From contig CACIWI010000008.1 in assembly GCA_902590355.1 (NCBI GenBank), positions 1 through 37,950 of the forward strand: DNA of 37,950 nt, in the 5' to 3' direction. A model generated the notes under the pieces. It saw only the letters and a program-made list of their open reading frames with translations. It did not search any database and was not told where the DNA came from. This DNA is from an uncultured Prochlorococcus sp. GTDB lineage: Bacteria > Cyanobacteriota > Cyanobacteriia > PCC-6307 > Cyanobiaceae. Each line of letters begins with the position of its first letter. Positions within the stretch are counted from its first letter, which is position 1. Position numbers and translations under genes: made by a program. Positions 1 through 37,950 of the stretch are shown one piece after another.

Positions 1-228
1 AGATGAAAATGAATTTTGTAATTTTACGCATAAAAAATTCCATAAGATATCAAGTTTAAATTTAGTTATTGGTTCCTCAAAATATAAACAAATGATGATT
101 TTTTCTTTTTTATAATTACCTTGCAGAGTTAATGCATTCCTTTATTGTTTTATCTCTCTGATTCTGGCATAGCAAAAGTAAATTTTTTGATATAAATTTT
201 TAAGGCATTAAGCACTAAAGTTTAATTA

Positions 229-468
229 TCAAAGAGCTAAATCGCAATAATTTCCAGCACTCATATTTACTGAATTTTGTGAAGTAATTCTTTCTAAGTT
301 TTTATTTAAATTATTAGCTTGATTAGAAGCCGAATAAAATCCAACTGTTAAAAAAACAAGTGTGATAGAAGTTACGATTGTGCTGAACTGGATAACTCCA
401 TCTGCCAGAATAGCTGGAGTTTTTAGAGATAAAATAGCTTTTTTTCTCTTTGCTTTTGATTTTGCCAC
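229..468 (-). CDS. Small single-pass membrane protein, unknown function
   Basis: This 79-residue protein is not recognised as a named family. It opens with a very basic stretch (MAKSKAKRKK) followed by one hydrophobic segment at about residues 26-47. A polar, Asn-rich tail ends in NYCDLAL. Positive residues before the segment suggest the N-terminus stays in the cytoplasm and the tail faces outward. The start is a GTG with AAGG a few bases upstream, inside AAGGTTAACATTGTG. It is divergent from the small membrane protein at 757. It is AT-rich and isolated, so it could be a fast-evolving lineage-specific gene. Confidence 0.55.
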   Translation of the reverse strand: MAKSKAKRKKAILSLKTPAILADGVIQFSTIVTSITLVFLTVGFYSASNQANNLNKNLERITSQNSVNMSAGNYCDLAL

Positions 469-548
469 AATGTTAACCTTTACTTAAATTTTTCTTAAGT
501 TATTGTTAATAATAAGTAAAAAAAAATAATTTGTCACTTAGTAAATTT

Positions 549-564
549 ACTCATTTTGATGAGT
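549..564. other. Small perfect inverted repeat in divergent intergenic region
   Basis: ACTCAT, a four-base TTTG loop, then ATGAGT form a 6-bp hairpin in the 288-bp AT-rich gap between two divergent small genes (469-756). No T-run follows, so it is not a clear terminator. It could be an operator or chance. Nothing else in this gap is supportable beyond the promoters that two divergent genes must have. Confidence 0.2.
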
Positions 565-756
565 CGTTCGAATCGAGAAATCTTAATATTTTCAACTATT
601 AATTTATATTGACCTTAAAATTAATAGCTTCTTTAAATTTTTAAGCGTCTTGACTTTCTTTAAACAAATTTATTTTTAAATTAATTACCTCTTAATTTTC
701 GTTACTTACCTTAAATTTATCGACTAAATATTGACGCCTTATTTAGCTGATTTCAT

Positions 757-1056
757 ATGAACAAATTAAATATTTATAAAACAAAAACAATAAACTTTTT
801 AAGAAAATATTCATTAAATATTTTTATGGCTATTGTAGCTATCAATTCATATTCTATTTCAAGTACTCTTAAAGAAAATAGAAATATTTTAAATGAAAAT
901 GTAAAGTTACTAAGATATAAAGAGATTTGCGCGAGATATTATACTTTTTATTCTTCTGGAACTAATGAGCAGGCAGAAAGTAGAGAGGAATTGACAGCTT
1001 CTTTGTTAGATGTTCCATTGGAGCTTGTTGATACTTTTTGCCAAAGGATGATATAG
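757..1056 (+). CDS. Small membrane-anchored protein, unknown function
   Basis: A 99-residue protein with a basic N-terminus, a hydrophobic segment at about residues 20-38, and a charged, probably helical stretch (TLKENRNILNENVKLL). The C-terminal region carries two Cys residues and many acidic residues. No family is recognised. It has an ATG start without an obvious Shine-Dalgarno, common in this genome. Its plan (basic head, one membrane segment, Asn/Lys helix, Cys near the end) resembles the divergent 79-residue neighbour, so the two may be paired or distantly related; that is inference only. Confidence 0.55.
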   Translation: MNKLNIYKTKTINFLRKYSLNIFMAIVAINSYSISSTLKENRNILNENVKLLRYKEICARYYTFYSSGTNEQAESREELTASLLDVPLELVDTFCQRMI

Positions 1057-1062
1057 ATATTT

Positions 1063-1087
1063 TTCTCTTAATAAATTGAGAATTTTT
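1063..1087 (+). terminator. Weak candidate terminator after the 99-aa gene
   Basis: TTCTC and GAGAA form a 5-bp stem around a 10-base loop, followed directly by TTTTT. It begins 7 bp after the stop codon, the right place for a terminator, but the stem is short. The rest of the gap to 1272 is AT-rich with no feature I can support. Confidence 0.3.
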
Positions 1088-1272
1088 AAAAAGTTTTTTG
1101 CACCGTATTGAAAATGAAATGTAGTATTTTAAATTTTTGCAGATAGTTATGATTTAATTAAACGTTTATAATTTTATTATCGTATTTTTTAAAATTAAAT
1201 TTAAAAATGGTTTAATTATCAAAATATATGATGTAATTTTAAGTAAATTTAAAAAAATTATATATTTTTAAA

Positions 1273-2064
1273 ATGTCAATTAAGGGTCTAATTCTATTCG
1301 ATATAGATGGAGTTATTAGAGATGTTTCAAATAGCTATAGAATGGCAATTATAAAAACAGTAAAGCATTATTGTTTTTGGGAACCAAGTATTTTCGAAAT
1401 TGATGAAATAAAAAATGAAGGGATTTGGAACAATGACTGGGATTTAAGTTTAGAACTAATAAAAAGACACATAGTAAGCAATAGATTAACTATTACACCT
1501 CCAACAAGGAAAGAATTAGTTTGCCATTTTGAAAATTTATATTTTGGTTTGAAATCACCTCTAGAATCAGAAATTTGGACAGGATTTATAAAAAACGAAA
1601 AAATTCTTATCGAGAAAAATATTTTTAGCGAACTAACTAAAAATAGTATTTTGTGGGGTTTTGTAAGTGGAGCAGAAAGGGCATCAGCTGAATATATATT
1701 AAAGAATAAATTAAAACTTCTGAATCCTCCGCTAGTCGCGATGGGAGAAGCTCCAGATAAACCTGATCCTAAAGGTTTCATTTATTTATCTAAAAAATTA
1801 CTTAATCAAGAGCTTGGAAGATCAGCTCCTCCCATAGCATATATTGGAGATACGGTAGCAGATGTTAAAACAATTATTAATTCAAGAAAAATAATTCCAG
1901 AGCAGAAATTTATAAGTCTTGCTGTCGCTCCACCACATTTGCATTTAAAAAACAGTTTAAAAGCGAGAGAAATATATGAATCCAAACTAAAGATTGCAGG
2001 AGCAGATTTCATACTGAATTCAGTAAATGATATAAAAAATATTTTTAAAAATTTATTTTTTTAA
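1273..2064 (+). CDS. HAD-superfamily phosphatase, TIGR01548-like
   Basis: A 263-residue haloacid-dehalogenase-type hydrolase, probably removing phosphate from a small metabolite whose identity is unknown. The four HAD motifs are visible: LFDIDGVIRD (nucleophile D10 and acid/base D12), a Ser in GFVSGAE for motif II, the Lys of APDKPDP for motif III, and YIGDTVADVK supplying the metal-binding acids of motif IV. The opening and the GDTVADV block fit the cyanobacterial family TIGR01548. It converges with the NUDIX gene, with 13 bp between the two stops. No Shine-Dalgarno is visible at the ATG. Confidence 0.85.
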   Translation: MSIKGLILFDIDGVIRDVSNSYRMAIIKTVKHYCFWEPSIFEIDEIKNEGIWNNDWDLSLELIKRHIVSNRLTITPPTRKELVCHFENLYFGLKSPLESEIWTGFIKNEKILIEKNIFSELTKNSILWGFVSGAERASAEYILKNKLKLLNPPLVAMGEAPDKPDPKGFIYLSKKLLNQELGRSAPPIAYIGDTVADVKTIINSRKIIPEQKFISLAVAPPHLHLKNSLKAREIYESKLKIAGADFILNSVNDIKNIFKNLFF

Positions 2065-2077
2065 AATAAATTAGTAT

Positions 2078-2632
2078 TTAGATTAAATCATAAACTTTAA
2101 AAAAAAAGGCTATCGTAGCTGAATCTTTTATTACTCCAGAGTAAATTAAATCTCTGATTTTCTCTTTACTAAAAAATAAAACTTCGATTTCCTCATCATC
2201 ATCTTTATCTAATAAATTAGCCTCTTTAAAAATATTGTTAGCTAAAAACAAATGTATTCTTTCATTAGAATAAGATGGCGACTCAAAGATTTCTCCAAAA
2301 TATTTGAAACTTTTTGAAGAATAGCCAGTCTCTTCTATGAGTTCTCTTCTTATAGCCGATATTGGCTTTTCATTATTTTTAATAGTACCTGATGGGAATT
2401 CTAAAATATATTCTTCAACTGGAAATCTATATTGATTTAAAACAATTATCTTTTCTTGTTCATTCTTAGCTATCACCATTGTTGATCCATTATGGTCAAT
2501 AGAACCATATCTCCCTATGGAGGAATTATTTAGCTTTAAATGTTCGATTTTTAAATTTACATTTTTAGTGGTTTCAAAAATTTCTCTCTTAAAAAAAATA
2601 TGATTTTTTCTGGATTCGGAATCTGATTTCAT
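2078..2632 (-). CDS. NUDIX hydrolase, ADP-ribose pyrophosphatase-like
   Basis: A 184-residue NUDIX enzyme expected to cleave a nucleoside diphosphate linked to another group, most likely ADP-ribose or an ADP-sugar. The full NUDIX box is present at residues 82-104: G82, five residues, E88, seven residues, then RELIEETGY with catalytic E100 and E101. Upstream, LNQYRFPVEEYILEFPSG matches the QYR...E(L/F)P(A/S)G pattern typical of the NudF group. It is divergent from the PhnZ-like gene with a shared 56-bp intergenic region. The substrate assignment is by family resemblance only. Confidence 0.88.
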   Translation of the reverse strand: MKSDSESRKNHIFFKREIFETTKNVNLKIEHLKLNNSSIGRYGSIDHNGSTMVIAKNEQEKIIVLNQYRFPVEEYILEFPSGTIKNNEKPISAIRRELIEETGYSSKSFKYFGEIFESPSYSNERIHLFLANNIFKEANLLDKDDDEEIEVLFFSKEKIRDLIYSGVIKDSATIAFFFKVYDLI

Positions 2633-2688
2633 TATTTCATATTATATAAATTATTAACCTTTATTTTAATAAGATATATTTTAAGGAA
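2633..2688. promoter_or_regulatory. Shared divergent promoter region, NUDIX / PhnZ-like
   Basis: Two divergent genes are separated by only 56 bp, so both promoters must lie here or reach into the coding regions. On the + strand TAAGATATATT is an AT-rich -10-like stretch, and AAGGAA sits just before the ATG at 2689 as a Shine-Dalgarno. TTAACCT and TTTTAATA repeats are present, but their spacing (12 bp) does not match a cyanobacterial PHO box. Confidence 0.35.
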
Positions 2689-3267
2689 ATGGCACATCTT
2701 AATTTGATGAAAAATATAAATTTAAAGGATAAAAAAGAATTCTTTAGAATGATTAATTATTTATTTTCTCAGAAAGGTAAAGAACAATATGCAGGTGAGG
2801 AAATAACAGTCTCAGATCATATGCTTCAATCCGCTACTCATGCGGTAAATAACGGTTTATCAGATGAAATCATTATCGCATCCCTTTTTCACGATGTAGG
2901 TCATTTACTTCTTGATCAAGATATCTATTCTAAATATAATGCTCATGAAAAAATAGGTGCAGAATTTATTAAGGACTTTTTCTCAGATAAAATTTTTAAT
3001 TGCGTAAGAATGCATGTTGATGCCAAAAGATACCTATGTACAAAAGATTCTTCTTATTTTGCAAAACTTTCATCAGCTTCAGTAGCATCATTGAAGGTTC
3101 AGGGAGGTGAAATGAATAAGGAAGAAATAAAAAGTTTTGAAAAAAATCAGTTTTTTAATGAAATTTTATTGGTTAGAGAATTAGATGAAAAGGCAAAAGA
3201 TACTAATTTTAAAAACCTAGAATTGGAATTTTTTATTACAAAAATTGAAAGTATTTTTTTAAGCTAA
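2689..3267 (+). CDS. phnZ: PhnZ-like HD-domain mixed-valent di-iron oxygenase
   Basis: A 192-residue HD-domain protein of the PhnZ type. PhnZ uses a di-iron centre and O2 to cleave the C-P bond of 1-hydroxy-phosphonates, giving phosphate and a carboxylate. The metal ligands and substrate residues known from PhnZ are all present with matching spacing: Y34 and E37 (YAGE), H44, the HD pair H68-D69, H72, H86 (AHEKIGAEF), H109 and K113 (MHVDAKRYL) and D166 (RELDEKAK). AAGGAA precedes the ATG. Its stop overlaps the convergent FAD oxidoreductase stop by 4 bp. The usual partner PhnY, an Fe/2-oxoglutarate hydroxylase, is absent, so the substrate could be 1-hydroxy-aminoethylphosphonate, hydroxymethylphosphonate or a relative. 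Confidence 0.87.
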   Translation: MAHLNLMKNINLKDKKEFFRMINYLFSQKGKEQYAGEEITVSDHMLQSATHAVNNGLSDEIIIASLFHDVGHLLLDQDIYSKYNAHEKIGAEFIKDFFSDKIFNCVRMHVDAKRYLCTKDSSYFAKLSSASVASLKVQGGEMNKEEIKSFEKNQFFNEILLVRELDEKAKDTNFKNLELEFFITKIESIFLS

Positions 3268-4409
3268 AAATTTAAATATTCTTCAGCTATTTCTTCTGCG
3301 AGTCCAAATGATTGGGTCATTCCAGCACCGCCCAAACAATTGACTATTAGGATTGAATCATCAACTTCTTTTATTAACTCTGTTCCTCCTATTAACTTAG
3401 GATATATTCCGTTCCATCTTGAGGCTATCTCAATTGAAGGAAGACTTATAAAACTCTTAACTTGATCGACAATAAATTTATTTATTTCTTCATTATTAAA
3501 AGGATCAAAAGTTAATCCATACTCATGAGAATCTCCCAAAATAATTTCACCTAATCCATTTTGAGAAATCATAATATGTATTCCGTTTTCAATTGCAAAA
3601 GGGAACTCTTTTTTATATCTATCTTTTAAAGAATTAATTGATGAACATTCAGCAAAAGAATCATAATGCGTTAATGTAAAACCTGAACAAAGTGCAGGTC
3701 CTAACTTAAAGTTTTTAGGTTGAGTAATTGTTCTTAACATTTGAAGCTTGCTTTTGGTTGTATGAAATTTCTTATATTCTTGAGGAAATAATGATTCAAA
3801 ATCGGCTCCTGAACAAATTATACTTTTTTTTGTATTAATCTTATTACCATCACTTGTAAATACTAAATTTGGCTCAACACTTGAAACTGTTGTACCAAAA
3901 TTAAATTCAACTCCATATTTATTCTTTAATAAAATTGTAATCTTTTTAATTGCCTCTCTAGGATCAACAATCATTTCAGTAGGACTCCACAATCCTCCAA
4001 TTAATCCTTTACTTAAAACATAAGGGCTAAGATTAAAGATTTGCTTTATTGAAAGTAATTCTGCACTTGAATTTTTAAACTTAGACAAATCACAATATTC
4101 TTTCATAACCTGATATTCATCTTCTTTATATGCCAAAATAATTGAACCAACTTGATCTAAAAAAAAGTCGCTGCTTTGGGCTGTCTCAATCCATATTTTT
4201 CTAGAATTAAGAGCTCTACTATATAGCTTTCCAAAAGGTTGACCAATTGGCCATATCATTCCAAAGTTTCTTATTGAAGCTCCAATAGCTTTTTCTTCTC
4301 TCTCAAAAACTTTTACACTAAAACCTCTTTTTGCAGCTGACAATGCATGAGCAAGACCTACAATACCTGCTCCAATAATAGCTATATCAGTTTTACAATT
4401 TTTAGACAT
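3264..4409 (-). CDS. FAD-dependent oxidoreductase, aminophosphonate-associated (TIGR03364-like)
   Basis: A 381-residue DAO-family flavoenzyme. The N-terminal FAD-binding Rossmann motif IIGAGIVGLAHALSAAKRG ends at the acidic VFE, and RNFGMIWPIGQP is a hallmark of the TIGR03364 group found in phosphonate clusters. The C-terminus (NCLGGAGMTQSFGLAEE) is the second flavin contact. Related enzymes oxidatively deaminate 2-aminoethylphosphonate or its N-methyl form to phosphonoacetaldehyde, the substrate of the upstream PhnX-like hydrolase; that match is the best evidence for its role here. I take the ATG at 4409 rather than the preceding TTG. It overlaps the hydrolase gene by 8 bp, implying coupled translation. 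Confidence 0.85.
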   Translation of the reverse strand: MSKNCKTDIAIIGAGIVGLAHALSAAKRGFSVKVFEREEKAIGASIRNFGMIWPIGQPFGKLYSRALNSRKIWIETAQSSDFFLDQVGSIILAYKEDEYQVMKEYCDLSKFKNSSAELLSIKQIFNLSPYVLSKGLIGGLWSPTEMIVDPREAIKKITILLKNKYGVEFNFGTTVSSVEPNLVFTSDGNKINTKKSIICSGADFESLFPQEYKKFHTTKSKLQMLRTITQPKNFKLGPALCSGFTLTHYDSFAECSSINSLKDRYKKEFPFAIENGIHIMISQNGLGEIILGDSHEYGLTFDPFNNEEINKFIVDQVKSFISLPSIEIASRWNGIYPKLIGGTELIKEVDDSILIVNCLGGAGMTQSFGLAEEIAEEYLNF

Positions 4410-5133
4410 CAATAAATTGATTTAAGTAAGATGAAAATTCATTTAAGGAAGAAAAAAGTCCATCATTTTTATAAGCCTCAAGCTGTTCTTTTGAATGAGT
4501 TCCATTTGTGACTGCAAAAGATTTTAAACAGCCTGCACTTACTCCTGATTTCAAATCAGATGGGGTATCACCTATAACAACTACTGATTTAGGATCATCA
4601 ATTCCTAAAACATACATTGCCTTTTGAATCATATATGGAGAAGGACGGCCTTCGTTATTATAAATTTCTGAAGGGGTTACTGATACATCAATAATTGAAG
4701 ATGAGCCTCCCACATAATTATCATTAAGTCCTAAATCCCATCCAAGATTTTTAAGTATTATGTTTGTTACTTTTCTATAAAAACCTGTGTTTAATCCAAT
4801 AAAAATATTTTTTGTTTTTAAGGATCTAAATAACTCAAGACAGCCTTCTGTTGGTTCAATATCAGTAGATAAATAGTGACTTTCTAAGATATCCTTAAAA
4901 GTTTCAAAAGATTTATTCACATAAGTTTCAAATTTATTACTACCTTTACCAATTCTCTCTTCCCATAATAATTGAAAGACCTTCTTTTTTGGAATGCCAT
5001 GTAATCGATCAACTTCATTTTTATTAGTATTTAAACCTGTTCTTGAGGCGGCCTCTAAAAAACATCCAGTAACTTCATTTTTATCCTTCACAGTAGTGCC
5101 AGCCATATCAAAAATAACAAGTTTTATTTTCAT
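4402..5133 (-). CDS. Phosphonatase-like HAD hydrolase (PhnX-like, TIGR03351-like)
   Basis: A 243-residue HAD enzyme predicted to split phosphonoacetaldehyde into acetaldehyde and phosphate. The first motif is FDMAGTT: nucleophile D9 is followed at +2 by Ala rather than the usual acid, as in true phosphonatases (DxAGTT). K49 in HGIPKKKV sits where PhnX has its Schiff-base lysine. GRPSPYM and VIGDTPSDL complete the core. It lies between the transporter and the FAD oxidoreductase, overlapping the latter. The closest named family, TIGR03351, is called phosphonatase-like because members differ from classical PhnX in the cap region, so an exact substrate is not proven. Confidence 0.85.
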   Translation of the reverse strand: MKIKLVIFDMAGTTVKDKNEVTGCFLEAASRTGLNTNKNEVDRLHGIPKKKVFQLLWEERIGKGSNKFETYVNKSFETFKDILESHYLSTDIEPTEGCLELFRSLKTKNIFIGLNTGFYRKVTNIILKNLGWDLGLNDNYVGGSSSIIDVSVTPSEIYNNEGRPSPYMIQKAMYVLGIDDPKSVVVIGDTPSDLKSGVSAGCLKSFAVTNGTHSKEQLEAYKNDGLFSSLNEFSSYLNQFIDV

Positions 5134-5182
5134 ATTTTTTTCTTCGTAATATTGATTTTATTCATTTAAGTTTAAGTAGTGT

Positions 5183-6922
5183 TTAAGTTTCTAATGGATT
5201 AATCCAAACAGAAGATTTTTTCGAGACATTCCTAGAAGTAAATTCATAAATTAACCTTACGGATAGACTTGTTAAAACGATAAGAGTAGACATTGCAGCC
5301 GCTGATGCTGTATCTCCTGCATCATCCATGTTTACAATTGAAACAGATGAAACTGGTATTTTTGCTGGGTAGAGAAAAATAATAGCTGATACAGTTATCA
5401 TTGAATTAACAAAATAATAACTTCCTATCTCTAAGATTGTTGGGAGTGATAATGGTATCGTTATTCTTAAAAAGGTTTTATAAAAAGGAACTTTTAAAGA
5501 CTCTGATACCTCTTCAAATTCCTTATCAATTTGTTTTAAAGTTGTTGTTGCTGATATAAAACACACTGTGAAAAAATGTATGATATTAGCTAATACAAGG
5601 ATTCCCATTGTTCCATAAAGTAATGAGAAAGGATTAAATATTTGAAAATCTAAAAAGGGTACAGAGAAAGAAGGTTTATTAAAAAAAAGAATATAGGATA
5701 AGCCAAGTACTAAGCCAGGAATTGCAATTGGTAATGTTGAAAAAAAGTATATTAGCATTCTTATTTTTTTTAATGGTTTAAATTTTTCTACTAAATAAGC
5801 TGTAAAAAATACAAATATAGTCCCAAATATTGCAGTATAAATTGACATGAAAACAGTATTAAAATAAGGTTCATAACCATTTCCAGCTACATTAGAAAAT
5901 CTAAAGTTTTGTAATGATAGAGAAATATCGTATGGCCATATTTTTATTAGCGAGGCTAATACTATAGATGAAAAGACACCAATTACTAAAATCAAAATTA
6001 AACTGCAAAAAATAAACATTATTGAATCAACTATCAGGTTCTTCCTTGGTTTAAACGGTATAGATTTTCCCGAAATTAGAGATGCTTCATTCTTTTGGAA
6101 ATTTTTATCAATTAGAAAAGCCAAAATTGAGGGTACTAAAAGATAGATGCTAATAGTTGCTCCCATGGCAAAGTTTTGTTGACCAACAACTTGTTTATAA
6201 ATATCTGTAGCAAGTACATTAAAGTTCCCCCCAACAACTTTAGGAACTCCAAAATCCGTAAAAGATAAAATAAAACATATAAAAAATGAATTCATCAGTC
6301 CATATTTGATATTGGGTAAAGTAATAGTTAAGAATTTTCTAAGTGGAGATGCTTTCAGAGATTCTGCTGCTTCATATAATCTTTGATCACTAAGATTTAA
6401 TGCTGACACAAGAATAATTAGAGCTTGAGGAAAGCAGTAAAAAATTTCACCTATAATTATTCCATTAAAACCATATAGATTTATATCAAATCCAGGAATA
6501 GTCCCAAAAAATCCTTGAGTAATTAAACCTTGTTTTCCAAAAATATAAATTAAACCTATGGCAACAGCCAGGGGTGGAATATATAAAGAAAATAAGCTAA
6601 AAGTATTGAAAAATTTTTTTAATGGTAATCTTGTCCTCGTGAGAGCATAAGCATAAATAAATCCAATTAATACAGAAAAAAAAGTCGTAGTAATTGCTAC
6701 CTTTAAGCTATTTATAAAGGATTGCGTTAAGGATGGATTTTGAATATAGTTTATAAAATTTTCTAATCCTATAAAATTATTTTTGTTATCACTAAAGCTT
6801 TTTAAGAATAATGGAAGTAAAGGAATTATGATAAAAAAGCTAACTAATATAAATACAAAAATAATTAAAATTCTTAATAATAAGATGTTAAAACTTTTGT
6901 TAAAATTTTTTTTAAAATACAT
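5183..6922 (-). CDS. Fused double ABC permease, 2-aminoethylphosphonate type
   Basis: This inner-membrane protein holds two permease domains in one chain, about 12 hydrophobic segments over 579 residues. Each half ends in a cytoplasmic EAA loop that docks onto the ATPase: EAAESLKASPLRKFLTITLP in the first half and EVSESLKVPFYKTFLRITIP in the second. The layout resembles iron(III) permeases of the FbpB/SfuB type and the 2-aminoethylphosphonate permease TIGR03262; the neighbouring phosphonate enzymes favour the latter. I chose the ATG at 6922, 4 bp after the ATPase stop, over a TTG at 6943 that would overlap the ATPase. The downstream hydrolase starts 49 bp further on. Confidence 0.85.
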   Translation of the reverse strand: MYFKKNFNKSFNILLLRILIIFVFILVSFFIIIPLLPLFLKSFSDNKNNFIGLENFINYIQNPSLTQSFINSLKVAITTTFFSVLIGFIYAYALTRTRLPLKKFFNTFSLFSLYIPPLAVAIGLIYIFGKQGLITQGFFGTIPGFDINLYGFNGIIIGEIFYCFPQALIILVSALNLSDQRLYEAAESLKASPLRKFLTITLPNIKYGLMNSFFICFILSFTDFGVPKVVGGNFNVLATDIYKQVVGQQNFAMGATISIYLLVPSILAFLIDKNFQKNEASLISGKSIPFKPRKNLIVDSIMFIFCSLILILVIGVFSSIVLASLIKIWPYDISLSLQNFRFSNVAGNGYEPYFNTVFMSIYTAIFGTIFVFFTAYLVEKFKPLKKIRMLIYFFSTLPIAIPGLVLGLSYILFFNKPSFSVPFLDFQIFNPFSLLYGTMGILVLANIIHFFTVCFISATTTLKQIDKEFEEVSESLKVPFYKTFLRITIPLSLPTILEIGSYYFVNSMITVSAIIFLYPAKIPVSSVSIVNMDDAGDTASAAAMSTLIVLTSLSVRLIYEFTSRNVSKKSSVWINPLET

Positions 6923-6926
6923 TGAC

Positions 6927-8033
6927 TTATAAATTACTTTCAAATAATTTAATTTTTTCTTTTTTTAATTTAATATCTATAAAATCTCCAATTTTTAAAT
7001 TATTAGAGATCACTTGATTAGAAATAACGTCTACAAAAATATTTTCTTCTAGCTTAGATTCTAAAACTACTGTTAATCTAAAAATTGTTCCTAAATAAGT
7101 AATTTCTTTTATTTTTACTCTAAGAATATTTTCTTCCTTTTCTATATTTTTTCTGAACTTAATAATTTCAATATCTTCAGGTCTAATACCAAGCAAGCAG
7201 TTTTCTAAAAATGAATATTCTGTATTCTGTGAAATTAAAAATCTATTATTAAGATAATAAAAAACACAATTTTTCTTATCATATTTACCTTTTAACAAAT
7301 TCATCTTCCCTATGAAATCAGCAACAAAGGGTGTAATTGGATTTTTATACAATTCAAAAGGTGTTCCAATTTGAGCAATATGACCTCTTTCCATGACTAC
7401 AACTCTATCTGCCATAGATAAAGCTTCAGTTTGATCATGGGTAACCATGATAGTAGTTAAATTAAGTTTCTTTTGTATTAGTTTAATTTCATTTCTTAAT
7501 TTTGATCTAACTTGAGCATCTAGGGCTGAAAGAGGTTCATCTAATAAAAGTAAACCAGGAGATAATGCCATGGCTCTCGCCAAAGCCACTCTTTGTTGTT
7601 GACCTCCAGATAATTGAGATGGAAATTGGTCAGAATATTTTTCTAATCCAACCAAACGAAGTAAATTATTAGTTCTTTTTTCAATTTCTTTTTTATTTAT
7701 TTTTTTATTTTCAAGACCATAAGCTATATTTTGTTTTGCATTAAGGTTTGGAAATAATGCATATGACTGAAAAACAATTCCAAAGTCTCTTTTCTCAGTG
7801 GGGGAATTAGAAATTAAAAGCCCATCTTGAACAATATCGCCATTTGTTTGTCTCTCTAAGCCAGAAATTATTCTTAGCAGAGTTGTTTTTCCACAACCAC
7901 TTGGTCCTAATAAACATAAAAATTCTCCCTTAAAAACATCCAAGTGAATATTTTTCAAAACGAATGTTTCCCCAAAGTTTTTACTGATATTTTTGATTTC
8001 TAAATATTTAAAACTTCCTTCTTTTTTAATCAT
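6927..8033 (-). CDS. ABC transporter ATPase, aminophosphonate importer
   Basis: A 368-residue ATPase driving the phosphonate importer. Walker A GPSGCGKTT spans residues 43-51, the Q-loop is Q89, the signature LSGGQ is 141-145, Walker B LLLLDEP is 161-167 and the H-loop His is H199 (VTHDQTEALSMADR). The C-terminal third, after about residue 240, is a TOBE-like regulatory domain of the CUT2/PotA-FbpC subfamily. It follows the substrate-binding protein gene after 81 bp that contain a strong hairpin. Sequence alone does not separate iron, spermidine and aminophosphonate ATPases; gene context decides. Confidence 0.9.
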   Translation of the reverse strand: MIKKEGSFKYLEIKNISKNFGETFVLKNIHLDVFKGEFLCLLGPSGCGKTTLLRIISGLERQTNGDIVQDGLLISNSPTEKRDFGIVFQSYALFPNLNAKQNIAYGLENKKINKKEIEKRTNNLLRLVGLEKYSDQFPSQLSGGQQQRVALARAMALSPGLLLLDEPLSALDAQVRSKLRNEIKLIQKKLNLTTIMVTHDQTEALSMADRVVVMERGHIAQIGTPFELYKNPITPFVADFIGKMNLLKGKYDKKNCVFYYLNNRFLISQNTEYSFLENCLLGIRPEDIEIIKFRKNIEKEENILRVKIKEITYLGTIFRLTVVLESKLEENIFVDVISNQVISNNLKIGDFIDIKLKKEKIKLFESNL

Positions 8034-8062
8034 TAAATTTAAAATAATTATTCATCTAGATG

Positions 8063-8097
8063 ATAAATTCCATGAATTGCTAATTCATGGAATTTAT
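8063..8097 (-). promoter_or_regulatory. Strong intercistronic hairpin between binding-protein and ATPase genes
   Basis: A perfect 16-bp stem (core arms AAATTCCATGAATT and AATTCATGGAATTT, loop GCT) lies between the substrate-binding protein stop at 8115 and the ATPase start at 8033. No long T-run follows on the - strand. Such hairpins typically protect the binding-protein message or partly attenuate read-through, giving more binding protein than membrane parts. This role is inference from position; the hairpin itself is plain in the sequence. Confidence 0.8.
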
Positions 8098-8114
8098 TTA
8101 TATGCTTTTAATTT

Positions 8115-9167
8115 TTACTTAGGAGCAGATTTGCCATCATAGCGTTTTGCCCACTCTGCTAGTATTCTCTCCCTATTTACAGCAGCCCATTGTAAGTCAT
8201 TTTTTGCGAGCTGTTTCTCTGGATTAGAAGGGAAACCTTTAGGAAGCGGAACATCAGTTTCAACAGCTGTTATTGCAAAACTTTTTGCATATTCTCTTGA
8301 GACTTCAGGAGAAATTGCCCAATCAAGAAAAGTCTTAGCAGCAGGTTTTATTTTATCTTTTTTGATAAGGGCATTAGCTTCTACATCCCATCCAGAACCT
8401 TCCTTAGGAAAAACAGCCTCAATTGGTTGCCCCATATTTACCTGTTTTACAGCTCTGTAACCAAATGAAACCCCTATTGGATACTCTCCTTTACCTGCAG
8501 CCTTACAAGGCTTAGATCCAGAATGCATATACTGAGCAATATTTTCATGAAGTGCATCAAGGTAATTCCAACCATCCTCTTCAGAAGGTAAATTTTGTAA
8601 TCTTGAAGCTACTGACAAATAACCTGTTCCAGAGGAAGCAGGGTTAGACATAACTATGTGACCTTTGTATTCTGGTTTTGTTAAATCTGCCCAAGATTTA
8701 GGTATTGATAGCCCGTTTTTTTGAGCCTCAATTTTATTAACACAAAAAGCAGAAATCCAAGAATCAATTCCAACCCATGAAGGTTTTTTTGCAGGATCTC
8801 TAAAGCTTGGTTTAACATTCGAAAGGCCTTTTGGAGCATAACCTTGAATCAAACCTCTATCATTAGCTACTAATAAACTTGAAGCAGCTAAACCCCAAAC
8901 CACATCTGCCTGTGGGTTTTCAGCCTCAGCCAATAATTTCGCAGTAACTATACCTGTTGAGTCCCTAACAATATTAACTTCTATATTAGGGTAATCTCTC
9001 TCAAAGGATTTTAGATAATTTGGTATTTGGTCATCTTCTAGAGCAGTATAAACAGTAATTGAAGCCTTTTCAGAACCTTTTTTACCCCACCACCATGCAT
9101 TTGCTGAAGGTGCAAGTGCTGTTCCTATAACAGCTGCCCCCATTACAAAAGAAAATAACTTTTTCAT
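8115..9167 (-). CDS. Periplasmic substrate-binding protein, 2-aminoethylphosphonate/iron(III) family
   Basis: A 350-residue binding protein with a clear signal peptide (residues 1-24, cut after SANA) followed by an odd WWWGKKG start to the mature chain. The fold opens with [20 protein letters not shown] and continues with [13 protein letters not shown] and ADVVWG, features shared by iron-binding FbpA/IdiA and the 2-aminoethylphosphonate binders (TIGR03261). I see no clear C-terminal Tyr pair of the kind that binds ferric iron in FbpA/IdiA, and the downstream phosphonate enzymes support an aminophosphonate ligand. It is the first gene of the import operon and probably the most expressed. Confidence 0.85.
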
Positions 9168-9231
9168 TTAGTTTGTATTACTTATTACAATATGCAAAAT
9201 TGTATGATTTTTGTTTTAAAGAAAAATATAA

Positions 9232-9285
9232 ATTCTATATAAGGTTTGGTTAAGTAATTTCTAATCTTGTTAAATTTCATTTAAG
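9232..9285 (-). promoter_or_regulatory. Candidate promoter with possible PHO-box-like repeats
   Basis: Upstream of the binding-protein gene the - strand reads CTTAAATG, AAA, TTTAACAA (9285-9267): two 8-mers at the 11-bp spacing of cyanobacterial PHO boxes. A further CTTAACC lies at 9254-9248 and a -10-like TATAGAAT at 9239-9232, about 65 bp before the start codon. In DNA this AT-rich TTAA repeats arise easily by chance, and the third repeat is out of phase, so phosphate control is only a suggestion. Confidence 0.25.
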
Positions 9286-9380
9286 CAGTAAGCACAAATA
9301 GATTGATTAATAAAACTTTTTTCAGATTTAATTGCATATTTTTTAGTTTAAAAAAACCGTTTATATTTTTTGTTTATCTA

Positions 9381-9593
9381 TCAATAAGAAGGCCCGCTTA
9401 ATTTATCAAGTAATTCATATTTATCTCTTTTTTCATACCAATCATTTAAATCTTTTTCACTTATTGTTCTGAATAAAAATAACGATATCTTCTCCAGGTA
9501 ATCAGCAATATAAATTCTTGAAATTGGGTTTAGAGAAACATAAATTATGGTAATTAAAACTAATAAAAGTTCAACTAGGAGTATGCGTTTCAT
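9381..9593 (-). CDS. Small membrane-anchored protein, unknown function
   Basis: A 70-residue protein with a hydrophobic N-terminal segment (about residues 3-21) and a charged tail (SEKDLNDWYEKRDKYELL) probably outside the cytoplasmic membrane or held at its surface. No family is recognised. It starts 8 bp after the PDZ gene and is likely the last gene of that small operon. Its first codons (ATGAAACGC) match the recurrent start sequence seen at four other places in this cluster. Confidence 0.55.
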   Translation of the reverse strand: MKRILLVELLLVLITIIYVSLNPISRIYIADYLEKISLFLFRTISEKDLNDWYEKRDKYELLDKLSGPSY

Positions 9594-9601
9594 TCATAAA
9601 T

Positions 9602-10171
9602 TTAAATTGAAGTTCCTTTTTTGAGCTTTGACGAGGAATCATTTTCTGGAAAAATCTGTTTTATATTTTCTGGAAAGAAAAACTCTAATTGCCTCCTTAA
9701 ATCACCTTCATATAAATAGTCTTTTGTTGAGACTTTAAAAGTATCTCTTACTAATCGAACATTTATTTTTTCCTTTTTACCTGCCTCATTAATTCTTGAT
9801 AAAACTAATTTAATTGGCTTATCTTTTGGTCCTTTTATGAGAGAAACAGCTTCATTTATACCCATTCCTTTAGTTGATTTGCCATCTATTTTTATGATTA
9901 CATCATTTGGTTTAATGTCAGCTGAAGCAGCAGGTGAATCATTTATTACAGATTGAATAGTTAATTCAGCAGTGTCACTATTGAGAAAAAGCCTTATTCC
10001 AATCCCTGATATTTCCTTATCTTTTTTATGAGATAGTTTTTTATTAGTTTTCACACATCCTGCATAATCTCGTGCTTCTAAACATTTTTTATGTAATTCA
10101 TCAGATATTTCAGCATTAACAGCAGTAGCTAAAGGGAGAGTAGCTAGGAGTGGAAGTAGTAAGCGTTTCAT
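9602..10171 (-). CDS. Secreted stand-alone PDZ-domain protein
   Basis: A 189-residue exported protein. Residues 1-20 (MKRLLLPLLATLPLATAVNA) are a signal peptide of a type seen on many picocyanobacterial small proteins. A short Cys-containing block follows (KKCLEARDYAGCVKTN), then one PDZ domain at about residues 52-145, including SPAASADIKPNDVIIKIDGK. The PDZ sequence resembles that of carboxy-terminal processing proteases (CtpA), but no protease domain follows. It may bind exposed C-termini in the periplasm or lumen as an adaptor. Its ATG directly abuts the stop of the TM2 gene. The partner is unknown. Confidence 0.75.
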   Translation of the reverse strand: MKRLLLPLLATLPLATAVNAEISDELHKKCLEARDYAGCVKTNKKLSHKKDKEISGIGIRLFLNSDTAELTIQSVINDSPAASADIKPNDVIIKIDGKSTKGMGINEAVSLIKGPKDKPIKLVLSRINEAGKKEKINVRLVRDTFKVSTKDYLYEGDLRRQLEFFFPENIKQIFPENDSSSKLKKGTSI

Positions 10172-10399
10172 TCAATCTTCCGCATCTTCAAATTCTCTTA
10201 GCAAACGAAAAGTTTTGGAAATAAAAGGAAAGATCCAAACTAACAAACCTACTACTGTTATCAAAGCGACAAGAAAACCCAAAATTGCTAAGAATCCACC
10301 AGTTACATCTCCTTCGTAAAAGCGATCAAGTCCAATTGGAGCACCAACTCCTAAAAGGAAGAGTCTTGTTAAAGTTTGTTTTTCTTTTTTTCTCAACAT
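10172..10399 (-). CDS. TM2-domain small membrane protein
   Basis: A 75-residue protein that is nearly all a TM2 domain: an N-terminal hydrophobic segment ending in GAPIGLDRFYEGDVTGG, the family's G-x-x-G-x-x-RFY turn, then a second segment (GFLVALITVVGLLVWIFPF). TM2 proteins are small inner-membrane proteins without an agreed biochemical role. The usual His before Arg in GxHRFY is Asp here. It immediately precedes the PDZ gene, stop TGA touching ATG, so the two are almost certainly co-translated. Confidence 0.75.
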   Translation of the reverse strand: MLRKKEKQTLTRLFLLGVGAPIGLDRFYEGDVTGGFLAILGFLVALITVVGLLVWIFPFISKTFRLLREFEDAED

Positions 10400-10436
10400 A
10401 AATAATGTAAAAAGAGGATTTTATCCCTTCAATATA

Positions 10437-10451
10437 GATCGACTGTCAATC
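10437..10451. repeat. 15-bp direct repeat, copy 1 (flanks the DUF3303 gene)
   Basis: GATCGACTGTCAATC, matching the copy at 10859-10873 in 14 of 15 positions in the same orientation. Each copy is also an imperfect 7-1-7 inverted repeat. The two enclose the DUF3303 gene. They could be footprints of a short-homology insertion, or paired regulatory or termination elements. Confidence 0.5.
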
Positions 10452-10458
10452 AATTAAA

Positions 10459-10779
10459 TTATCCCATCGCAGCAACAGCATCCGCAACCTGCTTATTTCT
10501 TTGAATGACTTCTTCATCATTTAAAACAGCAGTGATATTCCATTCGAGGCCAAATTTTGCTCTCCACACTCCGAAATGTTCAGATATTGCCAAGTGATTA
10601 TCAGCTTTGAAAGTCACAAAAACTTCTCCGGTTTCAGGAGCATGAAGTCTACTTATCAATTCAAATCCTTCAAAGTTATCCATTGGTGCACCGGAAGCAA
10701 TATATTGCTCAAACATTTTGTAACCTTCAGCTTGAGAAATTCCATCAGGAATTAATCCATGAACGTGATAGTAAGCCAT
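10459..10779 (-). CDS. DUF3303-like protein
   Basis: A small soluble protein, probably a ferredoxin-like alpha/beta fold of the DUF3303 type, with the pattern GYKMFEQYIASGAPMDNFEGFELISRLHAP followed by GEVFVTFKADN. No function is established for the family. I prefer the ATG at 10779 (106 residues) to the TTG at 10806: the extra nine residues would be an unsupported hydrophobic tail and neither site has a Shine-Dalgarno. Its codons (GCAGCAACAGCATCCGCAACC at the end, on the + strand) are slightly GC-richer than its neighbours. The gene is bracketed by 15-bp direct repeats. Confidence 0.7.
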   Translation of the reverse strand: MAYYHVHGLIPDGISQAEGYKMFEQYIASGAPMDNFEGFELISRLHAPETGEVFVTFKADNHLAISEHFGVWRAKFGLEWNITAVLNDEEVIQRNKQVADAVAAMG

Positions 10780-10821
10780 AACTAAAATTGGATAATATAA
10801 TTTCAATCTAAAAACGATAAT

Positions 10822-10908
10822 TTAAAAAGCATTTAATTTATCTTTAAATTTAGATTTTGATCGACTTTCAATCCTATTTAATTTAGCTGCCAGTAGTAAG
10901 CGTTTCAT
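10822..10908 (-). pseudogene. Truncated signal-peptide gene start (28 codons)
   Basis: The - strand here opens with ATGAAACGCTTACTACTGGC, encoding MKRLLLAAKLNRIESRS and ending at a TAA after 28 codons. The first 17 bases equal the start of the PDZ gene, but the hydrophobic core is lost after MKRLLLAA. The ATG abuts the stop of the 170-residue gene, and the copy-2 direct repeat runs through it. It reads as the broken start of a secreted-protein gene, although a tiny real peptide cannot be excluded. Confidence 0.4.
10859..10873. repeat. 15-bp direct repeat, copy 2
   Basis: GATCGACTTTCAATC, one base different from copy 1 at 10437-10451 and 422 bp away. It lies inside the truncated 28-codon start sequence upstream of the DUF3303 gene. 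Both copies are followed on the + strand by a run ending TTAA(A)TT. Confidence 0.5.
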
Positions 10909-11421
10909 TTAAAAACTATATGTGACTTTATTGCATTTTTTCCTTCGATATATTTTCTGCATTTCTTTTTGTTCTGATAAAAAATCTTTTTTTGCTTGTT
11001 CATTAATTGGATCATATTTGGCTTTAAATTCTTCTTTGATAGCTTGAGCATTTTGTCTTCTTTCTTCTGCCATGAAATCAAAATCACCATCACTATAATT
11101 TCCACTTTTTAAGATAGTTTCAAACAAATAACATTCACTAGATAAATCAATATCAAATTCTTTTATTAAGAAATATTCATTACATAAGCTTTCTATTTCA
11201 TAAGGACTATCAAAAAGATCCTCCCATTTTGTTTCTATTGCATAAATTTTGGTAATTTTATCATTAGCAAATTCTTTGCTTTGTTTTGCAAATGATATTT
11301 TTTGCTGATAATCATTTTTTGATTTATTTATTGCAAATTTAAGGTCTTCGCATAATTTTGCTTTATCGTTTCCAAAACCAAATATAAGTGGGAAAACAAT
11401 AAATAAAGCTAAGCGTTTCAT
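10909..11421 (-). CDS. Predicted secreted protein, unknown function
   Basis: A 170-residue protein with a probable signal peptide (MKRLALFIVFPLIFGFG) and a strongly charged, mostly helical mature part rich in Lys, Glu and Phe. Three Cys in the mature region (LCEDL, LCNEY, ECYLF) and a fourth near the C-terminus (KKCNK) could form disulfides outside the cytoplasm. No family is recognised. Its start abuts the stop of the preceding 76-residue gene and carries the shared ATGAAACGCTTA opening. It probably belongs to the same small operon as the 67-, 54- and 76-residue genes. Confidence 0.6.
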   Translation of the reverse strand: MKRLALFIVFPLIFGFGNDKAKLCEDLKFAINKSKNDYQQKISFAKQSKEFANDKITKIYAIETKWEDLFDSPYEIESLCNEYFLIKEFDIDLSSECYLFETILKSGNYSDGDFDFMAEERRQNAQAIKEEFKAKYDPINEQAKKDFLSEQKEMQKIYRRKKCNKVTYSF

Positions 11422-11652
11422 TTAATCGTTGACTTTTTGGTCTAATAATTCTTTTAATTCCTTTGGTAAGTTTAAAAAAGAATCTCTTAAACTTTCATTC
11501 TTTTCTCCTATATGCAGTATCCACTCTCTAAATTCTTCTGCTATTGCATAACTGTCTTCATATCTTTCTAGATTATCCATAACAGAAATTCTATTAGTAG
11601 CCCAACAAGTTGCAATATCAATTCTTTTTTTTTGTTTAGTATTTACTGCCAA
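11422..11652 (-). CDS. Small protein of unknown function, start uncertain
   Basis: Up to 76 residues, soluble and acidic, with a helical core (DNLERYEDSYAIAEEFREWILHIGEK) and no recognised family. The longest form begins at a TTG at 11652 that overlaps the 54-residue gene by 10 bp, consistent with translational coupling. An ATG at codon 25 (MDNLERYED) is an equally reasonable start and would leave a 62-bp gap. The stop is followed at once by the ATG of the 170-residue gene. Confidence 0.55.
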   Translation of the reverse strand: MAVNTKQKKRIDIATCWATNRISVMDNLERYEDSYAIAEEFREWILHIGEKNESLRDSFLNLPKELKELLDQKVND

Positions 11653-11807
11653 AACTCATCTAATACATCAAACACTCTGTTGAGATAATCGTTTGCTCCT
11701 ATACATTCCCATTTTCCCTTTTCCCCAATCGCGCATTTGTAGTGAAGTTCTCTCTTGAGTTGCATTAGTTTGTTGGTCATAGCAACCTTGTCTAGTCTTC
11801 CGTTCAT
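11643..11807 (-). CDS. 54-residue conserved-looking small protein
   Basis: A compact ORF reading MNGRLDKVAMTNKLMQLKRE and ending VFDVLDEFWQ, with two Cys flanking a charged turn (YKCAIGEKGKWECIG). No family name can be given. Support is unusually good for its size: GGAGGAG ends 5 bases before the ATG, a near-ideal Shine-Dalgarno in a genome where most starts lack one, and the ATG overlaps the TGA of the upstream 67-residue gene (ATGA). The Cys pair could bind metal or form a disulfide. The gene is short enough to be missed by length-filtered annotation. Confidence 0.7.
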   Translation of the reverse strand: MNGRLDKVAMTNKLMQLKRELHYKCAIGEKGKWECIGANDYLNRVFDVLDEFWQ

Positions 11808-12007
11808 AGTAACTCCTCCGCTTTCTTCAATATTTGATTCTTTAAAAAAACAAGCGCGTCTAGTTTTTCTTCTTTTTCTTCATAATTTTCAAATTTCATT
11901 TCCGCAATTTCAACAATTGCTTTATCAACCTTTTTAAGCTGTTTCTTAATAACTCTCTTTTTAACCTGTTTTTTAATAATCCTTTTTGGAAATTTGGTTG
12001 ATTCCAT
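11804..12007 (-). CDS. Small Lys-rich helical protein, unknown function
   Basis: A 67-residue protein with a basic first half (repeated KRIIKKQVKKRVIKKQLKK) and an acidic second half (ENYEEKEEKLDALVFLKNQILKKAEELL), likely a helical or coiled-coil protein that might bind nucleic acid through its basic part. No family is recognised. Its TGA overlaps the ATG of the 54-residue gene by two bases, strong evidence for a real coupled pair. The low-complexity Lys/Glu composition is partly forced by AT-rich DNA, so homology by composition alone would be unsafe. Confidence 0.55.
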   Translation of the reverse strand: MESTKFPKRIIKKQVKKRVIKKQLKKVDKAIVEIAEMKFENYEEKEEKLDALVFLKNQILKKAEELL

Positions 12008-12024
12008 TGGAATTACCTTTTTCT

Positions 12025-12159
12025 TTATATTCTCTTTCTTTTCTTCAAAATGCGAGTCCCTAACTTTAAATTCTGATTAAAATCTCTAAATAATATCGTT
12101 AAGAATATAGTTTCTGCTTTTTTAATTTTATCAATAGATGTAAGTGGTAAGCTTTTCAT
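12025..12159 (-). CDS. Possible 44-residue ORF with the recurrent start
   Basis: The - strand opens with ATGAAAAGCTTACCACTTAC, a diverged form of the MKRLLL start found elsewhere in this cluster, and reads 44 codons (MKSLPLTSIDKIKKAE...) to a TAA. There is no hydrophobic signal core, so if the start came from a secreted gene the export function is gone. It may be a decayed gene or a small cytosolic protein ahead of the 67-residue gene. Confidence 0.25.
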   Translation of the reverse strand: MKSLPLTSIDKIKKAETIFLTILFRDFNQNLKLGTRILKKRKRI

Positions 12160-12166
12160 TTAGTCA

Positions 12167-12345
12167 TTAAAGTCTTAAATATGTTTTCTCATATTCAGAA
12201 TATTTTTCTTTAAGGAAATTAGTAAAATCTGATATGGTGTCTTTCAACTCAAGATACTCATTTACTTCAAAGATTTTTGAAGTGGAGTGTATATTTTCTT
12301 CTCTCTAAATTCTTTAAAACCCTTGCGGTAGTTAGGCTTTTGGGT
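12167..12345 (-). pseudogene. Probable frameshifted gene remnant next to tRNA-Thr
   Basis: Two adjoining open frames look protein-like but neither has a good start. One runs 12345-12262 (TQKPNYRKGFKEFREKK...), open from the tRNA edge to a TAA. The other runs 12304-12167 (REENIHSTSKIFEVNEYLEL then KDTISDFTNFLKEKYSEYEK). They join naturally around 12300 at FKEFRE / REEN by a one-frame shift in an AGAGAGAAGAAAA run. I infer a small gene broken by a frameshift and missing its 5' end at the tRNA gene. No family is recognised; the short length keeps confidence low. Confidence 0.35.
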
Positions 12346-12346
12346 A

Positions 12347-12418
<72 letters not shown>

Positions 12419-12428
12419 AATTTTAAAG

Positions 12429-12510
12429 TGGGCCGGGTTGGATTTGAACCAACGTAGGCAGAGCCAGCGGATTTACAGTCCGCCCCCTTTAACCACTCGG
12501 GCACCGACCC
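12429..12510 (-). tRNA. trnY: tRNA-Tyr(GTA)
   Basis: An 82-nt class II tRNA with a long variable arm. Acceptor GGGTCGG pairs with CCGGCCC, discriminator A. The anticodon arm GCGGA-CTGTAAA-TCCGC carries anticodon GTA, followed by the variable arm and T-arm GTTGGTTCAAATCCAAC. CCA is not encoded. Tyr-Thr pairs are common in bacteria. Its promoter must lie in the 95 bp shared with the divergent aroQ gene. Confidence 0.97.
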
Positions 12511-12611
12511 CCACTATTCGAACTTATCAGTTAATGGTCACTTTGTGTGAAAATGTTTTGGTTTTTTTGTTTCTTTCTAGATAGCATTTAATAGAAAAGA
12601 CTTTATTGAAA

Positions 12612-13052
12612 ATGAATATTTTATTGATAAATGGCCCAAATTTAAATTTATTGGGAACTAGAGAACCTGAAATATATGGTAATAAAACATTGAGTGATAT
12701 AGAACAAGATCTAACAAAAGTTGCCCAAGAAAAGAGTATTAATCTTGAATGTTTTCAAAGTAATCACGAAGGAGAAATAGTAGATAAGATTCAGGTTTCT
12801 GTAAAAAGTATACAGGGCATTCTTATAAATGCTGGAGCTTTTACTCATACCTCGATTTCTATTCGTGATGCTTTAATTGGATCAAAAATTCCGTTTGTAG
12901 AGTTACATATTTCAAATATTTTCAGTAGAGAAGATTTTCGTAAAGAATCTTTTCTTACAGATAAAGCTATAGGAATTATTAGTGGATTCGGCATATCAAG
13001 TTATTCCTTAGCTCTTGACGGAATTATTGGATATTTAAGTAGTAAAAATTAA
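12612..13052 (+). CDS. aroQ: 3-dehydroquinate dehydratase, type II
   Basis: A 146-residue enzyme of the shikimate pathway that converts 3-dehydroquinate to 3-dehydroshikimate in the cytosol. The opening [18 protein letters not shown] contains the catalytic Arg and Tyr; [25 protein letters not shown] and [16 protein letters not shown] (catalytic His and substrate contacts) complete the type II signature. Length matches the family. I take the ATG at 12612, two codons after an in-frame TTG. The next gene, miaE, starts on the base after the stop, so the two are co-transcribed. Confidence 0.96.
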
Positions 13053-13661
13053 ATGCTAGTCGATTTTAAAAGACCCACTTCTCATATTAAATATTTATCG
13101 TCATTTACCTCAGATGAGTGGATCAAACTCGCATTATCTAATCCAATAGATATTCTTATTGACCATGCTCATTGTGAAAGAAAAGCAGCGGGAGTAGCTA
13201 TTCAATTGATGTTTAGATATCCATCAGAACCAAATCTGGCAGAAGTTCTAAGTCCAATAGCGAGAGAGGAATTAGAGCATTTTGAAAAAATACTTTACTT
13301 TTTAAAGGACCTTGGACATTCTCTTGAGTCCTTAAAACCACCTCCATATGGAGCTGAATTATCCAAGAATATAAGAAAGGAAGAGCCTAATAGAATGCTT
13401 GATAGTTTCTTAATAGCAGGACTTATTGAAGCTAGAAGTCATGAAAGATTAAGCTTGCTTGCGCTGAATTCTGAAGATAATTTGTTTAAATCCCTTTATG
13501 AGTCTCTGCTTGAGAGTGAGGCAAGACATTTTGGAGTTTACTGGAAACTAGCGCAAACTAAATTCTCTAAAAATCAAACTTTCAAAAGGTTAGAGGAATT
13601 GTCTGAAATTGAGTCATCAATACTAGCTGAAACTTTTGTATTGCCAAGGGTACATAGCTAA
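13053..13661 (+). CDS. miaE: tRNA 2-methylthio-N6-isopentenyladenosine-37 hydroxylase
   Basis: A 202-residue non-haem di-iron enzyme that hydroxylates the isopentenyl group of ms2i6A at tRNA position 37. The ferritin-like ligands are visible: the Glu/His pairs in DHAHCERKAAGVA, EELEHFEKIL, EARSHERLSLL and ESEARHFGVYW. Length matches bacterial MiaE. The ATG immediately follows aroQ. It needs MiaA and MiaB products, not encoded in this window. Confidence 0.95.
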   Translation: MLVDFKRPTSHIKYLSSFTSDEWIKLALSNPIDILIDHAHCERKAAGVAIQLMFRYPSEPNLAEVLSPIAREELEHFEKILYFLKDLGHSLESLKPPPYGAELSKNIRKEEPNRMLDSFLIAGLIEARSHERLSLLALNSEDNLFKSLYESLLESEARHFGVYWKLAQTKFSKNQTFKRLEELSEIESSILAETFVLPRVHS

Positions 13662-13677
13662 AGTTAATAAAATAAAA

Positions 13678-14433
13678 ATGATAATAAACAAGTTCTTAAG
13701 TTTACTTAATCGATATAAAACTGATTTACCAACATTCACAATCGTTGGTGTAGGCCCCGGAGATCCATCGCTTCTAACACTTGCTGCTGTGGATGCAATA
13801 AAAAAAGCGAAAGTTATAGTTTTTCCAATATCAGATGATAATAAAAAGAGTTTCGCTGCAGAAATAGTCAAGAAATACACCAAATTTAAAAAAAATATAC
13901 CTATCATCTTCCCCATGGCTAGGAAGGATTTTGATCCTGATGAAATATGGTCTAACGCAGTCGAACAAATTGTGAAATTTATAAAAAATGGAGAATCAGT
14001 TGTTTTACTTTGTCTTGGAGATACTTCATTATTTGCAAGTTCTTCTAATATTTTGAGGTTAATAAAAAATAATCATGCTGAAATTATTACCAAAACCATA
14101 CCTGGTATTTCCTCTATTTCGGCAGCAGCAGCTTTGAATGATTTTGATTTGGTAAAAAAAGGCGAGACCTTGATCATCAAAGAATGCCCTTCTATTGAAT
14201 CTGAATTCACAACCCTAATTAGGGAAAGTAAGGCAAATAAAACGGTATTGGCCATTATGAAAGTTGGAAAAAGATGGAATTTAGTCAGGAAAATTTTAAA
14301 AAAAGAGGATATCATCAATACATCATTAATAGCTTTAAGTGTTGGGATGCCCGATCAAATTATTAAATATGCATCCCAATATAAAGAGGAATTCATGCCT
14401 TATTTTTCTTTGATTTTGATAAGGTTCGATTAA
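13678..14433 (+). CDS. cobI: Precorrin-2 C20-methyltransferase
   Basis: A SAM-dependent methyltransferase of the corrin ring, acting on (cobalt-)precorrin-2 in cobalamin synthesis. TIVGVGPGDPSLLTLAAV is the conserved first SAM-binding loop, followed by VVLLCLGDTSLFASS (GDP-like motif) and TIPGISSISAAAA, all in the order of the tetrapyrrole methylase family. I chose the ATG at 13678 (251 residues) instead of a TTG at 13636 that lies inside miaE. The stop overlaps the next start as TAATG. This fits Prochlorococcus, which makes its own pseudocobalamin. Confidence 0.93.
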   Translation: MIINKFLSLLNRYKTDLPTFTIVGVGPGDPSLLTLAAVDAIKKAKVIVFPISDDNKKSFAAEIVKKYTKFKKNIPIIFPMARKDFDPDEIWSNAVEQIVKFIKNGESVVLLCLGDTSLFASSSNILRLIKNNHAEIITKTIPGISSISAAAALNDFDLVKKGETLIIKECPSIESEFTTLIRESKANKTVLAIMKVGKRWNLVRKILKKEDIINTSLIALSVGMPDQIIKYASQYKEEFMPYFSLILIRFD

Positions 14434-14918
14434 TGCGTAAAAAAGAAAAATTAGTTAAAAATCAATTTACATGGCCAATATGTGAGGATCTATTATTTCT
14501 TGTTCTTGAAGATAAGGTTAGTGATGTATTTGTTTGTGAATTGGTTTGGGAAAGACTGTTTTATACTAAAGAACTCTCTATAAATGATTGGGCCATTAGC
14601 ACATTAACTCCTTCTTATTGGTCAGAAAAGTTTGAAAAAGCTCCCCAAATCATTTCAGAGCGACCAGCATCAGTACATTTGACTCGATCAATTCCAAAAG
14701 AGTATAAACAGGGATTGAAAAATTTTCTTAATTTTAAAGGCTATAAGATCAATGAACTCTATCCAAGAAGAACTAGAAGAGCGACGGCAGTAAATTGGTT
14801 GATTTATTGGGCGATTGAAAATGATTGTTTTTCAAAAGATAGTGGATTAATGCCAAGTCCTAGTTCACCCCCTTCTAATCCAGTAAAGGGACATTTTGGC
14901 GATCCAGAAATTAAATAA
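14433..14918 (+). CDS. DUF1823 family protein, cyanobacterial
   Basis: A 161-residue soluble protein of the cyanobacterial DUF1823 family, recognised from TWPICEDLLFLVLEDKVSDVFVCELVWERLFY and the YPRRTRRATAVNWLIYWA block. The C-terminus is a Pro/Ser-rich tail (MPSPSSPPSNPVKGHFGDPE). Function is unknown. It is coupled to cobI by a TAATG overlap. A 74-bp gap separates it from der. Confidence 0.85.
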   Translation: MRKKEKLVKNQFTWPICEDLLFLVLEDKVSDVFVCELVWERLFYTKELSINDWAISTLTPSYWSEKFEKAPQIISERPASVHLTRSIPKEYKQGLKNFLNFKGYKINELYPRRTRRATAVNWLIYWAIENDCFSKDSGLMPSPSSPPSNPVKGHFGDPEIK

Positions 14919-14992
14919 GTTTTTTTGAATAAGGTAAATGATTCCATTAAAGGTATAGTTGTAATGGATACCACTTTCTTTGGAGAGAAGAA

Positions 14993-16366
14993 TTGATTCT
15001 TCCTACAATAGCAATTATCGGAAGACCGAACGTTGGGAAATCTACCTTAGTTAATCGTCTTTGCCAAAGTAATGATGCAATAGTATTTGATAAGCCTGGT
15101 GTTACAAGAGATAGAACTTATCAAAATGCTTCATGGGGAGGTAAGGAATTTCAAATAGTTGATACTGGAGGTTTAGTTTTTGATGATGATAGTGAATTTC
15201 TCCCAGAGATAAGGACACAAGTTTTCTTGGCTCTAGAAGAGGCTTCACTCGCGTTACTGGTGGTAGATGGAAATCAAGGCATTACTGATGGTGATTTATC
15301 AATAGCAAAATGGTTAAGAAACTCAAGCTGTAAAACAATTGTTGCTGTTAATAAATGCGAATCGACTACTTTAGGAATATCCCTAGCTTCAGAGTTCTGG
15401 AAATTAGGATTGGGTGAACCTAACCCTGTTTCAGCTATTCATGGTTCAGGTACTGGAGATCTTTTAGATCTCGTTATTGGCGAACTTCCTGAAAATAATA
15501 TCCAGAATGATGAAGAAAAGATAATGATGTCAATAATTGGTAGGCCTAATGTTGGTAAATCTAGTTTGTTAAATTCAATTTGTGGAGAAAAAAGAGCAAT
15601 AGTTAGTGATATTAGTGGTACGACAACTGATTCAATAGATACGCTTATTAAAAAAGGTGATAATCATTGGAAAATTATTGATACTGCAGGGATTAGAAGA
15701 AAGAAAAACGTTAAATATGGCACTGAATTCTTTGGTATTAATAGGGCTTTTAAATCTATAGATAGAAGTGATGTTTGCGTTTTAGTTATAGATGCGGTTG
15801 ATGGAGTAACTGATCAAGATCAGAAGTTGGCTGGGCGCATAGAAGAACAAGGCAGAGCTTGCATAATTGTTGTTAATAAATGGGATCTTGTAGAAAAAAA
15901 TAGTTCAACAATTTATCAAGTAGAAAAAGAACTTAGATCTAAACTTTATTTTTTACACTGGTCAAAAATGATTTTTATATCTGCCCTAACTGGTCAAAGA
16001 GTTGATAATATTTTTGAGCATGCTCTTAATGCTGTAAATCAACATAGAAGAAGAGTTACAACATCTGTAGTTAATGAAGTACTTAAAGAATCAATCAGTT
16101 GGAAAAGTCCTCCAACCAAGAGAAGCGGCAAGCAAGGTAGGCTTTATTACGGTACTCAAGTAAAGAACAAACCTCCCACTTTTACTCTTTTTGTAAATGA
16201 CCCTAAATTATTCGGAATAACTTATAGAAGATATATTGAAAAACAAATTAGAGTAAATTTAGGCTTTGAAGGCACACCCCTAATTTTACTTTGGAGAGGA
16301 AAACAGCAAAGAGCTTTAAATAAAGAAGTCGAAAGAGAAAATATTGAGTTAATTCAAAAAGATTAA
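14993..16366 (+). CDS. der: Ribosome-assembly GTPase Der (EngA)
   Basis: A 457-residue double GTPase needed for maturation of the large ribosomal subunit. Two tandem G domains each begin with GRPNVGKS (about residues 9-17 and 182-189); DTGG and DTAG supply G3, and NKCE and NKWD supply G4. The Glu in the first G4 (NKCE rather than NKxD) also occurs in other cyanobacterial Der proteins as I recall them. A KH-like domain forms the C-terminal 110 residues. It starts with TTG preceded by GGAGAGAAG, a clear Shine-Dalgarno. The stop overlaps the next start (TAATG). Confidence 0.96.
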
Positions 16367-17280
16367 TGAATTTGCTAACCAAATTTTCTATTGGTCAATA
16401 TGTTCATGGTAATAGAAGTTGGCTAAGAATTATAGATAGTAGATTAAAAATAATTATCGTAATGATATTTTTAATCACTCCAATTTGGGCAGGTCCAATA
16501 TGGAGATTGAGTTTGGTTGGTTTTTTACTATTAATTACTTTTTTAAGTTTATTGCCATCCAGAGTATGGTGGCGATCATTATTGTTTCTCTCATCTTTGT
16601 CACTATTAATTGGATGTATATCAATACTTGCCTCGTCTGATATTCAATCTCTTGATGGCTACTTAAGAAATCCCAATGAGTTGCAAGTAGTACTAGAAAG
16701 TCAAAAAGAATGGAATATTTTGCAAATTCCTTCCCAGAAGATATGGTTTATTAATTTTGGTCCCTACAATTTATCAAGAAAAGCTCTTGAACTAGGAATA
16801 AAAACCTCCACTTTGATATTTACCGTTATTCATAGTGTAAATTTGATGCTTTTAACCACATTGCAGGAAGACATTGTATGGGGATTAAGTTGGTTTATGT
16901 ATCCATTAAGGAAGATTGGATTGCCAACTAGTAAGTGGCTTTTTCAGTTGTTAATTGCATTACGTTTTATTCCTCTAGTGCAGGAAGAACTTCAAAATAT
17001 CATTAAATCAGTGTCAGTTAGATCAATTAATTTTCGAAATTTAGGATTAAAGAAATCATTTAATGTTTTGTTAATCTTAGTGGAAAGGTTATTTCAAAAT
17101 ATATTTCTGAGAATTGATCATGGAGCAGAATCGTTACTCTCAAAGAAAAAAATTATTATTAAAACCAACAGATTTAGAACTCTTTATCCTTCAAAATCTC
17201 TCAATGTAATTGTTAATACATTATCGATTTGTTTTATTTGCATAGCAATTTTTCTTAGAAAACTGTATGGTGCATTATAA
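16366..17280 (+). CDS. Energy-coupling-factor T component (CbiQ/EcfT family)
   Basis: A 304-residue membrane protein of the CbiQ/EcfT family, the scaffold that links ATPases to a vitamin- or metal-binding S component. Several hydrophobic segments cluster in the first third, and the cytoplasmic coupling region is around LLIALRFIPLVQEELQNIIKSVSVRSINFRN. The conserved start has DSRLKIIIVMIFLI. No A or S component is nearby, so the substrate cannot be read from context. It is coupled to der by TAATG. Confidence 0.88.
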   Translation: MNLLTKFSIGQYVHGNRSWLRIIDSRLKIIIVMIFLITPIWAGPIWRLSLVGFLLLITFLSLLPSRVWWRSLLFLSSLSLLIGCISILASSDIQSLDGYLRNPNELQVVLESQKEWNILQIPSQKIWFINFGPYNLSRKALELGIKTSTLIFTVIHSVNLMLLTTLQEDIVWGLSWFMYPLRKIGLPTSKWLFQLLIALRFIPLVQEELQNIIKSVSVRSINFRNLGLKKSFNVLLILVERLFQNIFLRIDHGAESLLSKKKIIIKTNRFRTLYPSKSLNVIVNTLSICFICIAIFLRKLYGAL

Positions 17281-17299
17281 ATAACACAATATTTTAGGT

Positions 17300-17566
17300 T
17301 TGAGTTCAGAGCGTTATTTAAACCATCCAACATTTGGTATGTTGTATCAAGTTTCTCCTGGAAATGATGGGAGAGATATTTATGCGACCTTATACGCTCA
17401 AAAAATGTTTTTCTTGGTAGAGGTTCGACAGAGAGAAGTTTTTTTTGAAGTTATACCTTATTTAGATGCCCGTAATCAGGCCGAATTAAACCTTCAAAAA
17501 GCTAGAAGAAAGGGATCTGAAGAACTATCTAAATGGGAGAATTTATTTACGCAAACTTTCTTATAA
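17300..17566 (+). CDS. pipX: PII-interacting coactivator PipX
   Basis: An 88-residue protein matching PipX, the small cyanobacterial protein that binds NtcA to boost nitrogen-gene transcription and is sequestered by PII when 2-oxoglutarate is low. The Tudor-like N-terminal domain holds YLNHPTFGMLYQVSPG and the helical C-terminus ends SEELSKWENLFTQTFL. The start codon is TTG. The next gene, pipY, starts 4 bp after its stop, the usual pipX-pipY pair. Confidence 0.95.
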   Translation: MSSERYLNHPTFGMLYQVSPGNDGRDIYATLYAQKMFFLVEVRQREVFFEVIPYLDARNQAELNLQKARRKGSEELSKWENLFTQTFL

Positions 17567-17569
17567 AAG

Positions 17570-18205
17570 GTGAACCCTGCAAATTATTTAAAAATAAAAA
17601 ATACAATACCATCAAATGTAAATATTCTTGCCGTAAGCAAAGGATTTAAAAGTCAAGAAATCAAGACTATTCAAAATATAGGTCAGAACGATTTTGGTGA
17701 AAGTAAGGTTCAAGAGGCATTTGAAAAACAATTAATCTTAAAAGATCTTAAACAAATAAATTGGCACTTTATTGGAAGAATACAAAGTAATAAAATAAGA
17801 AAAATAGTTCAAAATTTCCAATATATTCATTCAGTAGATTCATTTGAAAAGTTGCAAAAGATTTCTAATATTTCACGTGAAGAGAATAAAAATCCATTAA
17901 TAATGTTGCAGGTTAAATTGAGTGATGACCCTACTAAAGGAGGCTTTAATCCTGAATTTTTAATTTTGAAATGGAGAGAAATTAAAGAGTTGAGAAATAT
18001 TTCATTAACCGGTTTGATGACTATCAATCCTAAAGGACTTAGCTCTAAAGAAAATTCAGGGTTGTTCAAAAAATGTCGTACTCTTGCTGATTCTCTACAA
18101 CTACCAGATTGTTCCATGGGAATGTCAGGTGATTGGCAGGAAGCTGTTGATGCTGGATCAACTTGGTTAAGATTAGGATCATTGATTTTTGGGGGCAGAT
18201 CCTAA
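17570..18205 (+). CDS. pipY: Pyridoxal-phosphate-binding protein PipY (YggS/PLPBP family)
   Basis: A 211-residue PLP-binding protein of the YggS family, which keeps vitamin B6 and amino-acid pools in balance without known catalysis. NILAVSKGF carries the PLP lysine; GESKVQEA, WHFIGRIQSNK and SMGMSGDWQEAVDAGSTWLR followed by LGSLIFGGR are family hallmarks. It starts with GTG after AAAAGGT, 4 bp from pipX, and the two are normally co-expressed in cyanobacteria. Confidence 0.95.
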   Translation: MNPANYLKIKNTIPSNVNILAVSKGFKSQEIKTIQNIGQNDFGESKVQEAFEKQLILKDLKQINWHFIGRIQSNKIRKIVQNFQYIHSVDSFEKLQKISNISREENKNPLIMLQVKLSDDPTKGGFNPEFLILKWREIKELRNISLTGLMTINPKGLSSKENSGLFKKCRTLADSLQLPDCSMGMSGDWQEAVDAGSTWLRLGSLIFGGRS

Positions 18206-18283
18206 TTATTTATTTTTTTATATAAATTTTATCTATAAACTTGCGGTAAAGTTCAACTAACGTTATTTAAGTATAGGTAGTTT

Positions 18284-18328
18284 ATTCATTTAAAAAATGA
18301 ATCTAATACTTAAGGTTCTCAAACCTTA
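18284..18328 (+). promoter_or_regulatory. Two small hairpins in the sepF leader
   Basis: The 150-bp gap before sepF holds two perfect stems: ATTCATT/AATGAAT around TAAAA (18284-18302), and TAAGGTT/AACCTTA around CTCA (18311-18328). AAGAGGA lies about 8 bases before the sepF GTG as a possible Shine-Dalgarno. No T-run follows either stem, so a leader structure is more likely than a terminator; no function is established. Confidence 0.3.
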
Positions 18329-18355
18329 GTAATCAATTTCAAGAGGATTTAAAAG

Positions 18356-18931
18356 GTGTCACTTATTTCTAGATTAAAGGCAGTTGTTGCAGGGGATGAG
18401 TATCTCGATGATGATTTTGATGAGTTGGATTATGCTTCAGAGGATGAATTAAATGATATTAATAATTTCAAACAAAATTCAAAGAATGCAAATGCCCTTG
18501 CGAATTCAAATCCATTCGATTTTATGAATAACAACAGATCATCAAAAGTAGTAGGTATGCCTGGAATCTCAAATTCATCCTCAGAAGTAAGCTTAATGGA
18601 ACCAAGAAGTTTTGATGAGATGCCTCAAGCTATACAAGCATTAAGAGAGAGAAAAACTGTAATTCTCAATTTAACTATGATGGATCCTGATCAAGCTCAA
18701 AGAGCGGTTGATTTTGTTGCAGGGGGCACATATGCAATTGACGGACATCAAGAGAGAGTCGGTGAAAGTATTTTTCTTTTTGCTCCAAGTTGTGTAAATG
18801 TAACTAGTTCTTCCCCAGAAGAGGCTTCTCCTTCTTCTGTGTCTACAGAACACACACCACAATATAGTTTGGGCAAAAATACTACTCCTGAACCAGCATG
18901 GGGTAATTCTAAATTAAGTGCTTATTCATGA
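18356..18931 (+). CDS. sepF: Cell division protein SepF
   Basis: A 191-residue SepF, a membrane-tethered FtsZ-binding protein that helps organise the Z-ring. It begins with a short amphipathic helix ([13 protein letters not shown]), then an acidic and Asn/Ser-rich linker. The globular domain (about residues 80-150) includes [39 protein letters not shown] and [10 protein letters not shown]. The Ser/Pro-rich tail is variable. The start is GTG. Position between pipY and proC is the conserved arrangement. Confidence 0.95.
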
Positions 18932-18938
18932 TTAATCT

Positions 18939-19751
18939 GTGACAGATAAATTTGCGATTATTGGTTTTGGAAATATTGCAAGTGCTATAGTTACCCCTCT
19001 ATTAGATAACAAATTAATTCAGCCAGAGAATGTTTTTTGTGTTGTAAATACAGAAAAAAGTTTAGAAAACATAAAAAAAAATTATAAACATAATATAAAT
19101 GTTTATAAATCAGGTTCTGAAGAGTCAAAAATAATTTGGGATTGTCAATATAAACTCCTTTCGATTAAACCCCAACAATTAAATAATATAAGTGAGGTCC
19201 ATCATATAAAAAATAAGGACAATTTTATAGTTTCAATTCTTGCAGGGGTTTCAATAAATAGACTTACTCAAAAGTTTCCTAATCATAAATTTGCGAGGGT
19301 GGTTACAAATATTCCAATAACTATTGGAAAAGGTTTAACTGGGCTTGCTTGGGGAGAAGAAATTACAGAAGATCAGAAACAATTCACAAAAAAATTATTT
19401 GAGAATACTAGTAAAATTTATGAATTCTCTGAAGATTACCTTGATATATTTTTAGCTCTAACTTCATCAGGTCCTGCAATTATTGCTTTAATTATAGAAG
19501 CATTAAGTGATGGAGGATTAAGCGGGGGTTTACCAAAAATAATTTCAGAGGAACTTGTTACGGAAATGATACTAGGGACTATTTGTCTAATAAAGGAAAA
19601 TAAACTTACTACTTCTGAGCTTAAAAATTTAGTAACCTCTCCAGGTGGAACAACTATTGCTGCTTTAAGGGTTTTAGAAAAAAAGAGTGTAAGGTCAGCA
19701 TTAATGGAATCAATACTTTCAGCTAGTAATCGAAGTAAAGAGTTTCGTTAG
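18939..19751 (+). CDS. proC: Pyrroline-5-carboxylate reductase
   Basis: A 270-residue NAD(P)H enzyme catalysing the last step of proline synthesis. The N-terminal Rossmann loop is AIIGFGNIASAI, and the C-terminal dimer region contains the substrate-binding LVTSPGGTTIAALRVLE motif. The SSGPA-type turn (TSSGPAIIALIIEALSDGG) is also conserved. Length is normal. It starts with GTG 7 bp after sepF. It converges with the glycosyltransferase gene with a 5-bp gap. Confidence 0.95.
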   Translation: MTDKFAIIGFGNIASAIVTPLLDNKLIQPENVFCVVNTEKSLENIKKNYKHNINVYKSGSEESKIIWDCQYKLLSIKPQQLNNISEVHHIKNKDNFIVSILAGVSINRLTQKFPNHKFARVVTNIPITIGKGLTGLAWGEEITEDQKQFTKKLFENTSKIYEFSEDYLDIFLALTSSGPAIIALIIEALSDGGLSGGLPKIISEELVTEMILGTICLIKENKLTTSELKNLVTSPGGTTIAALRVLEKKSVRSALMESILSASNRSKEFR

Positions 19752-19756
19752 GTTTT

Positions 19757-20914
19757 TCAATTATCTTTGAAGTTCATATAAACTTTTTCAAGTGAATTTA
19801 TATTTTTAGCAATTGTGTATCTCTCAAGAATACGTTCTCTGGCTTTTTCTCCAAGATCTTTTGTAAATGAAGGATGATCTATCAGAATTGGGATTATAGT
19901 TTTTAATTGTGCAGCCACATTATCAGTTGAAATAACTATTCCTGCTCCATTATCTAAAACTTCACCATCAGCTCCGGCATCTGTAGCTACACAAGCAGTA
20001 CCAGCAGACATAGCCTCTAAAAGTGATAATGATAAACCTTCTACTAAGCTTGGTAAGAAAAATACTTCTGCAATTTGCATTATTGCTATCCTAGTTTCTA
20101 AATCTAATTCGGCACCCCACCAAATTAATTTCTCATTATCAAGATTAGAAAAACTATTTTCAAGTGTTGGCTTCATTGGTCCATCCCCAACAATAACTAA
20201 TTTGCAATTTTGAGTTTTTGTTTGGCGCCAAGAACGTAAGAGTGCCTCGATATTTTTCTCATTTGCAATCCTTCCCATATATAAGAAGATTCTTTCATTT
20301 CCAAGTTTGTGTTTTACCTGATCATATTTTTTACTTTTTTTGCAAAAAGGTCTCCAAATATTTTCGTCAACACCGTTTGGAATGATTATTTGTTTTTCTT
20401 TAGGTACCCCTAATTTCTCAAGAACATTTTTTTGAAGATCAGAAAAAATAATTATTTTATCGAACTTTGCTAAAGAGGGAGCATAAAGTTGATAGGTTAA
20501 TTGTTGAGTGCTCGCAGTTAGATTTCTATTTTTTGCATCAAATGGTGGATGAAATGTTCCTATAAGAGGAACATTAATTTCATTACAAAGCTCTGGAAGT
20601 CTAAAGTCTAAAGGAGATAAAGTTAGGCTTGCATGTACTATGTCAGGTTTTAATCTTTCCAGTGATAGCCTTAGCTCTTTTTCTGCCCTTGGTGAGGGTA
20701 TTGTATAAACTTGAGATTTAATTAAATATGGGAGACTTACATCAGGATCATTTGCAAGAAATAATGGTTTTGATGAATTTGAACTAGAGGGATTGTCGAA
20801 ATGAATAAAACTAATTTTATGCCCTCTAGCCTTTAATTCCTGAGTAGTTGAATTACCGTAAGTTACATTTCCACAAAAAGGGGATTTTTTCCCCAACCAG
20901 GCAATATGAACCAC
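19757..20914 (-). CDS. Glycosyltransferase family 4 protein
   Basis: A 385-residue GT-B fold retaining glycosyltransferase. The acceptor side opens with HIAWLGKKSPFCGNVTYGNS, and the donor-binding half contains LYMGRIANEKNIEALLRSW and the E-x7-E motif in LPSLVEGLSLSLLEAMSAG. The sugar and acceptor are unknown; lipid or cell-envelope glycosylation are possible. The start is GTG. It lies downstream of recO with an 85-bp gap in which I see no further feature. Confidence 0.9.
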   Translation of the reverse strand: MVHIAWLGKKSPFCGNVTYGNSTTQELKARGHKISFIHFDNPSSSNSSKPLFLANDPDVSLPYLIKSQVYTIPSPRAEKELRLSLERLKPDIVHASLTLSPLDFRLPELCNEINVPLIGTFHPPFDAKNRNLTASTQQLTYQLYAPSLAKFDKIIIFSDLQKNVLEKLGVPKEKQIIIPNGVDENIWRPFCKKSKKYDQVKHKLGNERIFLYMGRIANEKNIEALLRSWRQTKTQNCKLVIVGDGPMKPTLENSFSNLDNEKLIWWGAELDLETRIAIMQIAEVFFLPSLVEGLSLSLLEAMSAGTACVATDAGADGEVLDNGAGIVISTDNVAAQLKTIIPILIDHPSFTKDLGEKARERILERYTIAKNINSLEKVYMNFKDN

Positions 20915-20999
20915 ATTAATTGAATTAACTATTTATTAAGTTAACAGGGAAAGGCACCATGATCATATTTTTTAAATTTTTTAATGCTTCATGAAAATG

Positions 21000-21785
21000 C
21001 TAACTATATATTTCTCTCAACATTTTTAGTGAAGATAGCTCCTTCTCTAATTGAGTAGAGATCCATGTCTCAATAATGAATAATATTTTAAGCCAGACTT
21101 TTTTGGGACCCAACAACTCTCCATTAGATTTTATTGGTAATTCTGGGAAAAGAAGTCTCTGTAATAGAGCAACTTCAGATGCATTTATTTTTAGATTACT
21201 TTGAGGATCTTCTATGGATGAAAACCCTTCACTTGGTAAAAAATAACAACTCCATTCCCAATTTCCTATAGGTGGAATAATAGGTTCTCCAGTTTTACAA
21301 CAATGATGTATTGGTAAATTAATACCCCCGATGGCTAATAGATGGATTAAAGATTGAATACTCATTGAGAGCATTTTAATATCTTCTTCTTGAGACTCTT
21401 TAAATAAATAAATCCTATCAAGATGTGCAAGAACGCAAGATAAATAGTCTTGTTGCTTGTCATTATTACCTACTAATAAAAATGTTAATTCAGTTATTGC
21501 TTGCGCGGCTGCAAGACATTCAATATTTTTCCCTAGACCAGAATAGCTTTTTAATATTTTAATTTGACGTACAGATTTAAGATTTCTTTTCCCAAAAATC
21601 TGCAGACTTAAATATGTTAAAGGAGTAGCTGCGGCAAGACTACTTTTAGGACGCCTAGCACCAGGTACCGCTAATCTAACAATCCCTTGCTCATCGGTAA
21701 GGATAGTTATTAATCTATCATTCTCGCCTAATGGAGAAGCTTTAATACAGAGACCTTTTAGTCTGCACTCACCAGAACCAGACAT
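21000..21785 (-). CDS. recO: DNA repair protein RecO
   Basis: A 261-residue RecO, which with RecR loads RecA onto SSB-coated DNA during gap repair. The N-terminal OB fold begins RLKGLCIKASPLGENDRLITILT and includes GARRPKSSLAAATPLTYL. The C-terminal helical part has a Cys/His cluster around INLPIHHCCKTGEP that only partly matches the zinc site of other RecO proteins. Its ATG follows the deoC-like stop directly. Confidence 0.93.
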   Translation of the reverse strand: MSGSGECRLKGLCIKASPLGENDRLITILTDEQGIVRLAVPGARRPKSSLAAATPLTYLSLQIFGKRNLKSVRQIKILKSYSGLGKNIECLAAAQAITELTFLLVGNNDKQQDYLSCVLAHLDRIYLFKESQEEDIKMLSMSIQSLIHLLAIGGINLPIHHCCKTGEPIIPPIGNWEWSCYFLPSEGFSSIEDPQSNLKINASEVALLQRLLFPELPIKSNGELLGPKKVWLKILFIIETWISTQLEKELSSLKMLREIYS

Positions 21786-22445
21786 TTAAATTACGTTAAC
21801 TTCTTCAAAAATTTCACAAAAATTGGAAGTTCCCACGCAACTAATTCCAATATCAAACAAATCAATTACTTGCGTCAGTTTTTTTATGCCACCTACAACT
21901 TTGATTTGATTTTGAGAGCCTGTTATTTTTAGTATTTCGGAGACATCATTAGATGTAAGAGGAGATCCAAATCCGTCCCCGAATTGAAAATTTTTTATTC
22001 CTAATTCCAAACATATTTCTATCGCATTAATAAAAACTTCTTCTTGCAGTTTTGATTTATTTATAATTATTGAAACTGGTAATCCAGATAATTTAACTTG
22101 CTCAATTTCAGCAGCGAAAGTTTCTAAATTTCTTTTGGATAAATTGATAAAGTTTGGGATATATTCAATTCCTTTTGCACCCTTATCTTTTGCAAAACAA
22201 ACTAATTCTTCAATAAATGAAACTGGTAAATCTGCTAAAGGGTAAGAAATAAGTGCGTTTATATCCGCACTGTAATTACCCAAACAGTTTTTAAGATCAG
22301 TTAAATAATTTAGTGAAGTAGAGATATTTTTGATATTGTATTTTCTTATTAAATCGCAATTCATACAGAAATATTCCCATGATAAATAAGGGTTAATAAT
22401 AATCGCATGAATTTTTTCGTTTAATTCATATTCAATATTGGGCAT
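21786..22445 (-). CDS. DeoC-like aldolase-fold protein, probably non-canonical
   Basis: A 219-residue TIM-barrel protein in the position and general pattern of deoxyribose-phosphate aldolase. Key residues differ: the KTSTG loop that carries the Schiff-base lysine (K167 of E. coli DERA) is replaced here by NFQFGDGFG around residues 152-160, and the aspartate of VDMV is E94 in GIEYIP. Only the later lysine (K182 in IKVVGGI) is kept. It is therefore unlikely to work as a classical aldolase. It abuts recO and follows hpf by 7 bp, so it is part of an operon. Confidence 0.8.
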   Translation of the reverse strand: MPNIEYELNEKIHAIIINPYLSWEYFCMNCDLIRKYNIKNISTSLNYLTDLKNCLGNYSADINALISYPLADLPVSFIEELVCFAKDKGAKGIEYIPNFINLSKRNLETFAAEIEQVKLSGLPVSIIINKSKLQEEVFINAIEICLELGIKNFQFGDGFGSPLTSNDVSEILKITGSQNQIKVVGGIKKLTQVIDLFDIGISCVGTSNFCEIFEEVNVI

Positions 22446-22452
22446 TTAAAAT

Positions 22453-23037
22453 TTATTTAGATTGAATCAGTCCATAACCTCCATGATTTCTTTTATATAT
22501 AACTTGAAGTTCATTATTTTTCTTGTTTCGAAAAACATAAAAATCATGATCAATTAGATCTAATTGTTTTCTTGCTTCGTCTGATGAAATTGGAGTCATT
22601 TCAAAGTATTTATTTTTTATAGATGGCTCAGGCAGACTTGCTTTAGTTCCTTCTTTAAATAAAGCTTTATCAAAAAAATTTGATTCCATACTTTCAATTG
22701 GTAAAGAATCTTTATTTTTAAATTGTTTATGATGAATTGTTTTATTGTTTCTTTCTTTGTATTTGCGTAATTTTCTACAAAGTTTATTTGAAACTAAATC
22801 AATGCTTGAGTATAGATTTTCAGTTTTTTCTTCAGCTCTAATTACGGTACCATTTGCAAAAATAGTAACTTCTGCAGTTTGGAACGAGACTCTTGGATTC
22901 TTTTCAATTGAAAGGTGTATGTCAGCTTCTTTAACGATATCCTTATAGTGATGTGTCGCTTTTTCTATCTTTGCCTCAGTATATTCTTTTAATGCTCCAG
23001 TGAGCTCAAGATTCTTTCCATGGATTAAAATTTTCAT
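22453..23037 (-). CDS. hpf: Long-form ribosome hibernation promoting factor (LrtA)
   Basis: A 194-residue long HPF that binds the 30S decoding site and, through its C-terminal domain, dimerises ribosomes into inactive 100S particles. The N-terminal beta-alpha domain reads MKILIHGKNLELTGALKEYT and continues to about residue 100. A linker leads to the C-terminal dimer domain (MTPISSDEARKQLDLIDHDF to GYGLIQSK). In cyanobacteria the gene is known as lrtA for dark-induced, light-repressed transcripts. It diverges from lipB across 44 bp. Confidence 0.95.
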   Translation of the reverse strand: MKILIHGKNLELTGALKEYTEAKIEKATHHYKDIVKEADIHLSIEKNPRVSFQTAEVTIFANGTVIRAEEKTENLYSSIDLVSNKLCRKLRKYKERNNKTIHHKQFKNKDSLPIESMESNFFDKALFKEGTKASLPEPSIKNKYFEMTPISSDEARKQLDLIDHDFYVFRNKKNNELQVIYKRNHGGYGLIQSK

Positions 23038-23081
23038 AACAAATCTAAAAATATTTACTTACTTTCTAAATCTACTTAAAT

Positions 23082-23732
23082 ATGGATAATAGAACAGCAA
23101 TAATTAAACAACCTGATAATATTTCTTCTTTTAATGATGTTTATAAATTACAAAAAGAATATCAGGAGGCATTGATTTTAGATAATTCTAACCCTGATTT
23201 AATTTGGATAGGGGAGCATCAACTCTGTTATACATTGGGGAGAGGATCTAATTACGATAATTTACTATTTTCTCTGAATGATGCTAAATATGATGTTTTT
23301 AAGATTGATAGAGGCGGTGAGGTAACTTGTCATATGCCAGGACAATTAGTAACGTATTTGGTTTTAGATTTGAAAAATTTTAATAAAGATTTAAATTGGT
23401 ACTTAAGAAAAATTGAAGAAATTATTATAAAAATCCTTGGAGCTTTTAATATAGATTGTCACTCTAGAAAAGGGTTTACTGGTGTTTGGATAGGGAATAA
23501 GAAAATCGCATCAATTGGAATTGGGTGTAAAAGATGGATTACGATAAATGGATTTTCAATCAATATTGACTGCGAATTAGAGAACTTTAATAAAATTGTT
23601 CCTTGCGGAATAGAAAATTGTCTTATGGCAAATATGATTGATTACAACAAAAATTTAAATATTCAAGAAGTCAAGAGAATTGTTAAAAAAACCATCGAGG
23701 AAGAATTTAATTTTGATTTTATATCAAAATAG
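23082..23732 (+). CDS. lipB: Octanoyl-ACP:protein octanoyltransferase
   Basis: A 216-residue LipB, which moves octanoyl groups from ACP to lipoyl domains as the first step of lipoate synthesis. The family signature [16 protein letters not shown] is at residues 77-92, the conserved lysine lies in [11 protein letters not shown] (K141) and the catalytic Cys is C175 in IVPCGI. Its product acts on the E2 subunit encoded 3 kb downstream. The ATG lies 44 bp from the divergent hpf gene. Confidence 0.96.
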
Positions 23733-23759
23733 AAATTAAAATTTCAAAAACAATTTAAT

Positions 23760-25703
23760 ATGGGTGATTTAGCGTATTGGCCTGCAGACAAACCTCTTTC
23801 TAAAAAAAATAAATTTGCCAAAAATAGAGATTTTATTAAGAACCTTGATCATATTGATCAAATTTGGGAAAAATTAAAATTTAAATGTGGTGATACTTTA
23901 GCTGTTTGTGATTTAAGAGGGAAATACAAAGAAAAATTTTCTTATTATGAGCTAGCTGATTTAATAACAAAAGTCTCTTTTTCTTTTGAAAATTATGGTT
24001 TAAGAAAGGGGGATGTAGTTACTGTAATATCTGAAAATTCTCCAAGATGGCTAGTAGTAGATCAAGGCTTAATGCGTTTAGGAGCTATAAATGCAGTTAG
24101 AGGTATTAATTCTCCTTCAGTAGAATTAGACTATATTATTGAGCACTCTAATTCAGTAGGACTAGTAGTTCAATCTAAGGAAATTTGGCAAAAGTTAAAC
24201 AACAAAGAAGAATTAAAAAAAAGACTGAAATTTATAATCAATTTAGAAGATGAACAATTTGAAAGTTTAATAAGTTGGAGTACATTCATAAGTTCAGTAG
24301 AAAAAGAGAATTCACAAAATAATAATCTTGAAAAATTTAATCCAGAAATTGATGACGTCGCTACTATTCTTTACACTTCTGGGACGACCGGAAAACCTAA
24401 AGGTGTGCCTTTGACTCATGCAAATTTTTTACATCAAATAATCAATTTAGCCTATATCGCTGATCCAGAACCAGGGACCTCTGTATTAAGCGTTTTGCCT
24501 ATCTGGCATTCTTATGAGAGAAGTGCTGAATACTTCTTTTTTTCATGCGGTTGTTCTCAATACTATACAATTCCAAAATTTCTTAAAGATGATATTACAC
24601 AAATAAAACCTGTTGTTATGGCTACTGTACCGAGACTATGGGAAGCAATACATGATGGTTTTTTTCAGGCTTTGAAAAAAATGCCTTCCAAAAAGCAAAA
24701 ACTTGTTAAGTTTTTGATAAGTAATAGTTCGGTTTTCAAAAGAAGTCTTAGAAAGATAAGAAATATAGATATAAATCAAATAACTTTTAAATCAAAAATC
24801 CCCTTACTGGTTTCTGTTATTAGCCGATATCCGTTACATAAATTGTCTACTATTTTTTTATGGCCGAATATTCTTAGACAACTATGCGGAGAAAAACTGA
24901 AATTTCCCATTAACGGTGGAGGTGCATTGCCAGAACATGTAGATCTTTTTTTTGAATCTTTAGGTGTAGATGTTTTGGTGGGATATGGACTCACAGAAAC
25001 TAGTCCAGTATTAACTTGTAGGAGAAGAGAATTAAATGTTAGAGGATCATCTGGTCAGCCTCTAGCATTTACTGAAATCAAAATAGTGAATGATGATAAA
25101 AAAAAGATTCTGAAGTTCAGAGAAGTCGGAAAAATTCTTGTTAGGGGGCCGCAAGTAATGAAAGGTTATCTTAATAATGAAATATCTACAAAAGATGTTT
25201 TATCCAAGGATGGTTGGTTTGATACTGGTGATTTAGGTTTTCTAATACCAAATGGTTCTCTCTTTATAACAGGAAGAGCCAAGGATACAATAGTGCTATC
25301 AAGTGGTGAAAATATAGAACCGAATCCACTAGAGACTGAAATCCTTAGTTCTGAATTTATTAATCAGATTCAACTAGTAGGACAAGATAAGAAATGTTTA
25401 ACAGCCCTTGTAGTTCCTAATGTCGAATTGGTTAAAAGCAAGTTTTTGGAAGAAGACCTTTCAAAATTAAACCTGAATAAGAACATTGGTACATTTTTCA
25501 AATCACAAATTAATAATTTGCTTAAAAGTCGATTAGGAGCTAGATCAGAAGAACAAATATTAGATTGTTATTTTGTTGATGCCTTTACTCTAGAAAATGG
25601 TTTGTTAACACAAACTCTTAAACAAAAAAGAAAAGAAATAGAAAAAAAGTATTCATTACATATAGAAAATATGTATGAAAACAAATTTAGTAAGAAAATT
25701 TGA
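23760..25703 (+). CDS. Acyl-ACP synthetase / long-chain acyl-CoA ligase family
   Basis: A 647-residue adenylate-forming enzyme that activates free fatty acids. The ATP loop ILYTSGTTGKPKGVPLTH, the GYGLTETSPV motif, the hinge-side GWFDTGDLG and the GRAKDTIVLSSGENI block appear in order. In cyanobacteria this subfamily is usually the acyl-ACP synthetase Aas (slr1609-like), which recycles fatty acids released from membrane lipids, rather than a true acyl-CoA ligase; ACP use is inferred from lineage. It follows lipB by 27 bp. Confidence 0.9.
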   Translation: MGDLAYWPADKPLSKKNKFAKNRDFIKNLDHIDQIWEKLKFKCGDTLAVCDLRGKYKEKFSYYELADLITKVSFSFENYGLRKGDVVTVISENSPRWLVVDQGLMRLGAINAVRGINSPSVELDYIIEHSNSVGLVVQSKEIWQKLNNKEELKKRLKFIINLEDEQFESLISWSTFISSVEKENSQNNNLEKFNPEIDDVATILYTSGTTGKPKGVPLTHANFLHQIINLAYIADPEPGTSVLSVLPIWHSYERSAEYFFFSCGCSQYYTIPKFLKDDITQIKPVVMATVPRLWEAIHDGFFQALKKMPSKKQKLVKFLISNSSVFKRSLRKIRNIDINQITFKSKIPLLVSVISRYPLHKLSTIFLWPNILRQLCGEKLKFPINGGGALPEHVDLFFESLGVDVLVGYGLTETSPVLTCRRRELNVRGSSGQPLAFTEIKIVNDDKKKILKFREVGKILVRGPQVMKGYLNNEISTKDVLSKDGWFDTGDLGFLIPNGSLFITGRAKDTIVLSSGENIEPNPLETEILSSEFINQIQLVGQDKKCLTALVVPNVELVKSKFLEEDLSKLNLNKNIGTFFKSQINNLLKSRLGARSEEQILDCYFVDAFTLENGLLTQTLKQKRKEIEKKYSLHIENMYENKFSKKI

Positions 25704-25741
25704 TTTGTTCTATATATATTGAAAAGGTAATTTAATTTTTT

Positions 25742-26185
25742 ATGGAAACAAAAAACTCAATATCTATAAAGCGCTCAATAGCTATTAAAGCTGTAGTTAC
25801 ACCAATTTGGAAGGAAGATGCTGAAAAAGAATTAAGTAAAGCAATTTCAAGCATTGATCAGCAATTATCGCAACTGGAGCAGGAGGGCCAGCAAATCGTA
25901 AATAATATTAGATCCCAATCGGTTAATCCCCTAGATCCAAGGGTTCAAGAACAGGTTAGTCAGGTGCAACAACAAGTCGCCGCAAAACGAAATGAAATTG
26001 AAGAACAAAAAAGAAATCTACTTCAACAACAGAGTCAAGTTCGCGAATTAAAAATGGACGAAATTGTTGATCAAGGGCAAGTGGATAGTTTCTGTGATGT
26101 CACTGTGGGAGACAATCTTATTGAAAAAATGCAAGTCTCGATTACGGTTAAAGATGGAGTTATTCAATCTATAGATAATAATTAA
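25742..26185 (+). CDS. YlqD-like coiled-coil protein
   Basis: A 147-residue protein recognised as a YlqD-type family member. The N-terminus (SISIKRSIAIKAVVTPIWKEDA) and C-terminus (FCDVTVGDNLIEKMQVSI) are beta-rich and frame a long Gln/Glu-rich coiled coil at about residues 30-110. No biochemical role is known. It lies between the acyl-activating gene (38-bp gap) and pdhC (218-bp gap that probably holds the pdhC promoter). Confidence 0.8.
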   Translation: METKNSISIKRSIAIKAVVTPIWKEDAEKELSKAISSIDQQLSQLEQEGQQIVNNIRSQSVNPLDPRVQEQVSQVQQQVAAKRNEIEEQKRNLLQQQSQVRELKMDEIVDQGQVDSFCDVTVGDNLIEKMQVSITVKDGVIQSIDNN

Positions 26186-26403
26186 AGAGAAGATTTAGTA
26201 TTTTTGATAAATATAAGTAAATCTTAATTTCGAAAAGTTTTAAATTCTAATCGATCTAAATTATTACTTTCTTAAGTTTTAAGAGTTCCCACTGTTAACA
26301 TGATTTCGTATAATTAAAACAAGAGTTTAAAGGGTTCTTAATCATAAAAACTTTAGTAAGTTTGGTAGAAATCCCTTGAAACTTATGCAATAACAATTTT
26401 CTT

Positions 26404-27771
26404 ATGTCTCACGAAATATTCATGCCTGCCTTGAGTTCTACTATGACAGAGGGCAAGATTGTGGAATGGTTGAAAAATCCAGGAGATAAAGTTGAAAGAG
26501 GTGAATCTGTCTTGGTTGTTGAATCTGACAAGGCAGATATGGATGTTGAATCTTTCCAAGATGGATATCTTGCGGCTGTTTTAATGCCTGCTGGCAGTAC
26601 TGCACCAGTAGGAGAGACTATCGGTCTTATTGTAGAAAATGAGGATGAGATAGCGTCTGTTCAAGAACAAAATAAAGGAAATCAACCCGAAGTTTCAAGT
26701 TCGGATCAACTTGAATTGGTAAGCAATAAAACTGGAGAAAAACCTGTGGTTAAAAGTGAAATTGTTGAAAAACAAGAAAAAGAAGTCGTATTAATGAGTG
26801 AAAAGGCAGCCCCATCTTTTAATAGTGATCAAATAAATGCTGCTACGAGTAATGTTTCTTCGAGGGTGATTGCATCTCCAAGAGCTAAAAAACTTGCCTC
26901 TCAAATGGGTGTTGATTTAGCAAAGGTTCATGGATCAGGCCCTCATGGAAGAATTCAAGCAGATGATATTTTAAAAGCTAATGGCCAGCCAGTCTCTATA
27001 CCATGGATAGGCGAAGGTGGTTCTCCTGCAATTATCCATGGTGTAAATTTGGGAGTTGAAAGTAAACCAGAAGCTTCAGGAAATAGTTTTGGTAATCCCG
27101 GAGAAACAGTTCAGTTTAATACTCTTCAAAAAGCGGTAAATAAAAATATGGAATCTAGTTTAGATGTTCCATGTTTTAGGGTGGGTTACTCCATCAACAC
27201 AGATAAATTAGATAATTTCTATAAAAAAGTAAAACAGAATGGAGTGACTATGACTGCTTTACTTGTTAAAGCAGTTGCAAAGACACTAAAGAAACATCCT
27301 CAAGTTAACTCAAGTTTTTCAGAAAATGGAATTTCTTATCCAGAAAATATAAACATTGCTGTTGCTGTTGCGATGGAAGATGGTGGATTAATAACTCCAG
27401 TTTTAAAAGAACCATGCAACACTGATTTATTTGAATTGTCTAGGGAATGGAAAGATCTCGTAAAAAGATCAAGATCAAAACAATTAGAACCAGATGAATA
27501 CTCAACTGGAACCTTTACTTTATCTAACCTTGGGATGTTTGGAGTTGATAGATTTGACGCAATTCTTCCTCCAGGTACCGGTGCTATTTTAGCCATAGCA
27601 TCATCGAAACCAACCGTTATTGCTAATAGTGATGGTTCAATATCTGTTAAAAAAATAATGCAAGTAAATCTAACAGCTGATCATAGAGTGATCTATGGAG
27701 CTGATGGAGCTTCATTCTTAAAAGACTTGGCTTCCCTAATTGAAGATGAGCCAGAGACTCTTGTCTCCTAA
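26404..27771 (+). CDS. pdhC: Pyruvate dehydrogenase E2, dihydrolipoyl acetyltransferase
   Basis: A 455-residue E2 core subunit that transfers acetyl groups from lipoyl to CoA. The single lipoyl domain (1-77) has its modification site at K43 in ESDKADMDV. A linker leads to the E1/E3-binding domain (about 158-193, SPRAKKLASQMGVDLAKVHG). The catalytic domain ends with DHRVIYGADGASFL, where the usual Asp of DHRxxDG is Tyr, as in plastid and other cyanobacterial E2 proteins. It starts with ATG and is probably monocistronic with queA 6 bp behind. Confidence 0.95.
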   Translation: MSHEIFMPALSSTMTEGKIVEWLKNPGDKVERGESVLVVESDKADMDVESFQDGYLAAVLMPAGSTAPVGETIGLIVENEDEIASVQEQNKGNQPEVSSSDQLELVSNKTGEKPVVKSEIVEKQEKEVVLMSEKAAPSFNSDQINAATSNVSSRVIASPRAKKLASQMGVDLAKVHGSGPHGRIQADDILKANGQPVSIPWIGEGGSPAIIHGVNLGVESKPEASGNSFGNPGETVQFNTLQKAVNKNMESSLDVPCFRVGYSINTDKLDNFYKKVKQNGVTMTALLVKAVAKTLKKHPQVNSSFSENGISYPENINIAVAVAMEDGGLITPVLKEPCNTDLFELSREWKDLVKRSRSKQLEPDEYSTGTFTLSNLGMFGVDRFDAILPPGTGAILAIASSKPTVIANSDGSISVKKIMQVNLTADHRVIYGADGASFLKDLASLIEDEPETLVS

Positions 27772-27777
27772 ATTTAA

Positions 27778-28902
27778 TTGATTTCTCAAATTAATAATGA
27801 AGAAAGAGATTATAAGCTTGAAGCTTATGATTATTTACTTGATCCTTCATTAATTGCTAGTAAACCTTCTGCAATTAGGCATGAATCAAGATTGATGATA
27901 GTTAGAAATAGTGTTTTAGAAGAAGACTGCTTGACTAATAAATTTACCAAGAATCTTTTAGATGAATTTAGAGAAGGGGATCTTGTGGTTGTAAATAATA
28001 CTAAAGTTATGAAAGCTAGGTTAAAGGTTGAATTAGAAAATAAGACATTAGTCGAATTATTAGTTTTAGAAAGATCCCATGAATGTGTTTGGTTATGTTT
28101 GGCAAAACCAGCGAAAAAGTTAAAAATAAATAGAAAATTAAAATTAAAATCACCTTTAGCACAAGATATTAATTTGATTGTTGATGGAGTTGATGAAGAA
28201 ACTGGAGGGAGATTTATTAAATTTCCTGAAAAAATAACTTGTCTCAATTCAATGAATGAACTTCTTGATAAATACGGGGAAATACCTCTCCCTCCTTATA
28301 TAAAAAATTCCGAAGAAGAATCTTTTCATGAAAAAAGTTATCAAACTGAGTATGCAACTAATCCAGGGGCAGTTGCTGCACCAACAGCTGGTTTACACTT
28401 AAGCAAAAGTCTTATTTCCAATCTAAAAAAAAAAGGAGTAATAATCTTACCGATAACTTTGCACGTGGGTTATGGAACATTCAAACCAATTGATCAAGAA
28501 GATTTAAGTAACTTAAAACTTCATAAAGAATGGGTAAGTGTTAATAAGGAAGTAGTGGAGGAAATAAAAAGAATAAAGAAAACAGATAGAAAAATAATTG
28601 CTATTGGTACAACCAGCGTAAGAGCTCTTGAAAGTTGTTATTCTCACGAAATCAATGACTTTATCCCCATAGCTAAATACGTAGATTTAGTAATTAAGCC
28701 AGGTTATAAATTTAAGGTAGTTGATGGATTATTGACTAATTTTCATCTCCCTAAAAGTTCATTATTACTTTTAGTAAGTGCAATGATTGGTAGAGAAAGA
28801 TTATTATATTTGTATAAAAAAGCCATAAAAGAAAAATTTAGATTCTTCTCTTATGGCGATGCGATGTATATTTCACCAGATTCACTACTGGAGAAAAAAT
28901 AG
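27778..28902 (+). CDS. queA: S-adenosylmethionine:tRNA ribosyltransferase-isomerase
   Basis: A 374-residue QueA, which adds the ribosyl part of SAM to preQ1 in tRNA to form epoxyqueuosine. The opening YDYLLDPSLIASKPSAIRHESRL, GDLVVVNNTKVMKARL, PGAVAAPTAGLHLS, LHVGYGTFKP and NFHLPKSSLL are family blocks. The start is TTG, with no ATG available before the conserved region. It lies 6 bp after pdhC and converges with cysK with only 2 bp between the stops. Confidence 0.95.
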   Translation: MISQINNEERDYKLEAYDYLLDPSLIASKPSAIRHESRLMIVRNSVLEEDCLTNKFTKNLLDEFREGDLVVVNNTKVMKARLKVELENKTLVELLVLERSHECVWLCLAKPAKKLKINRKLKLKSPLAQDINLIVDGVDEETGGRFIKFPEKITCLNSMNELLDKYGEIPLPPYIKNSEEESFHEKSYQTEYATNPGAVAAPTAGLHLSKSLISNLKKKGVIILPITLHVGYGTFKPIDQEDLSNLKLHKEWVSVNKEVVEEIKRIKKTDRKIIAIGTTSVRALESCYSHEINDFIPIAKYVDLVIKPGYKFKVVDGLLTNFHLPKSSLLLLVSAMIGRERLLYLYKKAIKEKFRFFSYGDAMYISPDSLLEKK

Positions 28903-28904
28903 AT

Positions 28905-29891
28905 TTAGGCTTTGACTGGTTCTTGAATGATTCCGCTTGGAACTTCAGTAAACATAATTGATGATAAATACCTCTCTGCTAAATCAGGTAGAACAACTAC
29001 AATTGTCTTCCCAGCATACTCATCTTGTTCCGCTAATCTAACAGCGGCAGCAGCGGCAGCCCCACAGGATATTCCTACTAATAGACCTTCCTCTTTAGCT
29101 AACCTAAGAGCCATCTCTATTGATTCGTCATTTGTTACTTGTTCAACCTTGTCAACAATCGATAAGTCAAGGTTCTTAGGAATAAATCCTGCTCCAATTC
29201 CTTGAATTTTATGTGGTCCGGATTTAACCTCTTCTCCATTCATTGTCTGTGTAATAACAGGACTGTGTGATGGTTCTACAGCTACAGAAGTAATATTCTT
29301 GCCCTTCTCTTGCTTAATGTATCTTGAAACTCCTGTAATTGTGCCGCCAGTTCCAACCCCTGCAACTAGGACATCAATTTCACCATCGCAATCATCCCAG
29401 ATTTCTGGTCCAGTAGTTTTGAAATGAATTTCAGGGTTTGCAGGATTATCAAATTGTCCTGGCATAAAATATTGAGATGGATTACTTTCTGCAATTTCTT
29501 TAGCCTTAGCTATTGCTCCAGGCATACCTTTTGATGCCTCTGTTAAAACAATTTCAGCACCCAAAACTGCCATAACCCTTCTTCTTTCAATTGACATGGA
29601 TTCTGGCATTGTAAGGATGAGCTTATAACCTCTTGCTGAAGCAGTAAAGGCTAGAGCAATTCCTGTATTACCAGAAGTTGGCTCAACGATAGTTTTGTCT
29701 TTTGTAAGCTTCCCACTTTTCTCTGCATCCCAGATCATGTTTGCGCCAATCCTACATTTGACACTATAAGCAGGGTTTCTACCTTCAATTTTTGCAAGTA
29801 CTGTAGCTTTCGCATTTTTAGTAATTGATTTTAGTTTTACTAATGGAGTGTTTCCAATAGCAAAACTGTTGTCCTCATAAATTTTTGCCAT
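28905..29891 (-). CDS. cysK: O-acetylserine sulfhydrylase (cysteine synthase A)
   Basis: A 328-residue PLP enzyme that makes cysteine from O-acetylserine and sulfide. The PLP lysine is K45 in [10 protein letters not shown], the substrate loop is [13 protein letters not shown], and [16 protein letters not shown] binds the cofactor phosphate. The sequence is a canonical CysK with normal length. It is the last gene of a sulfur block on this strand, 84 bp after the long cystathionine-synthase-like gene. Confidence 0.95.
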
Positions 29892-29975
29892 TTATATATT
29901 GAGAAAATATATTTTAATACTAACTATTATTCAGAAAAAGAGTATATAAGTTTCTATACGGTAAATACTAGGAAT

Positions 29976-31445
29976 TTAGAAATTATTTAGTGCTTCAGCA
30001 AAGGTTTTCCATAATTGATCTTGGTCTTCTAATCCAACTGATACTCTAATAAGATGCGATGGTATACCAAAACTTTCAGCCCAATCCAACTCGTCATAAT
30101 GAGCTAGTAAAACATAAGGACAAACTAGAGTAAACTTTGTACCTAAACTTGGTCCTTTAGATACTTGTAGAGAATCATAAAAATTTTTAGCTTTGTTCAA
30201 TCCTCCAGTTAATTCAAACGATAATAAGCAGCCGTATCCTCCATCAGAAGTGAGTAAAGAATGAAAGTTTGGACAATTTTCAGGATGGAAAATATTTTTA
30301 ATCCCGCTATGGGTCTCTAATCTTTTTTTTAATTCTAAACATGCTTTATTTTGTTCAAAAACTCTTTCATTTACATCTCTACTAACCTTCTCTAGATAAA
30401 CTATATCTCCATCGGAAAGTGTTGGAATACTAATCTCGTTTAATACATTTCTAAACTGGTCAATCCATTTGCTTTTTGGATTTAGTATTAGTGATCCGGC
30501 AAGAATATCACCACTACCTGAAAAAATTTTTGTAAGTGAAGTAAAAACTATATCTGCATGTTCTAGGGAATTTATATTTAAATTGGACCCAATTGTATCG
30601 TCAACAATTAAAGGAATATTAAGCTTTTTTGCAATTTTTGAAATTTTTTTAATGTTTACACATTTGAGCATTGGATTACTTGGAAGTTCAATAATTAATG
30701 CTGATGGATTTATTCTTTTTATTTCTAATTCAATATCCGCGCAATTTTCTTCTGTAATTAACTTTGCTCCGTGAAAGATTTTCATTGGTAATTTAAGTAC
30801 ATCTACATATGGAAACCCAACTTGGAGTGTTGGTTTAGCTGGAAATAATTTATATATGATTTCTAATGATGTATGCAATGCAGACATTCCAGATGAAGTT
30901 AAGTGAATATCATTAGAGTTAATTTTTGTAGGTTTAGAAATTCTATTTTTTATTCTTTGAGAACATTCATTTACGTAAGACTTTGGAGGGCAATCTTCAA
31001 GACCTAGTTCTATAGCAGCAGCCCTTGAAGATAAACCAAGACCAGTATGTTGCCAAAAAGATTTTGCATAAATACTTCCTTCTTTTTCAGTTATTAAGAA
31101 AGCTAAATTATCTCTTTTTTTTACAAATGAGAATTGTTCAGAAGTATTTCTATCAATGTATTTTTTAGCTTTAAAAGCTATACTTTCATTCGGATATGGC
31201 CAGATACTTTTATTATTGTAGTAATTTTCCTTTTTTACTTTTTTGCATAATCTTTTCACTATGGGGTTTAGCCCGAATCTTGGGTAAATGGACTTTAATA
31301 AATTCATGCATTCTTGATTTTTTTCCTCGTAATTTATTACATCATTCCAAGTTGGTAATGCTACAGAAACAGCATGAATACTATCAGGAATAGAATATCC
31401 CAACTCTAAATTTTTCCATATAGGGTTTTTAATTAAATCTCTCAA
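29976..31445 (-). CDS. Cys/Met-metabolism PLP enzyme, long cystathionine gamma-synthase-like
   Basis: A 489-residue fold-type I PLP enzyme, about 100 residues longer than ordinary MetB. The extra N-terminal 120 residues (MRDLIKNPIWKNLELGYSIP onward) and the SGMSALHTSLEI substrate region resemble the longer, fungal-type cystathionine gamma-synthases. The PLP lysine lies in FTSLTKIFSGSGDILAG near residue 310. It starts with TTG 3 bp after the 387-residue paralogue, so the two are one operon. Likely role: joining an activated homoserine to cysteine on the way to methionine; reaction inferred. Confidence 0.85.
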   Translation of the reverse strand: MRDLIKNPIWKNLELGYSIPDSIHAVSVALPTWNDVINYEEKNQECMNLLKSIYPRFGLNPIVKRLCKKVKKENYYNNKSIWPYPNESIAFKAKKYIDRNTSEQFSFVKKRDNLAFLITEKEGSIYAKSFWQHTGLGLSSRAAAIELGLEDCPPKSYVNECSQRIKNRISKPTKINSNDIHLTSSGMSALHTSLEIIYKLFPAKPTLQVGFPYVDVLKLPMKIFHGAKLITEENCADIELEIKRINPSALIIELPSNPMLKCVNIKKISKIAKKLNIPLIVDDTIGSNLNINSLEHADIVFTSLTKIFSGSGDILAGSLILNPKSKWIDQFRNVLNEISIPTLSDGDIVYLEKVSRDVNERVFEQNKACLELKKRLETHSGIKNIFHPENCPNFHSLLTSDGGYGCLLSFELTGGLNKAKNFYDSLQVSKGPSLGTKFTLVCPYVLLAHYDELDWAESFGIPSHLIRVSVGLEDQDQLWKTFAEALNNF

Positions 31446-31448
31446 TTT

Positions 31449-32612
31449 TCAGAATTTATTTAAAGCAGATAATATGTCTGAGATTAAATCGTTTGTTTCT
31501 TCACATCCAATCGATAATCTGACAAGATTGTCATCTATCCCTAAAAGATTTTTTGTTTTGTCATCAACAGAAGCATGAGTCATTGTTGCGGGGTGACAAA
31601 TTAAACTTTCAACTCCTCCAAGGCTTTCTGCTAGTGAGAAATATTTGAGAGATTTGCAAAATTTAAAAGTATCCTCTTTTTTAAGATTTAATTTTATGGT
31701 GATCATCGAACCTCCAGATCTCATTTGCGATTTTGCTAAATTAAATTGCGGATGTTTTTGATTAAAAGGATAAATTACTTTACTAATTATTTTATGATCT
31801 TCTAATTCTTCAGAAATTAATTTTGCACTTTGCGTTTGTTGTTCGATTCTTAAAGGAAGAGTTTTTACGCCTCTCGTAATGAGCCAACTATCAAAAGGGG
31901 ATGGTTGAAGCCCAAGAGCTTTTTGAGAGAAAAGCATCTTACTATTCCATACCTCATTATTTGTCAGCACTGCTCCACCAAGTGCATCACTATGTCCATT
32001 AATGAATTTTGTTGTGCTTACGAGTGATAGTGTTGCGCCAAGATCCAATGGTTTTTGAATAAGTGCCGTAGAAAAGGTATTGTCTAAAACTACTGGGATT
32101 TGCAGTTTATTCGCTTCATCACAAATCGCTTTAATATCCAGTACCTTCAAAAGTGGATTAGTTGGACTTTCAAGCCAAATCAAGGTTGGCTCGAAGTTTG
32201 AAATCTTTTTGATATTATTTTCGTTTGTAAAATCTGTGTATAAAACTTCTAGTCCAAATTTCTTAAAAACTTTTTCGAACATCCTCACTGTACAACCATA
32301 GAGATTTGACTCGCAGAGTATCTTGTCACCTGAATTTAGTGTTGATGTAATTGCTGTTACCGCGCTAATTCCAGATCCAAAAACTGTACAGTATTTAGAA
32401 TCTTCTATTGATTTAAGGACGTTTTCTAGAATTTTAAAGTTGGGATTGCCTGATCTGGTGTAGTCGAAATTATCTTTATTTCCATGTTTGAAAGTAGATG
32501 TAGAAAAAATAGGAGGCATAACGCATCCAGTTTCTTCTGCAAATGTTTCCCCATGATGAATGGATAGGGTCTTAAATCCTGGCTTTTTTATATTATTTTC
32601 CTTATTCCCCAT
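31449..32612 (-). CDS. Cystathionine gamma-synthase/lyase family PLP enzyme
   Basis: A 387-residue fold-type I PLP enzyme of normal family length. YTRSGNPNFKILE, SGISAVTAITSTLNSGD, LDNTFSTALIQKPLDLGA and the PLP lysine in STTKFINGHSDALGGAV near residue 210 are in the expected order, and the C-terminal LVRLSIGCEETNDLI is conserved. Synthase, lyase and O-acetylhomoserine-type activities cannot be separated by eye. Sitting in front of a second, longer paralogue suggests a split of labour between methionine synthesis and its reversal. Confidence 0.9.
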   Translation of the reverse strand: MGNKENNIKKPGFKTLSIHHGETFAEETGCVMPPIFSTSTFKHGNKDNFDYTRSGNPNFKILENVLKSIEDSKYCTVFGSGISAVTAITSTLNSGDKILCESNLYGCTVRMFEKVFKKFGLEVLYTDFTNENNIKKISNFEPTLIWLESPTNPLLKVLDIKAICDEANKLQIPVVLDNTFSTALIQKPLDLGATLSLVSTTKFINGHSDALGGAVLTNNEVWNSKMLFSQKALGLQPSPFDSWLITRGVKTLPLRIEQQTQSAKLISEELEDHKIISKVIYPFNQKHPQFNLAKSQMRSGGSMITIKLNLKKEDTFKFCKSLKYFSLAESLGGVESLICHPATMTHASVDDKTKNLLGIDDNLVRLSIGCEETNDLISDILSALNKF

Positions 32613-32638
32613 TATTTTTAAAAATAAGAATTAAATCA

Positions 32639-32667
32639 AAATCTCTCCTTTTTTAAAAGAGAGATTT
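32639..32667 (-). terminator. Hairpin terminator downstream of rpsD
   Basis: AAATCTCTC pairs with GAGAGATTT, extended inward by TTTT/AAAA past one bulged C, giving a stem of about 13 pairs. It lies 23 bp after the rpsD stop and 27 bp before the next - strand gene, followed by TTTTGATTT on that strand. It separates ribosomal protein expression from the sulfur operon. Confidence 0.6.
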
Positions 32668-32689
32668 AAAAATCCAAAGAAAAGTAATA

Positions 32690-33298
32690 TTAAACTTTTC
32701 TTGAATAATATTCAACAACTAGCAGTTCGTTTATTTCAAGAGCCACCCACTCTCTATCGCATTTCCCATTTATTTTTCCCGTTAATTTAGGTTTGTCTAA
32801 ATCAAGATGAGGTGGGACATTTGCTAATCCAGGGAATTCTATATTACCCTCTACAAGTTTTTTGCTTGCTTTGTTTTCTTTAATTCCGATTACATCGCCT
32901 GATTTACATTGATAACCAGCAATATCAAGAACCTTTCCATTAACGGTTACATGGCCATGATTTACTAATTGTCTTGAGCCTGGAATAGTACCTCCAAAAC
33001 CTAATCTAAAACAAACATTATCAAGTCTGTTTTCTAAAAGTCTTAGTAGGTTAGTTCCTGTAGATCCCTCTTGTGCTCTAGCTTTTTTTACATAACGTAC
33101 TAGTTGTTTTTCAGAAACTCCATAATTAAACCTAAGTTTCTGCTTTTCTTCTAGACGAATTGCATATTCTGATCGCTTGCGACGGGCTTGGCCGTGCTGA
33201 CCTGGAGGATTAGACTTCTTTGAAGCTTTCCTGGTGAGACCTGGTAGTTCTCCCAAGCGACGCGTAACCCTTAATCTGGGGCCGCGGTATCTTGACAT
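32690..33298 (-). CDS. rpsD: 30S ribosomal protein S4
   Basis: A 202-residue uS4, a primary 16S rRNA binding protein that nucleates 30S assembly. It opens with the canonical [20 protein letters not shown], includes [20 protein letters not shown], and has an S4 RNA-binding domain at about residues 90-150 ([20 protein letters not shown] to [10 protein letters not shown]). Codon usage is slightly richer in GC at the 5' end, as for other ribosomal genes. It diverges from yidD across 95 bp and is followed by a hairpin. Confidence 0.98.
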
Positions 33299-33393
33299 AA
33301 TGTTAAATTAAATAGAAATTTGCAATAAATTGGATAATTGATTAAATTCAATTAAACTAATTACTACCGGAATTTTTATTTTACATCATTAAA

Positions 33394-33630
33394 GTGTTCA
33401 AAACTATCAATAAATCAATAACTTCTATACTTCTTTTTTTGATTTCATTTTATAAAAAGTGGTTTTCTCCTTTTTTCGGACCAAGATGCAGATTTATTCC
33501 AAGTTGCAGCTCTTATGGATATGAGGCAATTACTAGACATGGTCCTTGGAAGGGAGGGTGGTTAACTTTAAGAAGATTAAGCAGATGTCATCCCTTAACT
33601 CCCTGTGGATGTGACCCTGTGCCTGACTAA
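33394..33630 (+). CDS. yidD: Membrane protein insertion efficiency factor YidD
   Basis: A 78-residue YidD, a small membrane-associated protein thought to help YidC insert membrane proteins. An N-terminal hydrophobic or amphipathic helix precedes the signature [20 protein letters not shown] and ends [15 protein letters not shown] then CGCDPVPD. Conserved Cys residues are all present. The start is GTG. It is the first of a + strand run ending with murE and the SDR gene. Confidence 0.93.
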
Positions 33631-33634
33631 ATGA

Positions 33635-33937
33635 ATGAAAATATTTATTTTTGTTAGGCAAGGATGTTGCCTTTGTGATTCATTAAAAAACAAACTGGCA
33701 AAAATAAATCTTAATGAGTTATTCCCTAATCTAGAGGAGCTTAAAGAAATTGATATTGATAGGTTCGATTTATATAAAGATAAATATAAAAAATATGACT
33801 ATGAAGTACCTGTCATTGCTGTTGAAGGAATTAGGTCCGAGGAGATTATAGAATTGCCTCGCATTTCTCCAAGATTAAAAGATGATCAATTAAAGAATTG
33901 GTTTCAAAAAAATATTAGTACCATTCTGGAGAAATAA
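33635..33937 (+). CDS. Glutaredoxin-like protein (DUF836 type)
   Basis: A 100-residue thioredoxin-fold protein. The N-terminal strand leads into RQGCCLCDSLKNKLAKI, a CxxC-like site (C-L-C preceded by Cys), and EVPVIAVEG supplies the cis-Pro loop. This matches DUF836 glutaredoxin-like proteins, whose targets are mostly unknown. It lies 4 bp after yidD and 8 bp before murE, so it is in the same operon. Confidence 0.85.
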   Translation: MKIFIFVRQGCCLCDSLKNKLAKINLNELFPNLEELKEIDIDRFDLYKDKYKKYDYEVPVIAVEGIRSEEIIELPRISPRLKDDQLKNWFQKNISTILEK

Positions 33938-33945
33938 TTATTTAT

Positions 33946-35481
33946 ATGAGATCTATAAAATTACATAAACTTTTAAATTTGGTGGGAATTATGCCTTCAT
34001 TAGATTTAATCGATCAAGAAATCAATAATATTTCTTTTAACTCTAAAGAAGTACAAAAAGGAACTTTATTTTTAGGCATGCCTGGTTTAAATGTTGATGG
34101 AGGAAAATATTGTATTGAGGCAATTGAAAATGGCGCGGCGGCTTCCATTATTGGGTCTGCTGCAGAAGAGGAAATTGGATCTATTGATCGAGAAAGGATT
34201 TTGGTTATAGATGATAATTTAGATTATATTTTTGGTCAAATAGTCGCTGAGTTTTGGAATAGGCCTTCAAGAAAACTTAAACTTATAGGTGTTACGGGTA
34301 CCAATGGGAAAACTACAATTACTTTTTTATTGGAATATCTTTTAAAAAAATTAGGAAAAAAGACTGCATTATTTGGGACCTTGTTCAATAGATGGCCTGG
34401 CTTCTCTGAAGTGGCTTCTCACACAACTGATTTCGCTGATAAACTTCAAAAGAAATTAAATGATGCTTTTGAGGCAGAATCTGAATTCGCGATATTAGAG
34501 GTAAGTTCTCATTCTATTGCTCAAAACAGGATATCAGGATGCGAATTTAAGGCGGCTATTTTTACTAATTTAACTCAAGATCATCTTGATTATCACTCAG
34601 ATATGGGATCTTATTTTCAAACAAAAAGAAAATTATTTTTCCCGCCTTACTTATTAGAAAAGGATGGAATTTCTGTATTAAATCATGATGACCCTTGGGT
34701 ATCTAAATTATCATCTGATCTTGAAAAAGGATTCTCATTAGTTTCAATAAAGATTACTGATAGTGAATTTGAAAATGATGATTTTTTTTTCGTAACAGAT
34801 AAAAAATTTACTGAAAGTGGCTCCACCTGTACATTTCATACACCAAAGGAAAAAATTAAACTTTTTGTTCCAATTGTTGGTGAATTTAATTTAATGAATG
34901 CGATTCAAGCAATAACAATTTTGTATAAACTTAATTTCTCTTTAAAAGATTTATCAAAGTCAATACAATCTTTTCCTGGTACTCCTGGGAGAATGGAGAA
35001 AATAGAAATTAATGATGATGACATATCAAGATCACTTCCAACAGTAATTATTGATTATGCCCATACGCCTGATGCATTAAAAAAAGTTTTGCAATCAATT
35101 AAAAAACTTAGTAAAGGGAAACTCATTACTGTTTTTGGCTGTGGAGGAGATCGAGATCTTAGTAAAAGGCCTTTAATGGGATCAATAGCTGAAGAGTTTT
35201 CTGATCATGTGTTTATAACTTCAGATAATCCAAGATCAGAAGAACCCCAAAAGATAGTAAATGATATTTTGATGGGTATAAAAAAAAGAGAAAAAATAAT
35301 AATTGAGATTGATAGATTTAAAGCAATAAATGAATCTATTAAATTTGCCAATAAAGAAGATATTGTTTTAATTGCAGGGAAAGGACATGAAGACTACCAA
35401 ATTCTCAATGATAAAGTTATTAATTTTGATGATAGAAAAATAGCTTATAAATTATTAAAAGAAAAAAGTAAATCACAATAA
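33946..35481 (+). CDS. murE: UDP-MurNAc-tripeptide synthetase (meso-DAP-adding)
   Basis: A 511-residue Mur ligase adding the third amino acid to the peptidoglycan stem. The ATP loop is GVTGTNGKTT at about residues 116-125; HTTDFADKL and EVSSHSIAQNRI lie in the central domain, and FTNLTQDHLDYHSDM is a Mur motif. DNPRSEEP near the C-terminus is the motif that selects meso-diaminopimelate over lysine. Length fits the family. It is separated from the SDR gene by 80 bp. Confidence 0.96.
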   Translation: MRSIKLHKLLNLVGIMPSLDLIDQEINNISFNSKEVQKGTLFLGMPGLNVDGGKYCIEAIENGAAASIIGSAAEEEIGSIDRERILVIDDNLDYIFGQIVAEFWNRPSRKLKLIGVTGTNGKTTITFLLEYLLKKLGKKTALFGTLFNRWPGFSEVASHTTDFADKLQKKLNDAFEAESEFAILEVSSHSIAQNRISGCEFKAAIFTNLTQDHLDYHSDMGSYFQTKRKLFFPPYLLEKDGISVLNHDDPWVSKLSSDLEKGFSLVSIKITDSEFENDDFFFVTDKKFTESGSTCTFHTPKEKIKLFVPIVGEFNLMNAIQAITILYKLNFSLKDLSKSIQSFPGTPGRMEKIEINDDDISRSLPTVIIDYAHTPDALKKVLQSIKKLSKGKLITVFGCGGDRDLSKRPLMGSIAEEFSDHVFITSDNPRSEEPQKIVNDILMGIKKREKIIIEIDRFKAINESIKFANKEDIVLIAGKGHEDYQILNDKVINFDDRKIAYKLLKEKSKSQ

Positions 35482-35561
35482 ATTTCCTTATCAAATCAGA
35501 AAGATCTTTACGCAAATCACAAGAAAAGTTTCTTAGAATAAGTAGAGTTATATTTAATAAA

Positions 35562-36266
35562 ATGAAAGGCTTAGCCTTAGTTGTAGGGGCAGGTGGAATT
35601 GGCACACAACTAGCTAAAGATCTGTATGAAATTGAAAAGGATTTAGATGTTGTTTTGTGTGGAAGAGAAAGTGAATTTAATTCTTTTTGGGAATTAGATA
35701 TTGAGGATTCTAAATCCCTTTTGCAGTTGAAAAATAAAATATCAAATCATCCTTCAAAGTTAAGACTAGTTATCAACGCTACAGGGAGACTTCATAGTGA
35801 TTCTCTTCAACCAGAAAAAAGATTACAACATCTTGATAAAAAAAATATGATGGAAAGTTTTTCAATAAATGCCTTTTCTCCTATTTTGTTAGCTAAAACT
35901 ATTGAAGAATTTATTCCAAAAGATATTAATTTTAATTTTGCAAGTATAAGTGCAAGAGTGGGAAGTATTGGAGATAATCAAACTGGAGGTTGGTATTCAT
36001 ATAGAGCTGCGAAATCGGCACAAAATCAGTTTTTTAAATCTCTAAGTATTGAGTGGGCTAGACGTTTCCCAAAGGCTATTATTACATTGCTTCATCCAGG
36101 AACAGTAGATACTGATTTATCTAGACCTTTTCATAAATTTGTTCCAGAGCATAAATTATTCAGTAAAGAAAAATCATCCCAATTTTTAATCAATATTATT
36201 AAAAATCAAACTCCATCATCTACTGGAAAATTTATTGCATGGGACAGTTCGGAGATACCTTGGTAA
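35562..36266 (+). CDS. Short-chain dehydrogenase/reductase, C-factor-like
   Basis: A 234-residue SDR. The cofactor loop is VVGAGGIGTQLAKDLY at residues 7-22, INATGRLH replaces the NNAG motif, catalytic Ser is in ASISARVG (about 128-130) and the active pair is Y147 and K151 in WYSYRAAKSAQN. The C-terminus includes HPGTVDTDLSRPF, resembling CsgA/C-factor-like SDRs. The substrate is unknown. It converges with the C-DES-like gene with a 27-bp gap. Confidence 0.9.
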   Translation: MKGLALVVGAGGIGTQLAKDLYEIEKDLDVVLCGRESEFNSFWELDIEDSKSLLQLKNKISNHPSKLRLVINATGRLHSDSLQPEKRLQHLDKKNMMESFSINAFSPILLAKTIEEFIPKDINFNFASISARVGSIGDNQTGGWYSYRAAKSAQNQFFKSLSIEWARRFPKAIITLLHPGTVDTDLSRPFHKFVPEHKLFSKEKSSQFLINIIKNQTPSSTGKFIAWDSSEIPW

Positions 36267-36293
36267 AGTTTTTATCTTTATATCAATAGATCT

Positions 36294-37469
36294 TTAAATC
36301 AATATTTTCTTTATTTCTTTAGAAAGTAAATCCAGCTCAGTTTCGGTTGTCATTTGATGTATACATGCTCTAAACCATTTTGGATCTTCTAAAACTCTAA
36401 TCCAAATTTTTTTTTCTCCAAGTTTTTTCACAAATTTATCCTTATCTTCAATATTTTCGATGTTAAAACTAACAATCCCATTTAAGTATTTTTTTTCTAA
36501 AACTAATTCAATTTCCTTTAATTGATTTAATTCATCCCAAAGTTTCTCACTTAATCTTTTTATATTTTTTGTCTTTTCTTTTTCATTGCAGTCTTTATCC
36601 AAAAGATCTAAAGAATTACGCAGCCCTGCAAGTAAAGGGATACAAGATGTAGCTACTTCAAACTTCCTTGCATCATCATGAAAAAGATTATCCGAAGGCT
36701 CATAAATTCCTTGTTCTTTTTTCAAGGATTTCCAACCAATTATTGTTGGATCTGTTTCATGAATAAATCTATCTGAGACATAAATTGCTCCAAGACCTTC
36801 TGGCCCACATGCCCACTTATGAGAAGTTATTGAATATAAATCAGAATAAAAAACTTCTTCTTCAATTTTTATGTGCCCAAAGGTTTGAGCACCGTCAACA
36901 AGTAGATAAGAGTTTTCTCGATTATTTTTTAATTCAATGGAAATTTGTTTTAAGGGAATTTTATATCCAAAGTTCCACAAAATATGAGAAATAATTAGGA
37001 TTTTAGTCTTACTATTTAGATTTTTTAAAATCTCTAAAATTAAATTTTCGTCGTTTAGATTTTTAATTTTTTGGATTGGCAAAATTTTCAATATTAATTT
37101 ATTTCTTCTGCAAAATTCTCGACTTGCGGCTACTACTCCAGGATGTTCACAGTCACTTATTAATAACTCTTCTCCCTCTGCTACTTTTATTCCCCAAAAA
37201 GGCAAAATCATACCAGAAGAGATATTCTCAGTTAAAGCTATATTTTTTGAATTGACACCTAACTTTTGCGCAATTATTCTTTTTGTGATCAATATTTCTT
37301 TGTAAATAAAAGGCCACATATCATTGGTAAATGGTCCTAAATCTTGGATAATTTCCCAAGTTTTGACTATTGCTTCTAGAGAAGATTTTGGTAATGGCCC
37401 TTGACCCCCATAGTTGAAATAATACTTATTTTTTAATGCTGGTATTTGGTCTCTTAAATTATTTATCAT
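36294..37469 (-). CDS. Class V aminotransferase-fold enzyme, possible L-cysteine/cystine lyase
   Basis: A 391-residue fold-type I PLP enzyme. NYGGQGPLPKSSLEAI opens the family, LVDGAQTFGHI carries the cofactor-ring Asp, and the PLP lysine is in SITSHKWACGPEGLGAIYV near residue 220. No catalytic Cys loop typical of NifS/IscS is visible, and the sequence fits the cyanobacterial C-DES (cyst(e)ine lyase) or isopenicillin-N-epimerase-like group. A role in releasing sulfur from cystine is likely but not certain. It lies 37 bp downstream of the arsM-like gene. Confidence 0.82.
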   Translation of the reverse strand: MINNLRDQIPALKNKYYFNYGGQGPLPKSSLEAIVKTWEIIQDLGPFTNDMWPFIYKEILITKRIIAQKLGVNSKNIALTENISSGMILPFWGIKVAEGEELLISDCEHPGVVAASREFCRRNKLILKILPIQKIKNLNDENLILEILKNLNSKTKILIISHILWNFGYKIPLKQISIELKNNRENSYLLVDGAQTFGHIKIEEEVFYSDLYSITSHKWACGPEGLGAIYVSDRFIHETDPTIIGWKSLKKEQGIYEPSDNLFHDDARKFEVATSCIPLLAGLRNSLDLLDKDCNEKEKTKNIKRLSEKLWDELNQLKEIELVLEKKYLNGIVSFNIENIEDKDKFVKKLGEKKIWIRVLEDPKWFRACIHQMTTETELDLLSKEIKKILI

Positions 37470-37506
37470 GGAAAATTTAAATTATATTTTTAAATTCTTA
37501 AATTTT

Positions 37507-37950
37507 TTAAATATTGCCAACTAAAGTTACTGTTCTAAATTCAATATCCTCAATTACTTTCCAAGGTTCAGCACTTCTTTCTGCAAATTCTAGATTTTTA
37601 AATCCTAGTTCTTTAAAGTCAATTATAAAGTCTGGTTCATACCATGCTCCACTAATACATCCTGTCCATAAATCATGATCATTTTGCAATCTTAAAGGAA
37701 CTTTTTTGTTAGAGACAATATCACTAATTGCAATTCTCCCATTATCGTTTAAAACTCTTTTTATATTTCTTAGAAGGTTATTTCTAGATTCTGGACTTAC
37801 CAAGTTTAAAACGCAATTACTTAAAATAATATCAACTGATTTGTCGGCGATTAGTGGATTTAAATCTTTATCTAATTCATCAAGTTTTTCAATTGATCCT
37901 TCAAGAAATTCTGTATTGTTAAAACCTATATTTTTTGTAACTTCTTTAGA
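37507..37950 (-). CDS. ArsM-like SAM-dependent methyltransferase (5' end outside window)
   Basis: The C-terminal 147 codons of a methyltransferase; the reading frame is open to the right edge, so start and SAM motif I are missing. DKSVDIILSNCVLNLVSPES matches the SNCV(I/L)NL block of arsenite methyltransferases, and its Cys plus the later one in WTGCISGAWYEP are where ArsM proteins bind As(III). The end reads IEFRTVTLVG, also typical. ArsM proteins methylate arsenite for detoxification, sensible for cells living with low phosphate. A different methyl acceptor remains possible. Confidence 0.75.
   Translation of the reverse strand, partial: SKEVTKNIGFNNTEFLEGSIEKLDELDKDLNPLIADKSVDIILSNCVLNLVSPESRNNLLRNIKRVLNDNGRIAISDIVSNKKVPLRLQNDHDLWTGCISGAWYEPDFIIDFKELGFKNLEFAERSAEPWKVIEDIEFRTVTLVGNI

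Follow-up and report, generated by a model that had tools for sequence, protein, structure and literature searches.

The gene for a 54-residue protein (ORF54) in an uncultured Prochlorococcus sp. is nested within the diversity of a cyanophage gene family, and is maintained in host genomes under purifying selection as part of a four-gene cassette. Its sequence relations argue strongly for a transfer from phage to host. In the account that we consider probable as a whole, a Prochlorococcus lineage would have acquired ORF54 from a T4-like cyanophage, where the gene would have stood directly downstream of regA, and about 20 bases of phage DNA would have been carried along on each side, the phage ribosome-binding site included. 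ORF54 would now stand second in the cassette ORF67-ORF54-ORF76-ORF170, within a genomic island that is hypervariable, and would spread between host genomes together with the cassette. Translation probably begins at the inherited Shine-Dalgarno sequence and may, with moderate confidence, be coupled to the termination of ORF67 via an ATGA overlap. For the product we predict a soluble hairpin of two helices, possibly dimerising into a four-helix bundle; its likeliest action would be to bind, as a small helical adaptor or inhibitor, a cellular or viral target that it has in common with the phage homologue.

The DNA analysed, hereafter the window, is the whole stretch of 37,950 nucleotides at positions 1-37,950 (forward) of contig CACIWI010000008.1 in assembly GCA_902590355.1, which belongs to the GTDB lineage Bacteria; Cyanobacteriota; Cyanobacteriia; PCC-6307; Cyanobiaceae. 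The gene would be a clear example of transfer from phage to host in the most common phototroph of the sea, with a direction legible in the tree and a plausible junction visible at the single-base level, ribosome-binding site included. Cyanophages are usually known for the opposite movement, with host genes found in phages. It also provides a defined small protein for testing the role of a widespread cyanophage gene, with relatives in P-HM2, P-SSM4 and most likely the culturable MED4.

Neither the gene nor its link to phages is new, the MED4 counterpart having been in print since 2008 (PMC2518516). Steglich et al. described PMED4_16122, in genomic island 5 of MED4, as a short ORF newly found through its microarray signal and homologous to cyanophage PSSM4_095, and suggested a transfer between P-SSM4-like phage and the island (PMC2518516); the window gene is 87% identical to this same phage homologue. 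The first-pass annotation had warned that such a gene may be missed, and the MED4 counterpart indeed counts among the short ORFs that the original annotation lacked (PMC2518516). What that paper says of PMED4_16122 does not extend to direction, junction, cassette or Shine-Dalgarno sequence, and the phage-to-host direction proposed here adds to it. Literature searches for PMED4_16122 and PSSM4_095 returned nothing beyond this report, and term searches of the main texts of PMC3037559 and PMC5082946 did not find T4-GC 278 and PHM2_220, respectively.

The ORF54 gene and its phage family

ORF54 lies where the first-pass annotation had placed it, on the minus strand, which had not been stated; it is read from 11807 down to 11643 and comprises 54 codons, ATG to TAA (Table 1). 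The GGAGGAG reported 5 bases before the ATG is also present (upstream letters ..GCGGAGGAGTTACT|ATG), and doubles as the codons of the final Glu-Glu in ORF67. The reported overlap of start and stop holds in that the ATGA is shared with the TGA of the 67-codon frame, but these letters come free with a conserved Asn at codon 2. The start counts as an overlap because the upstream frame is open, the ATGA itself being given by the conserved Met-Asn start. As for composition, the Cys pair stands (C25 and C35), but "Trp-rich end" is too strong for two Trp (W33 and W53). The Cys pair is found in 47/47 host copies, 98/98 subfamily-A phage copies and 0/81 subfamily-B copies at the sampled phage loci.

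Table 1. Positions of ORF54, its cassette and the leader repeat in the window.
Feature	Position	Strand	Basis or remark
ORF54, 54-aa protein, phrog_566 / T4-GC 278 family, predicted two-helix hairpin	11643..11807	-	ORF reading, family match, model
Shine-Dalgarno sequence GGAGGAG	11813..11819	-	5 bases ahead of the ORF54 ATG
ORF67, 67-codon frame upstream of ORF54	11804..12007	-	TGA overlaps the ORF54 ATG; without phage match
ORF76 (alternatively 52 aa from an internal ATG), third frame of the cassette	11422..11652	-	no Pfam or NCBIfam match, PHROG matches weak only
ORF170, fourth gene of the cassette	10909..11421	-	signal-peptide-like leader at the start (MKRLALFIVF..)
Leader repeat (AAATGAAACGCTTA..) opening ORF170, boundary of the ORF67-54-76 block	11405..11423	-	repeat matching
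Leader repeat, exact copy directly after ORF170	10892..10910	-	repeat matching
Leader repeat AAATGAAACGCTTACTACT at gene or cassette boundaries	12161, 11423, 10910, 10173, 9595	-	repeat matching

Relatives in cyanophages were found by tblastn: 29 of 50,697 phage records matched at E<=0.1, every one of them a cyanophage or marine virus, with protein identities of 89% for P-HM2, 87% for P-SSM4 and P-RSM3, and at most 74% for the remaining phage matches. ORF54 is a full-length homologue of the cyanomyovirus family phrog_566 / T4-GC 278 (phrog_566 profile, E 1.1e-17, residues 1-54 of 54), its annotated T4-GC 278 homologues being PHM2_220 (89% identical) and PSSM4_095 (87%). The phage copies of the family differ from the host ones in having other upstream neighbours and a far greater nucleotide diversity. 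In IMG/VR, 413 loci match ORF54. An alignment of 72 sequences shows that ORF54 carries the N-terminal N-G-R and the C-terminal LN..(F/L)D(V/I/A)LDE core, on which the sequences of the tree were pattern-selected and of which the tree set is hence not independent; the invariant positions include N2, G3, R4, K7, K18, H22, N43, D47, D50, E51 and W53.

A search of the genus gave a match in 49 of 266 Prochlorococcus genomes (18 of 87 among those of good quality), and this count was cut to 47 by removing G150 and G159/L140. The frame is thus intact in 47/266 genomes, in line with the claim of a real gene conserved between strains. The G150 match was rejected as a host copy: its contig (contig 3 of a Prochlorococcus assembly, locus L312, 189,106 bases) shares length and coordinates with the IMG/VR phage contig behind L281, and is probably a phage genome from an infected single cell. 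The G159/L140 match was rejected as an intact copy for the stops within its frame, and was left out of the counts. At positions 5700-6400 of L140 the whole cassette is decayed, with internal stops in ORF54, while GGAGGAG and a phage-like ATACC past the end are still visible. Across the class, the phrog_566 search gave two matches among 291 genomes, both in the window's genus, and none in the sampled genomes of other genera.

Purifying selection, for which a dN/dS-type comparison had been suggested, is evident among the 47 host copies (pS 0.095, pN 0.004, pN/pS ~0.04), in which 14 of 18 variable sites fall at third codon positions. For subfamily-A phage copies the pN/pS is 0.058 (74 distinct sequences). 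Taken alone, pS is ~0.1 in hosts vs 0.78 among phage-A copies. A recent sweep of ORF54 in the hosts was considered but is not supported, and the low host diversity is not peculiar to this gene, because the neighbouring solute-binding gene has a pS that is lower still (0.017). The short length of ORF54 might suggest a spurious open frame, but with the 47 intact host copies, the third-position variation, the pN/pS of 0.04 and hundreds of phage homologues this has practically no probability left; conservation had already refuted it, and by these patterns ORF54 is a genuine gene.

Position of the host copies in the phage tree and the phage junction

Phylogeny by maximum likelihood, with 154 distinct nucleotide sequences from hosts and a sample of phages and an alignment of 162 bases, unites the 16 host sequences in a single clade (UFBoot 100). 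The phage contigs L014 (100) and then L027 (100) join this clade next, within subfamily A, all sequences of which fall in a clade of 90 (support 91), so that the host copies are seen to nest inside phage diversity in these data. A second subfamily (B), 44% identical, was found only in phage contigs (best 80 of 138 matches). The phage loci comprise the best 80 of 413, the best 80 of 138, 15 of another 80 and 5 isolates, some of the contigs overlapping; L095 and L307 fell outside the extraction pattern and are absent from the tree and the pN/pS counts.

The gene order in both L014 and L027 is presumably gp44-gp62-regA-ORF54, with product names after T4. On the IMG/VR contigs the names gp44, gp62, regA, gp23, hsp20 and transaldolase were assigned by us from reading the sequences. 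The ORF54 homologue starts two bases past the frame read as regA in both contigs. A frame of ~390 aa is also seen between gp44 and gp62 in cyanophages (L014 1415-2596 and L027 2848-4020; gene names after T4).

The flanks of the window gene resemble those of the regA-type phage loci: 16 of its 20 upstream bases agree with 9 such loci and 17 of its 22 downstream bases with 7 of the 9, these flank lengths having been picked after inspection of the alignments. Averaged over all hosts, the regA-type loci agree at 11.3/20 upstream bases, first among 97 phage-A loci (mean of all loci 6.5), and the 7 loci at 16.0 downstream bases, first among 98 loci (mean of all loci 7.9). The upstream match averages 11.3 because most hosts carry different letters there: the resemblance, which is short and purine-rich, is clear where hosts have GGAGGAG and weaker in the majority with AGGGAA. 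Downstream, L027 has a flank match, and L014, the nearest phage by gene, has none. At the junction itself, the phage letters GAGGAG TAA CC ATG compare with GAGGAG TTA CT ATG in the window, and ORF67 therefore appears to run in the regA register, past the site of the regA stop and into the ATGA overlap. This points, with moderate confidence, to a Shine-Dalgarno sequence inherited from the phage.

The opposite direction would make ORF54 a Prochlorococcus island gene captured by phages, like psbA and hli. Some phage copies do adjoin host-like genes (psbA/psbD, talC, hli, psaJF), and the upstream neighbours vary among phage lineages, so the gene moves. We nevertheless regard such a capture as improbable, given that the host clade is shallow by the pS comparison above and nested within phage-A, that intact copies are limited to 47 of the 266 genus genomes with none in the sampled genomes of other genera, and that subfamily B occurs in phage contigs only, among the best 80 of 138 matches.

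Predicted structure and possible action of the product

Modelling from 72 sequences gave a two-helix hairpin, with helices at residues 3-26 and 32-53 and a mean pLDDT of 90.4. Rop and NblA are examples of small two-helix hairpin proteins, and the predicted ORF54 model is like them in size and two-helix topology, but it has no significant structural match, the matches being of a generic helical kind. The Foldseek search gave E 0.96 for the best PDB entry and E 0.19 for the best BFVD entry, neither significant (Z <=7.2), and the ribosome recycling factor, archaeal RNA polymerase subunit chains and ESCRT-I were rejected as fold relatives, being generic helical hairpins. ORF54 has no match in Pfam, NCBIfam or PADLOC, and a sequence profile search of the PDB returned two chance-level rows.

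The gene found upstream of the phage homologue varies over the 179 sampled loci: gp23 in 59, T4-GC 224 in 31, regA in 17 and transaldolase in 5, the names gp23, regA and transaldolase being presumed from reading of the sequences. In the named phages, the homologue lies near psbA/psbD, hli, psaJF or peptide deformylase. Because strong constraint persists while the gene moves between operons, the family is suggested to be a self-contained protein and not part of a fixed complex. Tentatively, ORF54 might be a small helical protein that binds a host target of relevance to infection. A more speculative proposal, to which we give little credence, is that a phage infection gene has been turned against phages: the host hairpin would compete with or poison the phage homologue at a shared target, as a dominant-negative immunity spread by the cassette. 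Carriage by only part of the population is what would be expected of a defence under frequency-dependent selection.

Ribosome-binding site, cassette and island

The description of the Shine-Dalgarno sequence as exceptional for this genome was borne out. A sample of 309,950 bases of the genome contains 228 ORFs with a length of at least 120 aa. None of them has GGAGG within 22 bases before its first ATG, and five have at least 5 contiguous Shine-Dalgarno bases at a spacing of 3-12; the first ATG was taken as the start, and some starts are hence wrong. The sample is the window plus 14 stretches; of a genome of 946,674 bases, it covers 272,000 outside the window. The first-pass annotation had read the strong site as a sign of high expression. 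Selection for high ORF54 output would fit a start of the rarest class in this genome and the GGAGGA-type sites that also precede several phage copies. It seems unlikely to us, however, as GGAGGAG is kept by only 12 of the 47 host copies, with CTAGGGAATTACT (AGGGAA) in 31 and other forms in 4. Inheritance from phage would explain the site at least as well, because the bases encode the Glu-Glu of ORF67 and resemble the regA end of the closest phages, which is GAGGAG too. A promoter scan was uninformative (9 sites vs 7.1 expected), and no terminator-like site was seen in the same scan.

The cassette is nearly constant over 45 host loci (ORF67 in 44/45, ORF54 in 45/45, ORF76 in 45/45 and ORF170 in 42/45), and its flanks differ between loci. 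One host genome (G015) has a single ORF54 copy with 98% identity, which may be PMED4_16122 itself; it lies in the same cassette, behind which an hli-like frame follows. The length of ORF67 ranges from 58 to 85 aa between hosts, with in-frame 9-residue units (KKQLKKGVI-like) gained or lost (window, L137, L138, L139, L143). NCBIfam rows naming ORF67 as an amidase or SV2 were rejected, as they lie far under the cut-offs and reflect a lysine-rich composition. The phage search found no match for ORF67, and tblastn gave rows for ORF76 and ORF170 only at E 0.1 or worse. Because these three genes have no credible phage relatives, a phage origin would leave the rest of the cassette unaccounted for.

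An open frame runs into the ATGA overlap from upstream in 44/44 host loci examined, 43 of which have a complete upstream start. Together with the island setting, this is what could be expected if ORF67 and ORF54 were a linked toxin-antitoxin-like or defence pair, encoded by small genes that overlap within a mobile island. That ORF67 has no phage match and that the phage homologue has other upstream neighbours (gp23, T4-GC 224, regA, transaldolase), and so no constant partner, make such a pair improbable; PADLOC moreover gave 0 families for all four cassette proteins, and Pfam 0 for ORF54 and ORF67.

The leader repeat AAATGAAACGCTTACTACT encodes signal-peptide-like starts (MKRLLLPLLA..) and has 4 matches in the window vs 0.04 expected. 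Elsewhere in this genome there are 2 in 544,000 bases, both strands counted, and none was found among 160 viral loci. Over 47 host loci, 44 matches lie near the offset of the ORF170 start and 41 near the point after ORF170. We assume that it may be the island repeat PRE1, a name not found in literature searches. A tRNA-Thr and a tRNA-Tyr at 12346-12510 (minus strand) divide core genes (class II dehydroquinase, MiaE) from the side of the island bearing the cassette, a typical island boundary. The leader repeat also forms the start of a 189-aa PDZ-domain protein (9602-10171, minus strand), which adjoins the solute-binding protein at 8115-9167.
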